DNA from: Asanoa hainanensis
Lineage (GTDB): Bacteria > Actinomycetota > Actinomycetes > Mycobacteriales > Micromonosporaceae
Direction of reading: 5' to 3'
DNA: 64,000 nucleotides
NCBI RefSeq assembly: GCF_900188485.1
Contig: NZ_FZPH01000006.1
Coordinates: 154,618-218,617 of the forward strand
The notes under the pieces are model-generated. The model had not been told where the DNA came from and did not search any database. It worked only from the letters and a program-made list of their open reading frames with translations. Numbering within the stretch: the first letter of the stretch is position 1; each line of letters opens with the position of its first letter. The position numbers and the translations under genes were made by a program. This document shows positions 1-64,000 of this stretch, in pieces.

Positions 1-31
1 GCCCGCGACCCGGACCGCCCACCGCCTGCGG

Positions 32-1306
32 TCAGCGAGGGCTTGAGTCGCGTCGGCGGTGTGCCAAGATCAGCGCCCTTCCGCCGAGACCGATGGCGAA
101 CATGACCGCACCGGCGATCACCGATTGCCAGGGCAGGGTCGCGACCAGCGTCAGACAGCCGGCTACGCCGAGGACGTTGAGCCAGCGCGGCCAGCGCCGG
201 TCCTCCCGTGGCTGGGTGAACGCCGATGCGTTGGCCACCGCGTAGTAGACGAGCACGCCGAACGACGAGAAGCCGATCGCCCCGCGCAGGTCGACGGTGG
301 CCACCACGACGCTGACCACCACGGCCAACGCCACCTCGGCGTGGTGCGGGACGCGGTAGCGCGGATGCACCGCCGACAGCCACCCCGGCAGGTCGTGGTT
401 TCGGGCCATGGCCAGCGTGGTCCGGCCGATGCCGGCGATCAACGCCAGCAACGCGCCCAGCGCGGCCACCGCCCCACCGATCCGGACCACGGGGGCCACC
501 GCTCCAGAACCGGCATCGTGTACGGCGGTGCTCAGCGGCGCGGTCGCGGCGGCGAGCGCGTCCGGTCCGGCGGCCAGCAGTGCCGCGATGCCGACGACCA
601 GGTAGACCACGACGGCGATGAACAGCGCCCGGGGTATCGCGCGAGGGATGGTGCGCGCGGGATCGCGTACCTCCTCGCCCATGGTGGCAATGCGCGCGTA
701 TCCCGCGAAGGCGAAAAACAGCAGCCCCGACGCCTGGAGGATGCCGTAGACGCCGCCGGAGGTCAGTGCCGACCAACCGCCCAGGTTCGCGGTGCTGGCC
801 TGGCCGCCGACCGCGATCGCGACCACCACGATTGTCAGCGCCGTGAGGCTGGCGGCCACCAGCACGCGGGTGAGCTGCGCGGTGCGCGTCACGCCGCGGT
901 AGTTGAGCGCCGCCAACGCGATCACGCCGGCCACCGCCACAATCCGCTGTGCCCACCACGGGCCTGGCACGGCGTACGCGGCGAAGGTCAGCGCCGTCGC
1001 GGCGCAGGAGGCGGTCTTGCCGACCACGAACCCCCAGCCGGCGGTGAAGCCCCACCAGTCGCCGAGGCGCTCCCGGCCGTAGACGTAGGTGCCACCGGAG
1101 GTCGGGTACGTCGCGGCGAGTTGGGCCGAGGCCACCGCGTTGCAGTAGGCGATGACCGCCGCGATCGCGAGGCCGATCAGCAGACCCGTGCCCGCGGCTC
1201 GGGCGGCCGGGCCGAAGGCCGAGAACACGCCCGCCCCGATCATCGAGCCGAGGCCGATTAGCACCGCGTCCCGGGTGCCGAGCCGCCTGGCGAGCTGGTC
1301 GGACAA
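32..1306 (-). CDS. APC-superfamily amino acid/polyamine permease
   Basis: Integral membrane transporter of about 424 residues with some 12 hydrophobic segments. The first membrane segment carries the GSMIGAGVF stretch (about residues 20-28) that matches the unwound substrate-binding helix of APC permeases. The reading frame stays open far upstream, but the hydrophobic protein begins at a TTG at 1306 preceded by an AGAGGG ribosome site. Anything further upstream would run across the operator and into the opposing gene. It is divergent from an ArsR/arsenate-reductase fusion and shares its operator palindrome, so metalloid-linked regulation is likely. The substrate cannot be read from sequence, and it is not an ArsB or Acr3 pump. 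Confidence 0.85.
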   Translation of the reverse strand: MSDQLARRLGTRDAVLIGLGSMIGAGVFSAFGPAARAAGTGLLIGLAIAAVIAYCNAVASAQLAATYPTSGGTYVYGRERLGDWWGFTAGWGFVVGKTASCAATALTFAAYAVPGPWWAQRIVAVAGVIALAALNYRGVTRTAQLTRVLVAASLTALTIVVVAIAVGGQASTANLGGWSALTSGGVYGILQASGLLFFAFAGYARIATMGEEVRDPARTIPRAIPRALFIAVVVYLVVGIAALLAAGPDALAAATAPLSTAVHDAGSGAVAPVVRIGGAVAALGALLALIAGIGRTTLAMARNHDLPGWLSAVHPRYRVPHHAEVALAVVVSVVVATVDLRGAIGFSSFGVLVYYAVANASAFTQPREDRRWPRWLNVLGVAGCLTLVATLPWQSVIAGAVMFAIGLGGRALILAHRRRDSSPR

Positions 1307-1324
1307 TGGTTGCCCTCTCGAAAG

Positions 1325-1346
1325 TACATCAAACCGATTTGATGTA
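1325..1346. promoter_or_regulatory. ArsR-type operator, perfect 9-bp palindrome
   Basis: TACATCAAA - CCGA - TTTGATGTA is a perfect inverted repeat in the divergent gap. ArsR-family repressors typically bind ATCAA-N6-TTGAT sites, which this contains. It overlaps a candidate -10 box (TATTCT, 1345-1350) lying 7 bases before the ATG of the fusion gene, so bound repressor would block that promoter and probably the permease promoter too. Confidence 0.75.
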
Positions 1347-1357
1347 TTCTCGATCGC

Positions 1358-2122
1358 ATGGCGTCGACGGGTCAAGCCGCCCCACCCTTCCTCCGCCTCG
1401 CCGCGCATCCTCTGCGGTGGTGCCTGCTGAGCAGCCTGGCCGGCAGTGACCTGCGGGTGCGCGAGCTCGCCGCTCTGCTCGACCAACCACAGAACCTCGT
1501 GTCGTACCATCTGCGCCTGCTCCGCGACGGCGGTCTGGTCACCGCCAACCGCAGCAGCCTCGACGGCCGCGACAGCTACTACCACCTGGATCTCGACCGG
1601 TGCGGCCAGGCGCTGGCCGACAGCGGCGCCGACCTCCACCCGGCCCTGCGCCGCGACATCGCGGCCGTCGACCGCCCGGAGCGGTTTCCGGCGGTCGCCG
1701 TGCTGTTCGCGTGTACGGGCAACAGCGCGCGCTCGGTCATCGCGGAGGCGCTGCTGCGCCACGAGACCGGTGGCCAGGTGCGCGTGGTCAGCGGCGGCAG
1801 CCACCCGAAGCCGGCCGTGCACCCCGACGCCGTACGCGTGCTGCGCGAGAAGTTCGACCTCGACATCGCCGACCAGCGTCCGCGGCACCTCGACACCCTC
1901 GCCGGCCAGCGCCAGGACTACGTCATCACGTTGTGCGACAAGGTGCGCGAGATCTGCCCGGAGTTTCCCGACCACCCGCGCCAGATCCACTGGAGCATCC
2001 CGGACCCGGCCGCAGTCGGCGGCTATCCGGCATTCGCCCGCACCGCTGCCGACATCGCGGCCCGGGTGCGCCACCTGCTCCCTGTTCTGGCGAGACCGAC
2101 CAGTGCAGGAGGACCGCCATGA
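1358..2122 (+). CDS. ArsR-family regulator fused to thioredoxin-type arsenate reductase
   Basis: A 254-residue two-domain protein. Residues about 10-85 form an ArsR winged helix. Residues about 111-245 form a low-molecular-weight phosphatase fold with the P-loop C119-T-G-N-S-A-R, the D216-P general acid, and a second cysteine pair, C193 and C200. Cysteine spacing of one P-loop Cys plus a CxxxxxxC pair is the triad of thioredoxin-coupled arsenate reductases, so arsenate reduction is more likely than plain tyrosine phosphatase activity. No ribosome site is visible. A TATTCT box 7 bases upstream suggests a leaderless message. Its stop overlaps the next gene (ATGA). Fusions of this kind are known in actinobacteria. 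Confidence 0.88.
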   Translation: MASTGQAAPPFLRLAAHPLRWCLLSSLAGSDLRVRELAALLDQPQNLVSYHLRLLRDGGLVTANRSSLDGRDSYYHLDLDRCGQALADSGADLHPALRRDIAAVDRPERFPAVAVLFACTGNSARSVIAEALLRHETGGQVRVVSGGSHPKPAVHPDAVRVLREKFDLDIADQRPRHLDTLAGQRQDYVITLCDKVREICPEFPDHPRQIHWSIPDPAAVGGYPAFARTAADIAARVRHLLPVLARPTSAGGPP

Positions 2123-2496
2123 CCGAGTACGCGACCGTCCGCTACCTCGTCGACGACGTCCAGGCGGCCGTCGACTTCTACACCGTCCACCTAGGATTCC
2201 AGCTGAACACCAACGTGGCGCCGGCCTTTGCCGACGTCACCCGTGGACCGCTGCGGCTGTTGCTCTCCGGGCCCACCAGCTCCGGCGCCCGCGCGACCCC
2301 CGCCGACGCGGCCATGCCGGGCCGCAACCGCATCCACCTGACCGTCGACGACCTCGACGCCGAGATCGCCCGGCTGCGCGGAGACGGCGTCGCGTTTCGC
2401 AGCGACGCCGTCTCCGGTCCGGGCGGCCGTCAGGTCCTACTCGCCGACCCCGCCGGCAATCTGATCGAGATCTTCCAACCTGCTGCTAGGGCTTAG
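2119..2496 (+). CDS. Glyoxalase/bleomycin-resistance (VOC) fold protein
   Basis: A 125-residue single-domain VOC protein with two beta-alpha-beta-beta-beta modules, beginning TEYATVRYLVDD and ending in the typical ADPAGNLIEIFQP strand. It is translationally coupled to the arsenate reductase fusion (ATGA overlap) and has a strong AGGAGG at 2107-2112. Position beside an ars-type gene recalls the ArsI C-As lyase, but the protein has no cysteine at all, so the vicinal Cys pair ArsI needs is missing. Substrate unknown. Its stop codon overlaps the stop of the convergent epoxide hydrolase. Confidence 0.8.
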   Translation: MTEYATVRYLVDDVQAAVDFYTVHLGFQLNTNVAPAFADVTRGPLRLLLSGPTSSGARATPADAAMPGRNRIHLTVDDLDAEIARLRGDGVAFRSDAVSGPGGRQVLLADPAGNLIEIFQPAARA

Positions 2497-3632
2497 CGGA
2501 CCGTGCGGAAGAAGGTGCGGACGTCCTCGACGAACAGGTCCGGCGCTTCGAGGGCCGCGAAGTGGCCGCCGCGGTCGTACTCGGTCCAGTGGGTGATGTT
2601 GTTGGTCTGGTCCGCGTAGCGGCGGATCGCCACGTCCTCCGCGAAGACCGCGACCCCGGTCGGCACGCCGCTCGGCGTCGGCCAGTTGCCGCTGTGCATG
2701 CTCTCGTAGTAGAGGTTGGCCGACGTGCCGGCGGTGTTGGTCAGCCAGTAGAGCATGACGTTGGTGAGGATCTCGTCGCGGGCGATCACGTCCTCCGGCA
2801 GCTTGCCGCCGTGCGTCCACTCCTGGAACTTCTCGACGATCCAGGCGAGCTGGCCGACGGGTGAGTCCGCCAGCGCGTACGACAGGGTCTGCGGTCGGGT
2901 TGCCTGGATCTGGAAGTAGCCGTTCATGTCGGCCATGTAGTTGGCTAGCCGGCCCAGCCGCACCCGCTCCGCGTCGGTCATCGTGGCCTGCTCCTCCTCC
3001 GGCACCTCGCCGAACGGGATGAAGCCCAGCGTGGCCGCGTTGACGTGGATGCCGATCACGTGGTCGGTGTCGACCCGCCCGAGGTCCGGCGCGATGAAGG
3101 CGCCGTAGTCGCCGCCCTGTGCGCCGTAGCGGTCGTAGCCCAGCCGGCGCATGAGCTCGGCGAAGGCCGCGGCGATCCGGCGGCTGTCCCAGCCCGCCTC
3201 GGTGACCTGGCCGGAGAGGCCGAAGCCGGGGATCGAGGGGATCACCACGTGGAACGCGTCGGCCGGGTTGCCGCCGTGTGCCCGCGGGTCGGTCAGCGGG
3301 CCGATCAGGTCGAGGAACTCGACGATCGAGCCGGGCCAGCCGTGGCTGAGCACCAGCGGCAGCGCGTCGGGCTCGGGCGAGCGCACGTGCAGGAAGTGCA
3401 CCCGCTGGCCGTCGATCTCGGTGGTGAACTGCGGGAACTCGTTGATCCGGCGCTCGGCGGCGCGCCAGTCGTAGCCGTCGGCCCAGTAGGCGGCCAGCTC
3501 GCGCAGGTAGTCGACCGGGACGCCGCGCGACCACTCGGCGCCGGGCAGCGCGAACGGCCAGCGGGCACCCGTCAGCCGGGCGCGCAGGTCGTCGAGGTCG
3601 GCCTGGGGGATCTCGAGGCGGTACGGGTTCAT
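2493..3632 (-). CDS. Epoxide hydrolase, alpha/beta-hydrolase fold
   Basis: 379 residues. The N-terminal about 100 residues match the epoxide hydrolase N domain (PYRLEIPQADLDDLRARL). It is followed by the oxyanion HGWPGS motif (97-102), the nucleophile D175 in GGDYGAF and a C-terminal H357 in GGHFAALE. The family opens epoxides to diols through an aspartyl ester. The ATG at 3632 has a GGAGGG ribosome site. The upstream region holds an inverted repeat (3658-3688) that may bind a TetR-like regulator, although no such gene is adjacent. Confidence 0.9.
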   Translation of the reverse strand: MNPYRLEIPQADLDDLRARLTGARWPFALPGAEWSRGVPVDYLRELAAYWADGYDWRAAERRINEFPQFTTEIDGQRVHFLHVRSPEPDALPLVLSHGWPGSIVEFLDLIGPLTDPRAHGGNPADAFHVVIPSIPGFGLSGQVTEAGWDSRRIAAAFAELMRRLGYDRYGAQGGDYGAFIAPDLGRVDTDHVIGIHVNAATLGFIPFGEVPEEEQATMTDAERVRLGRLANYMADMNGYFQIQATRPQTLSYALADSPVGQLAWIVEKFQEWTHGGKLPEDVIARDEILTNVMLYWLTNTAGTSANLYYESMHSGNWPTPSGVPTGVAVFAEDVAIRRYADQTNNITHWTEYDRGGHFAALEAPDLFVEDVRTFFRTVR

Positions 3633-3657
3633 CGTGGCCCTCCATCGGAGCGTTGTG

Positions 3658-3688
3658 TTCCGTTCCGCTTAACCATAGCAGAACGGAA
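3658..3688. promoter_or_regulatory. Inverted repeat upstream of epoxide hydrolase (candidate operator)
   Basis: TTCCGTTC and its exact complement GAACGGAA are separated by 15 bases, with a further GGAA-N7-TTCC element overlapping at 3685-3699. It lies 26 bases before the epoxide hydrolase start and upstream of the divergent adenylate kinase. Size and symmetry fit a repressor dimer-pair site of TetR type. No cognate regulator is in the window. Confidence 0.45.
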
Positions 3689-3757
3689 TGGTACGTTCCA
3701 GTAATTGGGTCGGGGAATCTGATGCGGGCCGGGGCGCTCGGGTGGGACCGTTCTCGC

Positions 3758-4405
3758 ATGCGGAAGTACGTGATCATGGGCGTGCAGGGCAGCGGCAAAG
3801 GCACCCAGTGCACCCTCATGCGCCACGACCTCGAGCTGACCCACATCAGCGTCGGCGACATCCTGCGGTGGCACGTGCAGCAGCACACCAAGATCGGCGC
3901 CCTGGTACGCCGCACGATGGCCGCGGGCGAGCTCGTCGGTGACGACCTGGTCGAGTCGATCGTGCGGGACCGGCTCGCGCAGCACGACTGGAACTACGGC
4001 TTCCTCATCGACGGCTTCCCACGCAACGTCCGGCAGGCCGGGTTCTTCCTGGAGAGCTACGACATCGACGGGGTGATCCACCTCGACCTGCCGGACGAGG
4101 AGGTGCAGAAGCGGGTACTCAGCCGCCGCCTCTGCGCGGCCTGCGGCATGGACTACAACCTCATCTCGGACCGCCCCGAGGTCGAGGGCAAGTGCGACGT
4201 CTGCGGCGGCCGGCTCGTCACTCGCGACGACGACACCCCGGAGGCGCTGGCGGCCCGGCTGCGCGACTACTACGGCAAGACCGAGCCGGTGCTGGAGCTC
4301 TTCCGGCGCAAGGAGTACGTGCTCACGGTCGACGCCCGGCCCGACCCCGCCACGGTCCAGAAGGCCATCCGCGCAGGCCTCAACCTGCCCGCGTACGCGG
4401 CCTAA
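3758..4405 (+). CDS. Adenylate kinase-family nucleoside monophosphate kinase
   Basis: 215 residues with the P-loop GVQGSGKGT (8-16), the DGFPR motif (85-89) and an LID domain carrying a zinc knuckle, C126-x2-C129 and C146-x2-C149. The family transfers phosphate between ATP and AMP. The usual housekeeping adk sits in the ribosomal protein operon. This one stands alone, so it is probably a second paralogue, and its preferred nucleotide is uncertain. The ATG at 3758 is chosen because the conserved protein begins there; an in-frame ATG at 3722 would add 12 unconserved residues. Confidence 0.85.
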   Translation: MRKYVIMGVQGSGKGTQCTLMRHDLELTHISVGDILRWHVQQHTKIGALVRRTMAAGELVGDDLVESIVRDRLAQHDWNYGFLIDGFPRNVRQAGFFLESYDIDGVIHLDLPDEEVQKRVLSRRLCAACGMDYNLISDRPEVEGKCDVCGGRLVTRDDDTPEALAARLRDYYGKTEPVLELFRRKEYVLTVDARPDPATVQKAIRAGLNLPAYAA

Positions 4406-4443
4406 GCTCCGCCGCGGCCCGGCCCCCGCTGTTGAACGGGGCC

Positions 4444-4449
4444 TAGGGT
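4444..4449 (+). promoter_or_regulatory. -10 element TAGGGT, leaderless arrangement
   Basis: TAGGGT lies 6 bases before the ATG of the aldehyde dehydrogenase and no Shine-Dalgarno sequence is present. This fits the TANNNT-N6-start pattern of leaderless actinobacterial messages. Confidence 0.5.
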
Positions 4450-4455
4450 GGTGGC

Positions 4456-5952
4456 ATGACGACGATCTACCGTTCGGTCAACCCCGCCCGGCTCGACGAC
4501 GTGGTCGCGGAGGTGCCGCTGGCCGATGCCGCCGGCTTCGTGGCCGCGTGCCGCACCGCCCGGGCCGCGCAGCGTGGTTGGGCGGCGGTGCCGGCTCCGG
4601 TCCGCGGTCAGGTCATCGGCAACCTGGGCCGGCTGGTGCGGGCCAACCTCGAGACGCTCGCCCAACTCGTCACCCGCGAGATCGGCAAGCCGATCCTCGA
4701 GGCCCGCGGCGAGGTGCAGGAGATCATCGACACCTGCGACTTCTTCCTGGGCGAGGGCCGCCGGATGTACGGGCAGACCGTGCCCAGCGAGATGCCCGAC
4801 AAGCAGCTGTTCACCTTCCGGGTGCCGGTCGGGGTCGCCGCGATCATCACGGCCGGCAACTTCCCGGTCGCGGTGCCGTCCTGGTATCTGGTGCCCGCCC
4901 TGCTCTGCGGCAACGCCGTCGTGTGGAAACCGGCCGAGTACGCCTCCGCGAGCGCCGCCGCGCTGGCGGCCCTGGTGCGGCGGTCGGGTGTGCCCGACGG
5001 GGTCTTCTCGGTGGTCGACGCGGACGGGGCGGCCACGTTCGACGGGCTGTCTCTCGCCCTGGACGCCGGGCTGGTCGACAAGGTCGGCTTCACCGGCTCG
5101 TCGGCCGTCGGCGCGCGGATCGGCGAGCTGACCGGGCGGCACCTGCAGACGCCCTGCCTGGAGCTGGGCGGCAAGAACCCCATGGTGGTCACGCCCGACG
5201 CAGACCTGTCGCTCGCCGTCGAGGGCGCGCTGTTCGGCGGCTTCGGCACCGCGGGCCAGCGCTGCACGTCGCTGGGGACCGCGATCGTGCACGAGTCGGT
5301 GTACGAGTCCTTCGTGGACTCGCTCGGCAAGGCCCTCGCGGACGCGGTGATCGGCGACCCGACGCGCGAAGAGGTCCTCTATGGACCGATGCTGGCCGAC
5401 CGGTTCGCGGAGCGCTACGAGGAATACCTGACCTGGATCGGCGACCACCACCGCGTGCTCGGCCCGATCGGTCGGATCACCGCCGACAACCCCCGCGCGG
5501 GTTTCGCCGGCAACCCCGCCGACGGGCTGTTCTACCACCCCGCGCTGGTCGCCGGCGTGCGCCCCGACGACGAGCTGTTCCGCACCGAGACCTTCGGCCC
5601 GATCGTCGGGGTGCTGCCCTACCGCGACCTCGACGAGGCGATCGAGCTGGCCAACGCGCCGGGCTACGGCCTCTCCTCGTCGATCTACACGAACGATCCC
5701 CGGTCGGCGTTCGCGTTCCGCTCGGGCGTCTCGGCCGGCATGGTCAGCGTCAACAACTCCACGTCGGGCGCCGAGGCCCACCTACCGTTCGGCGGCAACG
5801 GCAAGTCGGGCAACGGCTCCCGGCAGTCCGGCGTGTGGGTACTCGACCAGTTCACCCGCTGGCAGTCGATGAACTGGGACTACTCGGGCCGGCTCCAGAA
5901 GGCCCAGATGGACACCCAGACGATCACGCCGGACCTGGATTTCCGCCTCTAG
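4456..5952 (+). CDS. NAD(P)-dependent aldehyde dehydrogenase
   Basis: 498 residues covering the complete ALDH fold. Visible catalytic elements are K158 in VVWKPAE, the general base E236 in LELGGKNP and the nucleophile C270 in GQRCTS. The family oxidises aldehydes to acids through a thiohemiacetal on the cysteine. The N-terminal half resembles semialdehyde dehydrogenases, but the specific substrate cannot be assigned. It appears monocistronic, with a leaderless-type promoter and a 3' end abutting the convergent acetyltransferase by 4 bases of overlap. Confidence 0.9.
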   Translation: MTTIYRSVNPARLDDVVAEVPLADAAGFVAACRTARAAQRGWAAVPAPVRGQVIGNLGRLVRANLETLAQLVTREIGKPILEARGEVQEIIDTCDFFLGEGRRMYGQTVPSEMPDKQLFTFRVPVGVAAIITAGNFPVAVPSWYLVPALLCGNAVVWKPAEYASASAAALAALVRRSGVPDGVFSVVDADGAATFDGLSLALDAGLVDKVGFTGSSAVGARIGELTGRHLQTPCLELGGKNPMVVTPDADLSLAVEGALFGGFGTAGQRCTSLGTAIVHESVYESFVDSLGKALADAVIGDPTREEVLYGPMLADRFAERYEEYLTWIGDHHRVLGPIGRITADNPRAGFAGNPADGLFYHPALVAGVRPDDELFRTETFGPIVGVLPYRDLDEAIELANAPGYGLSSSIYTNDPRSAFAFRSGVSAGMVSVNNSTSGAEAHLPFGGNGKSGNGSRQSGVWVLDQFTRWQSMNWDYSGRLQKAQMDTQTITPDLDFRL

Positions 5953-6380
5953 GTGTTAAGTGCGATCAGGCCCGCGTCGGTAGGACTGAAGCCGCACGCG
6001 TCGAGGTAGAAGCCGCGCAGGTGCGGCTCGAAGTCGACGTGCAGCCAGGCGGCACCGGCCGCGCGGGCCTCGTCCGTGGCAAGGCGGACCAGCCTTGCTC
6101 CGACGCCCTGGCGCTGGGCACGCTCCGCCACCACGGTGTCCAGAACGAAAGCGTGCGCACCGCCGTCCCACACGACGTTGACAAACCCGACGAGCGCACC
6201 GTCAAGCCGAGCACAAACCCATCCGAGACTGTGCCGCTGCACCCGACCCCACCAGTCGTCGCGGTCAACGTCAGAGCGGACGTCGGTGGCCGGGCCGGCG
6301 GGGGCGAAGCCTTCCGTATGTAGGGCTTCGAGCTCGGCGTTGCTGAACACGCCGCGCCATTCGTAGGCGATCGCCGACAC
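5949..6380 (-). CDS. GNAT-family N-acetyltransferase
   Basis: 143 residues. The acetyl-CoA-binding motif A is visible as VVAERAQRQGVGARLVRLA (about residues 83-101), preceded by the beta4 strand AFVLDTVV. The C-terminal HLRGFYLDACGFSPT matches the typical FYxxxGF end of GNAT proteins. It starts with GTG one base after the stop of the upstream gene on the same strand, so the two are probably co-translated. The acceptor substrate is unknown. Confidence 0.85.
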   Translation of the reverse strand: MSAIAYEWRGVFSNAELEALHTEGFAPAGPATDVRSDVDRDDWWGRVQRHSLGWVCARLDGALVGFVNVVWDGGAHAFVLDTVVAERAQRQGVGARLVRLATDEARAAGAAWLHVDFEPHLRGFYLDACGFSPTDAGLIALNT

Positions 6381-6381
6381 G

Positions 6382-6966
6382 TCAGTCGGGCGCCGCGGCC
6401 ACGTGCAGTGGACCCGGCGACGGCTGGCCGTCCAGGACGGTCGGGTCGACGCTCCACTGGCCCGCCAGGCGGGTCACGTCGTCTTCGCCGACGAGCAGGT
6501 CGTCCGGGTCCGGTGCGGTCTCTGGAATGCCCAGTGAGCGTTCGGCCTCGTCCGGGTCGCCGCGCCACTCGGTGACCTCGCCCGTCTCGCCGACGAAGTC
6601 GAAGGCTCGCACCAGCACGCCGTCGACCGCGCGGACCCAGCGGTGTTGCTCTCCGACCCGGTGGGTGGCGAAGAACTGCACCTCGGTGGCGAGCGCGACG
6701 GACAGCGCCACCGCCTCGACCGTGCTCGGGATCGTGAAGAGGCGGCGCCCGGCTACCAGGATCCAGTCGTTGTCGCGCGCGCCGGGCAGCGGAGGTGTGA
6801 CGGCCAGCCGGTCGTCGGTGAGGTGGGCCAGGTCGACACCCTCGCGCCATGGTGCGGGCCCGAGGTCGCGCAGGCCCAGCGCGTCGACGACCGCACCGGG
6901 GTCGCGGCCGCGGATCGCCAACCACGCCTGCTTGCGGCCGAACCCGACCATCGTCTCCGCGCTCAC
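6382..6966 (-). CDS. Conserved hypothetical protein
   Basis: 194 residues, soluble, no signal peptide or membrane segment. I do not recognise the family. It has a tryptophan-rich middle (QHRWVRAVDG, VTEWRGDPDE) and the phrase WILVAGRRLFTIPST that may be a conserved core. A GTG at 6966 is used; an ATG at 6951 with GGAG close upstream is an alternative start. It lies in a tight run with the acetyltransferase downstream and the YjbR-like gene 18 bases upstream, suggesting one transcript. Confidence 0.6.
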   Translation of the reverse strand: MSAETMVGFGRKQAWLAIRGRDPGAVVDALGLRDLGPAPWREGVDLAHLTDDRLAVTPPLPGARDNDWILVAGRRLFTIPSTVEAVALSVALATEVQFFATHRVGEQHRWVRAVDGVLVRAFDFVGETGEVTEWRGDPDEAERSLGIPETAPDPDDLLVGEDDVTRLAGQWSVDPTVLDGQPSPGPLHVAAAPD

Positions 6967-6984
6967 TCGTGCGACGTTAGCTCG

Positions 6985-7335
6985 CTATCCCACGGTCGCC
7001 TCCAGGAACTCGCGTGCCACCCGCTTGGGGACGCACATCCGCCAGGAGTCGAGGACGATCTCGCGCATCTCCGTCTCGTCGATCGCCGCTAGTCGGACGC
7101 GGACCCAGTTGTAGCGCTCGTCGGACGGGATCGGCATGAGGAACTTGTCGGGCTCGGCCTCGACCAGCGCGACGCGCTCCTCCTTGGGGTAGCCGAAACC
7201 CATCACGGTCTCGTCGGGCGAGAAGGACAGGAAGACGAGGCTGCCGACCCGGAACTTGACGCGGTCGCGGACCAGCACCTCGTAGGCCCGCGGCAGAGTG
7301 GTGGCGAGCCGTCGCACGTCATCGATGGTGACCAC
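6985..7335 (-). CDS. MmcQ/YjbR-family protein
   Basis: 116 residues. The layout DDVRRLATTLPRAYE, KFRVGSLVFLSFSP, YNWVRVRLAAIDETEMREIVLDSWRMCVPKRV matches the YjbR/MmcQ fold, a CyaY-like alpha/beta domain often annotated as DNA-binding without direct evidence. Start GTG at 7335. Probably the first gene of a three-gene transcript running to 5949. Function unknown. Confidence 0.82.
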   Translation of the reverse strand: MVTIDDVRRLATTLPRAYEVLVRDRVKFRVGSLVFLSFSPDETVMGFGYPKEERVALVEAEPDKFLMPIPSDERYNWVRVRLAAIDETEMREIVLDSWRMCVPKRVAREFLEATVG

Positions 7336-7344
7336 GCGGACACG

Positions 7345-8094
7345 CTATGACCCGGGTACGACAAAAAGCGCCGCCACCGTGCCCGCGATCAGGAACGGGC
7401 CGAACGGCAGGTGGCTCGACCAGCGCACCCGGCCGGCGATCAGCAACGCGATGCTGACCAGCGCCGACGCCACCAGCGCGGCCATCAGCCCGAGCAGCAC
7501 GAAGCCCCAGCCGAACCAGCCGAGCAGCGCCGCGCAGCTCAGCGCCAGCTTCGCGTCGCCGAGGCCGAACCCCCGCCGCCCGAGCAGCACCGTCGTCAAC
7601 GCGAAGAAGAGCCCGAGCGCCAGACCGGCGAGCACCGCCCGCCACCAGCGATCGAAGCCGAAAGACACCAGCGAAGGGCCAAGCAGCAGCAGGACGACGC
7701 CGGCCGCAGCGGGCAGGGTCAACCGGTCCGGCAACCGGTGCACGGCGAGATCGACCAGCACCAGGGGTACGGCAAACGCCGCCCACCACGCATAAGCGGG
7801 CAGCACCGGCAACGGCACCACGAAAAGCCCGGCCGCGAGCGCGAGCAGCGCCAGCAGCTCCACCGTGAACGCCGGCGGACCGACCCGAGCGCGACAGCCA
7901 CCACATCGGCCCAGCGGCAGCAGCGCACCCGGCGGCCCGCCGAATCCCGTCGGCGCCGCGCACGTAGGGCAGGCACGCAACCACGGCGACCCCGACGGGA
8001 CCGAATGGCCCAGCGCCAGCCACCGGAGCAGCGGCGTCACCACCACGGCGGGTAGCCACCTCGGCGCCGTCCGTACCCGGGCGACCGGGGTCAT
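7345..8094 (-). CDS. Prepilin peptidase, type A24 (GxGD aspartyl protease)
   Basis: 249 residues, polytopic membrane protein. An N-terminal CxxC pair set (CPTC and CGGC) resembles the zinc-binding loop of PilD-type enzymes. Catalytic aspartates are expected in DLAVHRLPD and in the GLGD motif (FGLGDAKL). It would cleave the leader of pilin and pseudopilins at the cytoplasmic membrane face. It stands divergent from the Tad operon across a 469-bp gap, so its likely substrates are the small membrane proteins encoded at 14838-16463. ATG at 8094 chosen because the conserved protein starts just after it; the longer open frame upstream lacks conserved sequence. Confidence 0.88.
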   Translation of the reverse strand: MTPVARVRTAPRWLPAVVVTPLLRWLALGHSVPSGSPWLRACPTCAAPTGFGGPPGALLPLGRCGGCRARVGPPAFTVELLALLALAAGLFVVPLPVLPAYAWWAAFAVPLVLVDLAVHRLPDRLTLPAAAGVVLLLLGPSLVSFGFDRWWRAVLAGLALGLFFALTTVLLGRRGFGLGDAKLALSCAALLGWFGWGFVLLGLMAALVASALVSIALLIAGRVRWSSHLPFGPFLIAGTVAALFVVPGS

Positions 8095-8563
8095 GCCAAC
8101 CGCCAAATCAACACGGAGAGTAACGCCATGATCGCATTCGTGGATCTTCGCGCCAGCCCCGGCCACAACCCGGACCACGGTGAGCCAGCGGACAAACCGC
8201 CGGTCCGTGAATCGGACACAAACCGACGGTCTCGCGCATATCGCGGCGCGTATCGCACACGCTGTCCGTCACATGATAAGGAGCGCGGGATGCGCGTACC
8301 CGAGTGCCGCACCCAGCCGAATAACGTCGCCACCATTGATCCTTCCGTGACCCTACGTGTTATTTCGGATCGCCTCTGTTGCATCGGCGATCGTCAGCCT
8401 ATGCTCGGCCCTCGGGTGTTGCACTACCGATCAATAAGCACTCCGCCACGGCTTTGACGATCCAAGTTAATAAATGTGAAACGCGGTCGGATCATGGTCC
8501 GACCCTTGGCTTACCACGCCCAGTTTCGCCCCACGGTCCCAGGCGACACAGGGAGGATGCACC
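8095..8563. promoter_or_regulatory. Intergenic region between prepilin peptidase and Tad operon
   Basis: 469 bases without a convincing gene. Short open frames here lack ribosome sites and family resemblance. The stretch from about 8330 to 8490 has visibly lower GC than its surroundings and contains TTGACG at 8454-8459 followed by AT-rich sequence, a plausible promoter for the Tad operon. Divergent control of the peptidase and the operon from this region is an inference. Confidence 0.4.
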
Positions 8564-9109
8564 GTGCCCGCACCACGAACGGCGAGCGCCGCGCTCGCCG
8601 TCGCGCTTGTGGCGGCCCTCGCCGCCTGCGGTTCCGAGCCGCCATCGGCGGCCACATTCGACAACGCGCCGGCAGCCGCGACCAATCCCGAAAAGGCCGC
8701 GGCGACGAAGTCCGCGCTCGACGCGTACGCCGGTTATCTAGCGGCCGCCAGAAAGGCCGAGGCAATTCCCGACCCGAACTATCCGGAGCTGAAGAAATAC
8801 CTCGGCGATCCGCTGCTGACCCGCGTCCGGACCACTATTCGTGACATTAAGGAGCATGGCGCGATGCGTACCGGCAAACTCATTTCCGACCCACGGGTCA
8901 CCGCCGTGAGCTTGGATTCCGTGCCGGCGACCGTCTCGATCCAGGACTGCATCGACGCCACCGGCTACGCGATGGTCGACGCGAGAACGAAGAAGAAGGT
9001 GCCGGGCCACGCGGCCGGCCGCTATGTCGCCACGGCGACCGCCAGCCGCTATCCCGACGGCCGCTGGCTCATCAACGCCGGCCTGGCGCACCGGGACCAG
9101 CCGTGCTGA
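8564..9109 (+). CDS. Lipoprotein, first gene of Tad operon
   Basis: 181 residues with a signal peptide ending in the lipobox LAAC (Cys about residue 21), so it should be anchored outside the membrane. The mature part has no recognised enzymatic motif. The spacing TTIRDIKEHGAMRTGKL followed by a beta-rich C-terminus resembles small lipoproteins of SnoaL/NTF2-like fold seen beside actinobacterial Tad clusters, but this is a guess. GTG start with AGGGAGG upstream. Overlaps the next gene by 7 bases. Confidence 0.75.
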   Translation: MPAPRTASAALAVALVAALAACGSEPPSAATFDNAPAAATNPEKAAATKSALDAYAGYLAAARKAEAIPDPNYPELKKYLGDPLLTRVRTTIRDIKEHGAMRTGKLISDPRVTAVSLDSVPATVSIQDCIDATGYAMVDARTKKKVPGHAAGRYVATATASRYPDGRWLINAGLAHRDQPC

Positions 9110-10029
9110 CCGCCCGCCGGCTGGCCCGGTTCGGCGCGTTCACCGCCGGCCTCGCGCTGGTGCTGTCCGGCACCGTGGTCGCGCTGGCGGCCGCGCCCGG
9201 CGGCGGGGCCGAGTGCCCGCCCAACCAGACGACCTGCGAGGGCTGGGGCGAGGGTGGCGGCGGCACCGGCGACGGCGGTGGCAGCGGCAACGGTGGCGGC
9301 GGGAACGGCGGCGGTGGCGGCCCGTGCACGCGCGACGGCGAGGTCGTGCCCTGCCACGACGACCTGCTCGGCTGGTTCAACCAGTCGGACGGCTGCTACT
9401 ACCGGGTGGCCGAGCCGCAGCCCGCCGGCGTGCCGCCGGGCAGCACGGCCTACATCCGCAGTTGCGGCGCCGGCGGACTGGCCGGCGGCGAGCCGGTCAT
9501 CCTCGACGACCCGCCGCCCGGCTTCAACGCACCGCCGGACCCGGCCGTGCTCGCCCAACGCGCGCTGGACAGCCTCGACCTGCTTCCCCCGGAGATCGGC
9601 ATCGCGCCGAACCCGGCGGTCGGCCCCGGACTCGTCGGGTTGCCGATCTGGCTCTGGGTGCCGGCCGACCCCGATCCCGGCGACGACGAGAGCACCTGGG
9701 GGCCGATGACCGCCAGCGAGTCCGAAGGCGGCGTCACGGTCACCCTGACGGCGGCCGTCGGCAAGATCGTCTTCCGGATGGGCGACGGAAAGACCGTGAC
9801 CTGCACCAACCCGGGCACGCCCTATGTCCGGCAGGGCGGCAAGTCGCCGACCTGCGGCTACGACGGATACCGGGCGGCCAGCCCGCGCGGCGGCAGCTAC
9901 ACCGTCGAGGCGACCACCACCTGGACCGTCACCTGGGTCGCCGGTGGTGTGAACGGAACGATCGAGGGCGTCACCCGGGACAACGAAGCGCAGATCCAGA
10001 TCGACGAACTCCAGGTGGTGACCAAGTGA
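9103..10029 (+). CDS. Secreted glycine-rich protein of Tad operon
   Basis: 308 residues with an N-terminal signal peptide (about 1-31), a low-complexity Gly/Asn stretch (about 52-73) and several cysteines that could form disulfides. The C-terminal half is beta-rich and threonine-rich (SYTVEATTTWTVTWVAGG). No catalytic motif is visible. Proteins of this type recur in actinobacterial pilus operons and are probably extracytoplasmic assembly or surface components. GTG start overlapping the upstream stop; its own stop overlaps the next start as GTGA. Confidence 0.7.
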   Translation: MLTARRLARFGAFTAGLALVLSGTVVALAAAPGGGAECPPNQTTCEGWGEGGGGTGDGGGSGNGGGGNGGGGGPCTRDGEVVPCHDDLLGWFNQSDGCYYRVAEPQPAGVPPGSTAYIRSCGAGGLAGGEPVILDDPPPGFNAPPDPAVLAQRALDSLDLLPPEIGIAPNPAVGPGLVGLPIWLWVPADPDPGDDESTWGPMTASESEGGVTVTLTAAVGKIVFRMGDGKTVTCTNPGTPYVRQGGKSPTCGYDGYRAASPRGGSYTVEATTTWTVTWVAGGVNGTIEGVTRDNEAQIQIDELQVVTK

Positions 10030-10673
10030 CCGCGACACCGACCCGCAACTCCGCGATGCCGGTGCCGGCGCCGATCGCCCCGCCCAAGGTGATCCGGCAG
10101 CGCCGGATGCGCCCCGGGCTGCTCGGCCTGGCCGTACTCCTGATCGCGCTCGGCGGCCTCGGCGCCGCGTTCGCGATCACGTCGGTCAAGGCGACCGGCG
10201 ACTACCTCGCCGTCGCGCGCTCGGTGCCGCAGGGCACCACGCTGACCGCCGACGACCTGGCGACCGTGCAAGTGGCTGGTGGCGCCGGTCTGGCGTCAGT
10301 GCCGGCCAGCCAGCGGGCCCAGGTCGTCGGCAAGCGCGCAGCGGTCACGCTGATGCCCGGCTCGCTGCTGACCATGTCGCAGCTCACCGACAAGCCGCTG
10401 CTCACCGAGGGCCAGCAGCAGGTGGCGCTGGGCCTGCGGGCCAACCAGGTGCCGGCGCGGCGCCTGCTGCCCGGCGACAAGGTGATCCTGGTCGGCACGC
10501 CCGAGAAGGACGCACCACCGGCGATCACCCGGTACGACGCGACGGTCATCGACATGGCGCTGGACCGGGGCAACGCGACGGTCTACCTGGCTTTGCGCGC
10601 CACCGACGTGGCCGCGGTCGTCCTGCTGGCGGCCGACGACCGGATCGCCGTCGTCCTCGTGCCTGGCGCGTGA
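10026..10673 (+). CDS. SAF-domain pilus assembly protein (CpaB/RcpC-like)
   Basis: 215 residues: short cytoplasmic N-terminus, one membrane helix (about 31-55), then a SAF domain (YLAVARSVPQGTTLTADDLATVQV) and a C-terminal beta domain. CpaB-like proteins in Tad systems act at the cell surface in pilus assembly. The GTG start is fixed by the GTGA overlap with the upstream gene. The open frame extends further upstream only as a shadow of that gene. Confidence 0.82.
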   Translation: MTATPTRNSAMPVPAPIAPPKVIRQRRMRPGLLGLAVLLIALGGLGAAFAITSVKATGDYLAVARSVPQGTTLTADDLATVQVAGGAGLASVPASQRAQVVGKRAAVTLMPGSLLTMSQLTDKPLLTEGQQQVALGLRANQVPARRLLPGDKVILVGTPEKDAPPAITRYDATVIDMALDRGNATVYLALRATDVAAVVLLAADDRIAVVLVPGA

Positions 10674-11473
10674 CCGTGGCGATCATCGCGCTGGTCTCCG
10701 GCAAGGGTGCGCCCGGCGTCACGACCGCCGCCCTGGCCTGCACGTTGACCTGGCACCGCCGGCTGGTGCTGGCCGAGTGCGACCCGTCCGGCGGCTCGAT
10801 CCTCGCGGGCTACCTCGGTGGCGCGCTGGAAGGGCGGCGCGGCCTGGGTGAGGTGGCCGTCGCGGAACTTCGCGACGGCAATCTCGAGGCCCACTTCTGG
10901 TCGCAGCTCGTCGACCTCGACGCGCCCAGGCGGGAGCGACTGCTCCTGCCGGGCGTGGTCGACGCGGCGCAGGCGGGCAGCGTCACCCCGCTGTGGCAAC
11001 GGTTCGCGGACTTCTTCGGCACCCTCGAACGCGGCCAGCCGCCGTTCGACGTGCTGGTCGACTGTGGACGCATCCAGGTCGGCAACCCGCCGTGGCCACT
11101 GTTGCGGGCCGCGGCCACCGTGCTGGTGGTCACCGGAGCGCGGCTGGCCGACCTCTCGGCGGCCCGCGGCGCGATCCGGGCGATCGAGCGCGACTTCACC
11201 GACCACCGGGTGCCACCCGGCAACCTGCGGCTGCTGGTGGTCGGCGACGGTCACCCGAAGGCCGAGATCAGCAAGGCGTTGAAGCTGCCGGTCATCGGGC
11301 AGCTGCCGCACGACCCGCGTACCGCTGAGGTGCTCACCCACGGCGGCACCGTGCGCGCCAACCGGCCCTTGATGCGCGCGGCCGGCGCGCTCGAGGTGCC
11401 CGTGCACAGCCTGCTCGACCGCCGCCGGGCCCGGTTGAGCTGGCCCGTCGCGGAGGTGGGCCATGCGGTTTGA
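10670..11473 (+). CDS. TadZ/CpaE-like MinD-type P-loop protein, degenerate Walker A
   Basis: 267 residues of the ParA/MinD fold. The deviant Walker A reads SGKGAPGVTT: the signature lysine is kept but the second, phosphate-binding lysine is replaced by valine. TadZ proteins localise Tad machinery at the membrane and are often weak or dead ATPases, which fits. Other fold marks are VLAECDPSGG and FDVLVDCGR. GTG start by GTGA overlap with the SAF gene; overlaps tadA by 11 bases. Confidence 0.8.
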   Translation: MTVAIIALVSGKGAPGVTTAALACTLTWHRRLVLAECDPSGGSILAGYLGGALEGRRGLGEVAVAELRDGNLEAHFWSQLVDLDAPRRERLLLPGVVDAAQAGSVTPLWQRFADFFGTLERGQPPFDVLVDCGRIQVGNPPWPLLRAAATVLVVTGARLADLSAARGAIRAIERDFTDHRVPPGNLRLLVVGDGHPKAEISKALKLPVIGQLPHDPRTAEVLTHGGTVRANRPLMRAAGALEVPVHSLLDRRRARLSWPVAEVGHAV

Positions 11474-13043
11474 GCCCGTCGCCTACGACCCCCGCGGTCA
11501 CGAGGTCGGCGCCACCTCGACCGTGCCGCCGATGCCGCCGCTGACGCCGAACGGACGGCACCACCATCCGGACCAGCCCAACCCGGCACCCCCACCGATA
11601 AGCCAGCCGGGCCAGCCGCACGCACCGACCCAGCCCCTGCCGCAGACCCGGCGCCGGGTCGACTTCGCCCTGGTACGCGAGCTGCGCCGGGAGCTCTCCG
11701 AACGGCTGACCCGCTGGCAGCGCGGCCGCGACTACACGCCCGGCGAGGAGGACCTCGAACGCACGCGGCTCGCCGCCGAGGTGGTCGCCGCGTACGCCGA
11801 CGCGGTCCGCCGGGCCGGCACGCCGCTGCACGCCGCCGACGAGCGCGCCCTGCTCGACCAGGTCACCGCCGAGCTGGTCGGCCTCGGTCGGCTCCAGTCC
11901 CTCCTGATCGACGAGTCGATCGAAGAGGTGCACATCCTCGGCTGCGACCAGGTCCGGATCACCCGGCACGGCGGCGGCGTCGACTGGGGCGACCCGATCG
12001 CCGACAGCGACGACGAGATGGTGGAGATCCTCCAGGCCGCGGCCCGCCGGGCCGGCTCGACCGAGCGGAGCCTGTCGACCTCCAAGCCCACCCTCGACCT
12101 CCAGCTCCCCGACGGCAGCCGGCTGGCCGCGGTGTTCCTCGTCAGCCATCGCCCGTACGCGGTGATCCGGCGCCACAACACCCTCGACGTGACGCTCGAC
12201 GAACTGGCCGGCGCCCGCGCCGACCTCGACGAGATGGTCGACCCGCTGGTCCGCGACTTCCTGCGTGGGGCGATGCGGGCCGGGCTCAACATCATGGTGG
12301 CCGGGCTGGCCGGCGCCGGGAAGACCACGGTCATCCGGGCCCTGATGAACGAGATCCCGGCCGACGAGCCGTACGTGCTGCTGGAGGAGAGCCGCGAGCT
12401 GTTGCCCGCCCGCCGGCAGCTCAAGCACCGCGCGGTGATGAGCTTCGAGGCCCGCGAAGGCCACGGCGAGCGCGGTTTCGACGGTCGCCCGGCGGGTGAG
12501 GTGACGATCGCCGACCTGATCCCGGTCTCGCTGCGGATGGGCGTCCTGCGGATCATCGTCGGCGAGGTCCGGTCACGGGAGATCGTGCCGATGCTGCAGG
12601 CGATGACCACGAGCCGTGGTTCGATGTGCACGATTCACGCGCGTACGCCAGGCGGGGTGAGCGAACGCATCATCGAGCTCGCGCTGTCCCACGGCCGGGA
12701 GATGACCGTCGACCAGGCCCGCCGGATGGCCGGCAACGCGCTGGACCTGATCGTCTACGTGACGGTCGAGGACGAGACCGCGATCGGCGGCCGCAAGCAC
12801 CGCTTCGTCTCGCACATCGAAGAGGTGATCGGGGTCAGCGAGCACAACCGCATCTCGACCACCACGGTGTTCGGCCCGGGCGCCGACGGCCGGGCGGTTC
12901 CGAAGCACCTGCCGGAGCGGGTCCGCGACCAGCTCATGCGGATCGGCTACGACGCCCGGATGCTGACCCGCTACATCGAGGCCGGCACCGGTGCCTGGCG
13001 CCGCCCGAGGCACACCCAGCTCCAGCAGCGGAGGTCGATGTGA
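11463..13043 (+). CDS. tadA: TadA secretion/pilus ATPase
   Basis: 526 residues, VirB11/PulE-type ATPase powering Tad pilus assembly at the inner membrane face. Walker A is GLAGAGKTT (281-289). Asp box and Walker B region follow (LLEESREL, IIVGEVRSREIVPMLQAM), then the conserved histidine segment MCTIHARTPG. The first about 65 residues are proline-rich and disordered-looking. The ATG at 11463 overlaps the upstream gene; the stop overlaps tadB as GTGA. Confidence 0.93.
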   Translation: MRFEPVAYDPRGHEVGATSTVPPMPPLTPNGRHHHPDQPNPAPPPISQPGQPHAPTQPLPQTRRRVDFALVRELRRELSERLTRWQRGRDYTPGEEDLERTRLAAEVVAAYADAVRRAGTPLHAADERALLDQVTAELVGLGRLQSLLIDESIEEVHILGCDQVRITRHGGGVDWGDPIADSDDEMVEILQAAARRAGSTERSLSTSKPTLDLQLPDGSRLAAVFLVSHRPYAVIRRHNTLDVTLDELAGARADLDEMVDPLVRDFLRGAMRAGLNIMVAGLAGAGKTTVIRALMNEIPADEPYVLLEESRELLPARRQLKHRAVMSFEAREGHGERGFDGRPAGEVTIADLIPVSLRMGVLRIIVGEVRSREIVPMLQAMTTSRGSMCTIHARTPGGVSERIIELALSHGREMTVDQARRMAGNALDLIVYVTVEDETAIGGRKHRFVSHIEEVIGVSEHNRISTTTVFGPGADGRAVPKHLPERVRDQLMRIGYDARMLTRYIEAGTGAWRRPRHTQLQQRRSM

Positions 13044-13942
13044 AGCTGCCCGCCGACCTCGAGCTGATCGCACTGCTCGCCGGCGCCGCCTGCGTGGCCG
13101 GCGCCGTCCTGGCCGTGGTGGCCGTCGTCGGCACCACCGCGCCTGCGCGGCCCGCGCGCAACTCCGCGCTGAGTCGACTGTGGACCGGTTCCAGCGACAA
13201 CCCGCGCGACCGGCGCCGCCACCAGATCCTGCTGGTCTGCGCGGCCGGAGCGGGTGCGCTGGCGTTTCTCGTCACCGGGCTGCCGATGGTCGGCCTGTTG
13301 GTCGCCATCGCCGTGCCGGGCACGCCGTGGCTGTTCACCGTCGGGCGGGCCGAGCAGCGGGCAGTGGCCCGGATCGAGGCGATCGGCGAGTGGACCCGGC
13401 GGCTCAAGGACGTCTCCAGCACCGGGCAGGGCCTGCAGCAGGCGATCGTCGGCACCGTCGCGACCGTGCCCGAGCAGGTCCAGGAGGAGGTGCGGTTGCT
13501 CGCCGCCCGCCTGCAGGCCGGTTGGCAGGCCCGCACCGCCCTGCTCGCGTTCGCCGACGACATCGCCGACCCGGTGGCCGACCAGGTCGTCGCGGCGCTG
13601 ATCCTGCACCTGTCGGACCGGGGCGAACGCCTCGGCGACGTGCTGGGCTCGATCGCGTCGGCCGCCTCCGCCGAGGTCGCCACCCGCCGCGAGATCGAGG
13701 CCAAGCGCACGCAGCCCCGGTTCGCGGTGCGCTTCCTGACCGGCATGGTGCTGCTGGTGCTGGCCTACGGCCTGATCAACCCCGACTACATGCGCCCGTA
13801 CGGCACGCCGACCGGCCAGATCGTGATGGCGGTGCTCGGCGCCGTGTTCATCGGCCTGCTGGCCTGGGTCCGCACGATGAGCCTGCCGGCGAAGACCAAC
13901 CGCTTCCTGGCGGCGCCCAAGCTCGAGGAGGCGGTGCGGTGA
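13040..13942 (+). CDS. tadB: TadB inner-membrane platform protein
   Basis: 300 residues with membrane helices near the N-terminus and C-terminus and a central T2SSF domain (RIEAIGEWTRRLKDVSSTGQGLQQAI, LILHLSDRGERLGDVLGSIA). It pairs with TadC as the platform on which TadA drives pilin extrusion. The GTG start is set by the GTGA overlap with tadA. Gene order tadA-tadB-tadC is canonical. Confidence 0.9.
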   Translation: MKLPADLELIALLAGAACVAGAVLAVVAVVGTTAPARPARNSALSRLWTGSSDNPRDRRRHQILLVCAAGAGALAFLVTGLPMVGLLVAIAVPGTPWLFTVGRAEQRAVARIEAIGEWTRRLKDVSSTGQGLQQAIVGTVATVPEQVQEEVRLLAARLQAGWQARTALLAFADDIADPVADQVVAALILHLSDRGERLGDVLGSIASAASAEVATRREIEAKRTQPRFAVRFLTGMVLLVLAYGLINPDYMRPYGTPTGQIVMAVLGAVFIGLLAWVRTMSLPAKTNRFLAAPKLEEAVR

Positions 13943-14811
13943 TCGTCGTCAACCTGCCGTTCGTCTCCGGCGTGCTCGGGGGCGCGCTGATCGGCGCCGG
14001 CGCGTTCGTCATCATCCGGGAGTCGCTGCCGGCCTCGCCCGCGCTCGCACCCGCACTGCGCAGGCTGCACCAGCCGGGTGCGAGCGGCCCGACCGTGCAA
14101 ACCCGGCGCAACCTCGACTGGCTCGGCGGGCTGTCCCGCTGGCTCCGCCCGCCGACCCGCGACCTGGCGCTGCTCGGCCGCACGCCGGAGCAGTACGCGC
14201 TGTCCCTGCTGACCGCGGCCGGCGCCGGACTGCTCGCGCCGGTGCTGCTGACGGTGTTCTGTCAACTCATCGGCATCGGGCTGCCGTTCTTCGTCCCGGT
14301 GATCGGCAGCCTCGGCCTGGCCGCCGCCGCCGCGTTCATCGCGCACCGCGACGTGCTCAGCAAGGCCGACCGGGCCCGGCGGGAATTCACCCGGGCGGTC
14401 TGCACCTATCTCGACCTGGTGGCGTTGCAGCTGACGGCCGCACACGGTCCGGTGCAGGCGTTGGAGAACGCCGCCGCGGTCTGCGACGGCTGGGTCTTCG
14501 AACGGATCCGTTCCGCGCTGCGCATGGCCCAGTTGCAGATGCACTCGCCATGGGAAGAGCTGCGCGAGCTGTCCGAGGAGATCGGCGTCGTCGAGCTCGG
14601 CGACGTCGGCGCGATCATGCAGTCCTCCGGCACCGAGGGCGCACAGGTCCACGAGACGCTGCGCACCCGGGCCGACTCCCTACGCGACCAGATCCGCACC
14701 GACAACCTCAGTCGCGCCGAGGCGGTCACCGGCCGCCTCGACGTACCCGGAGCGATGCTCGTGTTCGTTCTCATGGGCTTCGTTCTCTACCCCTTCCTGA
14801 CCCGGGTGTGA
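13939..14811 (+). CDS. tadC: TadC inner-membrane platform protein
   Basis: 290 residues, T2SSF domain in the second half (REFTRAVCTYLDLVALQLTAAHGPVQALENAA ... LGDVGAIMQSSGTEGAQVHETL, split here by the family loop) and at least four membrane helices, the last being AMLVFVLMGFVLYPFL. Partner of TadB. GTG start by GTGA overlap. The stop is followed by a 26-base gap, the only real spacing inside this part of the operon, just before the candidate pilin. Confidence 0.9.
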   Translation: MIVVNLPFVSGVLGGALIGAGAFVIIRESLPASPALAPALRRLHQPGASGPTVQTRRNLDWLGGLSRWLRPPTRDLALLGRTPEQYALSLLTAAGAGLLAPVLLTVFCQLIGIGLPFFVPVIGSLGLAAAAAFIAHRDVLSKADRARREFTRAVCTYLDLVALQLTAAHGPVQALENAAAVCDGWVFERIRSALRMAQLQMHSPWEELRELSEEIGVVELGDVGAIMQSSGTEGAQVHETLRTRADSLRDQIRTDNLSRAEAVTGRLDVPGAMLVFVLMGFVLYPFLTRV

Positions 14812-14837
14812 GCCCGGGCGTCCGAGAGGAAAGTCCG

Positions 14838-15065
14838 ATGGCGTACCTCGCCTATCTACACATGGCCGCGCTGCAGCGGCTTCGCACCGTACTGCGCGGC
14901 GGCGAAGGGGACCGGGGCGACAACCCGGTGCCGACCGCGATCATCATCGTCGGCCTCGCCCTGATGGCCGGCATCGTCGTGGCCTGGGCCCTGACGACGG
15001 CCAACACCTTCATGGACCAGTCGGGCGACATCCAGCAGATCGACGGCGGCGGCGGCGAAGGCTGA
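14838..15065 (+). CDS. Small single-helix membrane protein, candidate Flp pilin
   Basis: 75 residues: charged N-terminus of about 33 residues, one hydrophobic helix (PTAIIIVGLALMAGIVVAWAL, about 34-54) and a short acidic-glycine tail. Position after tadC and a good ribosome site (GAGAGGAAAG) that would allow high expression suggest the major pilin. It lacks the classic Flp GxxxxEY motif, so the assignment is by context. Too short to be assigned by homology alone. Confidence 0.6.
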   Translation: MAYLAYLHMAALQRLRTVLRGGEGDRGDNPVPTAIIIVGLALMAGIVVAWALTTANTFMDQSGDIQQIDGGGGEG

Positions 15066-15067
15066 CG

Positions 15068-15517
15068 ATGGCCCTACTACCGATCCCGGGTACGGACGCG
15101 GCCACCGCGCGCCGGGACCCGGACGTGCCCGGGGATCGGGACGGCTCCGACCGCGGCGCCTCGCCGGTCGAGCTCGCCATCGTCGCACCGCTGATCATCC
15201 TGTTGCTGTTCCTGGCCATCCAGATCGCGGCCATCTTCCTCGCCCGCTCCGCGGCCCTGTCCGCGGCGCAGGAGGCGGTCAGCGCGCAGCGCGCCTACCA
15301 GGCACCGCCGGGCGTCGGCATCACCAAGGGCAACGCGTTCCTGACCCACACCGGCGACTGGCTCAGCGACGGCCAGGTCGAGGCCGCGCCCGCCGAGGCC
15401 GACGAGGTGGCGTTCACCGTCACCGGCCAGGCCCTGTCGGTGATCCCCGGCGTCCGCTTCCCGGTCGAAGCGACCGCCCACGGCACCGTCGAACGATTCA
15501 CTGTGGACCAGCCATGA
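15068..15517 (+). CDS. TadE-family pseudopilin
   Basis: 149 residues. After a charged 35-residue N-terminus comes RGASPVELAIVAPLIILLLFLAIQ, the TadE motif with the conserved glutamate near the start of the helix, followed by a soluble beta-rich domain. TadE/TadF are processed by the prepilin peptidase and act in pilus assembly. It starts 2 bases after the candidate pilin and overlaps the next TadE gene (ATGA). Confidence 0.85.
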   Translation: MALLPIPGTDAATARRDPDVPGDRDGSDRGASPVELAIVAPLIILLLFLAIQIAAIFLARSAALSAAQEAVSAQRAYQAPPGVGITKGNAFLTHTGDWLSDGQVEAAPAEADEVAFTVTGQALSVIPGVRFPVEATAHGTVERFTVDQP

Positions 15518-15951
15518 GAGATCGGGGCTCGGCGTCGGTCGAGGTGGCCATCCTGCTGCCGGCGTTCATCATGCTGATGGTGGTGGCGTCCTTCGTCGGG
15601 CGGGTCACCATCGCGCAGAACGCCGTCGACCTGGCCGCGCACGACGCGGCCCGGGCGGCGTCGATCGAGCGCGAAGGCGGTCAGGCGGCGGCCGCGGCCC
15701 GCGACGCGGCCAACGACACCCTCGACGAGCTCGACGTGCTGTGTCTGAACCGCACCATCACCCCCGACGTGGCCGACGCGTTCGCGAACGACGACTTCGG
15801 GCCGCAGGCCGGGCCGCCGCCCGTCGTCACCGTGACCGTCGAATGCACGCTCGACTTCACCGGCTTCCCGTTCCTCGACCTGACCACCACGGACGTGCGG
15901 GCGCGCTACACCTCGCCGCTGGACTGGTACCGCGGTCGGAGCCTCGGATGA
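15514..15951 (+). CDS. TadE-family pseudopilin
   Basis: 145 residues beginning RDRGSASVEVAILLPAFIML, the TadE signature placed almost at the N-terminus, then an extracytoplasmic domain with two cysteines (VLCLNRT, VTVECTLDF) that may pair. Coupled to the upstream TadE gene and to the downstream TadG-like gene by 4-base ATGA overlaps, implying fixed stoichiometry. Confidence 0.87.
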   Translation: MRDRGSASVEVAILLPAFIMLMVVASFVGRVTIAQNAVDLAAHDAARAASIEREGGQAAAAARDAANDTLDELDVLCLNRTITPDVADAFANDDFGPQAGPPPVVTVTVECTLDFTGFPFLDLTTTDVRARYTSPLDWYRGRSLG

Positions 15952-16463
15952 CCGCCGGAAGCGGACCTCCGGCGTCGGCGGGCGGCGCCGGCGCCGGCGC
16001 CGGAGTCGGCACTGACCGCGGCCGGGTCAGTGTGTTCATCGCGGTCGCGCTGGTCGGCGTGCTGATCGTGATCGGGCTGACCTTCGACGGGATCGGCCGG
16101 ATCCGCGCCTACCAGCGGGCTGCCAACATCGCGGCGGAGGCGGCGCGGGCCGGCGGCCAGGCGATCGACGTCGCGGACGCGATCGCCGGCGCACCGGCCG
16201 CCGTCGACCCGGCCGCCGCCCGTACCGCCGCGTTGGCCTTCATCGACAACCTCGACGATCCGACCGTGGTCGACCGCTCCGTGGCGCTGGGCGAGGACGA
16301 CGACGGCAACGAGAGCACCCAGTTCCTCCAGGTCACGGTCACCATCTCGTACGACGCGGCGATGCTCGATTTCTTCGGCTTCGACGACACGTACCCGGTG
16401 CGGGCCGAGGCGACGGTCGAGCTGGTCACCACCACCGATGCCTTCCCCGAGGAGGAACCGTGA
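15948..16463 (+). CDS. TadG-like membrane-anchored pilus protein
   Basis: 171 residues. A low-complexity Gly/Ala N-terminus leads to DRGRVSVFIAVALVGVLIVIGLTFDGIGR, the N-terminal helix type of TadG proteins, then a region rich in Ala and Asp. It lacks the large von Willebrand-like C-terminal domain of full TadG, so it is a minimal version. Overlaps both neighbours by 4 bases. Confidence 0.75.
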   Translation: MTAGSGPPASAGGAGAGAGVGTDRGRVSVFIAVALVGVLIVIGLTFDGIGRIRAYQRAANIAAEAARAGGQAIDVADAIAGAPAAVDPAAARTAALAFIDNLDDPTVVDRSVALGEDDDGNESTQFLQVTVTISYDAAMLDFFGFDDTYPVRAEATVELVTTTDAFPEEEP

Positions 16464-17677
16464 CCGTGTCCACGCCCCGCCGCGTGGGGCAGATCGTCAC
16501 CGGCCTGGGTGCGCTGGTCCTGCTGGTCGGGCTGGTCGGCGGTGCGCCGATCGCGCTGCTCGCCTTCGCCGGCAACCCGTTGCCCGACCACATGCCCACG
16601 TTCGCCGAGATCGGCACGGCGTTGACCAGCCGCGACGACGGGCAGCTCTTCGTGCGGACGCTGGCCGTGCTCGGCTGGCTGGGATGGGGGACCTTCGCCA
16701 TGTCCGTGCTGCTCGAGCTGCCGTTCCGACTCGTCCGCCGGCCGACGCCGCGACTACCCGGGCTGCGCCGCCAGCAGCGGATGGCGGCGGCGCTGATCGG
16801 CTCGGCGCTGGTCCTGATCGGCAGCCCGACGACGGCCGCGATCGCGTCGCCCAGCCAGCCGATGGTGCTGCACGTGCCGGCCCGGGCGGCGACCGCGACG
16901 CCGTGGGCGACCATGCCCGAGCGGGCCACCACCACGGTCGCGGCCGCGACCCCGGCGTCGCCGGTCGGCGTCGCGCAACTGCTCCCGACGGCCGCGCACC
17001 GGCACAGCTCCCCGGACGACGAGCCGCGGTACGAGGTCGAGCGCGGCGACTACCTGGGCGCGATCGCCGACCGGTACGTGGGTGACTTCGGCGACTACCC
17101 GGAACTGGCCCGGCTGAACAAAATCCAAAATCCGGACCGGATCTATCCGGGCCAGCTGCTCAAGCTGCCGGACGACGCGATCGACCACGGCTACCGTCCA
17201 CATGCGAGCGGCATGGTCATCCGGCCAGGCATCGACGACGGCCACGACCCGAACCAGCCGCCACCCGCGCAGCCGGCCCAGCCCGCGCAGCCGCCGAAGG
17301 CAGACCCGACGCAGCCCAGCCCGAACCAGCCGGCACCGAGCAAGCCCACGCCGAACCAGCCGGCCCCGAACCAGCCGCTGCCGGACCAGCCCGCCAAGCC
17401 CGCCCCGCCGGAGGTCAACACCGTGCCACCGGTGCTGCCCGCCCCGCGCCCGCCAGTCATCGTGCCGCTGCCGCCGGCATCCCCGGACCAGAACATGGCA
17501 GCCGGCGCGCCCCAGTCCACCGACACGGGCCTCCAGATCAACCGCCCACTCGCCGTCTCAGCCGTGATCGCCGCCGCGGCGATCGTAGGCGCGCAGGTCG
17601 GTACCGTCTTCGGCCTACGCCGTAAACCGGCCGGGACCCCGGTCGACGGCGGCCGCCACCGAGCCGAAGGCGAATGA
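16460..17677 (+). CDS. LysM-domain membrane protein, last gene of Tad operon
   Basis: 405 residues: two to three N-terminal membrane helices, a linker, a LysM domain (YEVERGDYLGAIADRY ... PDRIYPGQLLKLP, about 191-238), a long Pro/Gln/Asn-rich spacer with NQP repeats (about 265-345) and a C-terminal helix. LysM binds peptidoglycan, so the protein may anchor the pilus machine to the wall. Similar LysM proteins close actinobacterial Tad operons, often followed by a BTAD regulator, which is absent here. GTG start by GTGA overlap. Confidence 0.83.
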   Translation: MTVSTPRRVGQIVTGLGALVLLVGLVGGAPIALLAFAGNPLPDHMPTFAEIGTALTSRDDGQLFVRTLAVLGWLGWGTFAMSVLLELPFRLVRRPTPRLPGLRRQQRMAAALIGSALVLIGSPTTAAIASPSQPMVLHVPARAATATPWATMPERATTTVAAATPASPVGVAQLLPTAAHRHSSPDDEPRYEVERGDYLGAIADRYVGDFGDYPELARLNKIQNPDRIYPGQLLKLPDDAIDHGYRPHASGMVIRPGIDDGHDPNQPPPAQPAQPAQPPKADPTQPSPNQPAPSKPTPNQPAPNQPLPDQPAKPAPPEVNTVPPVLPAPRPPVIVPLPPASPDQNMAAGAPQSTDTGLQINRPLAVSAVIAAAAIVGAQVGTVFGLRRKPAGTPVDGGRHRAEGE

Positions 17678-17683
17678 CCTGCG

Positions 17684-17721
17684 GGGGTTCCCGCCGTTGT
17701 TCGGGCGGCGGCGGGAACCCC
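17684..17721 (+). terminator. Terminator of the Tad operon
   Basis: Perfect 13-bp stem, GGGGTTCCCGCCG paired with CGGCGGGAACCCC, with a 12-base loop, 7 bases after the last Tad gene. No T-run follows, as is common for high-GC actinobacterial terminators. Confidence 0.8.
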
Positions 17722-17854
17722 ATCAACGGCGGCCCGCTGGAAGTAGGAGCGCGCAGCCGCGGACGTGGCAGCGGAGCGAAGCGGAGCGGTCGCGCCCACC
17801 GCGGACCCGAGTCATGAGCCCTTTGTTCTTACCCCTGCGACGAAACCTGACCAC

Positions 17855-18316
17855 CTAGAACGCTGTCCCTCGGCCGAGTTGGCGTTGGGTGCTTTCGTTG
17901 CGCAGTTGGCGGGCTTGGCGCAAGGGCTTCGTGTGGTGGTAGACGCCGAAGCCCCACCCGAGGATCGGCCAGAGTGGCCACGGGTACCACGCGCCCGTGG
18001 CCAGGCCGACCACGAACCAGATCGTGATCATCAAGCCGCTGCCCGCGATGTACGCCGCCAGGTGTTTGCGGGCCGATGCCTGCTGGGCGACCAGCCGGTC
18101 CGCCCGGCGGCGGGACTTCTCCCAGCCGCGTACCCATTCGGACGGGATCTCGACCGCGACCCGGTCGAGGTCGGCTCGGGTGACGGCGGAGTATGCGGCC
18201 GAGACCCGCCCGTCGAACTCGTCGGTCGTCAGATAGCCGGCACCGGCCGCGTCGGCGAGCATTCTGGCGGCCGCTTCGCGTTCGGCGTTCGAGACGCGCT
18301 CGTGCGGTTTCGTCAT
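17855..18316 (-). CDS. DUF1707 and 2TM-domain protein
   Basis: 153 residues. The N-terminal DUF1707 domain is clear (RVSNAEREAAARMLADAAGAG, LTTDEFDGRVSAAYSA, about 5-60). The C-terminal half has two close membrane helices (GLMITIWFVVGLATG and PLWPILGWGFGVYH), the 2TM module. Function unknown; DUF1707 proteins are widespread in actinobacteria and may be membrane-tethered regulators. The ATG at 18316 follows a GGGGGGACC ribosome site, preferred to an upstream ATG at 18340. Confidence 0.85.
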   Translation of the reverse strand: MTKPHERVSNAEREAAARMLADAAGAGYLTTDEFDGRVSAAYSAVTRADLDRVAVEIPSEWVRGWEKSRRRADRLVAQQASARKHLAAYIAGSGLMITIWFVVGLATGAWYPWPLWPILGWGFGVYHHTKPLRQARQLRNESTQRQLGRGTAF

Positions 18317-18357
18317 CTCGGTCCCCCCTCTTCCCACCATCTACCTTCCAGGCTAGT

Positions 18358-18393
18358 CTTGTCACCGTCAAGATAACTAGTCAACGGCAAGAT
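18358..18393. promoter_or_regulatory. Tandem 19-bp-spaced repeats, candidate operator
   Basis: GTCACCGTCAAGAT (18361-18374) is repeated as GTCAACGGCAAGAT (18380-18393) at a 19-bp period. The first copy also forms an inverted CTTG-N7-CAAG (18358-18372). It sits immediately before the ATG at 18397 and in the divergent gap with the DUF1707 gene, so a regulator bound here could control both. Confidence 0.45.
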
Positions 18394-18396
18394 TGG

Positions 18397-18816
18397 ATGG
18401 CCACCGTGACGCTGACCTCTCAGTCACTGGGCATCGCCGGCGTACTCCTGATCACGATCGTGACCATCGAGACCGGCGGGTACTACCTGACCAAGGTGGC
18501 TCGCGGTGCCGTCGAGCTGACCGACTTCCAGAAGGCGTTCGCCCGCGCCGGGCACGCACACGCCGGCGTCTTCGTGATCCTCAGCCTGGTCGCACTCCCG
18601 TACGCCGATGCCGCCGGCGCCCATGGTTTCTGGGGTTGGCTCGCCCGCACCGCGATCCCGATCGCCGCGATCCTCATGCCCGCCGGCTTCTTCTTCTCCT
18701 CGATGGGCCGGGGCCGCACCAAGCCCAACTCCCTGATCGCCCTGCTCTGGATCGGCGCGCTGTTCCTCGCCGCCGGCGCGCTCACGCTCGGCATCCTGGT
18801 GCTCGCCGCGGCATGA
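18397..18816 (+). CDS. Small four-helix membrane protein
   Basis: 139 residues with about four hydrophobic helices and a conserved-looking GHAHAGVFVILSLV segment containing two histidines in helix two. I recognise the general type (conserved actinobacterial membrane protein) but no function. The ATG at 18397 is chosen over the longer open frame. It directly follows the repeat element at 18358-18393 and ends at a strong bidirectional terminator. Confidence 0.72.
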   Translation: MATVTLTSQSLGIAGVLLITIVTIETGGYYLTKVARGAVELTDFQKAFARAGHAHAGVFVILSLVALPYADAAGAHGFWGWLARTAIPIAAILMPAGFFFSSMGRGRTKPNSLIALLWIGALFLAAGALTLGILVLAAA

Positions 18817-18817
18817 G

Positions 18818-18854
18818 AGAACGGCCCCGGTCCACCATGGACCGGGGCCGTTCT
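18818..18854. terminator. Bidirectional terminator between convergent genes
   Basis: Perfect 17-bp stem (AGAACGGCCCCGGTCCA with its complement) and a 3-base loop. It lies between the membrane protein ending at 18816 and the convergent gene ending at 18869 and can serve both. Confidence 0.85.
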
Positions 18855-18868
18855 GGAGGGAAGAAAAG

Positions 18869-20002
18869 CTACCTGTTGCTGGCGATCCGCAGCAGCTCAC
18901 CGCGGCCGGCCGTGGTGGACCGGTTGGACACGTACAACGAACCGTCCTCGCCGACCGCCAGACCACCCGGGGCGACCAGCCGGCCCGGCGCGAGCTCGAC
19001 GTGGTTGCCGCGCCGGTCGACGCGGATCAGCGCACCGGTCTGGTCACCGCTGAGCAGGCCGTTCTTGGCGATCTCCAGCACCAGCAGGCGACCCTGGCGG
19101 TCGAAGGCCAGGTCGACGACGTTGGTGAAGCCACGAGCGAACACCGTCGGCCGCTCGCCGGGCACGACCCGGTAGATGTTGGCGCCGCCCACCGGGAACG
19201 GGAAGCCGGTCAACTGACCGACGTAGAAGGCCCCGTCTGGCCCCCGCACCACCGAGGTCGGCACCGCCTGCATGGGCACCCGCTGACCGTTGGGTCCCTG
19301 CACGAACCGGTTCGGGAAGACCGCGACCGTGGACACCTCGCCGCGCCGGTCGACGCTGAGCAGGGTGTTGCCACCCGCGTCGGTGGCCACCACGCCGTTG
19401 CGGGTGGCGAGCACGCCGTACGGGTTGCTGTCCGCACCCTGCCGGTCCGGGTCGCGCCGGGCCTCGAAGGCCGCGTGGTCACCGAGGCTGCGGATGCTCA
19501 ACCGCCGGCCGTCGGCACTGATCACCACGCTGCGACCGAGCAGCAGGGCGCCGAAACCGAGCCCGGCCCGCGTCTGCGGAGTCCCGCCGAGCCCGATGGT
19601 GGTGACGAGGTCGCCGCCCCCGTACGACGACACGTCGTGCGGGCCGATCGCCTGGGAACCGTCGGGACCCGCGAGCGAGGGAAGACCGCCCACGATGCGC
19701 CGCTGGGTCCAGGTGTCGCGCCTGCCCGTCGAGACGGCGGTGATGCCGCCGCTGAAGCCGAGGCAGACCTGCCCGCCTTCGGCGGAGTCGACGCACTTGT
19801 CGCTCCGGCCGCCCCGCCCCGCCTCCGCGACCAGGACGGCACCGTTGGTGCCGACCGCCACGCCGCGCGGGTTGTCAAGGCCACGTGCGATGACGGAGAC
19901 CCACGGCCGGTTGTTCATCGGCGCCGCGTTGGCCAGCGTCGGTGTGAGCATGGTGGCCGCGAGCGCCCCGGCGAGAACGGTGGCGAAGCGATGAAGTTTC
20001 AT
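18869..20002 (-). CDS. Secreted ScyD/ScyE-family beta-propeller protein
   Basis: 377 residues with a signal peptide (MKLHRFATVLAGALAATMLTP, cut near ANA-AP, about residue 28). The mature protein has NHL/SMP30-like propeller repeats: DNPRGVAVGTNGAVLVAEAG, PYGVLATRNGVVATDAGGN, VVDLAFDRQGRLLVLEIA. ScyD/E proteins were named from cyanobacterial scytonemin clusters, but in actinobacteria the role is unknown. The ATG at 20002 is preferred because the signal peptide starts there with GGGG upstream. Confidence 0.85.
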   Translation of the reverse strand: MKLHRFATVLAGALAATMLTPTLANAAPMNNRPWVSVIARGLDNPRGVAVGTNGAVLVAEAGRGGRSDKCVDSAEGGQVCLGFSGGITAVSTGRRDTWTQRRIVGGLPSLAGPDGSQAIGPHDVSSYGGGDLVTTIGLGGTPQTRAGLGFGALLLGRSVVISADGRRLSIRSLGDHAAFEARRDPDRQGADSNPYGVLATRNGVVATDAGGNTLLSVDRRGEVSTVAVFPNRFVQGPNGQRVPMQAVPTSVVRGPDGAFYVGQLTGFPFPVGGANIYRVVPGERPTVFARGFTNVVDLAFDRQGRLLVLEIAKNGLLSGDQTGALIRVDRRGNHVELAPGRLVAPGGLAVGEDGSLYVSNRSTTAGRGELLRIASNR

Positions 20003-20109
20003 GAAACCCCCGTATATACACAAAGGACGCAGATAGGCTGGCACGCCGGGCCGGTCGGGCGTGGGTGACCCGCCGAAAGTCACCCGCCCGGGTCTGTGAG
20101 GGTTAAGAG

Positions 20110-20850
20110 ATGACCGTGCGAACCGAACGCGCCGGACCCGTCACCACCGTGCTGATCGACCGGCCGGCCAAGCGCAACGCCGTCGACGGGCCGACCGCGG
20201 CGGCCCTGGCTGAGGCATTCCGGGCGTTCGACGCCGACGACACGGCGGCGGTCGCGATCCTGACCGGCACGGGCGGCACGTTCTGCGCCGGCGCCGACCT
20301 GGGCGCGATCGGCACCGACCGGAGCAACCGCGTCGCCCCCGACGGCGACGGCCCGATGGGCCCGACCCGGATGGCACTGTCCAAACCGGTCATTGCCGCG
20401 ATCGAGGGGTACGCCGTAGCCGGCGGCCTGGAGCTCGCCCTCTGGTGCGACCTGCGGGTCGCCGCCGAGGACGCGGTGCTCGGCGTCTTCTGCCGGCGGT
20501 GGGGAGTGCCACTCATCGACGGCGGCACGGTCCGACTCCCCCGGCTGATCGGCGAAAGCCGGGCGATGGACCTGATCCTGACCGGCCGCCCGGTGCCCGC
20601 GGCCGAGGCGCACCAGATCGGCCTGGTCAACCGACTGGCGCCACCCGGCGGCGCGTTGGCCGCGGCCCAGGATCTCGCCGCCGAGCTGGCCCGGTTGCCA
20701 CAGACGTGCCTGCGCAACGACCGGCAGGCGGTCCGCGCCGGCACGATGGAAGCCGAATTCGCGTTGGGCCTGGAGTCGCTCGCGGCGGGCGCCACCGAGG
20801 GCGCGGCCCGTTTCATGTCCGGCGAAGGACGCCACGGCGCCCCGAGTTAG
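20110..20850 (+). CDS. Enoyl-CoA hydratase/isomerase (crotonase) family protein
   Basis: 246 residues. The oxyanion-hole elements are visible: RPAKRNAVDG (about 18-27) and GTFCAGADLGAIG (about 57-69), then KPVIAAIEGYAVAGGLELAL. One acidic catalytic position aligns in the VLGVFCRRWGVPL region rather than the usual EVxLGxxP, so hydratase versus isomerase activity cannot be decided. A beta-oxidation or CoA-ester catabolism role is inferred. Stands alone, followed by a palindromic terminator. Confidence 0.87.
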   Translation: MTVRTERAGPVTTVLIDRPAKRNAVDGPTAAALAEAFRAFDADDTAAVAILTGTGGTFCAGADLGAIGTDRSNRVAPDGDGPMGPTRMALSKPVIAAIEGYAVAGGLELALWCDLRVAAEDAVLGVFCRRWGVPLIDGGTVRLPRLIGESRAMDLILTGRPVPAAEAHQIGLVNRLAPPGGALAAAQDLAAELARLPQTCLRNDRQAVRAGTMEAEFALGLESLAAGATEGAARFMSGEGRHGAPS

Positions 20851-20851
20851 C

Positions 20852-20893
20852 AAGGGCACCCTGTTATGCGAAAAGCGATAACAAGGTGCCCTT
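20852..20893. terminator. Long palindromic terminator, possible dispersed repeat
   Basis: AAGGGCACCCTGTTAT and ATAACAAGGTGCCCTT pair at 15 of 16 positions with a 10-base loop, between two convergent genes (20850 and 20897). AAGGG...CCCTT palindromes with a TTAA/TTAT core are, from memory, a dispersed family in Micromonospora-related genomes. I see only one copy in this window. Confidence 0.75.
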
Positions 20894-20896
20894 CCT

Positions 20897-21667
20897 TCAG
20901 ACTGGCGCGTACTTGGCGAGGAACGCGAAGAAGGCTTCGCGTAGTTTGGTGTCGCCGCCCTCGATGACCAGCGGGACACCGTGGGTCGCGCCCGGTGTGA
21001 CCAGGAGCTGAGCGTCTGGGCTGGCGGTGGCGGCGGTCTTGAACTGCTTGGCCGCGTCGCCGAACAGGCCGTCGTCCTGCTGCGCCAGGAACAGTGCCGG
21101 CACCGTGAGCTTTGGTGCCGATTCCTGGGCGCTGACGCCGCCGTAGGCCAGCGGTGCTGACACCGAGATCACCCCGGCTACCGGGGGTGTGATCTTCGGG
21201 GTCGCGGCGATCGAGAACGTGCCGCCCATCGACGCGCCTACCAGGACGATCGACGTGGCGCCGTCGGACCGCAGGGTCGCTGCGGCGGCGACCACGTCTT
21301 CGTCGAAGCCGACCTCAGCGCTTTCTGACGAGCCGTGCCCGTGGAAGTCGAACGCGAGCACCCTGTAGCCCTTGCCGATGAGCTCGTTGAAGCCCAGGAT
21401 CCACTGGCACAGGTCGGCCTGCGCCTGGTGGGCCAGCACCACACCGGTGGTTCCCTTGCCACCGATCAGCCCGGCCAGGTTCGTGGCGCCGTCGTCCCCG
21501 AAGTGCACCGGCTTGGCTGCCGCTCCCGAAGCCATGCCCGGACACGCGGCGCCCGGCACGGGACCGGTCGGGCTCGGCGCGATCACGGCCGCACCGCCAT
21601 CGTCAGAGCCGCAGCCGGCTAGCAGAAGCACGGCCACGGCCGCGCAGGCCAGCATCCCCCGTCGCAT
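20897..21667 (-). CDS. Alpha/beta-hydrolase lipoprotein
   Basis: 256 residues with lipobox LAGC (Cys19). The alpha/beta-hydrolase fold shows the nucleophile elbow GASMGG, an acidic residue region ALFLAQQDDGLF and the catalytic histidine in GATHG. The phrase GYRVLAFDFHGHGSS is typical of the fold. It is exported and membrane-anchored, so it probably cleaves an extracellular ester or amide. Substrate unknown. It lies 24 bases from the terminator of the downstream-facing glucanase but is separately transcribed. Confidence 0.85.
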   Translation of the reverse strand: MRRGMLACAAVAVLLLAGCGSDDGGAAVIAPSPTGPVPGAACPGMASGAAAKPVHFGDDGATNLAGLIGGKGTTGVVLAHQAQADLCQWILGFNELIGKGYRVLAFDFHGHGSSESAEVGFDEDVVAAAATLRSDGATSIVLVGASMGGTFSIAATPKITPPVAGVISVSAPLAYGGVSAQESAPKLTVPALFLAQQDDGLFGDAAKQFKTAATASPDAQLLVTPGATHGVPLVIEGGDTKLREAFFAFLAKYAPV

Positions 21668-21690
21668 GAGACCTCCAAAAGAAAGAGAAG

Positions 21691-21728
21691 GAGTGCCCCG
21701 GGGACTCGGCGTTGTCCCCGGGGCACTC
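21691..21728 (-). terminator. Terminator of the glucanase locus
   Basis: Perfect 14-bp stem, GAGTGCCCCGGGGA with TCCCCGGGGCACTC, 10-base loop, just beyond the stop of the GH87 gene at 21739. Confidence 0.85.
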
Positions 21729-21738
21729 GGTCGATGGG

Positions 21739-24700
21739 TCAGTTGTTGATGATCAGTTGGAACGTGCTCGTCGTGTTCTTGATGTCCTGGAAGTTGTTGC
21801 TGAACCGCAGGTTGTTGAACGTCGCCGAGCCGACCGCCGGGCCCTGGCCCGGCTCGGGCAGCTCGTTGACCCAGATCCCGAAGCCGGACTTGGCGTCGAA
21901 CGCGTCACCGCTCTTCTGCGCACCCGAGATCGAGATGTTGGTAAAGACGGTGTCCTGCACCGGGAACTCCGCCGCACCGTTGTACTTCGTCTGGAACATG
22001 ATCCCGGAGTACGTCGGATCGACGATGTCCACGTTGGACACCCGAATAGCTCTGAACTCCTTGGACGCCGAGAACATCCAGATCGCCGGGAAGGTCTGCG
22101 CGCCCCAGAAATGGCCGCCGGACCTGATCAACGAGATGTTGTCGAAGGACGTGACGCCCGGCCCGAAACCGACGAACGGGTAGCCGAAGTCCAACGAGCT
22201 GATGGTCAGACCCGAGTACGTGAGCTGGTCGGCGATGTAGAGGTTGCGGAAGGTGTTGTTCTGCCCGCCGTAGACCGCGATGCCGGCCGCTCGCCAGGTG
22301 ACCGTGGCCGACAGGTTCTCGAACACGTTGCCCGTGTTCGCTCCGCCGCCCGCGTCCGTGGCCGAGAACAGGGCGAACGCGTCGTCGCCGTTGCCCCGGC
22401 CCTCGTTGTTGGAGATGAGGTTGTCCGTGCTGCCGTTCGTCATGTTGACCGCGTCGGCGAACGTGTTGCGGAAGCGGCTGTTGGTGATCTTCAGTCCGCT
22501 CACGCTCACGCCCCAGTAGGCGCAGATCGTGTGCTCGACCCAGACGTTGTCGATCGTCATGTTGTCGACGTTCTGCAGCTCGCCCCAGACCTTGCCCGGC
22601 CCGTCCTGGCGGGACGTGTAGTTGCCGAAGAAGGCCAGGTGCTCGAACGACGACCCGCTGGCCGACGCCTGCACGTCGAAGCCCGCGTTCGTGTCCTGTT
22701 GGGTCTGCGGCGTCTGGAACCGGGTGTACCAGATGCCGGCGCCGACCACCTTGATCGCCCGCCCGTACACCTGGAACTTGTTCGCGGTCTCGTAGGTGCC
22801 CGCCGGCAGGTAGACGCCGAGCGAGGTGGTGTCCTGCCGGGCCGCGTCGAACGCCGCCTGGACCTGCTGCTGGCTGGTGCCGGCCGGGACCTTGTAACGG
22901 GCCGCGTCCGGGTTGGCCCGCGGCGCGACCTGCTCCAGGTTGACGAAGTCGACCGTCGCCTCGGTGCCACTGTCCTTCTGAAGCTTGATCACCGAGCCGG
23001 CGGGTACGGACGAGTTCAACATGATGTTGGCCTCGTCGTAGATGTGCCGCGGCCCGCCGGAGCCCGGCGAGTTGTTCGGGCTCGCCTCGGCGCCGTAGAG
23101 CCACGCGTAGCGCGAGTCGAGCGGGATCGCCTTGTGCAGCGTGCCGTTGACGTAGATGTTCAGCGACGACGTCTGGCCGCCACCGCCTGCGGAGTCCGGG
23201 ATCGAGAACCGGACCACGAGGGTGTTGGTGGGGTTGCGCGTCGTCCACTGCACGAACGACCCGTTGGACGGCAGGCGCACCGCGCGCCGGCCGGATGCCT
23301 CACCGGCGAGGTCGCCGATGGTGCGGTTCGGCGCCAGCGACTGCGCGCCGCCGCCGATGGTGCCGTCCTCGGCCTCGTACATGTCGTACGGCATGTTGGC
23401 ACCGCGACCGGAGAAGAACGGCCGGTCACTGGTGTTGTTGGTGCGCTTGACCGGCAACTCGTTGGCATCGTCGGCGAGCACGACCCGCACGGTGTACCGG
23501 CCGTTGGCGGCCACCCAGGTGCCCATGGTGACGGCCGGCGCGGTGGCACCGGCGGCGATCGCGCCGCTGTACGACCCGGTCAGCGTGCGAACCACCGAGC
23601 CGGACTCGTTGAGCACCGTCAGCGTGATGCCGTGCGCGCCGCTGGCCGAGGCGATCGTGCCCTGGTTGCGGATCGCCACCGAGAAGGTGACGGTCTGCCC
23701 GGCCGACGGGTTGTTCGGCGACCAGCTCACCGAGCCGGCCACCAGGTCGGAGCTCTGCACCTGGCCGACGACGAGGTTGCCGCCGGTGAAGGTGTTGTTG
23801 GCGTCGCTCTGCTCGATGACGGTGTTGCTCTCGTCGACCTTGGCGACCAGCTGGTACGTGCCGGCGTCGCGCGGACCGATACCAGCGGTGACCGTGGTCT
23901 GCCCGCCGGCCGCCAGCGCACCGACGTTGGCCGTGGCCACCTTGGTGGTGCCCAGGTAGAGCCCGACGGTGGTGGCGCCGGAGCCCGCGTTGCCGATGTT
24001 GCGGACCGTGGCCGACAGCGTGATCGAGTCGGTCTCGATCGGGTTCGCCGGCGACGCGGAGATGGCGCTGACGGTCAGGTCCGGGTTGGGCGCCGGCGTG
24101 CCGATCACCTGGAACTCGGAGACCTGGCCGTTCGACGAGCCGCTGTTGGCGGTGAACGTCAGCCGAACGTCGGCGACGTTGCCGCTGACCGGGATGGTCA
24201 CCGTGTTGCTCGCGGACGAGTTGCTGAAGCTGTACGTCGCCGAGCCCACCAGCGTGGTGAAGCTCGACGAGCTCTGCTCCCGACCCGAGATCGAGAACGT
24301 CTGGGTACGCGGACCCCACGCCCCGTCCGGCGGCAGCTTGACCACGACCGAGCTCACGGTGGCGTTCGCGCCGAGTGAGATGGTCAGCGTGCTCGGGTAC
24401 GCGCCCGGCGCGCCCTCCCAGTAGGTGGCGGCGTTGTCGTCGTTGGCGTTGGCGGCGACGAACGTGTGCACCGTCGACGAGCCGGTGATCGGCTTGCCCA
24501 CCGCCAGGTTGGTGCCGCCCGGTCCGCCGCTGCCGGCGCGGGTCACGGTGTTGCTGTTGCCCGAGACGTTGCCGGCGGCGTCCTTGGCGCGCACGTAGTA
24601 GGACACGGTCGCCGTCGCGGGCTGCGTGTCGGTGTAGGTGAGCACACCCGCGCCGACGCTGGCCCGCACCGATCCGTTGGCGTAGACGTCGTAGCCGGTG

Positions 24701-26034
24701 ACGCCGACGTTGTCGGTCGAGGCGTTCCAGGTCAGCCGGATCTGGTTCGACCCGGGCTCGGTGTACGCCAGCCCGGACGGAGCGGTCGGCGCCTGGGTGT
24801 CGGTCGAGGTGCCCGTGCGGGTCACCGTGTTGCTGTTGCCGGACTGGTTGCCGGCCGCGTCCTTGGCGCGCACGTAGTAGGAGACGGTCGCGCTGGCCGG
24901 CTGGGTGTCGGTGTACGTGAGCACGTTGCCGACGCTGGTCAGCAGCTGGCCGTTGGCGTAGATGTCATAGCCGGTCACGCCGACGTTGTCGGTCGAGGCC
25001 GACCAGGTCAGCCGGATCTGGTCGGAGGCCGGCTGGGTGAACGCGAGGTTGGTCGGCGCCGAAGGCGCGGTCGTGTCGCCCCCCGAAGGCCCGTACACCT
25101 CGAACTCGGAGATCTGGCCGGCCGGCCACGCGGTGTTCGCGGTGAAGTTCAGCCGCACGTACCGCGTGGTCGCCTGGTTGAAGGTGATCGACACGGTGTT
25201 GCCGCTGGCCGGGTCGAACACCCGGCCCGCCGACGGCGACAGGTCGGTGAACGACGTGCCGTTGGTGCTGCCCTGCACGGACAGCGTCTGGGTGCGGGTG
25301 CCCCAGCCCGACGTCGGCAGCTTGAGCACGACCCGGTTGACCGCGACCGCGGAGCCGAGGTCGACCTGCAGGTGCTCCGGGAACGAGTTGTTGGTGCTCT
25401 CCCAGTAGGTGCCCTGGTTGCCGTCGACCGCGTTGCCCGAGCCGTACACGTCGGAGTGGCCGCTCTCGCTGGTCGCCTTGTTCAGCGCGAGGTTGCTGGA
25501 CGAGGTCGCGGCGCCGTACACCTCGAGCTCGGAGAGCTGGGCTGCGCCCCAGCCGGTGTTCGCGGTGATGTTGACCCGCACGTAGCGGGCGTTGGTCGCG
25601 CCGAAGTTGATGGTGACGGTGTTGTTGTTGCCGGGCGAGAACACCTGGCCGGCCGAGGACGTGATGGCCGAGAAGCTGCTGCCGTTGGTGCTGCCCTGCA
25701 CGGACAGGGTCTGCGTGCGCTGCCCCCAGCCGTCGGGGAGCTTGAGCACCACCTGGTCGATGCTGATCGTGCTGCCCAGGTCGACCTGGCCCCACTGGGG
25801 CAGGGCGCCGGAGCTCTCCCAGTAGCTGCCCTTGTTGCCGTCGGTCAGGTTGCCGGCGACGAAGCCGCCGTTGGTGCTGCTGGCCGAGGTGGGCTTGCCC
25901 GCGGCCAGGTTGGGTCCACCGGCCGCGGCGGCCGGGTTGGCCGAGACGGCGACCAACGCGGAGCCGACGAGCAGGGACGAGAGTGTGCCGGCTATTAACC
26001 GCCACGTGACACTTCGATGCCGGGATCGGGACAT
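21739..26034 (-). CDS. Secreted multidomain GH87-type alpha-1,3-glucanase, accessory domains N-terminal
   Basis: 1431 residues. Order from the N-terminus: signal peptide (about 1-38), two discoidin/F5-8C carbohydrate-binding domains (about 40-175, 178-316), two fibronectin-III domains (about 322-503, each with SASTDNVGVTGYD-like cores), a third discoidin (about 509-650), two CARDB domains (about 655-875), then the catalytic part: a beta-sandwich starting MYEAEDGTIGGG (about 890-1045) and a right-handed beta-helix (about 1050-1431; DNVWVEHTICAYWG, NEGRGNGDDAFALF). The last two resemble GH87 alpha-1,3-glucanase/mycodextranase. Asp pairs such as GDDAF are plausible catalytic residues. The family is assigned by layout, not alignment. 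Confidence 0.8.
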   Translation of the reverse strand: MSRSRHRSVTWRLIAGTLSSLLVGSALVAVSANPAAAAGGPNLAAGKPTSASSTNGGFVAGNLTDGNKGSYWESSGALPQWGQVDLGSTISIDQVVLKLPDGWGQRTQTLSVQGSTNGSSFSAITSSAGQVFSPGNNNTVTINFGATNARYVRVNITANTGWGAAQLSELEVYGAATSSSNLALNKATSESGHSDVYGSGNAVDGNQGTYWESTNNSFPEHLQVDLGSAVAVNRVVLKLPTSGWGTRTQTLSVQGSTNGTSFTDLSPSAGRVFDPASGNTVSITFNQATTRYVRLNFTANTAWPAGQISEFEVYGPSGGDTTAPSAPTNLAFTQPASDQIRLTWSASTDNVGVTGYDIYANGQLLTSVGNVLTYTDTQPASATVSYYVRAKDAAGNQSGNSNTVTRTGTSTDTQAPTAPSGLAYTEPGSNQIRLTWNASTDNVGVTGYDVYANGSVRASVGAGVLTYTDTQPATATVSYYVRAKDAAGNVSGNSNTVTRAGSGGPGGTNLAVGKPITGSSTVHTFVAANANDDNAATYWEGAPGAYPSTLTISLGANATVSSVVVKLPPDGAWGPRTQTFSISGREQSSSSFTTLVGSATYSFSNSSASNTVTIPVSGNVADVRLTFTANSGSSNGQVSEFQVIGTPAPNPDLTVSAISASPANPIETDSITLSATVRNIGNAGSGATTVGLYLGTTKVATANVGALAAGGQTTVTAGIGPRDAGTYQLVAKVDESNTVIEQSDANNTFTGGNLVVGQVQSSDLVAGSVSWSPNNPSAGQTVTFSVAIRNQGTIASASGAHGITLTVLNESGSVVRTLTGSYSGAIAAGATAPAVTMGTWVAANGRYTVRVVLADDANELPVKRTNNTSDRPFFSGRGANMPYDMYEAEDGTIGGGAQSLAPNRTIGDLAGEASGRRAVRLPSNGSFVQWTTRNPTNTLVVRFSIPDSAGGGGQTSSLNIYVNGTLHKAIPLDSRYAWLYGAEASPNNSPGSGGPRHIYDEANIMLNSSVPAGSVIKLQKDSGTEATVDFVNLEQVAPRANPDAARYKVPAGTSQQQVQAAFDAARQDTTSLGVYLPAGTYETANKFQVYGRAIKVVGAGIWYTRFQTPQTQQDTNAGFDVQASASGSSFEHLAFFGNYTSRQDGPGKVWGELQNVDNMTIDNVWVEHTICAYWGVSVSGLKITNSRFRNTFADAVNMTNGSTDNLISNNEGRGNGDDAFALFSATDAGGGANTGNVFENLSATVTWRAAGIAVYGGQNNTFRNLYIADQLTYSGLTISSLDFGYPFVGFGPGVTSFDNISLIRSGGHFWGAQTFPAIWMFSASKEFRAIRVSNVDIVDPTYSGIMFQTKYNGAAEFPVQDTVFTNISISGAQKSGDAFDAKSGFGIWVNELPEPGQGPAVGSATFNNLRFSNNFQDIKNTTSTFQLIINN

Positions 26035-26092
26035 GATGGGGGTTGCACCTCTTCCGTGAGGGTTTCCGTGGAGTCGGGAACGGGGTGCTTCG

Positions 26093-26127
26093 ACGGGAGG
26101 GCCGCCAAGGCAGGGCGGCCCTCCCGT
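26093..26127 (-). terminator. Intergenic hairpin between the two glucanase genes
   Basis: 14-bp stem ACGGGAGGGCCGCC with GGCGGCCCTCCCGT, 7-base loop, 9 bases after the stop of the upstream glucanase gene. It may terminate or attenuate, so the downstream glucanase may depend on read-through or its own promoter in 26035-26092. Confidence 0.75.
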
Positions 26128-26135
26128 TTGGTGCG

Positions 26136-29100
26136 TCAGGAGGCGTAGACCTCGAACTCCGAGAGCTGACCGGCGGGCCAGCCCGTGTTGCCGGTGAAGG
26201 TCAGCCGCAGCCAGCGCTGCGACGTGGCGGCGAAGGTGATGGTCGGCGTGTTGCCGGAGGCGGGGTTGAAGGTCCGCCCGGCCGCGCCGGACAAGGTGGC
26301 GAAGGACGAGTTGTTGGTGGAGCCCAGGACCGCGATCGTCTGGGTACGCGTCGCCCAGGCGCTCGCCGGCGGTAGCTTCAGCACCACCCGGGACACCGAC
26401 TGGGCGCTGCCCAGGTCGACGGTGACCGACTGCGGGAAGGCGTTGTTGGCGCTCTCCCAGTAGCTGTTGGCATTGCCGTCGACCGCGTTGCCGGCGCCGT
26501 AGACGTCGGCGTGGCTGGTCTCGGTGATCGGCCGGTTGAGCGCCAGGTTGGTCGCCGGTGGCGTCGTCGTGGTGCCTTCTCCGGTCAGGCTGACGGTGTG
26601 CGGCGAGCCGGGTGCGTTGGACGCGATCGACAGCGTGCCGGTGCGGGTGCCCGTGCCGGTCGGCGTGAAGGTGACGTTGACGGTGCAGGACGCGCCGGCC
26701 GCCAGCGACCCGCAGTTGTTGGTCTGCGCGTAGTTGCCGGTGACCGAGACCCCGGAGATCGTCGCGGTCGCGTTGCCGGTGTTGGTGACGCTGACCTGCT
26801 GCGCCGGGCTGGTCGTGTTGACCTGCCGGCTGGCGAAGGTCAGCGCGCCGGGCGTCACGTTGAGAGCCGGTCCGGTGGAGCCGCCGCCGTACACCTCGAA
26901 CTCCGAGAGTTGCGCCGCCGGCCAGACGTTGTTGCTGTTGAAGGTCAACCGGACGTAGCGCCGGGTGCCTGCGGGCAGGTTGACCGTCACCGACGAGCCC
27001 TGGTTGAAGGTGTAGTTGGCCGCACCCAGGATCTGCGCGTACGAACCGCCGTCGGTCGAGCCCAGGACCGTGATGTTCTGGGTGCGGGTCTCCCAGTTGG
27101 TCGGCAGCTTGAGCACCAGCCGGTTGACCGACTGGGCAGAGCCGAGGTCGACGGTCAGCGACTGCGGGAACTGCCCGTTGGTGCTCTCCCAGTAGGAAGC
27201 GACGTTGCCGTCGACCGCGTTGGTCGCCGGGTACGGGCCGTTGGTGCTGCTCGCGGTAACCGGGCGGCCCGCCGCGAGGTTGCCGGCCGGGTCGAAGCCG
27301 ACGCCGGAGAGCCCGATCACCAGGTCACCCGGGGTGGTCTGGACGAACGCCATGCCGGCCCGGTTGCCGGCCGCGGTGGGCCGGAACGTGACGGTCAGGG
27401 TGCAGGTGGCGTTCGGCGCCAGCGTGGCCGGGCAGTTGTTGGTCTGGCTGAAGTCGGCCGGGCTCACCGAGATGCCGGACACCGGGGCGTTGGCGGTGCC
27501 GCTGTTGCGCAACGTCACGGTCTGCGGCGCGCTGGTCGTGTTGAGGTTCTGCGTGCCGAACGTGAGGCTGGTCGGGTTGGCCACGATCTGCCCGGTCGGC
27601 GTCGGCGGCGTGGTGGTCGGCGGGTTGGTCGGTCCGTTGTTCCATTGTGGAGCCGGCCAGGGCCCGCAGTCCGGTGTCGCGGTGTACCAGCCGGAGTTGC
27701 CGGCACCCTGGGTGATCTGGAAGCCCGAGCCGACGCAGTTGTGGATCGGCTTGGCCTGGGCGATGCCGGTGGCCACCACGTTGGTGAAGGAGACCTGGCT
27801 GGCCGCCTGCACCTGCAGGGCGTACGTGCCGGCGCCCTGGATCTTGACGTTGTTGAAGTTGATGCCCCGGGTCTGACCTTCGATCCAGTGCAGGGCCGCG
27901 TACGAGCTGTCGAGGATGTCGGTGTCGGTGATGTTGATGGTCGCGTCGCTGGCGAACGCCTCGTTGAGGGCCGAGAACCAGATCGCGCCGACGCCGAAGT
28001 TCCAGTTGTAGTCGGAGTTGCCGGCCCGGATCGTGGTGTTGCGGGCGATCGTCCAGGTGCCGTGCACCGCGGTCGCGCCCTGCACGCCCGGATAGCGGTT
28101 GGCGACGTGGATGCCGCCGCCGTTGGTAAGCGAGTCCGCCACCACGTTGTCAATGATCTTGATGTCCCGGCCGCCGTAGCTGACCAGGTGGTTGGCCAGC
28201 AGCGTGACGCCGATCGTGTTGTTGCTGAAGGTGTTGTTGACGTTCGGCACGTTCTGCGCCCACATCGCCAGCGCGTCGTCGCCGGTGTTGCGCAGGAACG
28301 TGTTGGTGACCGTCGAGTTCGTGACGCCGGTGTGGAAGTTGACCCCGTCGGCGGTCTGGTCGAGGATCCGGCTGTTGCGGATCGTGAAGTTGTTCATCGG
28401 GCCGTCCATCCAGGCACCGACCTTGGTGTGCTGCATCCAGACGTTGTCGATGACGGAGTCGGTCATCGCGCCGCCGAACGCGTTCACCTGGTCGTCGTCC
28501 ATCCGCTCCCGGATGTCGCCGATGATGGCCAGGTCGCGCACGGTGACGTTGCGGCTGGGCCCGTTGGCCTCGTGCGCCCGGATCTCACCGGTGTAGCCGC
28601 CGCCGGGCACGTACTTGCCGTAGATGCCGGCCGCGCGCTTGCGGTCGGTCGGGTGGCGGCCCCCGAGGACGGTGTACCAGGGGCCGGCGCCGCGCAGGGT
28701 CACGCCGTCGACCACGACGTGGTCATAGAGCGTGAAGTTCCCCTGGGGTACGTAGACCGGACGGCCCTGGGCCTGGCCGGCGTTGACGGCGGCCTGGAAC
28801 TTGGCCGTGGAGTCGGTGGCACCGGTCGGGTCGGCGGCGTAGTCAGCGACGACGTCGATCGCGTTGGTGGGCTTGGCGATCGCGGCCGGGACGTTCTCGA
28901 AGTCGGCGAGGTCGATGGTGAACGTCGGCGACTGCGCGGTGGAGTTGACCTGCAGCCGGATCTTCGTGCCGATCGGCTGCGTCGAGCCGAACATGGCCCG
29001 GGCCTCGTCGTAGAAGTGGTGCGGGTTGGTGTCACCCGGGTTGTTGTTGAACGGGTAGCCGCCGTAGTACCAGCCGTACTTCGACGTGACCGGGACGGTC

Positions 29101-29537
29101 TTGAGCAGGCTGCCGTTGGCCCGCAGGTCGATGGTCGCGTCCCGGCCCTGGCCGCTCGGGCCGTCCGGAATGCTGTAGCGGAAGGTCACGGCGTTGGCCG
29201 GGGCGGTCAGCGTGAACTCGACGTACTCGCCGACAGCGTCCAGGGTGACGGCCTCCCGGCCGGACGCCTCCGCGGGAAGCTGCCCGTAGAACCGGGTCGG
29301 TCCGATCTTCGTGCCGTTGTGCGCGACCTCCTCCGCCTCCTGCTCGATGAACGGAACGGTCGCGCCTCGGCCGGCGATGTCGAACGGGGAGAGCCCGGCC
29401 GCGACGGCCGGGGTCCCGGTGGTCAGGGTGACCACGGCGATGCTGGTGGCGACCAGGGCGGAACTCGCCAGGATGGCGAGTCCCGCCCGACGGCGGGTGC
29501 CGGCTGTGGGCGCAGCGACGGCGGCTGGATGGGGCAT
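26136..29537 (-). CDS. Secreted multidomain GH87-type alpha-1,3-glucanase, accessory domains C-terminal
   Basis: 1133 residues. Signal peptide (about 1-47); catalytic beta-sandwich (about 48-205; IEQEAEEVAHNG, IPDGPSGQGRDATI) and right-handed beta-helix (about 215-600; NVWMQHTKVGAWMDG, LRNTGDDALAMWAQ); Thr/Pro linker; choice-of-anchor-D domain; discoidin; second choice-of-anchor-D; second discoidin reaching the C-terminus. The catalytic part matches the one at 21739-26034, but the binding modules sit on the opposite side. The true start is the ATG at 29537 with AAAGGGAA upstream; the open frame continues to 29765 but encodes no recognisable sequence. 103 bases separate it from the GH13 gene. 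Confidence 0.8.
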   Translation of the reverse strand: MPHPAAVAAPTAGTRRRAGLAILASSALVATSIAVVTLTTGTPAVAAGLSPFDIAGRGATVPFIEQEAEEVAHNGTKIGPTRFYGQLPAEASGREAVTLDAVGEYVEFTLTAPANAVTFRYSIPDGPSGQGRDATIDLRANGSLLKTVPVTSKYGWYYGGYPFNNNPGDTNPHHFYDEARAMFGSTQPIGTKIRLQVNSTAQSPTFTIDLADFENVPAAIAKPTNAIDVVADYAADPTGATDSTAKFQAAVNAGQAQGRPVYVPQGNFTLYDHVVVDGVTLRGAGPWYTVLGGRHPTDRKRAAGIYGKYVPGGGYTGEIRAHEANGPSRNVTVRDLAIIGDIRERMDDDQVNAFGGAMTDSVIDNVWMQHTKVGAWMDGPMNNFTIRNSRILDQTADGVNFHTGVTNSTVTNTFLRNTGDDALAMWAQNVPNVNNTFSNNTIGVTLLANHLVSYGGRDIKIIDNVVADSLTNGGGIHVANRYPGVQGATAVHGTWTIARNTTIRAGNSDYNWNFGVGAIWFSALNEAFASDATINITDTDILDSSYAALHWIEGQTRGINFNNVKIQGAGTYALQVQAASQVSFTNVVATGIAQAKPIHNCVGSGFQITQGAGNSGWYTATPDCGPWPAPQWNNGPTNPPTTTPPTPTGQIVANPTSLTFGTQNLNTTSAPQTVTLRNSGTANAPVSGISVSPADFSQTNNCPATLAPNATCTLTVTFRPTAAGNRAGMAFVQTTPGDLVIGLSGVGFDPAGNLAAGRPVTASSTNGPYPATNAVDGNVASYWESTNGQFPQSLTVDLGSAQSVNRLVLKLPTNWETRTQNITVLGSTDGGSYAQILGAANYTFNQGSSVTVNLPAGTRRYVRLTFNSNNVWPAAQLSEFEVYGGGSTGPALNVTPGALTFASRQVNTTSPAQQVSVTNTGNATATISGVSVTGNYAQTNNCGSLAAGASCTVNVTFTPTGTGTRTGTLSIASNAPGSPHTVSLTGEGTTTTPPATNLALNRPITETSHADVYGAGNAVDGNANSYWESANNAFPQSVTVDLGSAQSVSRVVLKLPPASAWATRTQTIAVLGSTNNSSFATLSGAAGRTFNPASGNTPTITFAATSQRWLRLTFTGNTGWPAGQLSEFEVYAS

Positions 29538-29640
29538 GGGTTCCCTTTCGAGAGGCGGGCGGTTCCCCCCGTGCGGTGTTGCCCTTGGTGCGTTTACCCC
29601 CGTGCGTTTCTTGTCGTCGTGGAGCCGATCGGTCGGTTGG

Positions 29641-31263
29641 TTATGCGGTGCGGAGCCAGGCGGTGGTGTCCGGCGGGAGCCGGTCACCGTCGAGCGGGCC
29701 GCTGGCCAGCCAGAGCTCCTCGTGCTCGGGCAGGTCCACGGCCGACGGCGAGAGGTTGGCGACACAGACGAAGCGCGGGTCGCGGGCGAACGTCAGCACC
29801 CCGTCGGCGGACGGCAGCCAGCGCATGTCGCCGTCGCCGAGGGCCGCCGCTCCCCGCCGCACCCGCAGCGCGGTGCGGTAGAGCTCGAGCATCGAGTGCG
29901 GGTCGCCGGTCTGCGCCTGGACGGTGCGGTCCTTCCAGTCGGCGGGTTGCGGCAACCAGGGCGCGGTCGCGCCGGCCGGGCTGAACCCGAACGGCGACTC
30001 GACACCGGACCAGGGCAGCGGCACCCGGCAGCCGTCGCGGCCGGGGTCGACGAAGCCGGACCGGGGATACATCGGGTCGGTCCGCATCGCCGGCGGGATG
30101 TCCTCGACCTCCCAGAGGCCGAGCTCGTCGCCCTGGTAGACGTAGGCGCCGCCGGGCAGGGCCAGGGCGAGCAGAGCGGCCGCGCGGGCCCGCTGGTAGC
30201 CCAGCTGCAGGTTGGTCGGTGTCCCCTCCCGCTTGGTGTCGAACGCGAAGGTGGTGTCCTCGCGGCCGTAGCGGGTGACGGGCCGCGTGACGTCGTGGTT
30301 GGCGAGCACCCAGGTGGCCGGCGCACCGACCAGGGCGTGCGTCTCCATCGTGCGGTCGATGCAGGCGCGCAGCAGGTCCGGGTCCCACGCGCAGGTCAGG
30401 AAGTCGAAGTTGAACGCCGCGTGCAGCTCGTCGGGGCGCAGGTAGTTGGTGAAGCGCTGGGCGTCGGGCAGCCAGACCTCGCCGATCAACGCGCGCTTGT
30501 CCGGGTACTCGTCGGCGATCCGCCGCCAGCTCCGGTAGATGTCGTGCACGCCGTCGAGGTCGTGGAACGGGTGCCGCTGCGCCGCTTCGACCTCCGGCAG
30601 CGCCGGGTCCTTGAGCAGCAGCGCCGCGGAGTCGATCCGGATGCCGTCGACGCCCCGGTCGAACCAGAACCGCAGGATGCTCTCGAACTCGGCGCGGACC
30701 TTCGGGTGGTCCCAGTTGAAGTCGGGCTGTTCGGGTGCGAACAGGTGCAGGTACCACTCGCCGGGAGTGCCGTCGGGGTTGGTCGTGCGGGTCCAGGTGG
30801 TGCCCTTGAACTCGCCGCGCCAGTCGGTGGGCATCTCGTCGCCGTCGGGGCCGCGACCCGGACGGAACCAGAACAGCTCGCGCTCCGGTGAGCCCGGGCC
30901 GGCGGCCAGCGCCGCCTGGAACCAGGGGTGCTGGTCCGAGCAGTGGTTGGGAACGATGTCGATGATGACCCGGATGCCGCGTTCGTGCGCCTCGGCGATC
31001 ATCGCCTCGGCCTCGTCGAGGGTGCCGAAGAGCGGGTCGATGCCCCGGAAGTCGGACACGTCGTAACCGGCGTCCGCCATCGGCGACGGAAACCATGGGC
31101 TGAGCCAGACCGCGTCGACCCCGAGCCCGGAGAGGTGGTCCAGGTGTGCCCGGATGCCGGCGATGTCGCCGATGCCGTCGCCACTGCCGTCAGCGAAGCT
31201 GCGGGGGTAGATCTGGTAGATCACCGCCCCGCGCCACCACGGCTGGCTTTCTGCGATGGACAC
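29641..31263 (-). CDS. GH13 alpha-glucosidase / oligoglucosidase
   Basis: 540 residues, cytoplasmic (no signal peptide). GH13 regions: DIVPNH, the nucleophile in GIRIDSAA, the acid in LIGEVW, and ANHD. The N-terminus WWRGAVIYQIYPRSFADGSGDG is that of the oligo-1,6-glucosidase/alpha-glucosidase subfamily. It would hydrolyse alpha-linked gluco-oligosaccharides after import to glucose. Neighbouring GH87 genes and sugar importer suggest nigero-oligosaccharides as substrates; this is inference. Confidence 0.92.
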   Translation of the reverse strand: MSIAESQPWWRGAVIYQIYPRSFADGSGDGIGDIAGIRAHLDHLSGLGVDAVWLSPWFPSPMADAGYDVSDFRGIDPLFGTLDEAEAMIAEAHERGIRVIIDIVPNHCSDQHPWFQAALAAGPGSPERELFWFRPGRGPDGDEMPTDWRGEFKGTTWTRTTNPDGTPGEWYLHLFAPEQPDFNWDHPKVRAEFESILRFWFDRGVDGIRIDSAALLLKDPALPEVEAAQRHPFHDLDGVHDIYRSWRRIADEYPDKRALIGEVWLPDAQRFTNYLRPDELHAAFNFDFLTCAWDPDLLRACIDRTMETHALVGAPATWVLANHDVTRPVTRYGREDTTFAFDTKREGTPTNLQLGYQRARAAALLALALPGGAYVYQGDELGLWEVEDIPPAMRTDPMYPRSGFVDPGRDGCRVPLPWSGVESPFGFSPAGATAPWLPQPADWKDRTVQAQTGDPHSMLELYRTALRVRRGAAALGDGDMRWLPSADGVLTFARDPRFVCVANLSPSAVDLPEHEELWLASGPLDGDRLPPDTTAWLRTA

Positions 31264-31348
31264 TGGATACCTGCTTTCTTTCTTTTCGGGTGGTTCGGGC
31301 GCCGCGGTCTGCTCTGACCGCCCTTTGTTGCCGCTGGTCAGGTCTAAG

Positions 31349-32317
31349 TCAGCCCTTCATACTCCCCGCCGCCAATCCGCCGATGATGCTGCGCTGGAAA
31401 ATGAGGAAAACCACGATCATCGGGACGCTGGCGATCGCCAACCCGGCCATGAGCTGGGTCGGCGGCACCTGGCTGGTCGAGGCGAGCCGGGACAGCGCGA
31501 CGCTGAGCGTCTGCGTCTCCGGGTCCTGCAGCACCAGCAGCGGCCAGATGAAGTCCTTCCAGATCGCCACGATCGAGAAGATCGACACCACGCCGAGGAC
31601 GGGCCGGGACAGCGGGAGCACGATGCTCCAGAGGACCCGGAACCGGCCGGCGCCGTCCAGCGCCGCGGAGTCGAGCAGGTCGTTGGGTATCTGGTCGAAG
31701 AACCGCTTGAGCACGTAGATGTTGAACGCGTTGGCCACCGCCGGCAGCCAGAGCGCCCACGGGGTGTTGAGCAGGTTCCAGCCGAAGATCGGCACGTCGG
31801 TCACGGTCAGGTACGCGGGGATCAGCAGCGCGGTGGCCGGCAGCATCAGGCTGGCCAGCATCGCGCCGAGGACGACCCGCCCGAAGATCGGGCGCAGCTT
31901 CGACAACGCGTACGCGACGGCGACCTGGAACACGAGCTGGATCAGCCAGCCGCCGAACGCGTACAGCGCGGTGTTGCCGAAGAACTTGGCGATCCGCATC
32001 CGGTCCCAGGCGAGCTGGTAGGTCTCGGGGACGAAGGACTGCGGGAAGAACGTCGGGTCCGGTTGCGCGTACTCCTCCGGCGTCTTCACCGCGCTGCTGA
32101 ACATCCAGTAGAGCGGGAAGATGAACACGGTCAGGAAGAGCAGGAAGACCAGGGTCAGCACGACCCAGTAGAGGACCCGTCCCTTGCCCCGGCCGATCTC
32201 GGTCTCGGAGAACAGGGTGCGCAGGCCGTCGCCGCTGCTGACGCCGCGGCGCCGCTTGGGTGCTGGCGCGGGCGGCGGGCTGGCCGGTAGGGGCCGGATC
32301 GGTGTCGTGATGGTCAT
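31349..32317 (-). CDS. ABC sugar transporter permease, MalG type
   Basis: 322 residues, six membrane helices with the N-terminal segment GRVLYWVVLTLVFLLFLTVF and the EAA loop AALDGAGRFRVLWSIVLPLSRP. Carbohydrate uptake family 1 permease. It lies 12 bases downstream of the MalF-type permease. A Pro/Ala-rich 45-residue cytoplasmic N-terminus precedes the first helix. No ATP-binding subunit is encoded nearby, so an unlinked multitask ATPase of MsiK type is expected. Confidence 0.92.
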   Translation of the reverse strand: MTITTPIRPLPASPPPAPAPKRRRGVSSGDGLRTLFSETEIGRGKGRVLYWVVLTLVFLLFLTVFIFPLYWMFSSAVKTPEEYAQPDPTFFPQSFVPETYQLAWDRMRIAKFFGNTALYAFGGWLIQLVFQVAVAYALSKLRPIFGRVVLGAMLASLMLPATALLIPAYLTVTDVPIFGWNLLNTPWALWLPAVANAFNIYVLKRFFDQIPNDLLDSAALDGAGRFRVLWSIVLPLSRPVLGVVSIFSIVAIWKDFIWPLLVLQDPETQTLSVALSRLASTSQVPPTQLMAGLAIASVPMIVVFLIFQRSIIGGLAAGSMKG

Positions 32318-32329
32318 CGGTGGTCCCCC

Positions 32330-33241
32330 TCAGTCCCGGTCCCGGGTGACCCGCAGGTAGATCGCGGAGAAGATGGCCAGCACGACGAACAGCAGCACGC
32401 TCATCGCGGCCGCCATGCCGAAGTCCTGGTTGACGGTGAACGCGTACCGGTAGATCAGCACCATGACCGTGACCGTGTCCGGGTTCGAGGTGCCGGTGAG
32501 CTGGTAGGGCTCGATGAAGACCTGCATGGTCGCGATGATCTGGAGCAGCAGCAGGACCAGCATGATGAACCGGAGCTGGGGCACGGTCACGTGCCGCAGG
32601 CGGCGCCAGGCGCTGGCTCCGTCGAGCTCGGCGGCCTCGTACAGCTCGCCCGGGATGCTCTGCAACGCGGCCAGGTACATCAGCGTCGCGCCGCCCAGGT
32701 TGGCCCAGGTCGAGACCAGGACCAGCGAGATCATCGCGGTGGACGACGACTGGGTCCACTGCGACTCCGGCAGGCCGACCCCGCGCAGCACCGTGTTGAA
32801 CAGGCCGAAGCCGGGGTCGTAGAAGTAGCGGAAGAGCAGCACGCCGACGATCGGCGGGAGCATCACCGGCAGGTAGACGGCCACCCGGAAGAAGCCCTTG
32901 AGGTGGCGCATCTCGTTGATCAGGATCGACAGCACCAGGGGTACGGCGAAACCGAAGACCAGTGCGATGCCGGTGAAGACGAGGGTGTTCTTCCACGCCG
33001 TGACGAACAGCGGGTCCTCGAAGATCGCGGTGAAGTTGTCGGTGCCGACCCAGTACGGGTCGGTGACGAAGTTGATCTGCTGGAAGCTGAGGATGACGCC
33101 GCGCACCAGCGGGTACCACGAGAAGAGCGCGAAACAGGCGATGCCTCCGGCCATGAAGGCGTACGCCATGAGGTTGTCCTGGATCTTCCGACTCAGGCGG
33201 CTGCGCAACGCAGTCGGCCGGCCGGCGGTGGCGACCGCCAT
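32330..33241 (-). CDS. ABC sugar transporter permease, MalF type
   Basis: 303 residues, six helices, EAA loop AAELDGASAWRRLRHVTVPQLRF. Forms the heteromeric channel with the MalG-type protein. It begins 74 bases after the binding-protein gene, across a strong hairpin that may lower its expression relative to the binding protein. Confidence 0.92.
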   Translation of the reverse strand: MAVATAGRPTALRSRLSRKIQDNLMAYAFMAGGIACFALFSWYPLVRGVILSFQQINFVTDPYWVGTDNFTAIFEDPLFVTAWKNTLVFTGIALVFGFAVPLVLSILINEMRHLKGFFRVAVYLPVMLPPIVGVLLFRYFYDPGFGLFNTVLRGVGLPESQWTQSSSTAMISLVLVSTWANLGGATLMYLAALQSIPGELYEAAELDGASAWRRLRHVTVPQLRFIMLVLLLLQIIATMQVFIEPYQLTGTSNPDTVTVMVLIYRYAFTVNQDFGMAAAMSVLLFVVLAIFSAIYLRVTRDRD

Positions 33242-33272
33242 CTCCAGCGTCCTCTTTCTGTTTAGGCGGCTT

Positions 33273-33308
33273 GGCCGCCGCCGGGCCTTGCGTGACCCGG
33301 CGGCGGCC
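33273..33308 (-). terminator. Hairpin between binding protein and permease genes
   Basis: 13-bp perfect stem GGCCGCCGCCGGG with CCCGGCGGCGGCC and 10-base loop, 8 bases after the stop of the binding-protein gene. Such hairpins in sugar-importer operons usually stabilise the upstream message or allow partial read-through, giving more binding protein than permease. Confidence 0.75.
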
Positions 33309-33315
33309 GCGGCGG

Positions 33316-34683
33316 TTACTTGACGCTGGCGAGGATGCTGTTGACCTGGGTCTCGGCGTCCGACAGCAGCTTGGCGATGTCGGCGTTCTTGTCCGTGAGG
33401 ACCTTCTGCATCGGCACGTCGAGCACCGCGTAGATCTGCTGCGCGTTCGGCGGCTCGACCTTGAGCGGGATGTTGGCGGTCGCGTCGGCGAACGGCTTGT
33501 AGTTCTCGACCGGCAGGTTCTTCAGCTTGTCGATGGCCGCCTGCTGCTTGGCCTTGGCGTCACCGGTCCACAGCGCGGGCTCGGGCAGACCGACCGGGGT
33601 CTTCTGCTCGGCAGCCCACTGGTACTCGGCCTCGATCCGGTCCGGGTTGTTCCACCAGTAGGTGAGCCACTTCAGGCCGGCGCGGATCTTCTCGGGCGTG
33701 GCCTTGGCGTTGAACATGTAGCCCTCGCCGCCGGCCAGGGTGGCCGTGCCGTTCGGGATCGGGCCTAGGCCGTACTTGTTGAAGTCGCCCTTGAACTGGT
33801 TGACGATCGTCTCGATGTTGTCCGGGGCGGCGACGTACATGCCGAGCTTGCCGGAGCCCATCAGCTGGAGCAGGTCGGCCCACTCGAGGAGCTGGCGCTG
33901 GCCCATGCTGTTGTCGGTCCAGCGCATGTCCTTGAGCTGCTGCAGGACCTGCTTGCCCTTGTCGTTGTTGAAGGCGGCCTTCCAGGTGCCACCCTCGTTG
34001 ACGGCGATGTCGCCACCGAGCGAGTACATCTCCGCGGTGAAGTGCCAGCCGCCGGTGTTGTTCTTGCTGTAGTCGCCGTAGCCGACGTAGTCCTTGCCCA
34101 GGCCCGCGATCGCCTTGGCGGCGGTGCGCACCTCTTCCCAGGTCTTCGGCGGGCTGTTCGGGTCCAGCTTGGCCTGCGTGAACAGCTCCCGGTTGTAGAG
34201 CAGGCCGAGGGAGTAGTTCTTGGCCGGCAGGCCGTACACCTTGCCGCTGTCGTCCGAGAAGATCTTCATGAGATCCGGGCGGATCTCCTTCGTCGGCGCG
34301 AACTCGTCGAGGTACTTGCTGATGTCGGCGACCTGGCGCTTCGCGATGAGGCTGGCCGGGTCCGTGAAGTAGACGTAGAAGACGTCTTCGAGCTGACCAC
34401 CCGCGAGCTTCGACTGGAAGGTCTGCGGGTCCATCTTGCCTTCTTTGGCATCGACGTCGATGTTCGGGTTGAGCTTCTCGAACTCGGCGACGTTGTCGAG
34501 GAAGTGCTTGCGGTTGACCGCCTCGGTGTCCGGCGGCAGGCCGTTGATGACCAGCGTGACCTTGGCATTGGGGTCAGATGCCGGGGCTTCGCCGCCGTCG
34601 TCCGAGCCGCACGCGGCCGCCGACAGCGCGACCCCGGCGACCAGCAGCAGCCCGACGGCGCTACGCAACCTGGATCTGTTCAT
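33316..34683 (-). CDS. ABC transporter sugar-binding lipoprotein
   Basis: 455 residues with signal peptide and lipobox SAAAC (Cys about residue 25). Family 1 extracellular solute-binding protein: NGLPPDTEAVNRKHFLDNVAEFEKLNPNI, GKVYGLPAKNYSLGLLYNRELF, WTYWWNN-like C-terminal features. Captures oligosaccharide outside the membrane for the two permeases. The ATG at 34683 is chosen because the signal peptide begins there. A LacI-type operator lies 146 bases upstream. Confidence 0.92.
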   Translation of the reverse strand: MNRSRLRSAVGLLLVAGVALSAAACGSDDGGEAPASDPNAKVTLVINGLPPDTEAVNRKHFLDNVAEFEKLNPNIDVDAKEGKMDPQTFQSKLAGGQLEDVFYVYFTDPASLIAKRQVADISKYLDEFAPTKEIRPDLMKIFSDDSGKVYGLPAKNYSLGLLYNRELFTQAKLDPNSPPKTWEEVRTAAKAIAGLGKDYVGYGDYSKNNTGGWHFTAEMYSLGGDIAVNEGGTWKAAFNNDKGKQVLQQLKDMRWTDNSMGQRQLLEWADLLQLMGSGKLGMYVAAPDNIETIVNQFKGDFNKYGLGPIPNGTATLAGGEGYMFNAKATPEKIRAGLKWLTYWWNNPDRIEAEYQWAAEQKTPVGLPEPALWTGDAKAKQQAAIDKLKNLPVENYKPFADATANIPLKVEPPNAQQIYAVLDVPMQKVLTDKNADIAKLLSDAETQVNSILASVK

Positions 34684-34828
34684 GAGGTGAACGCCCTTCC
34701 TGGGTGGAGCGAGGAGTCTCGGGTGTGATGTGGCTCTCGTACGTGCATGTTTCGTGGCGATGACGATACAAAGCCGAACTAGCCCTCGCAAGAAGCCGAC
34801 TGGTCTCAGAAAAAACAAGACTTCGCGT

Positions 34829-34840
34829 GGGAGCGCTCCC
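34829..34840. promoter_or_regulatory. LacI-family operator GGGAGCGCTCCC
   Basis: A perfect 12-bp palindrome, preceded by T. TGGGAGCGCTCCCA is the established CebR-type operator of actinobacterial LacI regulators; this copy differs only in the last base (G for A). Placed upstream of the binding-protein gene, it marks the main control point of the glucan/importer genes. Confidence 0.8.
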
Positions 34841-34855
34841 GGAGTGGGCATGAAA

Positions 34856-34884
34856 ATGGGGCGGACCGCACAGGTCCGCCCCAT
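34856..34884 (-). terminator. Terminator of the LacI gene
   Basis: 12-bp stem ATGGGGCGGACC with GGTCCGCCCCAT, 5-base loop, 9 bases after the LacI stop. It separates the regulator transcript from the importer operon. Confidence 0.8.
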
Positions 34885-34893
34885 CGATGCAGG

Positions 34894-35919
34894 TCAGCGC
34901 GAGCTGGCCGGGCCCGTCGACCCGCGTACCACCAACTCCGGTTCGAAAAGAAGCTCGTCGGTGTTGACGCCGACCCCCTCGATCTGGTTGACGAGGATGT
35001 CGACGGCCGCCTGGCCCATCATTTCGATGGGCTGGCGGATCGTGGTCAGCGGCGGGTCGGTGCAGGTCATCAGGCCCGAGTCGTCATAGCCGATGACCGA
35101 GATGTCGTCGGGCACCTGCTTGCCGAGCCTGCGGACCGCGCGGATCGTGCCCAGGGCGATCACGTCGCTCGCGCAGATCAGACCGGTGGCGCCCTTGTCG
35201 ATCAGCTTGGTGGCGGCGACCCGGGCGCTCTCCATGGAGAAGCTGGTGCGGCCGACCCAGGTGTTCTGGTCTTCCGCGCTCCAGCCCGCGGCGTCGACCA
35301 TGGCGGCGAGCTTGCGCCGCGACGGGACGTGGTCCTCCGGGCCGAGCACCAGGCCGATGTTCTCGTGGCCGAGCGAGCGCAGGTGGCCGAAGGCCTGCTC
35401 GACGGCGACCGCGTCGTCGGTGGAGACCCGGGGGAACGGGAGCTCGTCGACGCCGGCGTTGACGAGCACGACCGGCAGGCCGCGGTCGGTGAGCTGGCGG
35501 TAGTGGTCGTGTTTGGCGTCCGCGAGGGCGTACGAGCCGCCGGCGAAGATCACGCCCGAGACCTGGTGGTCGAGGAGCATGTCGACGTAGTCGGGTTCGG
35601 AGATGCCGCCGATGGTGCGGGCGCAGAGGGCCGGGGTCAGGCCGCGCTGCGCGAGGGAGCCGGTCACCACCTCGGCGAGGGCGGGGAAGATGGGGTTCTG
35701 CAGCTCGGGCAGCACGAGGCCGACGAGCCGGGCGCGCTCGCCGCGCAGCTTCGTCGGGCGCTCGTAGCCGAGCACGTCGAGGGCGGTGAGCACCGCGGTC
35801 CGCGTCGACTCGGAGACGCCGTCGCGGCCGTTGAGCACGCGGCTCACGGTCGCTTCGCTGACGCCGGCCTTGCGCGCGACCTCGGTCAGTCGTCTGGTCA
35901 CGGCGCAAGGGTACGTCAT
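34894..35919 (-). CDS. LacI-family transcriptional regulator of the glucan locus
   Basis: 341 residues. The N-terminal helix-turn-helix reads RLTEVARKAGVSEATVSRVLNGRDGVS (about 9-35), followed by the hinge and a periplasmic-binding-protein-like sensor domain (LVGLVLPELQNPIFPALAEVV; GLICASDVIALG; DDISVIGYDDS). It likely represses the downstream importer through the GGGAGCGCTCCC box and is released by an alpha-gluco-oligosaccharide. ATG at 35919 is used; a GTG at 35901 is an alternative. A palindrome covers the start codon, suggesting autoregulation. Confidence 0.9.
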   Translation of the reverse strand: MTYPCAVTRRLTEVARKAGVSEATVSRVLNGRDGVSESTRTAVLTALDVLGYERPTKLRGERARLVGLVLPELQNPIFPALAEVVTGSLAQRGLTPALCARTIGGISEPDYVDMLLDHQVSGVIFAGGSYALADAKHDHYRQLTDRGLPVVLVNAGVDELPFPRVSTDDAVAVEQAFGHLRSLGHENIGLVLGPEDHVPSRRKLAAMVDAAGWSAEDQNTWVGRTSFSMESARVAATKLIDKGATGLICASDVIALGTIRAVRRLGKQVPDDISVIGYDDSGLMTCTDPPLTTIRQPIEMMGQAAVDILVNQIEGVGVNTDELLFEPELVVRGSTGPASSR

Positions 35920-35936
35920 GGTTTTGCAAAAACATG
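35917..35936. promoter_or_regulatory. 20-bp palindrome over the LacI start (autoregulatory operator)
   Basis: CATGGTTTTGCAAAAACATG is symmetric at all but one base pair around a central GC, as LacI-family operators are. It overlaps the ATG at 35919, so it would block transcription initiation of a leaderless or short-leader message. Confidence 0.55.
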
Positions 35937-36037
35937 ACAGCCGTTTGACCGACCCCGACAGGCCCGGGTTATCCACAGGTTGTAATCGATCAAACGCAAA
36001 TGCAACGCTGTTCCCGTAGAAAGGAGGCGTGACAGTG

Positions 36038-36592
36038 ATGACCCCCTCTCGCGCGGTGCCAACCGAGGCATGGACAGTCGAGGACCTCGACGACCTTCCC
36101 GACGACGGCTACCGGTACGAAATCTTCGACGGGAGCCTCCTGGTGAGTCCGCCAGCGGCGATGCCGCACATCGCCTCGACGGTATGGCTGCGCGACATCC
36201 TCCATGACCAAGCGCCTCGTCACTTTAGGTTGATCGAGGGCGCCGGCGTCTTCGCGAACGCTCGCAACTTCTACATCCCGGATCTCGTAGTCGTGCATGG
36301 CGAGGTGCTCAAGAGCCGTGAACGCGGCATCAGGCCCGCCGACGTGCTGCTTGCCATCGAGGTCGTGTCACCGTCAAACCCGAGCAATGACCTGTTCATC
36401 AAACGCAAGGCTTACGCGCAGTTCAACATCCCCGAGTATTGGATCGTCGACCGCCGCGACGAGTCGCTCTCGGTGTTGCAACTCACCGAGCAGAGCGAAT
36501 ACCGCGTCGCGGCCAAGGTCCATCCAGGCTCGCAATGGCGAGCTGAGGAGCCGTTTCCACTAGTAGTGGATCCAGCCGACCTCTTCAACTAG
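36038..36592 (+). CDS. Uma2-family putative restriction-fold endonuclease
   Basis: 184 residues of the PD-(D/E)xK Uma2/DUF820 type: WTVEDLDDLPDDGYRYEIFDGSL, the PDLVVV strand, then the LLAIEVVSPSN motif with D/E-x-V and a downstream K (IKRKAYAQFNIPEYWIVD). The biological role is unknown; the family is very common in actinobacteria and cyanobacteria. AAGGAGG at 36021-36027 fits starts at GTG 36035 or ATG 36038 better than the GTG at 36029, which lies too close. Confidence 0.87.
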   Translation: MTPSRAVPTEAWTVEDLDDLPDDGYRYEIFDGSLLVSPPAAMPHIASTVWLRDILHDQAPRHFRLIEGAGVFANARNFYIPDLVVVHGEVLKSRERGIRPADVLLAIEVVSPSNPSNDLFIKRKAYAQFNIPEYWIVDRRDESLSVLQLTEQSEYRVAAKVHPGSQWRAEEPFPLVVDPADLFN

Positions 36593-37956
36593 CCAAGGTT
36601 GCGGAGGGCGTCTTCCACTGCGCGGTGGAAGGTGGGGTAGGCGTAGATCATGCTGCGGAGTTGAGGCAGGGGGACGCGGGCGTGCACCGCGAGTGTCAGC
36701 ATGCTGAGGACCTCGCCGCCCATCGGGCCCACTGACGTGGCGCCGACCAGGAGGTCGCCGTCCGCGATCAGTTTGATCAGGCCGGCGTTGCCTTCCTTGT
36801 GGATCCAGCCTCGGGACGAGGTGGTGAGGTCCGTCTGTCCTACTCGGACGTTCATGCCGCGGTCGCGGGCCTCGGCTTCGGTCAGGCCGACCGTGCCCAC
36901 CTCGGGGTCGGTGAAGGTCACTCGCGGGACCGCGCGGTAGTCCGCCGGCGGGCCCTCCTGACCGAGGATGTCGCGGATCGCGATCCCGGCCTCGTACATC
37001 GCCATGTGGGTGAACGCGCCGTGCCCGGCCACGTCGCCGACCGCCCAGATGCCGTCGGCCGCCCGCATCCGTTCGTCGGTCTCGATCGCCCGCGCCGACG
37101 CGTCGAGACCGATCGTCTCCAGGCCGAGGTCGGCCAGCCGGCCGCGCCGGCCGGTCGCCACCAGCAGGCGGTCGCCGGTCACCGAGCCCGCGCCGCCGCC
37201 GATCTCCACCGCGAAACCGTCCGCCTCGGTGTAGAGCACGCGGGTGGCGTGCATCCCGGTCCGCACGGTCACGCCGTCGGCTTCGAGTGCGGCCCGCACC
37301 AGGTCGGCCGCCTCGGGCTCGTCGAACGGCAGCAGGTGGTCGGCGGCCTCGACCACGGTCACCCGCACGCCGAAGCGCGCGAAGACCTGAGCCAGCTCGA
37401 CCCCGATCGCTCCGCCGCCGAGCACGACCAGCGACACGGGCAGCTGCTCGACCTCGATCGCCTCGCGGTTGGTCCAGTACGGCGTGCCCGCCAGGCCCTC
37501 GATCGGGGGCGCCACCGGCGCCGCGCCCGTGGCCAGCACGATGCCGCGGGTCGCCTCGAACTCCTCGTCGCCGACCGCCACCGTGTTTGGGCCGGTCAGG
37601 GCCGCGTACCCGCGGACGAACCGGCCGCCCTTGCCGACGAAGCGTTCGACGGCGACCGTGTCGTCCCAGTCGTCGGTCGCCTCCTCGCGGATCCGCTTGG
37701 CGATCGGCGTCCAGTCGGGGTGCACCGTCGCCGAGCCCGCGAGCTTGGCGACCCGGCGCGCCTCTTCCAGCGCGTTGGCACCACGGATCATCATCTTGCT
37801 CGGGATGCACCCCCAGTAGGGGCACTCGCCACCGACCAGGTTGCTCTCGATGCCGACGACGGTGAGCCCGGCCTCCGCGAGCTTGCCGGCGACCTCCTCG
37901 CCACCGACGCCCAGCCCGACCACGACGACGTCCACACGCTGTGCCACGTCTCCCAT
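36589..37956 (-). CDS. Pyridine nucleotide-disulfide oxidoreductase (class I flavoprotein)
   Basis: 455 residues. FAD-binding GLGVGGEEVAGKL, redox-active disulfide GGECPYWGCIPSK (about 42-54), NAD-binding LGGGAIGVELAQ, second FAD contact WAVGDV, and a C-terminal dimerisation domain ending YAYPTFHRAVEDALR with the catalytic His. Close in type to dihydrolipoamide dehydrogenase and mercuric reductase, but it lacks both the lipoyl context and a terminal cysteine pair. Probably reduces a disulfide or quinone. The open frame runs far upstream, but the protein starts at the ATG at 37956. Confidence 0.9.
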   Translation of the reverse strand: MGDVAQRVDVVVVGLGVGGEEVAGKLAEAGLTVVGIESNLVGGECPYWGCIPSKMMIRGANALEEARRVAKLAGSATVHPDWTPIAKRIREEATDDWDDTVAVERFVGKGGRFVRGYAALTGPNTVAVGDEEFEATRGIVLATGAAPVAPPIEGLAGTPYWTNREAIEVEQLPVSLVVLGGGAIGVELAQVFARFGVRVTVVEAADHLLPFDEPEAADLVRAALEADGVTVRTGMHATRVLYTEADGFAVEIGGGAGSVTGDRLLVATGRRGRLADLGLETIGLDASARAIETDERMRAADGIWAVGDVAGHGAFTHMAMYEAGIAIRDILGQEGPPADYRAVPRVTFTDPEVGTVGLTEAEARDRGMNVRVGQTDLTTSSRGWIHKEGNAGLIKLIADGDLLVGATSVGPMGGEVLSMLTLAVHARVPLPQLRSMIYAYPTFHRAVEDALRNLG

Positions 37957-37964
37957 TAAAGACC

Positions 37965-37970
37965 TAGAGT
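37965..37970 (+). promoter_or_regulatory. -10 element TAGAGT, leaderless arrangement
   Basis: TAGAGT ends 7 bases before the ATG at 37978 and no ribosome site is present; same layout as at 4444, 50793 and 51249. Confidence 0.5.
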
Positions 37971-37977
37971 GGCGGCC

Positions 37978-39072
37978 ATGTCGCAGGTGACCGGTCACAC
38001 CGACCCGGATTTCGCATCGGTTCGCCAGGTCTTCGAGAGCTTCTTCGCCGGCGGCCGGGACACCGGCGCGGGCTTCGCCGTCGTGCGAGCCGGCCGGCTC
38101 GTGGTCGACCTGGTCGGCGGCTGGCGCGACGACGCCCGCGCGCGACCGTGGACGCCGGACACCCGCGTCGCGGTCTATTCGGTGAGCAAACCCTTCGCCG
38201 CGGCCTGCCTGATGATCCTGGTCGACCGGGGCCGGGTCGGGCTCGACGACCCGGTGCACCGGCACTGGCCGGAGTTCCCCGACGACGGCACGACGGTGCG
38301 GCACGTGCTCGCGCACACCGCCGGCCGCCCGGCCTTCCCGACCCCGCGCCCGGCGGAGGCGTGGGCCGACTGGGACACCCTCGCCGCCGACCTGGCCACC
38401 GCGCCTCCGATGTGGACGCCAGGCAGCACGGCCGCCGAGCACGCGCTGACCTACGGCCACCTGGTCGGCGAGCTCGTGCGGCGGGTCGACGGCCGGCCGA
38501 TCGGGCGGTTCCTGACCGACGAGGTCGCCGGACCTTGGCACCTCGACCTGGCGTTCGGCGCGGGCGGTCGGACCGACGTCGCCGACCTGACGTTCGGCGA
38601 CCCGGGCTGGCCGACGACCTCGGTCGGCGCGCCGGGCAGCCTGCGACACCGCGGCCTGGCCAACCCGGACGGCTGCCGCGACCTGTCGGTGCTCAACGGT
38701 GCGCTGTGGCGGGAGACCGAGGTGCCGGCGGTCAACCTGCACGCCACGGCGCCCGCCGTCGCCCGGTTCTACCAGGGCATACTCGGCGGCGGAGTGCTGG
38801 ACGGCCGGCGGATCCTCAGCGACCGGGCCGTGGCGGAGATGATCCGGGTCCAGCACGACGGGCCGGACCTGTTGCTGGAGCGCCCGGTGAAGTGGTCGCT
38901 GGGCTTCCAGGTCGAAGACGACGGCAGCTTCGGCATGGGCGGCATCGGCGGGAGCTGTGGCTACGCGCTCCCGGGCGCGGGCCTCGCGATCGGCTTCGTC
39001 ACCCGGCACCTGGCGGACTTCGACCGGATCGACGAGCTGGAAACCGCGGTCATGTCCGCCGTTCAGGCATAA
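37978..39072 (+). CDS. Serine beta-lactamase-fold hydrolase (EstB/class C type)
   Basis: 364 residues. The active-site SxxK motif is VYSVSKPFAA (about residues 60-69), the YxN-type second motif is ALTYGHLVGELV, and an HxG-like GGIGGSCGY lies near the C-terminus. Family members include esterases and D-aminopeptidase-like enzymes; true beta-lactam resistance is unlikely. No signal peptide, so cytoplasmic. The ATG at 37978 is preferred to a GTG at 37969. Overlaps the convergent photolyase by 10 bases. Confidence 0.87.
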   Translation: MSQVTGHTDPDFASVRQVFESFFAGGRDTGAGFAVVRAGRLVVDLVGGWRDDARARPWTPDTRVAVYSVSKPFAAACLMILVDRGRVGLDDPVHRHWPEFPDDGTTVRHVLAHTAGRPAFPTPRPAEAWADWDTLAADLATAPPMWTPGSTAAEHALTYGHLVGELVRRVDGRPIGRFLTDEVAGPWHLDLAFGAGGRTDVADLTFGDPGWPTTSVGAPGSLRHRGLANPDGCRDLSVLNGALWRETEVPAVNLHATAPAVARFYQGILGGGVLDGRRILSDRAVAEMIRVQHDGPDLLLERPVKWSLGFQVEDDGSFGMGGIGGSCGYALPGAGLAIGFVTRHLADFDRIDELETAVMSAVQA

Positions 39073-40259
39073 CGCTCCACGTAGGACCCGTCCGGGTCGT
39101 ACCGCTCGCGCTGGCGTTCGGGGTTGAACTTGCGGTACGGCCGGGTGTCGTTGCCGGTGCCCGCGACCCACTGCCAGTTGCCGGAGTTGTTGGGCAGGTC
39201 GCCGTCGATCAGCCAGCGGTAGAACTCGTTCTGGCCACGCCGCCAGTCGATGCCGAGGTCCTTGGTGAGGTACGACGCGGTGACCAGGCGCGCGCGGTTG
39301 TGCATCCAGCCTTCCCGGCGGAGCTGGTGCATGCCGGCGTCCACAATGGGCACCCCGGTGCGGCCCTCGGCCCAGCGACGGAAGCCGGCGTCGTCGTCCT
39401 GCCAGCCCTCGGTCGCTCCCCGCCGGTAAGCCTTTCGACCGATCTCCGGGAACGCGTACGCCACCTGGTAGTAGAAGTCGCGCCAACAGAGCTGCCGGAC
39501 GAACGGGTCGTGGGCCGGCTTGCCCAGCGCGGCATGCGCGACCTCCAATGGGGACAGCGCGCCGAAGCGCAGGTACGGGCTGAGCCGTGACGTGCGGTCG
39601 CCGGCCAGGTCGTTGTGCCCGTCGTCGTAGTGCTCGACCTCGCCGATCCAGCCCCGCAGGCGTTGCCGGGCCTCGGTCTCGCCGCCGCGGGCGGCATCGG
39701 GCGACTCGCCCGCGGGCTCCGCCGGCAGCCGGCCGACCGCCACGCCGGACGGCAGCGGCACCTTCTTCGGCAGCGCCACCGGCTCGCGCCACTTCGCCGC
39801 GAGCCACGCCCGGTGATACGGCGAGAACACCCGGTAGTGGTCGCCACCGCCCGGCTTGAGCACGCCGGGATCCACGATGGTCAGTCCGGGGAAGAACCGC
39901 ACGGACAGCTCGTGCCGCTCGCCTTCGGCCAGCAGCCGCCGTTCCCGCCGCCGGGCGTAGGCGCTCACGTCGGCCGCGGCGGCGACGCCTTCGGCGCCGA
40001 CCTCGCCGGCCAGCCGGATCGTCTCCGCGACCGGGTCGCCCTGGCGCACGACGAGGTCGCTGTCGCGGTCGCGGAGCAGTGCGCGCAGGTCGGCGACGCA
40101 CTGGTGTAGGAAGCGGTCGCGGTTGGGCGATCGGCCGGCCAGGACCGGGTCGAACACGAACAGCGGCACGACCCGCTCCGCGTTGGCGCACGCCGCGGCC
40201 AGAGCCGGGTTGTCGTGCAGGCGGAGGTCCCGGGTGAACAGCACGACAGCCGTGCGCAT
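39063..40259 (-). CDS. phr: Deoxyribodipyrimidine photolyase
   Basis: 398 residues. N-terminal photolyase alpha/beta domain (AVVLFTRDLRLHDNPAL) for the antenna and a C-terminal FAD domain: TSRLSPYLRFGALSP, QLCWRDFYYQVAYAFP, and WMHNRARLVTASYLTKDLGIDWRRGQ, ending in the Trp-rich NNSGNWQWVAGTGND. Repairs cyclobutane pyrimidine dimers using blue light. Start ATG overlaps the stop of crtB, so it is co-expressed with carotenoid synthesis, a light-protection pairing seen in other actinomycetes. Confidence 0.93.
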   Translation of the reverse strand: MRTAVVLFTRDLRLHDNPALAAACANAERVVPLFVFDPVLAGRSPNRDRFLHQCVADLRALLRDRDSDLVVRQGDPVAETIRLAGEVGAEGVAAAADVSAYARRRERRLLAEGERHELSVRFFPGLTIVDPGVLKPGGGDHYRVFSPYHRAWLAAKWREPVALPKKVPLPSGVAVGRLPAEPAGESPDAARGGETEARQRLRGWIGEVEHYDDGHNDLAGDRTSRLSPYLRFGALSPLEVAHAALGKPAHDPFVRQLCWRDFYYQVAYAFPEIGRKAYRRGATEGWQDDDAGFRRWAEGRTGVPIVDAGMHQLRREGWMHNRARLVTASYLTKDLGIDWRRGQNEFYRWLIDGDLPNNSGNWQWVAGTGNDTRPYRKFNPERQRERYDPDGSYVERYA

Positions 40260-41188
40260 CAGGCCACCTCCGACACCGTGCGCAGGTTGCTCGGCGGCAC
40301 GACGATCGGGCTGTTCGCGCCACCCAGCAGCGCGCGGGCGGCCACCGCCGCGCGGCGCCGGTTGGGCACGGTCGCCCGCCGCACGAATACGTCGTAGTCG
40401 GCGGCGACCACCTCGTCGAGGATCCCGCCGTAGAGCGTGTAAGCGGCCCGGATGCAGGCGCGCGAGCCGGGCGCGAGCATTCCGATGCCGGGCGCCGCGG
40501 CGGCGTAGTGCAGGCGCGCGCGTTCCACCTCGTACGCGATGAGGTTCCTGATCGGTGGTGTCGCGGCGCGGCGGCTGACCGCGTCGGCGAGGTCGGCCCG
40601 GGTGACGCCGAACTTGTCGAGGTCCTCGTCGGGCAGGTAGGTCCGGCCCCGGTCCAGGTCCTCGCCGACGTCGCGGATGAAGTTGGTGAGTTGGAAGGCG
40701 AGGCCGAGCTGGCGGGCCGGGCCGCGGGCGAGGCCGGGGTCGGAGCTGCCCAGGATCGGCAGCATCATCGTGCCGATCACCGCCGCCGAGCCCTCCATGT
40801 AGTCGAGCAGGTCCTCGTAGGTGGCGTAGTCGGTGACCGTCAGGTCCATCGCCATGCTGCGTAGGAAGCTCGCGAAGTCGTCGCGGTCGAGGTCGAAGAC
40901 GGCGATGGTGTGCAGCACCGCGGGCAGCAGGGGGTCGTCGACCACCGCGCCGTGCAGGCCGGCGACGAACCGCTCCGACCACTTGCGGAGCTCGGCGGCG
41001 CGGTCGGCCGGGACGAGATCGTCGGTGCGGTCGACGATCTCGTCGGCGTAGCGGGTGAATCCGTACAACGCGTGAACGTGTCGTCGTTTCCACGCGGGCA
41101 GCAGCCGGGTCGCGAGATAGTACGTGCGACCGTGCTGTTTGTGCAGCTCACGGCAGCTCTCGTAGGACGCTGCCAGTTGGTCGTCCAT
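40259..41188 (-). CDS. crtB: Phytoene synthase
   Basis: 309 residues, trans-isoprenyl diphosphate synthase head-to-head type. First Asp motif YADEIVD and second motif FIRDVGEDLDRGRTYLPDEDL are both intact. Condenses two GGPP to phytoene. Start ATG 41188 with GGGAGG at the right distance; GTG at 41191 is too close to it. Divergent from crtE across 68 bases, so the two are likely co-regulated. Confidence 0.92.
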   Translation of the reverse strand: MDDQLAASYESCRELHKQHGRTYYLATRLLPAWKRRHVHALYGFTRYADEIVDRTDDLVPADRAAELRKWSERFVAGLHGAVVDDPLLPAVLHTIAVFDLDRDDFASFLRSMAMDLTVTDYATYEDLLDYMEGSAAVIGTMMLPILGSSDPGLARGPARQLGLAFQLTNFIRDVGEDLDRGRTYLPDEDLDKFGVTRADLADAVSRRAATPPIRNLIAYEVERARLHYAAAAPGIGMLAPGSRACIRAAYTLYGGILDEVVAADYDVFVRRATVPNRRRAAVAARALLGGANSPIVVPPSNLRTVSEVA

Positions 41189-41256
41189 CACGCCTCCCGC
41201 ATCGAAATCGACTCAGCAATCGACGCAACTCGTAAGTCTAGGGTACGCTCGGCCTC
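41189..41256. promoter_or_regulatory. Divergent crtB/crtE promoter region
   Basis: Contains the direct repeat AATCGAC at 41206-41212 and 41218-41224 (12-bp period, about one helical turn) and TAGGGT at 41239-41244, a candidate -10 for crtE. The repeats are a plausible site for the MerR-type regulator at 44491 or an ECF sigma factor. Function is inferred. Confidence 0.45.
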
Positions 41257-42396
41257 GTGGCCAACGACACGCTCGTGGAGAGAACCCGCGACGTCCCGTG
41301 CCCGCCGCCGCAACGGTCCACACCGCCCAACGACGGGCGGCTCCGCGCCGCGGTCGACACCACGCTCGCCGATTTCCTCCGGCACGAATCCGCCATCCTC
41401 GAGTCCACCGACGCCGCGTTGCGCCCCTTAGCTGCCCTGGCCCGCGACAGCGTGCTGGCCGGCGGCAAGCGCTTGCGGCCGACGTTCGCACACTGGGGCT
41501 GGCGCGGCGTCGCCGGTCCCGCACCCGCCGTCGAGCCGGTGCTGCCCGCGTTCGCCGCGCTCGAGCTCCTGCACGCGTTCGCATTGATCCACGACGACGT
41601 GATGGACGGCTCCGCGACCCGGCGCGGCCGGCCCACCGCGCACCAGGTGCTCGCGACCCAGCACGCCCAGGCGGGCCGGCGCGGCCCGGCCGAGCGGTTC
41701 GGCACCGCGGGCGCGGTCCTGGTCGGCGACCTCTGCCTGGTCTGGGCCGACCGGCTGCTGTCCCGCGCCGACGTGCCGGCCCCGGCCCTGCTGGCGGCCC
41801 GGCGCTGCTACGACGAGATGCGGGTCGAGGCCATCGCCGGGCAATACCTCGACGTGCTGGGCGACGCCGAGCCGGACAGCTGGTCGGTCGACCGGGCGCT
41901 GCGCGTCGCCCGGCTCAAGACCGCCGGCTACACGGTCACCCGCCCGCTGCTCTTCGGCGCGGCCCTGGCCGGCCACGGCGAGCGGGCGGTGGCCGGCCGC
42001 CTCGAGCGGGTCACCGACGCCTACCAGCGCTACGGCGCCGCCGTCGGCGAGGCCTTCCAGCTCTGCGACGACCTGCTCGGCGTGTTCGGCGACCCAGCGG
42101 TGACCGGCAAGCCGGCCGGCGACGACCTGCGCACCGGCAAGCCCACCGCGCTGCTGCTGCTGGCCCGGCGGCTGGCCACGGCGGCCCAGGCGGCCGAGCT
42201 GACCCGAGCCGACTCACCGGACCTGCGCGGCATCGCGGAGATCGTCACCGATACTGGCGCAGTGGCCGCGGTCGAAGCCATGATCGACAATCGGGTCGAC
42301 CTGGCGCTCGCCGCGCTGGACGGCGCGCCGATCGACAGCACCGCCGACGCCGCGCTGCGTGGCCTCGCGGTGATGGCCACGCACCGGCAGTCGTGA
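41257..42396 (+). CDS. crtE: Geranylgeranyl diphosphate synthase
   Basis: 379 residues. First Asp-rich motif DDVMD (113-117) and second CDDLLGVFGD are present, with GGKRLRP upstream. Chain-length context ALIHDDVMD and neighbours crtI/crtB indicate GGPP for carotenoids. The first about 28 residues are Pro/Arg-rich and look non-conserved, so a later start is possible, but the GTG at 41257 follows a TAGGGT box. 22 bases precede the crtI start. Confidence 0.92.
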   Translation: MANDTLVERTRDVPCPPPQRSTPPNDGRLRAAVDTTLADFLRHESAILESTDAALRPLAALARDSVLAGGKRLRPTFAHWGWRGVAGPAPAVEPVLPAFAALELLHAFALIHDDVMDGSATRRGRPTAHQVLATQHAQAGRRGPAERFGTAGAVLVGDLCLVWADRLLSRADVPAPALLAARRCYDEMRVEAIAGQYLDVLGDAEPDSWSVDRALRVARLKTAGYTVTRPLLFGAALAGHGERAVAGRLERVTDAYQRYGAAVGEAFQLCDDLLGVFGDPAVTGKPAGDDLRTGKPTALLLLARRLATAAQAAELTRADSPDLRGIAEIVTDTGAVAAVEAMIDNRVDLALAALDGAPIDSTADAALRGLAVMATHRQS

Positions 42397-42418
42397 CGAC
42401 TAACTTCAGGAGGTGCGC

Positions 42419-43891
42419 GTGCGAACCGTGACCGGACCCACCGACCGCGTGGTCGTGGTCGGTGCTGGCCTCGGCGGGCTCGCGGCGGCCCTGCACCTGG
42501 CCGGCGCCGGCCGGCAGGTCACGATCCTCGAGCGCGAGGCGATCCCGGGCGGGCGGGCCGGCCGGCTCAGCCTCGACGGCTACGAGTTCGACACCGGGCC
42601 GACGGTGCTGACCATGCCCGACCTGATCGCCGAGGCGCTGGCCGCGGTCGGCGAGGAGCTCGGCGACTGGCTGGACCTCGTCCCGCTCGACCCCGCGTAC
42701 CGGGCGCACTATCCCGACGGCTCGACGCTCGACGTCATCACCGACACCGTGCGGATGGCGGCCGAGATCTCCCGGGTGTGCGGGCCCCGCGAGGCCGACG
42801 GCTACCTGCGCTTCGTCGACTTCGCCCGGCGGCTGTGGAAGCTGGAGCGCGACGACTTCATCGCCCGCAACTTCGACGCGCCGACCGACCTGCTCACCGG
42901 CAACCTGCTGCGGCTGTTCGCCACCGGCGCGTTCCGCCGCCTGCAGACCAAGGTCGACCAGTTCTTCCGCGACCCGCGTACCAGGCGGATCTTCTCGTTC
43001 CAGGCGATGTACGCCGGCCTCGCACCGCACGACGCGCTGGCCATCTACGCCGTGATCGCGTACCTGGACTCGGTGGCCGGGGTGTTCCATCCGCGCGGCG
43101 GCATCCACGCCGTGCCGCGCGCGCTGGCCGGCGCCGCCGAGAAACACGGCGTGCGGATCCGCTACGACGCCGAGGTGACCCGCGTCGAGACCTCCGGCGG
43201 CCGGGCCGTCGCGGTGCACACCGCCACCGGCGAGCGGATCCCGGCCGACGTCGTGGTGCTCAACCCCGACCTGCCGGTCGCTTCCGAAGAGCTGCTCGGC
43301 GAGCCCCGGCGCAGGCTGCGTTACTCGCCCTCCGCGGTGGTCCTGCACATCGGGTCCAGCCAGGGGTACGCGAAGATCGCGCACCACAACATCCACTTCG
43401 GCCGGGCCTGGCGGCGTACGTTCGCCGAGATCATCGACCGCGGTGAGCTGATGTCCGACCCGTCCCTGCTGGTCACCAACCCGAGCCGGACCGAGCCCGC
43501 GGTGGCGCCGGCCGGCCGGCACAGCTACTACGTCCTCGCGCCGGTGCCCAACCTCGACCGGGCGCCGCTCGACTGGCGCGGCCCGCTCGGGCAGCGCTAC
43601 GCCGACGAGCTGATGACCACCCTGGAACAGCGGGGCTACCGCGGCTTCACCGCCGGAGTCGAGGTGTCCCACCTGGTCACCCCGGCCGACTGGGCCGCCG
43701 CCGGCATGGCCGCGGGCACGCCGTTCGCCGCCGCGCACAGCCTGTTCCAGACCGGGCCGTTCCGCCCGGGCAACCTGCACCGCTCATTGTCCAATGTGGT
43801 GTTCGTCGGCTCCGGGACCCAGCCCGGCGTCGGTGTGCCCATGGTGCTCATCTCCGGCAAGCTCGCCGCTTCCCGGATCGTCGGAGGCTGA
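42419..43891 (+). CDS. crtI: Phytoene desaturase
   Basis: 490 residues. FAD-binding dinucleotide fold VVVVGAGLGGLAAALHLAGAG at the N-terminus, GGRAGRLSLDGYEFDTGPTVLTMP, and the C-terminal carotenoid desaturase signature in NVVFVGSGTQPGVGVPMVLISGKL. Converts phytoene to more desaturated carotenes. The GTG at 42419 is 5 bases from AGGAGG (42408-42413); a GTG at 42413 overlaps that site and is rejected. One base separates its stop from idi. Confidence 0.93.
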   Translation: MRTVTGPTDRVVVVGAGLGGLAAALHLAGAGRQVTILEREAIPGGRAGRLSLDGYEFDTGPTVLTMPDLIAEALAAVGEELGDWLDLVPLDPAYRAHYPDGSTLDVITDTVRMAAEISRVCGPREADGYLRFVDFARRLWKLERDDFIARNFDAPTDLLTGNLLRLFATGAFRRLQTKVDQFFRDPRTRRIFSFQAMYAGLAPHDALAIYAVIAYLDSVAGVFHPRGGIHAVPRALAGAAEKHGVRIRYDAEVTRVETSGGRAVAVHTATGERIPADVVVLNPDLPVASEELLGEPRRRLRYSPSAVVLHIGSSQGYAKIAHHNIHFGRAWRRTFAEIIDRGELMSDPSLLVTNPSRTEPAVAPAGRHSYYVLAPVPNLDRAPLDWRGPLGQRYADELMTTLEQRGYRGFTAGVEVSHLVTPADWAAAGMAAGTPFAAAHSLFQTGPFRPGNLHRSLSNVVFVGSGTQPGVGVPMVLISGKLAASRIVGG

Positions 43892-43892
43892 C

Positions 43893-44501
43893 ATGACCGA
43901 CTCTCGCGAACGACACCTCGTCGAGCTCGTCGACGACGACGGCCTGCCGATCGGCAGTGCGACCGTGGAGGTGGCGCACCAGCGACCCGCGCAGCTCCAC
44001 CGCGCGTTCTCGGTGGTGTTCATGGATCCGACCGGACGGGTCCTGCTGCAGCGTCGCGCCGCGGTGAAAACCCGCTTCCCGTTGCGCTGGGCCAACACCT
44101 GCTGCGGCCACCCGGCGCCGGGCGAGGAGTTGGCGGTGGCGGCCAACCGGCGGCTCAAGGAGGAGCTCGGCGCCGCCCCGGTGGCCCTGTCGGAGCTGGG
44201 CGTCTACGTCTACTACGCCGAGGACCCGGCGACCGGCCGGGTCGAGTGGGAGTACGACCACGTGCTGCTCGGCCGGGTGACCGGCGACGAGCCGCTGCTG
44301 CCCGACCCGGACGAGGTCGCGGAGCTGGCCTGGGTGGACCCCTCGGCGCTGCCGCGCGCGATCCGCGCGGAGCCGACGCTCTACTCGCCCTGGCTCGCGG
44401 GGGTGATCAACCAGGTCGCCGCGATCTCCGGCACGGTTGGCGCCACCACGGGCCCGGCCGATGCCGACAGCGACACGGCGGAGCGGTCGGGTGGCCGATG
44501 A
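43893..44501 (+). CDS. idi: Isopentenyl diphosphate isomerase, type I
   Basis: 202 residues, Nudix fold. The metal-binding histidine segment NTCCGHP and the Nudix box GEELAVAANRRLKEELGA are present, with the catalytic acidic residue in VEWEYDH. Interconverts IPP and DMAPP to prime GGPP synthesis. ATG at 43893, one base after crtI. The last about 30 residues are a variable Thr/Asp tail overlapping the regulator gene. Confidence 0.93.
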   Translation: MTDSRERHLVELVDDDGLPIGSATVEVAHQRPAQLHRAFSVVFMDPTGRVLLQRRAAVKTRFPLRWANTCCGHPAPGEELAVAANRRLKEELGAAPVALSELGVYVYYAEDPATGRVEWEYDHVLLGRVTGDEPLLPDPDEVAELAWVDPSALPRAIRAEPTLYSPWLAGVINQVAAISGTVGATTGPADADSDTAERSGGR

Positions 44502-45411
44502 GGCGCTGAGCGCCGGGGCCGTCGCGCGTCGCCTCGGCGTCGCCGTCACCACGCTGCGCACCTGGCACCAGCGTTACGGGCTGGGGCCGAGCGGCCACGT
44601 GCCCGGCCACCACCGGCGCTACACGGCCGAGGACCTGTCCCGGCTGGAGGTGATGCGCCGGCTCACCGCCGAGGGCATCGCACCGGCCGAGGCGGCCCGC
44701 TGGGCCCGCTACGCGCCGGACGTGCCGCCCTCCGACGAGTCGCCAGGGCCTGTGCCCACGCGCGCCGGCGGCGGCTTCGCCATCCCGGTCGGTCGCGCCG
44801 GGCCGACCGCGCGCGGCCTGGCCCGGGCCGCCATCCGCCTCGACGTGGGCGCGATGCGCGAGATCATGGCCCGGTCGGTCACCGAGCTCGGTGTGGTGTC
44901 CACCTGGGACCTGGTGGTGCGCCCGGTGCTGGCCGGCATCGGCGAGCGACACATGGCGACCAAGCGGCTGATCGAGGTCGAGCACCTGTTCTCCCGCACG
45001 GCGACGGAGGTGCTCGCCTCCGTGCCCCGACCACGCGGCGGCGAACCGGCGCGGATCCTGCTCGCGTGCACCGACGAGGAGCAGCACAGCCTGCCGTTGG
45101 AGGCGCTGGCCGCGGCGCTGGCCGCGGACGGTGTGCCCACCCGGCTGCTCGGCGCGCGGGTGCCGCCGGTGGCGCTCAGTGACACCGTCGAACGTACCGG
45201 CCCTGACGTGGTCATGTTGTGGTCGCACACACCGGAGACCGCCCACGTGGCCCAGCTCGTGGCACTGCAGGAGGCGACGCGGCGACCGGTGCTGATCCTC
45301 GCCGGTGGTCCGGGCTGGGTGGCCGGTGCGCTGCCGACCGGTGTGGTCGCACCGACGAGTCTCGGTGAGGCCGTGCGGCTCACCCAAAAGTGGAGTGGCC
45401 CGACAAATTAG
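44491..45411 (+). CDS. MerR-family regulator with B12-binding-like C-terminal domain (LitR/CarH type)
   Basis: 306 residues. N-terminal MerR helix-turn-helix (GAVARRLGVAVTTLRTWHQRYGL, GHHRRYTAEDLSRLEVM, about 7-55). The middle four-helix part contains EVEHLFS, matching the EH of the CarH/LitR W-x9-EH photoreceptor motif, but the tryptophan place is histidine (GERHMATK). The C-terminal Rossmann domain RILLACTDEEQHSL carries the expected cobalt-ligand histidine. CarH/LitR proteins repress carotenoid genes in the dark with adenosylcobalamin. GTG start chosen; overlaps idi by 11 bases. Confidence 0.82.
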   Translation: MADEALSAGAVARRLGVAVTTLRTWHQRYGLGPSGHVPGHHRRYTAEDLSRLEVMRRLTAEGIAPAEAARWARYAPDVPPSDESPGPVPTRAGGGFAIPVGRAGPTARGLARAAIRLDVGAMREIMARSVTELGVVSTWDLVVRPVLAGIGERHMATKRLIEVEHLFSRTATEVLASVPRPRGGEPARILLACTDEEQHSLPLEALAAALAADGVPTRLLGARVPPVALSDTVERTGPDVVMLWSHTPETAHVAQLVALQEATRRPVLILAGGPGWVAGALPTGVVAPTSLGEAVRLTQKWSGPTN

Positions 45412-45594
45412 GCGCCGCCGCTGTTCGCGCTGGCCAGCCCGTCCGGCGCGGCCCGGCACCGATCCTGGAGATCGACAAGCTGCCACATCAGCAGTCGAAA
45501 TGGTCGCCTTGTTCCGCTAGCGTGTGTGCGTCCCCGCCGGCTCGCGCCGGTGCCCCTTGGGAGCACGCCCCCGCTCCCGCCCCGGGAGTCGACG

Positions 45595-46413
45595 ATGACG
45601 AGACGCCTCGCGGTCGCCACCGCGTTGGTCGTCCTCACGCTGCTGGTGGGCTCGCGCTGGGTGACCAACAGGTCCGCGGTGCTGGCCAACCAGCGCACCA
45701 CCGTGCCGGCCAGTCCCACGACACCTTCACCGACGGGGTCGCCTACGCCGTCCACCTCGCCCTCGGCCCCGCCGACGCGGGTCGCGGCGCCGAAGCCACC
45801 GCCGGCCAAGCGGGCCGGCAACGGACCCTTCGGCAGCCTGAAACTGACCGGCAAGAAGACGGTCGCGCTGACCTTCGACGACGGCCCGCATCCGGTGTGG
45901 ACACCGAAGGTGCTCGACCTGCTCAAGGCCACCGGCGTGAAAGCCACCTTCTGCGTGGTCGGCACCGAGGTCAGGAAATACCCCGAGCTGGTGAAGCGGA
46001 TCGTCCGCGAGGGTCACACGCTGTGCAACCACACCTGGCACCACGAGCTCGACCTGGGCACCAAGAAGCCCGCGGTGATCAAGGCCAACCTGGAGCGGAC
46101 CAACCGCGAGATCCGCAAGGCGGTGCCGGGCGCGAAGATCGGCTACTTCCGGCACCCGGGCGGCAAGTGGACCGCCGACGCGGTCAAGGTGGCCCGCTCG
46201 CTCGGCATGGTGCCGCTGGACTGGGACGTCGACCCGCGCGACTGGGACACCGAGGACGCGAAACTGATCAAGTCGCGGGTGATCGGCGGCGCCCGCTCCG
46301 GCTCGATCATCCTGATGCACGACGGCGGCGGCGACCGGAAGGGCACGCTCACGGCCTGCCCAAACGTGATCAAAAACTTGAAAAGCCGCTTCGGCATCGC
46401 CCAGCTGCGCTGA
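45595..46413 (+). CDS. Polysaccharide deacetylase (NodB domain), membrane-anchored
   Basis: 272 residues. One N-terminal helix (about 5-22) then a Thr/Ser/Pro linker (to about 80), then the NodB domain: TFDDGPHPVWTPKVL (motif 1 with the catalytic base and metal Asp), HTLCNHTWHH (motif 2 metal histidines), RHPGGKW (motif 3), DWDVDPRDW (motif 4) and LMHDGGGD (motif 5). Likely deacetylates peptidoglycan or another N-acetyl glycan outside the membrane. ATG with GGGAG 6 bases upstream. Confidence 0.9.
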   Translation: MTRRLAVATALVVLTLLVGSRWVTNRSAVLANQRTTVPASPTTPSPTGSPTPSTSPSAPPTRVAAPKPPPAKRAGNGPFGSLKLTGKKTVALTFDDGPHPVWTPKVLDLLKATGVKATFCVVGTEVRKYPELVKRIVREGHTLCNHTWHHELDLGTKKPAVIKANLERTNREIRKAVPGAKIGYFRHPGGKWTADAVKVARSLGMVPLDWDVDPRDWDTEDAKLIKSRVIGGARSGSIILMHDGGGDRKGTLTACPNVIKNLKSRFGIAQLR

Positions 46414-46456
46414 CCCGGTGGGGTTTGTGCCGGTTTGCGGTGCCGGTGATACCGGT

Positions 46457-46486
46457 TTGGAGAGGGAGTACGGGATCGCGTATGCT
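46457..46486 (+). promoter_or_regulatory. Promoter of the tRNA-Glu-Asp-Phe cluster
   Basis: TTGGAG at 46457-46462 and TATGCT at 46481-46486 with an 18-base spacer, 80 bases upstream of tRNA-Glu. Confidence 0.6.
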
Positions 46487-46566
46487 TTCGAAGCCTCCGG
46501 CGGCGCCGGATGGGAGCACTGCCGCAGATTCGCGCCTGGATCCACATGTGCGATGATTGCGGGGCC

Positions 46567-46639
46567 GCCCTCATCGTCTAGCGGCCCAGGACGCCGCCCT
46601 TTCAAGGCGGTAGCACGGGTTCGAATCCCGTTGGGGGCA
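46567..46639 (+). tRNA. tRNA-Glu (anticodon UUC)
   Basis: Folds fully: acceptor GCCCTCA with TGGGGGC, anticodon loop CTTTCAA with TTC, T-arm GGTTCGAAT loop. No encoded CCA. First of a codirectional tRNA group. Confidence 0.95.
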
Positions 46640-46677
46640 CGGCAAGACCCCGGCTTCGGCCGGGCAGCAAGAAGCAA

Positions 46678-46751
46678 GGTCCTGTGGAGCAGTTGGAGTG
46701 CTCGCCGCCCTGTCAAGGCGGAGGTCGCGGGTTCAAGTCCCGTCAGGACCG
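46678..46751 (+). tRNA. tRNA-Asp (anticodon GUC)
   Basis: Acceptor GGTCCTG with CAGGACC, anticodon GTC in loop CTGTCAA, T-loop TTCAAGT. No encoded CCA. Confidence 0.95.
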
Positions 46752-46764
46752 CGTTCAGTGCCAC

Positions 46765-46838
46765 GGCCAGGTAGCTCAGTTGGTACGAGCGTCCGACTGA
46801 AAATCGGAAGGTCGGCGGTTCGACCCCGCCCCTGGCCA
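46765..46838 (+). tRNA. tRNA-Phe (anticodon GAA)
   Basis: Acceptor GGCCAGG with CCTGGCC, anticodon loop CTGAAAA with GAA, T-loop TTCGACC. No encoded CCA. Followed by two hairpins. Confidence 0.95.
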
Positions 46839-46864
46839 CATAGCCTTTCGCCGGGCTATAGGAG

Positions 46865-46892
46865 CGGTGACCAGCGAATCAGCCGGTCACCG
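46865..46892 (+). terminator. Terminator after the tRNA-Glu-Asp-Phe cluster
   Basis: CGGTGACC paired with GGTCACCG around a 12-base loop, followed by a T-containing tract (TTTCGTCATTT). A smaller TAGCC/GGCTA hairpin precedes it at 46841-46858. Confidence 0.7.
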
Positions 46893-46944
46893 TTTCGTCA
46901 TTTCCGGTCCGGCCGTTCGCTGTGCCTTGGGCCCGTCGGTCGCT

Positions 46945-46950
46945 TATAGT
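46945..46950 (+). promoter_or_regulatory. -10 element of tRNA-Sec
   Basis: TATAGT ends 6 bases before the tRNA-Sec 5' end, so transcription would begin at or next to the mature terminus. No clear -35 is seen. Confidence 0.5.
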
Positions 46951-46956
46951 CGCGCC

Positions 46957-47052
46957 GGAGGCGAGTGGGCGCCTGGTGGTCCTCGCGGTCTTCAAAACCG
47001 GCGTGATCCGGCATCCGGGTCAGGCGGGTTCGATTCCCGTACGCCTCCGCCA
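46957..47052 (+). tRNA. selC: tRNA-Sec (anticodon UCA), selC
   Basis: 96 bases including encoded GCCA. The anticodon TCA is at 46992-46994 in the loop CTTCAAA closed by CGGT/ACCG. A long variable arm pairs GATCCGG with CCGGGTC (7 bp), and the acceptor is GGAGGCG with CGCCTCC. These are hallmarks of selenocysteine tRNA. The eighth acceptor pair is A-A, a mismatch, and the first T-stem pair is G-U. It is the only tRNA of the group with encoded CCA. selA starts 26 bases downstream. Confidence 0.93.
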
Positions 47053-47078
47053 AACAGCCACCCGTACTCGGGGGTGCG

Positions 47079-48377
47079 ATGACCGATCCACGCCGCGCGA
47101 CGCCGCGGGTCGATGCCGTGCTTGCCGATCCTCGGCTGGTCGCGGCCGTCGAGCGGCTCGGGTCCGCGCTGGTCCGCTCCGCTGTCACCCGGGCGCTCGA
47201 CGAGGTGCGGTCGGGTCGGTTGCCGGCGCACGCCGCCGCCGACGTGGCGGTCGCCGCGCTGCCCGGGTCCGCCGCGACGTTGCGCCGGGTGCTCAACGCG
47301 ACCGGCGTCATCGTGCACACCAACCTCGGGCGTTCGGCGCTGTCGCCGGCCGCCGTGGCCGCCGTCACCGACGCGGCCGGCTACACCGATGTCGAGTTCG
47401 ACCTGGCCTCCGGCGTACGCGCCCGGCGCGGTGCGGAGGTGCTCGGCGCGCTGCGGGCCGCGGTGCCCGGCGCCGAGGCCGTGCACGTCGTCAACAACAA
47501 CGCGGCCGCGCTGGCGCTGACCGTGTTCGCCCTGGCCGCCGGCCGCGAGGTGGTGGTCAGCCGGGGTGAGCTCATCGAGATCGGCGACGGCTTCCGGATC
47601 CCGGAGCTGCTCACCGGCGCCGGTGCCGTGCTCCGCGAGGTCGGCACCACCAACCGCACCCGGCTGGCCGACTACACCGCGGCGATCGGCCCGGACACCG
47701 CGCTGGTGATGCGGTTGCACCCGTCGAACTACCGGGTCACCGGGTTCACCTCGGCGCCGACCCTGGCCGAGCTCGCGACGCTGGACGTGCCGGTGGTCTA
47801 CGACATCGGCTCCGGGCTGCTGGCACCCGAGCCGCTGCTGCCCGACGAGCCGGACGCCGCCTCGGCGCTGGCCGGTGGCGCCGCCCTGGTCACCGCGAGC
47901 GCCGACAAGCTGCTCGGCGGCCCGCAGGCGGGCCTGATCTTCGGCCGGGCCGACCTGGTCACCCGGTTGGCCCGGCACCCGCTGGCCCGGGCGTTGCGGG
48001 TCGACAAGCTGACCCTGGCCGCGCTGGAGGCCACCGTGCGGGGCCCGGTGCCACCGACCACGGCCGCGCTGCGGGCGCCGGTGACGGTGCTGCGGGAGCG
48101 GGCCCAGCGGCTGGCCACGACCCTCGCCGACGCCGGTGTGGACGTCGCCGTGGTCGACACCGGGTCCACGGTGGGCGGTGGGGGCGCGCCCGGTGTGGTG
48201 CTGCCGAGCGTGGCGTTGAGCCTGCCCACGGCGTACGCGGCGGTGCTCCGCGCTGGTGAGCCCCCGGTCGTCGGCCGGGTCTCCGCCGGTCGGTGCCTGC
48301 TGGACCTGCGCACGATCGCGCCGCACGACGACGCTGACCTACTCGACGCGACCCTGTCCGCCGCCAAACAGACCTGA
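47079..48377 (+). CDS. selA: L-seryl-tRNA(Sec) selenium transferase
   Basis: 432 residues, PLP-dependent. It converts seryl-tRNA(Sec) to selenocysteyl-tRNA(Sec) using selenophosphate. The PLP lysine is K277 in SADKLLGGPQAG, and the N-terminal SelA domain and TGVIVHTNLGRS motif are intact. Adjacent to tRNA-Sec, with which it may be co-transcribed. SelB and SelD, usually encoded next to it, are not in this window: the following gene is unrelated and on the other strand. Weak ribosome site (GGGGG). Confidence 0.95.
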   Translation: MTDPRRATPRVDAVLADPRLVAAVERLGSALVRSAVTRALDEVRSGRLPAHAAADVAVAALPGSAATLRRVLNATGVIVHTNLGRSALSPAAVAAVTDAAGYTDVEFDLASGVRARRGAEVLGALRAAVPGAEAVHVVNNNAAALALTVFALAAGREVVVSRGELIEIGDGFRIPELLTGAGAVLREVGTTNRTRLADYTAAIGPDTALVMRLHPSNYRVTGFTSAPTLAELATLDVPVVYDIGSGLLAPEPLLPDEPDAASALAGGAALVTASADKLLGGPQAGLIFGRADLVTRLARHPLARALRVDKLTLAALEATVRGPVPPTTAALRAPVTVLRERAQRLATTLADAGVDVAVVDTGSTVGGGGAPGVVLPSVALSLPTAYAAVLRAGEPPVVGRVSAGRCLLDLRTIAPHDDADLLDATLSAAKQT

Positions 48378-48403
48378 GGCCCGCCCCGTTTCCAGGGCGG
48401 GCC
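48378..48403. terminator. Bidirectional terminator after selA
   Basis: GGCCCGCCC with GGGCGGGCC, 8-base loop, placed directly after the selA stop and 10 bases from the convergent repeat-protein gene. Confidence 0.8.
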
Positions 48404-48413
48404 CGCACAAAAC

Positions 48414-48665
48414 TCAGGCCGCGGTCGGCGGGTGGCCGCCGTCGCCGTCGACGACCGCGTCGGGGTTGCCGTCCTCGTCGAGGTCGACCATCGTGACGTC
48501 GGGCTTGCCGTCACCGTCGGTGTCGAACTGGAACAGGTCGGGCTTGCCGTCGCCGTCGGTGTCGACCACCCACACGTCGGTCTTGCCGTCGTTGTTGGCG
48601 TCGGCCGTCATCAGCTCGACGTGCTGGTCGCCGCGGGTCTCGACGACCTCTTCGGACTCGCTCAT
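48414..48665 (-). CDS. Small DxDxDG-repeat protein (four 13-residue repeats)
   Basis: 83 residues. After a 20-residue acidic head come four 13-residue units of the form D-x-[DN]-x-DG-x-x-D-V/L-hydrophobic (DANNDGKTD, DTDGDGKPD twice, DLDEDGNPD). These are calcium-loop repeats like those of dockerin, thrombospondin type 3 and FG-GAP proteins. There is no signal peptide or membrane helix, so the protein appears cytoplasmic. ATG 48665 with GAGGAG upstream. Paralogue of the next gene on the same strand. Confidence 0.75.
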   Translation of the reverse strand: MSESEEVVETRGDQHVELMTADANNDGKTDVWVVDTDGDGKPDLFQFDTDGDGKPDVTMVDLDEDGNPDAVVDGDGGHPPTAA

Positions 48666-48791
48666 CGGATCTCCTCGCGGGTGCGGTGTGTGCTCCGGCA
48701 CAACCTACGGCGAGTGCGTCCCCATCGCGACTCGACGCTCGGTGCGGCCGTCGGCTCGCTTACCCGCCCTACGCTGCCCGGAAACAGACCG

Positions 48792-49292
48792 CTAGTTGGT
48801 GGCGTACGGGTTCGCGGTCATGGTGGCCAGGTCCGGGATGCCGTCGTAGTTCGTGTCGCGCATCCAGGCGTCCGTGCGGCCGTCGAAGTTGAGGTCGAAG
48901 GAGACGGCGTCGACCCGGCCGTCGTTGTTGATGTCGCTGGCGACGACGTCCGCGTGGCCGTCGCCGTTGACGTCCTGGAGCAGTTGGTCGGCCACCCCGT
49001 CTTCGTCGTAGTCGCGCATCGTGGTGTCGAGCCGGCCGTCGCCGTCGCTGTCGCTGTAGGCCGTCTCGATCACGCCGTCGTGGTCGCCGTCGAGGGCGAC
49101 CAGGTCGGCGTAGCCGTCGCCGTCCGAGTCCGTGATGATGCGGCTGCCACCGTCGACATCGAGCTCCACGATGGAGTGCGGCACGCCGAACCCGGCCGGC
49201 TCCCCTGCGAAGCCGGCCGGATCGTCGTTGCTGCCGAAGCCGTCCGTGGCGTCCTGGTCACTGGCCAGGTACGAAGAGTCCCACTCGCTCAT
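48792..49292 (-). CDS. DxDxDG-repeat protein (eight 13-residue repeats)
   Basis: 166 residues. The head (about 1-55) is acidic and Gly/Phe-rich, then eight contiguous repeats of exactly 13 residues: DSDGDGYAD, DGDHDGVIE, DSDGDGRLD, DYDEDGVAD, DVNGDGHAD, DINNDGRVD, DLNFDGRTD, DTNYDGIPD, each followed by four mostly hydrophobic residues. No signal peptide. A calcium-binding solenoid is likely; cellular role unknown. Separated from the shorter paralogue by 126 bases and may share a promoter or be independently expressed. Confidence 0.78.
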   Translation of the reverse strand: MSEWDSSYLASDQDATDGFGSNDDPAGFAGEPAGFGVPHSIVELDVDGGSRIITDSDGDGYADLVALDGDHDGVIETAYSDSDGDGRLDTTMRDYDEDGVADQLLQDVNGDGHADVVASDINNDGRVDAVSFDLNFDGRTDAWMRDTNYDGIPDLATMTANPYATN

Positions 49293-49347
49293 GCCCTGAA
49301 ACTATGGCCGGCGCACCGGCCGCGGCTCCCGGAAACGTGCCACGTGG

Positions 49348-50694
49348 TCAGTGGCGGATCACCATGCCCGCCTTGTCGAGCGCCTTGATGATCTGTGCCG
49401 ACTCGCCGAAGCCGATCACCAGTACGCCGTCCGGACCGCTGCTCTTGATCTGGCTGGCGCCGGCCGCGAAGTCGATGTCCGGCGCGGCGGGCGTCGGAGG
49501 CTCGTACGTCACCGTCTGGATCATGTCGACCGGGAAGCCGGCGCGCTCCAGTTCGGACTTGACGTTGCCCTGCAGGCCCGTGCCGTACGAGTCGTTGCGG
49601 GCCACGATCGTGATCTTGCGCGGGCCGTCGCGCAGGATGACGTCGGCCAGCGCGCGACCCTGGAGGATGTCCGACGGCGCGGTGCGGAAGTAGAGCCCCT
49701 TGTCTTCGACCGTGGTCAGCCCGGCGTCGGTGTTGCACGGCGAGAAGAGCACCAGGCCGGCCTTGACCACCTCGGGCAGGACGGCGCGGGAGATGCTCGA
49801 GGCACCCGCACCGATGATCACGCTGACCCCGGAGCCGATGTGCTTGGCCACGGTCGCCTTGGCGACGTCGGGGTTGGTGCCGTCGTCGCCGGGCACCCAG
49901 GTGACGTCCTTGTCGAACACCCCGCCGGCCGCGTTGACCTCCTTGATCGCCAGCGCGGCAGCCGCCTCCATCGGCGGGTACGCGATGGCCAGGTCACCGG
50001 TCTCCGGCAGCAGCCCGCCGATCTTGAGCTCGGCCTCCTTGCCGCCGTCAGTGGAGCCGCCCGACGGGGGCTTCTTCGTCGTGGTGGCCGACTCGTCACC
50101 CGCGCCGACGTATTCCGTCTTGGCGTCGTCGAGCTTGTCCGTCGCGTCGAAGTGCAGCGTCGCGTAGCTCGCGGTCGACGGCTCGCCGGCGTCGGTGAAC
50201 CCGCCGCGGGTCAGCGAGACGCCGCGGTACTGCAGGTCGGTGCCGGCGCGGGCGAGCGCCAGGCAGTCCTTGGCGGTGTCGCACTCGGTGCCGCCGGTGG
50301 TGACCGAGTTGATCTGCTTGGCGATCTCGCTCGGCTCGTTGGTGCCGGCCTGCTGCGCGGCGAGCGCGCTGATCAGGATCGCGTCGTAGGTCTCACCCGC
50401 GTACGAGAAGTCACCCAGACTGGGTCGCAGGGCCTTGAGCCGCGCCTTGAAGTCTTCGGACAGCCGGGTGAGCGGGGTGGTCCCCTTCATCCCGGCGAGC
50501 ATGCCCGCCTGTTCCTTGAACTCATCGCCGAACGAGTTGATCATGTTGCCGTCGGTGCCGTACAGCCTGGCCGGGTTGGCCACGGCGTCGGCACCCTGCG
50601 GCGGCGGCGCGTCTTCGCCACAACCGGCGATGGTCAGCACGAGGGCGGCGCACGTGGCGATGGCCAAGTGGCGCGCTCTGCGGGAGACGAGCAT
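49348..50694 (-). CDS. Leucine-type substrate-binding lipoprotein with swapped halves
   Basis: 448 residues, lipobox IAGC (Cys25). Residues about 44-198 (LYGTDGNMI..., ETYDAILISALAAQQAG, CDTAKDCLALARAG, FTDAGEPSTASY) look like the C-terminal half of a Peripla_BP_6 protein. Residues about 222-448 (LKIGGLLPETGDLA, AAALAIKEVNAAGG, LYFRTAPSDILQGRALAD, ARNDSYGTGLQG, LVIGFGESAQIIKALDKAG) look like the N-terminal half. The halves are joined by a Ser/Thr/Lys/Gly linker (199-221). The order is reversed relative to the family, i.e. a circular permutation. No transporter genes are adjacent. Confidence 0.85.
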   Translation of the reverse strand: MLVSRRARHLAIATCAALVLTIAGCGEDAPPPQGADAVANPARLYGTDGNMINSFGDEFKEQAGMLAGMKGTTPLTRLSEDFKARLKALRPSLGDFSYAGETYDAILISALAAQQAGTNEPSEIAKQINSVTTGGTECDTAKDCLALARAGTDLQYRGVSLTRGGFTDAGEPSTASYATLHFDATDKLDDAKTEYVGAGDESATTTKKPPSGGSTDGGKEAELKIGGLLPETGDLAIAYPPMEAAAALAIKEVNAAGGVFDKDVTWVPGDDGTNPDVAKATVAKHIGSGVSVIIGAGASSISRAVLPEVVKAGLVLFSPCNTDAGLTTVEDKGLYFRTAPSDILQGRALADVILRDGPRKITIVARNDSYGTGLQGNVKSELERAGFPVDMIQTVTYEPPTPAAPDIDFAAGASQIKSSGPDGVLVIGFGESAQIIKALDKAGMVIRH

Positions 50695-50792
50695 GGGGGT
50701 GTCCGTCCTTCCTCCCCTGAAGTCCAGGGCACAGTAGCGTGCCGAAGCCGAAATGTGGGATAGCGCCTGACGGAACCCGTTATATCGACGGG

Positions 50793-50798
50793 TAACGT
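50793..50798 (+). promoter_or_regulatory. -10 element TAACGT, leaderless arrangement
   Basis: TAACGT ends 6 bases before the GTG at 50805, with no ribosome site. Confidence 0.45.
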
Positions 50799-50804
50799 AA
50801 CTGT

Positions 50805-51209
50805 GTGTCAACATCATCGATCCTCGAGAACGGCCCTGGCGCGCTTGCCGAGCGGATGGGCATCAAGCTGACCGAGCTGACCCCGGAGCGGGTGGTCGGC
50901 AGCATGCCGGTCGACGGCAACACGCAGCCGTACGGCCTGCTGCACGGCGGCGCGTCCTGCGTGCTGGCGGAGACGTTGGGTTCCGTCGCCGCGGTGCTGC
51001 ACGGTTACACGGTCGACCGGCCGCTCGCCCTGGGCGTCGACATCAGCGCCACCCATCACAAGGCGGTACGCGAGGGCACGGTCACCGGTGTCGCGACCCC
51101 GGCACACCGTGGGCGCGGGGTGGCCACGTACGAAATCGTTATCACCGACGAGGCCGGCGACCGGGTCTGCACCGCGCGGCTCACCTGCCTGTTGCGCTCG
51201 GCTGGGTGA
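50805..51209 (+). CDS. Hotdog-fold acyl-CoA thioesterase (PaaI type)
   Basis: 134 residues. The active-site segment GLLHGGASCVLAETLGSVAA carries the HGG motif and the Glu of the PaaI/YbgC hotdog family, followed by the long strand TARLTCLL. Hydrolyses acyl- or aryl-CoA thioesters; the precise acyl group is unknown. Divergent from the permuted binding protein. Confidence 0.87.
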   Translation: MSTSSILENGPGALAERMGIKLTELTPERVVGSMPVDGNTQPYGLLHGGASCVLAETLGSVAAVLHGYTVDRPLALGVDISATHHKAVREGTVTGVATPAHRGRGVATYEIVITDEAGDRVCTARLTCLLRSAG

Positions 51210-51248
51210 GCCGTTTTCCGGCGTCTTGGTCAGGTTGACGGCGGGTCG

Positions 51249-51254
51249 TAGAGT
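51249..51254 (+). promoter_or_regulatory. -10 element TAGAGT, leaderless arrangement
   Basis: TAGAGT ends 6 bases before the GTG at 51261. Confidence 0.45.
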
Positions 51255-51260
51255 TCGCCC

Positions 51261-51650
51261 GTGGTCGAGGTTCCCCCGGATGCGGTCGACGACGCCGCGC
51301 AGGTGTTGCGGCTCGCGCTCGACGGTGACAGCGACGCGGTCGCAAACGCCTTCGACGCGGTGGTCGACCGCTCCGGCGTGGTCGGCGCGTACGACGTCGC
51401 CTGGTGTCTGGCCGCGACCATGGTCGGCGACAGCGTGCCGGTCGGCCGGTGGACGCTCGACTTCCCGGACATCGAAGACGCCGGGTACGACACGCGCTGG
51501 GTGGCCCGATTCGTCAGCGCGTACGCCAACAGCGACGCGTCGACCGGCGAAGCGCTGTTCGGTGCCGCGCTGGAAGACGGTCAACTGCCGGAGTGCCTGC
51601 TGACGCTGGCCGGCTCGGCCGTCGCCACGCTCCGCCGCCGCACTCAGTAG
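51261..51650 (+). CDS. Conserved hypothetical protein
   Basis: 129 residues, soluble and acidic, mostly alpha-helical by composition. No family recognised. It starts with GTG after a leaderless-type -10 box and overlaps the convergent secreted-protein gene by 7 bases. Third-position GC is as high as in neighbouring genes, supporting that it is coding. Confidence 0.6.
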   Translation: MVEVPPDAVDDAAQVLRLALDGDSDAVANAFDAVVDRSGVVGAYDVAWCLAATMVGDSVPVGRWTLDFPDIEDAGYDTRWVARFVSAYANSDASTGEALFGAALEDGQLPECLLTLAGSAVATLRRRTQ

Positions 51651-52057
51651 GCCGTGTCGATCACCAGCGGCTCGTACTTGTATTCCGCCAGCACCACCCG
51701 CACGTAGAAGCGCGTGTTGTCGCGCACGTTCGTGGCGGCCACCCGCCAGGCCCCGCCGGTGGGCACGGTGGTCCAGTAGTTGCAGGTGCCGATGCTCGCG
51801 AAGATCACGCAGACCTTGACCGGATAGACGCTGCCGTTGCGGACGTTGATGTCGACACACCGGGTCGAGGTCGTGTACGGCCCGGCGTCGACCCCGGTGC
51901 CGCCGCGTGGCAGGGACTTGCGCACGTAGCCGCCGTAACAGGTCGCGGCGGCGGCCAGGTCGCCGGTGGGCTCGGCCCGCGCCGGCGCGGCGACGGCAAC
52001 GCCGAGGGCGGTCATCGTGGCGAACGCCAGCAGGGCACGGACGATTCGGGTCAGCAT
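51644..52057 (-). CDS. Small secreted cysteine-containing protein
   Basis: 137 residues with a signal peptide (about 1-28, ALGVAVAAPARAE). The mature 109-residue protein has four cysteines (CYGG, RCVDINV, VCVIFASIG, TCNYW) that could form two disulfides, and a beta-rich pattern. Family not recognised; resembles the many small secreted beta proteins of actinomycetes. ATG with GGAGGC-type site upstream. Confidence 0.7.
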   Translation of the reverse strand: MLTRIVRALLAFATMTALGVAVAAPARAEPTGDLAAAATCYGGYVRKSLPRGGTGVDAGPYTTSTRCVDINVRNGSVYPVKVCVIFASIGTCNYWTTVPTGGAWRVAATNVRDNTRFYVRVVLAEYKYEPLVIDTAY

Positions 52058-52137
52058 GGGTGGCGGCCTCCATCGTGGATCTTCGGCGCCCTCATCATAC
52101 TTATTGATATCGATTTCGTACGGACGTTTCCGCCGAT

Positions 52138-52839
52138 GTGCTATTCCTTGACCTCGTGCTTGACAAGGTGCGCAAGCTGCTGGCCAAGGCCGAAGACCCG
52201 GCGTGCTCGCCGGCCGAGGCGGAGGCGCTGACCGCGAAGGCGACGGAGCTGATCGCCAAGTACGGCGTGGACCAGGCGCTGTTGGCTCAGCGGGACCCGA
52301 CCCGCGACCCGGTGGTCGACCGCATGATTTCCGTGGCGGCGCCGTACGCCACGGACAAGGCCGGTCTGCTGGTCGGCGTCGCGATCCCGCTGCGCTGCCG
52401 CACGGTGCGGCTGTCGCGGGCAGGCTCGATCGCGGTGCACCTCTTCGGCTTCGACAGCGACGTCACCCGGGCGGAGCTGCTGTACACGTCGCTGCTGGTG
52501 CAGGCGGCACACGGCCTGGCGGCCACCGCGGTGCCGTGGGGCCAACACCCGGCGGCGTTCCGCCGCTCGTGGCTGGCGGGCTTCGCGGCGGCGGTCGCCA
52601 CGCGGCTACGGGAGGCCGAGTCCGCGGCGTCGTCGGCAGTGCCGTCGATGGACCTGGTCCTGGCAGACCGCTCGGGCACGGTCGAACGCCGGCGCGACGA
52701 GGCTTATCCGACGGCGCGGCTGGCCCGACCCCGACGCCTGTCGGGCGACGGCGGCGCGTCGGGCTACGCGGCGGGCACCACCGCGGACCTCGGCGGCGGC
52801 TCCCCGGTCGGCACCCACACCCGCGACGCCTTGCCCTGA
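52138..52839 (+). CDS. DUF2786-domain protein
   Basis: 233 residues. The N-terminal about 45 residues (LDKVRKLLAKAEDPACSPAEAEALTAKATELIAKYGVD split by the family loop) are the DUF2786 motif. The rest has an alpha/beta pattern and a disordered Gly-rich tail. Function unknown. A start a few codons later, at the GTG before LDKVRKLL, is also possible. Preceded by an 80-base AT-rich stretch that may hold its promoter. Confidence 0.8.
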   Translation: MLFLDLVLDKVRKLLAKAEDPACSPAEAEALTAKATELIAKYGVDQALLAQRDPTRDPVVDRMISVAAPYATDKAGLLVGVAIPLRCRTVRLSRAGSIAVHLFGFDSDVTRAELLYTSLLVQAAHGLAATAVPWGQHPAAFRRSWLAGFAAAVATRLREAESAASSAVPSMDLVLADRSGTVERRRDEAYPTARLARPRRLSGDGGASGYAAGTTADLGGGSPVGTHTRDALP

Positions 52840-53025
52840 ACCAGCCGAAGACCAGCGAGACCGTGAACGGCTCCGGGACATCCGGCGCGGTGACCTCGCC
52901 CCCAGCGACGGCGTGGCTCTCCAAACGCCGTGATGGATTGTCGTTGTCGGAATGACGGAATCAATCCATCATCAGCACAGATTAGAGCTGTGTATCACCC
53001 ATGACAGATAGTGACCGTCACGCGG

Positions 53026-54630
53026 TCAAGAGGCGCCGAGGGCGATCAAGGCCAGGCCGACCGTGACCATCGCGGCCAGGAAGATCGCGATGCCGCCTAC
53101 CACCCGCCGAACGCTGCCGTTGCGGGTCAGGGGTGCGGTGGCTTCCGGGTGGCCCAAGGCCAACATTCGCCCGCGCTCGACCAGGACACGATCGCGCCAG
53201 CGGACCGCGCTCGGGCCGCCGAGCACCCGGGCCTGGACGGGTGCGGCCGCGACCCGCGCCACCCCGATCGCCACCCCATCGACCGGAGTCGACGGTTGCC
53301 CAGATAGGTCCGTCACCCCGGCTGCTGGCACGGCCGCCGTCTCCCCACCCGCAGTGGGCGGCAGGCCAGCCATCTCCACCGCCGCAACGGACGGCAGAGG
53401 GGCCATCCCCGCCGTGGGAATGTGCGGCAGACCGGCCGGAGGCGTCGCGGCCACCTCCGTCGTCGCGATGGCCGTCGTCCGCGAAGCCATCACCCCCGCA
53501 GCAGGAGGGGGAGGCCAGTCCGCCGGGGCGATGCGCAGGCCGGGCACGTTGATCCCGCGCGCTCGGCTGAGCTCGACCGCCAGTTGGGCCTGGGCGCGTT
53601 GCAGGCGGCGCACCGCGCGCCGGCCCTTCACCCCGCACCGACCGTGGGCGTGCCGGCGCGCCCCAGCGCGCAAGTGGCCGTGGGCCAGCACCCGGAGCTC
53701 GTCCTCCGTCGCGATCCGGCGGTCGCCGAGGGCCGCCAGTTGCGCCATGTAGTAGTCGGCCTCGCGGTGGCGTACCCCGCGTACCAGGAAAAGGATCATG
53801 AGTAGGGGCGGGATGCCCTTGACGAAGAGGTCTCCGAAGATTCCGGCTCCGCCGCCCAGGCTCAGGAGGGGGGAGTTCCACAGGAAGTGGATGCCCATCG
53901 CTCCCAGGACCGCGAGGATCGCTACCGACAGGCGGATCAGCAGTGGGCGGTCCGTGCGGACCGCCAGGTAGCCGATGCCCGCGCCGGCCAGCGCCCCGAA
54001 CAGGGTGTGGCTCCACAGGCCCGCCAGGAAGCCGCGGAGCAGGAACGTCGCCACCACCGGGGCCACCTGGTCGCCCCGCCCGGCCACGGCCACCGCGTTG
54101 ACCGCGTAGACCACGTCCTCGACGACCTGGAAGCCCAGGCCGACCAGCGACCCGTACACGACGCCGTCCAGGACGCTGTTGACCTGGGCTCGGGCTACCA
54201 GCACGATCGCGATGATGCCGAGGGCCTTGGCGATCTCCTCGACCGTCGGGCCGGCCAGCGCGGAGCCCCACTCGGCGGCCAGGCCCGGTGAGGCCAGCTT
54301 CGCGACGAGGTTGTGTACGGCCGCGTTGCCGCGGATCGAGATCGACGTCGCGACCAGGCCGCCCCAGGCGAACGCGGTGGCCAGCAGCAGCGGTGGTTCC
54401 CGCTCCAGGTAGTCGAGGGCCGCGACGAACACGCAGAACGGGACCGCGTACAGGCCGAAGAGCACAAGCGCGGTCAAGGTCGCGGTCGGGTACGCCGCGA
54501 ACGACTCGCGCACGAACAGGCCCAGCCGGACCGCGCCGCCGGCGATCAGCATCAGCACCACCCAGAACGCGGGCAACAGAAGTGACTTGCCCGGGTGCGC
54601 CCACGAAGGGGTCGGGTGGACGGGCGTCAT
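53026..54630 (-). CDS. PrsW-family intramembrane metalloprotease with long C-terminal tail
   Basis: 534 residues. About eight membrane helices in the first 300 residues hold the PrsW motifs: GPTVEEIAKALG (EExxK), GFQVVEDVVYA (FxxxED), LWSHTLFGA and GIHFLWNSP (His ligands). PrsW cleaves anti-sigma factors in Bacillus. Beyond about 320 comes an unusual about 200-residue low-complexity Ala/Pro/Thr tail and a final helix. Start overlaps the upstream gene as ATGA. Confidence 0.88.
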   Translation of the reverse strand: MTPVHPTPSWAHPGKSLLLPAFWVVLMLIAGGAVRLGLFVRESFAAYPTATLTALVLFGLYAVPFCVFVAALDYLEREPPLLLATAFAWGGLVATSISIRGNAAVHNLVAKLASPGLAAEWGSALAGPTVEEIAKALGIIAIVLVARAQVNSVLDGVVYGSLVGLGFQVVEDVVYAVNAVAVAGRGDQVAPVVATFLLRGFLAGLWSHTLFGALAGAGIGYLAVRTDRPLLIRLSVAILAVLGAMGIHFLWNSPLLSLGGGAGIFGDLFVKGIPPLLMILFLVRGVRHREADYYMAQLAALGDRRIATEDELRVLAHGHLRAGARRHAHGRCGVKGRRAVRRLQRAQAQLAVELSRARGINVPGLRIAPADWPPPPAAGVMASRTTAIATTEVAATPPAGLPHIPTAGMAPLPSVAAVEMAGLPPTAGGETAAVPAAGVTDLSGQPSTPVDGVAIGVARVAAAPVQARVLGGPSAVRWRDRVLVERGRMLALGHPEATAPLTRNGSVRRVVGGIAIFLAAMVTVGLALIALGAS

Positions 54631-55184
54631 GGTTTGCCGCCGCGGTACGTGATCGTCCGCGTGCTCGCCTCGATCGCCGCGAGCGCGGCGCGCAGGGCGG
54701 GCGCGCTGCCGGCCACCGTCACCTCGATGGCCACGTCGCCGGCCAGGAAGACCAGGTAACGACCGCTGCGACCCGACGCCGCATAAGTGCCCTCGACACC
54801 GTCGAGGCCCGTGGTCGTGCGGGTCGGGAACTCCTTTCCGGTGATCTGGTGCCCGCGGGTGATCTTGTCGCGCAGGCGCTGGGCGGCCGCGGCGAGGGAG
54901 CCGTCGAACGGGGCGACCACGATCACGTAGCGGACCGTGCCGACCAGGAAGACGGCGGTGCCGCGGGTGTCCCGCGGGCGGGTGAGGGTGACGTCCAGGC
55001 GGGCACCCGGCGGCGGGGTGACGGTCACCCCACCACCGACGGGGTACGGGCCGGTGCCGGCCGGACGCACGGCGGGCAGGGCGCTGTCGATCGCGGGCAG
55101 CCCGAACGCCAGCCCGGCGACGGTGCACAACACCCCGATACTGCCGGCGAGGTTCCGCAGCAGCGTGCCGCGTGCCACCCTCAT
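54627..55184 (-). CDS. Membrane-anchored protein coupled to PrsW
   Basis: 185 residues: one N-terminal helix (about 8-30) and an extracytoplasmic alpha/beta domain (VRYVIVVAPFDGSLAAAAQRLRD, YLVFLAGDVAIEVTVAG). Family not recognised. The ATGA overlap with prsW suggests a joint role, perhaps as a modulator or substrate of the protease; that is inference. A longer open frame upstream is not supported. Confidence 0.65.
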   Translation of the reverse strand: MRVARGTLLRNLAGSIGVLCTVAGLAFGLPAIDSALPAVRPAGTGPYPVGGGVTVTPPPGARLDVTLTRPRDTRGTAVFLVGTVRYVIVVAPFDGSLAAAAQRLRDKITRGHQITGKEFPTRTTTGLDGVEGTYAASGRSGRYLVFLAGDVAIEVTVAGSAPALRAALAAIEASTRTITYRGGKP

Positions 55185-55234
55185 GAAAGGCACGCTACCG
55201 ACGGGCAAGTCGGATTTCCGAGGTTTGTTCGCCT

Positions 55235-56044
55235 TTACCCGGTGGCGGCCAGCTCCAGCGTCGCCAGGTAGTAAGGGGCGTCGACATTGTCGATGTCCGC
55301 AAGGCGCCACGGTGTGCCAGCGATCAGCCCGCGCAGCTCGTCCACCGAGCAGACCAGGTAGTCGAACCAGTCGGTGGCCAGCTCCCGGTAGCGCACCCGC
55401 AGCCGCAGCTGCCCGCCCAGCCGGCCCCGCGACCGGTTGAGCCGGTGGTAGGCCGTGTGCACCGGGTCGGTGGTGCCGTACGGGTCGGTGCCGTGCGCGA
55501 TCAACTGGGCGCCCGGCCGGGCCAGCGCAGCCAGGGCGGCGAGGAAGCCCGGCGCCTGGTCCGCGCCGCCGATCAGGCCCAGGTTGTTGCCGAGGAGCAG
55601 GAAGGTGTCGTACGTCGGCCCGGCGGTAGCGGCGTGCTCGGCGACCGTGCCCAGCACCAGGTCACGCACCCCGCGCCGGCGGCTGACCTCGACGGCACCG
55701 GCCGAGACGTCCAGCCCGGTCACCTCGACACCCCGGCGCTGCAGTTCGAGGGCGATCCGGCCGCCGCCCACGCCGATGTCGAGCACGCGTCCGCGTACCC
55801 GCGAAAGCGCTCGATGGTCGTGATCCGGCCACGCTTCCGGCGGCTCGAGATAGGGGGCCGCGGGCGCGCCGTTGATCAGGCCGTCGTCACGCTCGATGAT
55901 CTCGATGACGGGTCGGGGAAGCCGTCCACCGGCCAGCGGCCGAGGTCCGACCCCGGTGGCCACGGCGAGCGCGTCACGGATGAGCTCGCCGAACGCGTCA
56001 CCGACAAGGGGTTGTTGCTGCTGCACCAGCCGAACTCTAGACAC
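55235..56044 (-). CDS. Class I SAM-dependent methyltransferase
   Basis: 269 residues. Motif I reads VLDIGVGGGRIALEL, motif II VTGLDVSAGAVEVSR, and the post-motif strand is YDTFLLLGNNLGLIG. An N-terminal extension of about 85 residues precedes the Rossmann fold. Methyl acceptor unknown. Downstream of the bldC terminator, so separately transcribed. Confidence 0.87.
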   Translation of the reverse strand: MSRVRLVQQQQPLVGDAFGELIRDALAVATGVGPRPLAGGRLPRPVIEIIERDDGLINGAPAAPYLEPPEAWPDHDHRALSRVRGRVLDIGVGGGRIALELQRRGVEVTGLDVSAGAVEVSRRRGVRDLVLGTVAEHAATAGPTYDTFLLLGNNLGLIGGADQAPGFLAALAALARPGAQLIAHGTDPYGTTDPVHTAYHRLNRSRGRLGGQLRLRVRYRELATDWFDYLVCSVDELRGLIAGTPWRLADIDNVDAPYYLATLELAATG

Positions 56045-56048
56045 GCAT

Positions 56049-56091
56049 CAGGGGCGGGACCCACACGGTTGACGTGTGGCTCCCGCCCCTG
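56049..56091 (-). terminator. Terminator of bldC
   Basis: Long hairpin: CAGGGGCGGGA with TCCCGCCCCTG outside and CCACAC with GTGTGG inside, interrupted by one C-C mismatch. It lies 29 bases past the bldC stop. Confidence 0.85.
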
Positions 56092-56119
56092 TCCGACGAA
56101 CGTTCGACCGGGGGGTTGG

Positions 56120-56329
56120 TCAGTCGCCCTGGCGCTGCTGGGGAATTTGCCCCTGCAGCAGGGCGCGAACCTCGGATTCACGGTAGCGGCGGTGGCCGCC
56201 CAGCGTGCGAATCGCGCTGAGCTTTCCGGCCTTCGCCCACCGGGTCACCGTCTTCGGGTCGACACGGAACATCGACGCGACCTCTGCCGGCGTGAGTAGC
56301 GGCTCGGGTTCGTGCGTACGCGATGCCAT
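56120..56329 (-). CDS. bldC: Developmental regulator BldC
   Basis: 69 residues, almost all one MerR-like helix-turn-helix: LLTPAEVASMFRVDPKTVTRWAKAGKL, then RTLGGHRRYRESEVRALLQ. Length and sequence match Streptomyces BldC, which binds DNA as head-to-tail oligomers and delays differentiation. ATG with GGAGGAG 6 bases upstream. The gene order bldC-hypothetical-vdh-DUF3073-purM-purF is the one seen in Streptomyces, apart from the inserted cassette at 59192-60545. Confidence 0.95.
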   Translation of the reverse strand: MASRTHEPEPLLTPAEVASMFRVDPKTVTRWAKAGKLSAIRTLGGHRRYRESEVRALLQGQIPQQRQGD

Positions 56330-56576
56330 CGGTCACTCCTCCACAGGTACCTATAGACATCGGCCGGGGTCCCGCCGGCCGACGCGTCTCTCATGGTCCG
56401 GCTAGTCCCCGATGTCCGACATGGGCCGAACGGCCGAACGTCCCTGGATGGACGGATGAGCAATGACCGATTTATGGCGATTTTATATGCCAGAAACCGC
56501 CTTATTTGGACTCTACGTCACCCTTCGTGTTCAGAGAAACACGAGGTTACCTCATTCAAGCCCACCTATTTGCACC
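56330..56576. promoter_or_regulatory. bldC upstream region with AT-rich island
   Basis: No gene supported. The part from about 56460 to 56575 is much richer in A+T than the rest of the window (for example TTTATGGCGATTTTATATG) and contains several T/A tracts. It lies between the bldC start and the stop of the upstream gene and probably holds the bldC promoter and protein binding sites. Confidence 0.5.
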
Positions 56577-57416
56577 CTAATTACACCGTTCGAGGAGCTG
56601 GATCGCGCGCCAACGAGTGACCAAGTTCTCATAGACCTCTGTGGCCCCATCAGCATCACCACGGGACAAAGCGGCCAGTCCGGCAGCGACCAGACCCGGC
56701 GAGTCGTCCTCCTCGAGGATGGTGTCCGAGAGCAGATCCACGAGCCCGCCGTAGTCGAGCTCGACCACCGAACGCGGGTGGAACTCCTCGAGCCACCGGG
56801 CGCCCTCCTCGACCGCCTCGGTGATCGGCGCGTCGCCCACCGACTTGCGCAGAACGGACAGCGCCCGGGAGGCCCGGCGGCGCGCCTTGGAGATCTCGGT
56901 GCGGTAGCGCAGTGACCGGCGGCCTTCGCGCAGCACGAGGTCGCGCTCGCCCAGGTCGACGAAGACGAACCAGCGCAGCGGCACGCCCCAGGTGGCGATC
57001 TGCTCGTGCACGCGGGGCACGCCGTGCTCCAGCACCCGGGCCCCGCTGCGCCAGTCGTCGACCACCGCGCGGGCCTGGCCGGCCAGCACCGGCGGCACGA
57101 ACGCGTCGGCGATCACCGAGGGCACCCCGTCGCGGGCGCTGAGCGCCGCCTCGGCGACCCGCAGCCGCAGGTTCCAGGGGCAGACCAGCAGGGTGTCGTC
57201 GGCCTCCAGCACGTAGGCCTCTTCGGGCAGGTCGGGCAGCCGCGTCCAGCCGGCACCCAGACCCTCGATCACGGCGGTGCGCTGGCGGACCGGGCCCTCC
57301 TGCGGCGCGACGGCCCGACCCTCCCGCACATAGCGGCGCCAGAAGACCTGACGTTCGCGATCGAATGCGGTCAGTGGCTCGTAGACGCGCAGGTAGGAAG
57401 CGAACAGCGACGGCAC
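56577..57416 (-). CDS. Conserved hypothetical protein of the bldC locus
   Basis: 279 residues, soluble, no recognised domain. Conserved-looking segments are YEPLTAFDRERQVFWRRYVREG, PWNLRLRVAEAAL and LRYRTEISKARRRASRALSVLR. It keeps the same place between bldC and vdh as its Streptomyces counterpart, which argues for a real, conserved but uncharacterised function. GTG 57416 with GGGAGG 9 bases upstream; longer open frames upstream carry no such site. Confidence 0.75.
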   Translation of the reverse strand: MPSLFASYLRVYEPLTAFDRERQVFWRRYVREGRAVAPQEGPVRQRTAVIEGLGAGWTRLPDLPEEAYVLEADDTLLVCPWNLRLRVAEAALSARDGVPSVIADAFVPPVLAGQARAVVDDWRSGARVLEHGVPRVHEQIATWGVPLRWFVFVDLGERDLVLREGRRSLRYRTEISKARRRASRALSVLRKSVGDAPITEAVEEGARWLEEFHPRSVVELDYGGLVDLLSDTILEEDDSPGLVAAGLAALSRGDADGATEVYENLVTRWRAIQLLERCN

Positions 57417-57582
57417 GGCGCGATCCTCCCACGAATCGGTCCCGCTCCGTAACGACAGGTGACGCGCGTCCGCACCGGGTTGCCAACGGGAATATCGTCG
57501 TCGCAGAGACCTGCACCACCCCGCCGGTCTGACCCAGCATGCGTGCGCCCCACGAGGACGCACGTCGAACCCAGGAGCAGCG

Positions 57583-58665
57583 ATGGGCGTATTCGCCAGC
57601 ACGGAAGAATCGGACTCCACCGGCCACGAGCAGGTCGTCTTCTGCCAGGACAAACAGAGCGGCCTGAAGGCGATCATCGGCATCTACTCGACCGCGCTGG
57701 GCCCCGCGCTCGGCGGCACGCGCTTCTACCCGTACGCCAGTGAGGCCGACGCCCTGCGCGACGTGCTGGAGCTCTCCCGCGGCATGGCGTACAAGAACGC
57801 CCTGGCGGGTCTGGACCTGGGCGGCGGCAAGGCGGTCATCTGGGGCGACCCCGACAAGGACAAGAGCGAGAGCCTGCTGCGGGCGTACGGGCGGTTCGTC
57901 CAGTCGCTCGGCGGCCGCTACTACACCGCCTGCGACGTCGGCACCTACGTGGCCGACATGGACGTGGTGGCCCGGGAGACCAGCTTCGTCACCGGCCGCA
58001 GCGTCGAGCACGGCGGTGCCGGTGACTCGTCCGTGCTCACCGCCTGGGGTGTCTTCCAGGGCATGCGGGCCGCGGCCGAGCACATCTGGGGCAACCCGAC
58101 CCTGGCCGGGCGCCGGGTCGGCGTGGCCGGGCTGGGCAAGGTCGGCAAGCACCTCACCGCCCACCTGATCGAGGACGGCGCCAGCGTCGTCGCCACAGAC
58201 GTCAGCGAGCGCGCGCTCGAGTGGGTCCGGGCCACCTACCCCCAGGTGGACCTGGTCACCGACGCGTCCGCGATGGTCTCCGCCGACATCGACGTGTACG
58301 CGCCCTGCGCGCTCGGCGGTGCCCTGGACGACGACACCGTCCCCGCCCTGCGCGCCAAGATCGTCACCGGAGCGGCGAACAACCAGCTCGCCCACCCCGG
58401 CATCGAGAAGCAGCTCGCCGACCGCGGGATCCTCTACACCCCCGACTACGTGGTCAACGCGGGCGGTGTGATCCAGGTCGCAGACGAGATCGAGGGCTTC
58501 AACTTCGAGCGGGCGAAACTTCGCGCGACGCGGATTTACGACACCACGCGCGAAATCCTCCAGCTCGCCGAGGCCGAGGGCGTGCCGCCGGCGGTGGCCG
58601 CGGATCGCCTGGCAGAGCGCAGGATGGCCGAGATCGGCCGGCTGCGGACCATCCACCTGCGCTGA
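57583..58665 (+). CDS. vdh: Valine (Leu/Val/Glu-type) dehydrogenase
   Basis: 360 residues. The amino-acid dehydrogenase N-domain has [12 protein letters not shown] and [20 protein letters not shown] with the catalytic lysine; the Rossmann domain has [12 protein letters not shown]. It deaminates branched-chain amino acids to 2-oxo acids with NAD, feeding branched fatty acids and polyketide precursors. ATG with AGGAG upstream. Downstream hairpin ends its transcript. Confidence 0.92.
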
Positions 58666-58681
58666 CCAGAGCGCCCCTTAC

Positions 58682-58722
58682 CGGCCGTGTCGCCGACCGC
58701 CCGTCGGTGGGCGATACGGCCG
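58682..58722 (+). terminator. Terminator of vdh
   Basis: 13-bp stem with one G-T pair, CGGCCGTGTCGCC with GGCGATACGGCCG, 16 bases past the vdh stop. Confidence 0.8.
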
Positions 58723-58888
58723 TCCGGCGACGCGCTGATCAAAAACGTGATCGACGCGCCGGCCGCACGGGGCAACCCGAGGTGTCGAACCTGGCCATCC
58801 CCATGTACCGTAAGAGCCACGAGAGATGCCTGACGTCATCGGGGCCCGCCTTCGTGCTGCCCCGAATTCTGTGCGAGGGGGTCGAGCC

Positions 58889-59113
58889 ATGGGGCGCGGC
58901 CGTGCTAAGGCCAAGCAGACGAAGGTGGCCCGGGAGTTGAAGTATCACTCCCCGAACACCGACCTCGCCGCGTTGCAGCGAGAACTCGGCGGCAGCGGCA
59001 AGTCGGACCACGACTTCGACGACGACTTTGGCAACAGCCAAGTCGACGACGAAGACGAGGACGACAACGCAGTAGACGACGCTTCCAACAACTGGTCGTC
59101 GCACTCCCGCTGA
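58889..59113 (+). CDS. DUF3073 protein
   Basis: 74 residues. A basic head, GRGRAKAKQTKVARELKY, leads to NTDLAALQRELGG and an acidic tail of Asp/Glu (about 45-63). Small and charged, conserved across actinobacteria next to purM/vdh, function unknown. ATG with GAGGGG 7 bases upstream. Confidence 0.9.
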   Translation: MGRGRAKAKQTKVARELKYHSPNTDLAALQRELGGSGKSDHDFDDDFGNSQVDDEDEDDNAVDDASNNWSSHSR

Positions 59114-59128
59114 CCCCCAGGTCACCAA

Positions 59129-59156
59129 CGAGCACGCGGGTCACACCGCGTGCTCG
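59129..59156. terminator. Bidirectional terminator between DUF3073 and the RiPP cassette
   Basis: 11-bp perfect stem CGAGCACGCGG with CCGCGTGCTCG, 6-base loop, 15 bases past the DUF3073 stop and 36 bases past the precursor gene stop on the other strand. Confidence 0.85.
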
Positions 59157-59191
59157 CCCGTGTCCAAGGGGTCAGCGGGCCGCTCGGTGTC

Positions 59192-59440
59192 TCAGCGGGG
59201 GCGGTTGTTCCAGTTGTAGAACGTCGGGATGTTCTCGAAGTGGTTCCAGGCGCACACCGCACCGCCGGCCGGATCGGCCGCCTCGGCGCGGGCCCGGCGT
59301 GCCTGTTCCGCCTCGGACAACAGTGCGCTCAGCCCTGCCCGGGCACCGGCGACCCGCTCCGTGAGGTCGTCGGCGTCGCCTCCGGCGGCTCGCTCGCCTT
59401 CGAGCTGGTCAGACGGCCGAAGGCTGGTGGTCTCGGGCAT
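59192..59440 (-). CDS. Predicted RiPP precursor peptide with aromatic-x-Asn core
   Basis: 82 residues. The leader (about 1-60) is helical, charged and ends in PAGG. The C-terminal core A61-R82 contains W65-N-H, F68-E-N70, F74-Y-N76 and W77-N-N79, together with C63. Aromatic-x-Asn triplets are the sites where SPASM radical SAM enzymes form three-residue cyclophanes. The ATG has GGAAGGGG upstream and overlaps the end of the adjacent radical SAM gene by 32 bases, so both are translated together. The longer open frame upstream is a shadow of that gene. Confidence 0.8.
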   Translation of the reverse strand: MPETTSLRPSDQLEGERAAGGDADDLTERVAGARAGLSALLSEAEQARRARAEAADPAGGAVCAWNHFENIPTFYNWNNRPR

Positions 59441-60545
59441 GCTGCAACACCCCTTCCAGTAGGCGGATCTTGCTGTTGCGGCAGTGGTCGGTCTCGGTCG
59501 TGTCGAACCGGCCGTGTTCGAAGTAGCGGTTGGCCGCGTGGGCACCGCCGCAGAAGCCGAAGTACGGGCAGCTCGCCCGGCACGCCTCCACGCCGTCGAG
59601 GAACTCGGCGACCCAGGGCGTGCGACGTGCCGCTTCAGCGATGATCTCGGTAAGGGGTGTCGCGAGGACGTTGCCGCTGCTGAAGTCACCGTGCCGGGGA
59701 TCGTCGAAACCGGCCAGCTCCGGGGACAGCAGCACCACCGAGCCGTCGTACGCCACGGTGGGTATCGGGTCGAGCTGCCGGGGCAGCACGCTGTCGGCCA
59801 AGCCGGCGAGCACCGCCTCGGTGTAACGCAGCGACCACTCGATCTCGCGGACGTGGATCCGCGGATCCCGCCGCCAGGCCGTCACCAGCTCCGCCCAGAA
59901 GTCGACGACCTGCCCGGCGGGATGGGCGTTGCCCCGGGTGTTGGTGCCCTCGGTCTCCTCGATGTTGATGCCGAGCACGTCGCACCCGAGGTCGAGGAAG
60001 TAGTCGTAGAGCTCGGTCGCTCGGCCCGGCGCGGGGTCGGAGACCACGCACAGGGCGGAGTAGCCGATGCCGTGCGCGCGCAGCGTCTCGATGCCGCGCA
60101 CGATCCGGTCGTACGCCGGGCGCCCGCCCCGGGTCACCCGGTCGCCGTTGCGCTCGCGCGGGCCGTCGACGCTGACGCTGACCCGCATCTCGTGCTCGGC
60201 GAAGAACTCGCACCACGCGTCGTCGATCAACGTCGCGTTGGTCTGCACGTGGTGTTCGACGCCGGCGTCGAACGGCGCGAGCAGCGCGGCCAGGTGCTCC
60301 CGGCCGACGGCCAGCGGCTCGCCGCCGTGCCAGACGACCGAGAAGCGGCCCTCGCGGGCCCAACGGTTGACCGGCCCGGCGACGGCGGCGGCTACCCCGA
60401 CCGCCATCTTCCGGTCGGCGGACCGAAACGGGAGATAGCAGTAGGCGCAGTCAAGGTTGCACAGCGTCGTGGGCTGCATGACCACGTAGGAAGGCACGGG
60501 GGCGATGCCGCGCATCCCGGTGAACTGGGCCCGCTGGACAACCAC
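59409..60545 (-). CDS. Radical SAM/SPASM peptide maturase
   Basis: 378 residues. The 4Fe-4S radical SAM motif is C29-N-L-D-C33-A-Y-C36. Other fold motifs include VVWHGGEPL, VQTNATLIDD and VSVSVDGP. The C-terminal SPASM region carries auxiliary-cluster cysteines (CRASCPYFGFCGG and a later DHC). This architecture is that of peptide-modifying enzymes including cyclophane-forming ones. The GTG at 60545 follows AGGAGG closely; the conserved protein begins at M11 or just before. It is translated with the precursor gene downstream. Confidence 0.85.
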   Translation of the reverse strand: MVVQRAQFTGMRGIAPVPSYVVMQPTTLCNLDCAYCYLPFRSADRKMAVGVAAAVAGPVNRWAREGRFSVVWHGGEPLAVGREHLAALLAPFDAGVEHHVQTNATLIDDAWCEFFAEHEMRVSVSVDGPRERNGDRVTRGGRPAYDRIVRGIETLRAHGIGYSALCVVSDPAPGRATELYDYFLDLGCDVLGINIEETEGTNTRGNAHPAGQVVDFWAELVTAWRRDPRIHVREIEWSLRYTEAVLAGLADSVLPRQLDPIPTVAYDGSVVLLSPELAGFDDPRHGDFSSGNVLATPLTEIIAEAARRTPWVAEFLDGVEACRASCPYFGFCGGAHAANRYFEHGRFDTTETDHCRNSKIRLLEGVLQHARDHQPSAV

Positions 60546-60583
60546 CCGCCCTCCTCTCCCCGTCGAGGTGTCGAGGCAGGACT

Positions 60584-60594
60584 TTAGGTTAGGC
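60584..60594. promoter_or_regulatory. Iron-box half-site upstream of the radical SAM gene
   Basis: TTAGGTTAGGC matches the first 11 bases of the actinobacterial IdeR/DmdR iron box, but the second half does not match. It lies 39 bases before the radical SAM start. A weak site at best. Confidence 0.25.
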
Positions 60595-60659
60595 GGCGCT
60601 GGCCAATCGGGTAAGACCCAATCAGGTGGGCGAACGATCACCTAGGTTCAGGCGCGGGG

Positions 60660-61811
60660 TCAGCCGCGCGTGTGCTGGCCGATCATCTGAACGGTCCCCG
60701 TGCCCTCGATGATCTCGCCGGCCTGCCAGGCGTCGATGCCGCGGCCGGCGAGGAACGCCAGCGCCCGGTCGGCGTCCTCGGGCGAGACGATGGCGAACAT
60801 GCCGACGCCCATGTTGAAGGTCGACTCCATCTCCGGGTCTTCGATCCGGCCCTTGGACTGGACCAGGTCGAAGATGGGCTGCGGCTTCCAGGTGGACCGG
60901 TTGACCACCGCGTCGACGTGCTCGGGCAGCACCCGCACCAGGTTGCCGGGGATGCCACCGCCGGTGACGTGGGCCAGCGCCCGCACCTCGGCCTCGGAGA
61001 TCAGCTTGAGGCAGTCGCGTGCGTAGATCTTGGTCGGCGTGAGCAGCTCCTCGCCGAGGGTGCGCTGCTTGCCGAAGTCGTCGACCACCGTGTCGAGCCG
61101 CATCCGGCCGGCGCCGAGCAGCACGTGCCGCACCAGCGAGTAGCCGTTGGAGTGCAGGCCGGAGGAGCGCATCGCGATGACGACGTCACCGACCTCGACC
61201 CGCTCGCGGCCGAGGATCTCGCTCTCCTCGACGACGCCGACGCCGGTCGCGGACAGGTCGTATTCATCAGGGCGCAGCACGCCGGGGTGCTCGGCCGTCT
61301 CGCCGCCGAGCAGGGCGCAGCCGGCGTAGCGGCAGCCGTCGGAGATGCCGGCGCCGATCTCGGCGACCTTGTCGGGGACGACCTCGCCGCAGGCGATGTA
61401 GTCGAGCAGGAACAGCGGCTCGGCGCCGCAGGCGACCAGGTCGTCGACGACCATCGCGACCAGGTCGATGCCGACCGTGTCGTGGATGTCGAGCTGCTGC
61501 GCGATCACCAGCTTGGTGCCGACACCGTCGGTCGACGAGGCCAGGATCGGGTTCTTGTAGCGCTTGGTGTCGAGCCGGAACAGGCCCGCGAAGCCGCCGA
61601 GGTCACCGAGCACCTCGGGGCGCTGGGCCTTGGCCACCTTGCTCTTGAGGAGCTCGACGGCGCGCTCGCCGGCGTGGATCGAGACGCCGGCGTCGGCGTA
61701 CGTAACTGTGCGCTTGCGACTGGTCCGTCCGGATCCGGCTGTCCACGGCTGTAGACCTTCGGTGCCCGAGTTGTTGGCCGGGCCGCCGCCCCGCTCAGTA
61801 ACGTGCGTCAC
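60660..61811 (-). CDS. purM: Phosphoribosylformylglycinamidine cyclo-ligase (AIR synthase)
   Basis: 383 residues. PurM-type fold: TYADAGVSIHAGERAVELLK, the ATP/Mg loop ASSTDGVGTKL, GGETAEHPG, and HVTGGGIPGNL. Fifth step of purine synthesis, closing FGAM to AIR. The first about 36 residues form a variable extension before TYADAGV; GTG at 61811 has GGGAG upstream. Same strand as purF, 48 bases downstream of it. Confidence 0.96.
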   Translation of the reverse strand: MTHVTERGGGPANNSGTEGLQPWTAGSGRTSRKRTVTYADAGVSIHAGERAVELLKSKVAKAQRPEVLGDLGGFAGLFRLDTKRYKNPILASSTDGVGTKLVIAQQLDIHDTVGIDLVAMVVDDLVACGAEPLFLLDYIACGEVVPDKVAEIGAGISDGCRYAGCALLGGETAEHPGVLRPDEYDLSATGVGVVEESEILGRERVEVGDVVIAMRSSGLHSNGYSLVRHVLLGAGRMRLDTVVDDFGKQRTLGEELLTPTKIYARDCLKLISEAEVRALAHVTGGGIPGNLVRVLPEHVDAVVNRSTWKPQPIFDLVQSKGRIEDPEMESTFNMGVGMFAIVSPEDADRALAFLAGRGIDAWQAGEIIEGTGTVQMIGQHTRG

Positions 61812-61859
61812 GATTTCTCCCTTAACGCCTGACGCGCGGTGTCTCGCTGGAGACGCCGG

Positions 61860-63440
61860 CTAGGAATGGTGCGTGCCGCCGCCGTTGGAGCTGGCCGCCA
61901 TCCGCTGGACGACCAACGGAAGGTCGCCCGGCTTGCCACGGTCGGCTCCGCCATCGCTGCGCTGCTCGGCTTCGGCGTCGACCCGACGCGCGACGCCTTC
62001 GAGCACGTGCTTGCCGATCAGGTTGCCGGCCGGCAGCGGGATGGGGTATTCCCCGTCGAAACACGCGCGGCACAAGCGCGTCTTCGGCTGCTCGGTCGCG
62101 GCCACCAGACCGCCGAGTGATACGTATCCCAACGAGTCGGCACCGATGGAACGCCGGATGCCTTCGTTGTCGAGGCCGTTGGCCAGCAGCTCCGCGCGGG
62201 TGGCGAAGTCGATGCCGTAGAAACACGGCCAGTTGACCGGCGGCGACGAGATGCGCACGTGCACCTCGAGCGCTCCGGCCTCACGGAGCATGCGGATGAT
62301 CGCCCGCTGGGTGTTGCCGCGCACGATCGAGTCGTCGACGACGACGATCCGCTTGCCGCGGATGTTCTCCCGCAGCGGGTTGAGCTTGAGCCGGATGCCG
62401 AGCTGCCGCAGGGTCTGCGACGGCTGGATGAAGGTGCGCCCGACGTACGCGTTCTTCACCAGACCTGAGCCGTAGGTGATGCCGGACTCGGCCGCGTAGC
62501 CGATCGCGGCCGGCGTGCCCGACTCGGGCACCGGGATCACCATGTCGGCCTCGACCGGGTGCTCCTTGGCCAACTGGCGGCCGATCTGCACCCGGGCGGC
62601 GTGCACGTTGCGCCCGGCGATCGTGGTGTCGGGGCGCGCGATGTAGACGTATTCGAAGAGGCAGCCCTTGGGCTCCGGCACGGCGAACCGGAAGGAGCGC
62701 AGGCCGTCTTCGTCGATCGCGATCAGCTCGCCGGGCTCGATCTCACGGACGACGCTGGCGCCGACGATGTCGAGGGCCGCGGTCTCGCTGGCCACCACCC
62801 AGCCGCGCTCCATCCGGCCGAGCACCAGCGGGCGCACCCCGTAGGCGTCGCGGGCGGCGTAGAGGGTGGTCTCGTCCATGAACACGAAGCTGAACGCGCC
62901 CTGCAGGGTCGGCAGCACCTCGAGCGCGGCGGCCTCGACGGACATGTCGGGCCGGCCGGCGAGCAGCGCCGTGACCAGGGCGGTGTCGGAGGTGGTGGCC
63001 GGGTCGGTTGACAGCCCCCGCTCGGAGACCTCACGAGCCAGGTCGGCCGTGTTGACCAGGTTGCCGTTGTGCGCCAGGGCGATGGTCGTGCCGGCGCTGG
63101 TGGCGCGGATCGTCGGCTGCGCGTTTTCCCAGGTGGAACCACCGGTGGTGGAGTAACGCGTGTGGCCGATGGCGAGATGGCCGCGCAGGCTGGCCAGGGT
63201 GGGCTCGTCGAAGACCTGGGCCACGAGGCCGAGATCCTTGTAGACCACCACGCCGGAGCCGTCGCTGACCGCGATGCCGGCCGCTTCCTGGCCACGGTGC
63301 TGCAGGGCGTAGAGCCCGAAGTAGGTCAGCTTCGCGACCTCTTCACCCGGCCCCCAGACACCGAAGACACCGCAAGCATCTTGCGGGCCGGGCCGTTGGG
63401 GGTCGAGGTCCTGGCTCAATCGGCCGTCGCCTCGGGGCAC
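61860..63440 (-). CDS. purF: Amidophosphoribosyltransferase
   Basis: 526 residues. The N-terminal 22 residues (MPRGDGRLSQDL...) are a propeptide whose removal exposes C23 of DACGVFGVWG, the glutamine amidotransferase nucleophile. The PRPP-binding loop is IVVVDDSIVRGNT. Catalyses the first committed step of purine synthesis. Cysteines late in the protein (RLCRACFDG) may bind an iron-sulfur cluster, as in the Bacillus-type enzyme. Starts with GTG. Confidence 0.96.
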   Translation of the reverse strand: MPRGDGRLSQDLDPQRPGPQDACGVFGVWGPGEEVAKLTYFGLYALQHRGQEAAGIAVSDGSGVVVYKDLGLVAQVFDEPTLASLRGHLAIGHTRYSTTGGSTWENAQPTIRATSAGTTIALAHNGNLVNTADLAREVSERGLSTDPATTSDTALVTALLAGRPDMSVEAAALEVLPTLQGAFSFVFMDETTLYAARDAYGVRPLVLGRMERGWVVASETAALDIVGASVVREIEPGELIAIDEDGLRSFRFAVPEPKGCLFEYVYIARPDTTIAGRNVHAARVQIGRQLAKEHPVEADMVIPVPESGTPAAIGYAAESGITYGSGLVKNAYVGRTFIQPSQTLRQLGIRLKLNPLRENIRGKRIVVVDDSIVRGNTQRAIIRMLREAGALEVHVRISSPPVNWPCFYGIDFATRAELLANGLDNEGIRRSIGADSLGYVSLGGLVAATEQPKTRLCRACFDGEYPIPLPAGNLIGKHVLEGVARRVDAEAEQRSDGGADRGKPGDLPLVVQRMAASSNGGGTHHS

Positions 63441-63547
63441 CTACCGCTCCTCGCTGCTGAACTGCTCAACTTCCTGGCACGTCTTGCTCGGGCCAGTGTA
63501 CGCGAGTTCGCGCCGGTCACCGTCGGCCACCTTGGCGGTGCTGACCG

Positions 63548-63934
63548 TCAGCCGACCCGTTCGGGCGACCCGGATTCTGGCGGCTCGGGGAGATATGGGG
63601 AGAGATCGGCCCGGCTTCCGGAGGCCTTGATCTTTCCCGCCGCGACGGCCTCCGCCCACGGGAGTCGGCCAGTGGCGACCAACACCCAGGTCACCCCGTC
63701 CATTTCGACCACATTAGAGGGGGTACCACGGGTATGTCGTGGTCCGGGAACGCATTGCACGGCGCCGTATGGTGGGACCCGCACCTCGACCGAGCGGCCG
63801 GGAACCCGCTTGGCGAGGTCGGTCAGCAGCGCACGCACGGCATCACGGAGAGTGACCAACTCGGGGCTTCCCCCGGCGTCGAGGGCAGCGAGGACGGCCG
63901 CCACCGCGGGTGACTTAATGTGCGCAGGGGACAT
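63548..63934 (-). CDS. Sterol-carrier-like protein
   Basis: 128 residues. The SCP2-like pattern is visible in VEVRVPPYGAVQCV, NVVEMDGVTWVLVATGRLPWAEAVAAGKIKASGSRADLSPYLP, the last part being the typical lipid-binding strand and helix (each segment given in part). It is found next to purF in other actinomycetes. Role unknown, perhaps lipid binding. ATG at 63934 is the likely start because the conserved region begins there; the longer open frame starts at 63958. Confidence 0.8.
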   Translation of the reverse strand: MSPAHIKSPAVAAVLAALDAGGSPELVTLRDAVRALLTDLAKRVPGRSVEVRVPPYGAVQCVPGPRHTRGTPSNVVEMDGVTWVLVATGRLPWAEAVAAGKIKASGSRADLSPYLPEPPESGSPERVG

Positions 63935-64000
63935 GACGGGACGATACGACCTCTTCACGTTCCAGTTCCTTCGGCCCCTGGGTCGCGCTGATCCCGTCGG

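Follow-up and report, generated by a model that had tools for sequence, protein, structure and literature searches.

The substrate-binding proteins LivJ and LivK and their kin (PF13458; PDB 4gnr, 3ipc, 4n0q, and 1usg) belong to the same sequence family as the permuted protein described here, with conserved ligand positions. Descriptions of natural circular permutation mostly concern a single, old event that sets distantly related proteins apart. Circular permutation by tandem duplication has been proposed for DNA methyltransferases and for saposins and swaposins, and among those cases a fold is known to have been permuted more than once. The event considered here is of the same kind; it differs in that the LIV-type case appears to recur in orthologues, at one syntenic position and in two neighbouring loops. 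A literature search, which had most subscription papers outside its reach, found no paper on a permuted LIV-type protein, and TpMglB-2 (Tp0684) of Treponema pallidum was the only natural permutant of a binding protein that it returned. TpMglB-2 is described as a "Type Ic/Cluster Bc" ligand-binding protein of the sugar-binding MglB family; strands one to three of its N lobe have moved to the end, and the hinge is crossed a fourth time. The segment that moved is a poor match to EcMglB, at 13% identity, and tethering was raised as a possible reason for the permutation (PMC4990184).

The window, a stretch of 64,000 nucleotides from Asanoa hainanensis, contains at 49348..50694 the gene of a circularly permuted LIV-type substrate-binding lipoprotein, recognised by translation, profile searches, and AlphaFold2. 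The preliminary description had placed the gene correctly, and translation located it on the minus strand, with an ATG start codon at 50694 and the stop codon, included in the coordinates, at 49350-49348; the product has 448 amino acids. All its parts lie on the minus strand. Residues 1-25 (50620..50694) read as a signal peptide with the lipobox LTIAGC, whose lipid-carrying Cys25 is invariant among 18 permuted homologues. The ancestral C-terminal part now comes first, at residues 41-192 (50119..50574; positions 224-372 of the canonical model, by profile and alignments), and opens with the strand RLYGTDGN, which bears the ligand acid D48. Residues 193-220 (50035..50118) form a linker from the old C-terminus to the old N-terminus; it had been expected to be rich in Ser, Lys, and Gly, and its sequence contains these residues together with Pro. 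The ancestral N-terminal part is now last, at residues 221-445 (49360..50034; model positions 3-221, by profiles), and the new C-terminus, residues 446-448 with the stop codon (49348..49359), falls by its sequence at the cut site called A below. C138 and C144 do not vary among 18 diverse permuted proteins, and a disulfide between them is probable. Like LivJ and LivK, the window protein is a lipoprotein, and its permuted relatives outside Micromonosporaceae adjoin livFGMH; unlike them, it has a swapped chain order, an anchor on the lobe-2 part, and a linker across the old ends, and its gene stands without transporter genes.

The swapped order was evaluated with a profile made from 22 canonical-order homologues only, which gave two matches in the window protein. 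Residues 41-192 align with model positions 224-372 of 374 (143.5 bits, iE 5e-41), and residues 221-445 with model positions 3-221 (236.0 bits, iE 3.8e-69). The later model segment thus precedes the earlier one in the chain, as had been proposed from the sequence. Three canonical profiles were tried with controls, and the reversed sequence and 20 shuffles gave at most 1.7 bits. The canonical N-to-C domain order is absent from the window protein, and homology over the whole domain is present. It had also been suggested that each half be compared separately with Peripla_BP_6. The second half agreed with this expectation, since PF13458 (profile 2-214) matched residues 223-443 with 127.3 bits against a cut-off of 31.7; the first half did not, its sole Pfam match being a weak one to ANF_receptor (profile 228-326, E 0.017). 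As Pfam matches only the second part well, annotation by such models overlooks the swap. A profile of the C-terminal half searched against PDB sequences reached a best E of 0.51, which is weak, with the right placement in 3ipc. Judged on these alignments, the window protein is a permuted variant of the Peripla_BP_6/LIV-type family.

It might be argued that the protein is a chimera made by head-to-tail fusion of halves of two distinct paralogues, given that the two half-trees give the Micromonosporaceae halves different nearest neighbours. We regard this as very improbable, because one canonical-only profile matches both halves (143.5 and 236 bits), and because in the half-trees of the Geodermatophilaceae and f41 proteins the nearest canonical relatives of one half overlap with those of the other. 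A tandem double domain was rejected: among the 259 ORF records (229 distinct sequences) that contain both halves, neither half is repeated in any. The gene of one homologue (L099) is divided between two frames, as an assembly artefact or a pseudogene might be, but intact permuted ORFs occur in at least 27 genomes from the first survey and also in numerous assemblies made independently; this conservation refutes the artefact, to which we give a negligible probability, and agrees with the earlier view that the gene is not a pseudogene. None of the outcomes named in the preliminary description as contrary to a permutation (canonical order, tandem domains, or lack of a two-lobe fold) was seen. The window gene encodes a genuine natural circular permutant; it is intact and conserved, and its product is predicted with confidence to fold.

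The structure of the mature window protein was predicted by AlphaFold2 with 48 permuted homologues aligned to it (49 sequences). The model is one confident domain (pLDDT 93.0, pTM 0.89), and a closed two-lobe trap of type I is indicated by this prediction. For a site-B protein the prediction, made on only 6 sequences, had a pLDDT of 52. When the window model was compared with the PDB by Foldseek, LIV-type proteins ranked first (4n0q, 3ipc, 1z15, and 2lbp); for most of the top LIV-type rows about 225-240 columns were aligned, with a TM score by target of about 0.4-0.5 (0.53 for 4n0q). Partial alignments of this kind, which cover the larger part of the domain, are expected when a sequential aligner meets a permutant.

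The new termini had been placed between the two lobes. The alignment to 3ipc puts them instead inside lobe 2: the cut falls between canonical model positions 221 and 224, that is, between the helix ending near residue 221 and the strand to D226 when the canonical profile is compared with 3ipc. This strand, LYGTDGN in the window protein, we take to belong to lobe 2, ahead of the second hinge crossing. With such a cut, in lobe 2 and not in the N lobe, membership of the TpMglB-2 class as described in PMC4990184 was rejected. TpMglB-2 and the window protein are both natural permutants of lipid-anchored type I binders that keep the trap fold (predicted for the window protein), and they differ in that the latter is cut in the C lobe, has two clearly homologous parts, and has canonical orthologues in the same slot. 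Regarding the ligand site, S79, T102, and D121 of LBP (1usg) align by phmmer with S299, T322, and D342 of the window protein, and D226 of 3ipc corresponds in the canonical alignment to D48 of YGTDGN. All four residues (4/4) are invariant across 18 diverse permuted homologues. In LBP/LIVBP, S79, T102, D121, and E/D226 contact the amino-acid ligand, and the window protein would use the four equivalent side chains to bind an amino acid, as LivJ/LivK do.

The swapped order is not confined to the genome of Asanoa hainanensis. Among 61 related genomes, full-length one-piece homologues were found in at least 33 places in at least 27 genomes; all 32 translated places were permuted, the 33rd (G001, C5) being outside the translated set. 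With the window's own protein set aside, the best homologue per genome was 45-94% identical to it, and at least 6 of the 61 genomes had a second full-length homologue. Permuted proteins were held by at least 26 of the 37 f1 (Micromonosporaceae) genomes, a family for which such a survey had been proposed, and by at least 1 of the 24 others. Across named genomes there were at least 549 relatives, and among the best 80 of these, 79 were permuted in a single frame and the 80th was L099; the 80 comprised 46 from Micromonosporaceae, 25 from Geodermatophilaceae, and 9 others, namely, one Nocardioidaceae, one Ilumatobacteraceae, and MAGs of Acidimicrobiia and other Actinobacteria. In wider samples, permuted counts refer to one-piece matches to the permuted profile. 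A class sample gave a strong match in at least 119 of 296 genomes, at least 10 of them permuted (translation confirmed 10/10), and a phylum sample gave one in 39 of 246 genomes, 4 of them permuted (4/4 confirmed), with 2 of these 4 genomes common to the class sample. Family f41 had a match in 94 of 149 genomes, with 10 permuted (10/10 confirmed); the binding-domain sequence of one of its genomes, G580, is the same as that of the Nocardioidaceae MAG. Family f80, probably Ilumatobacteraceae or kin, had a match in 60 of 101 genomes, 35 of them in one permuted piece, of which 24 were confirmed by translation. Two irregular frames were observed. At L099:2605-3986 (Micromonospora sp. ATA32) the permuted gene extends over two overlapping frames, by a frameshift or a sequencing error, and at L101:5725-7182 (Acidimicrobiales) the reading frame seems to be lost at about residue 190 of the open frame and regained at about residue 245, perhaps by an indel pair or assembly errors.

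Two cut sites were distinguished, about 20-25 residues apart, flanking the ligand-acid strand LYxxDGN. At site A, seen in Micromonosporaceae, Geodermatophilaceae, f39, f49, and f41, the protein ends soon after the helix (GIGPNS, GIGPNA, GIGPQR, or GMVIRH) and starts with xLYxxDGN; most C-termini are within a few residues of each other, and a few (e.g., L025) are about 8 residues longer. At site B, as read from the sequences of Acidimicrobiia MAGs, f80, and G440 of f67, YGxDGNMGNALGENFDAGK or a similar stretch would stay C-terminal and the start would be at LEGMKGT. The linker sequences vary by lineage. An AGDE motif at the join is common to many Micromonosporaceae and Geodermatophilaceae proteins, which favours one event for these two families.

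Gene neighbourhoods were compared for both forms. The canonical orthologues of Micromonosporaceae (L113, L115, L117, L119, L120, and L122) and others elsewhere (L121, L195, and L197) are convergent to livF-livG-livM-livH, in a slot flanked mostly by pdtaR and pyk on one side and polA on the other. The permuted orthologues of Geodermatophilaceae, f49, and f41 occupy this same slot, and that of f39 (L191) has livFGMH and polA on one side and different genes on the other. In f80 and the other Acidimicrobiia examined the permuted gene is convergent to the liv genes and the locus lacks pdtaR and pyk, and in G440 the liv genes adjoin it in a different arrangement. Six within-genus pairs of a canonical and a permuted protein were examined, and in 6/6 both forms are convergent to the liv genes: in f41, with liv genes and pyk, G653/G645 (g81), G121/G688 (g93), and G638/G635 (g151); in f80, with liv genes only, G732/G784 (g192), G728/G792 (g235), and G485/G726 (g272), the canonical genome being named first. 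Considering this synteny, the permuted protein outside Micromonosporaceae is most likely the binding subunit of the LivFGMH importer. A long N-terminal extension was observed in the slot LivH at L113:1032-2354, L123:10665-12683, and L193:10842-12197; two were searched, that of L123 matching CarboxypepD_reg (E 1.3e-9) and that of L113 matching none. It looks unusual for LivH to carry a fused extracellular domain.

The number of permutation events was estimated on trees built from both halves rearranged to canonical order. The main tree was reduced from 183 proteins to 144 by similarity and to 83 by hand, and contained 81 after L117 and L184 were removed for their long branches; an f41 tree (46 rows) and an f80 tree (57 rows) were also hand-picked. 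L225_C was dropped from the f41 AU test, and L101, part of which is off-frame, was excluded from alignment A5 and from the C-half tree and kept in the main tree. The groups tested were named after seeing the trees. The permuted state needed 5 changes on the 81-sequence tree (5-95% range 5-5 over 200 bootstrap trees), a single origin of it appeared in 0% of the 200 bootstrap trees, and 6 changes were needed when the cut site was coded as a third state. Forcing the 29 site-A proteins into one clade cost 144 log units and was rejected (p-AU 1.8e-5). One clade of f39, f49, and f41 had p 0.08 with a sparse sample and was rejected with a dense f41 sample (p 4.65e-6), and the 11 permuted proteins of f41 formed one clade among canonical ones (95/84). 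For site B as one clade, p was 0.116 at first and 0.0125 with more f80 rows, a weaker rejection. Micromonosporaceae plus Geodermatophilaceae as one clade was compatible with the AU tests (p 0.29 and 0.38), and these two may represent one event; canonical f8 sequences are nested beside them. In the alignments made, the closest permuted and canonical pairs are 67-73% identical in f41 and 57-59% in f39/f49, and at best 63% in Geodermatophilaceae, 62% at site B, and 48% in Micromonosporaceae.

From these trees, the permutation has probably recurred in the family in five in-place events, and in at least three or four; the five are probably Micromonosporaceae with Geodermatophilaceae, f39 with f49, f41, the main site-B clade, and G440. 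If permuted and canonical copies exchanged sequence by gene conversion, this count could be too high. An alternative explanation is one ancient permutation that spread horizontally, with later recombination, in which local canonical copies converted either half, giving the scattered tree, and with site B as a later shift of the ends. The near coincidence of most site-A C-termini across lineages would fit such a history, as would the single clade formed by the f41 permuted proteins of several genera, and the alternation of permuted and canonical genes within genera at one slot implies that in-place replacement occurs. However, the AU tests reject one site-A clade, each half alone likewise needs 5 changes in quick half-trees, and the linkers vary by lineage, while site B requires another break; we consider the single origin unlikely. 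It is very probable, in our judgement, that we are dealing with a LIV-type lipoprotein of normal trap fold that has been permuted repeatedly in its family, at two loops.

The situation in Micromonosporaceae is particular. Among the best 80 of at least 549 relatives, LivM was found in the locus in 22 of 25 Geodermatophilaceae and 8 of 9 other lineages and in 0 of 46 Micromonosporaceae, 38 of whose loci were compared over full 13-kb stretches. No LivFGMH importer genes adjoin the window gene, and the window genome (G000) has no LivM of the slot importer at E<=1e-60. The permuted copy of Micromonosporaceae, that of the window included, is thus an orphan at a distance from transporter genes, and some genomes have duplicates of it. 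G000 itself has two permuted genes, one in the window and one on C27; the latter (L111:6942-8291) is 76% identical to that of the window and adjoins an apparent oligopeptide-type ABC operon.

Around the window gene, a divergently oriented hotdog thioesterase gene (4HBT/PaaI-like) lies at 50805..51209 and a 129-aa protein without Pfam match, which we call DUF129, at 51261..51650, both on the plus strand, and a BldC-like MerR-type regulator (HTH_17) lies at 56123-56329. Two adjacent genes made of Asp/Gly-rich 39-base repeats were also observed at 48417-49292, one with a weak match to DUF6802 below the cut-off; relatives of the two are near the substrate-binding protein in 43 and 19 of the compared loci.

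The most likely role of the Micromonosporaceae copy is to serve a different permease or to function as a receptor for scavenging or sensing. That these copies are orphan receptors or scavengers whose new role was selected after separation from LivFGMH is a reading to which we give even chances. It accords with the lack of the slot LivM in G000 at the threshold given above and with the 6 of 37 f1 genomes that do have it, each with a canonical substrate-binding protein at the slot; with the long stem branch of the permuted Micromonosporaceae proteins (0.58); and with the conserved new neighbours, DUF129 being near the permuted gene in 40 and BldC in 34 of the 46 Micromonosporaceae loci among the best 80 of at least 549. 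The invariant ligand residues argue against it, and so does another Liv-type system in G000, with its own substrate-binding protein and LivH (L112), which might accept the permuted protein.

As to the mechanism, the gene would have been duplicated in tandem in place, the copies fused in frame, and the outer halves lost, with the signal peptide of the first copy kept. The resulting chain has the order lipobox, ancestral last 150 residues, linker, and ancestral first 220 residues, as found in the window protein, and is predicted to retain the normal two-lobed trap fold; by the alignment, the lipid anchor would shift from the first strand, in lobe 1, to the ligand-acid strand, in lobe 2. Tandem copies, the raw material for this duplication route, were found at two loci. 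At L225:1397-4523 (G654, C78, f41) two canonical copies stand in tandem between pdtaR and livF, with open frames 19 bases apart, the first copy being fast-evolving (branch 0.78), and at L253:1186-4791 (G736, C22) two site-B permuted copies are in direct tandem, with open frames 3 bases apart. A fused duplicate intermediate was seen in 0 of the 259 ORF records mentioned above (229 distinct). The move of the anchor from lobe 1 to lobe 2 could be the selective reason for the permutation; an anchor in lobe 2 might present the trap to a LivH with an extra extracellular domain. That the binding protein of one Liv importer is a permutation hotspot in the Actinobacteria, permuted in place at least 4-5 times at one or other of the two loops, with the anchor move repeatedly favoured and the two forms later replacing one another in single genera, is in our estimate as credible as its negation.

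The importance of the finding lies in the canonical and permuted orthologues that stand side by side in six genera, with the closeness noted above for f41 (67-73% identity). With closely related pairs in the same slot, the steps of the permutation, its reason, and its effect on binding and transport become directly testable. The permutation points also provide natural positions at which to place new termini in proteins of this scaffold, a family used for biosensors, and the relatives across Actinobacteria constitute a natural experiment on protein rewiring.
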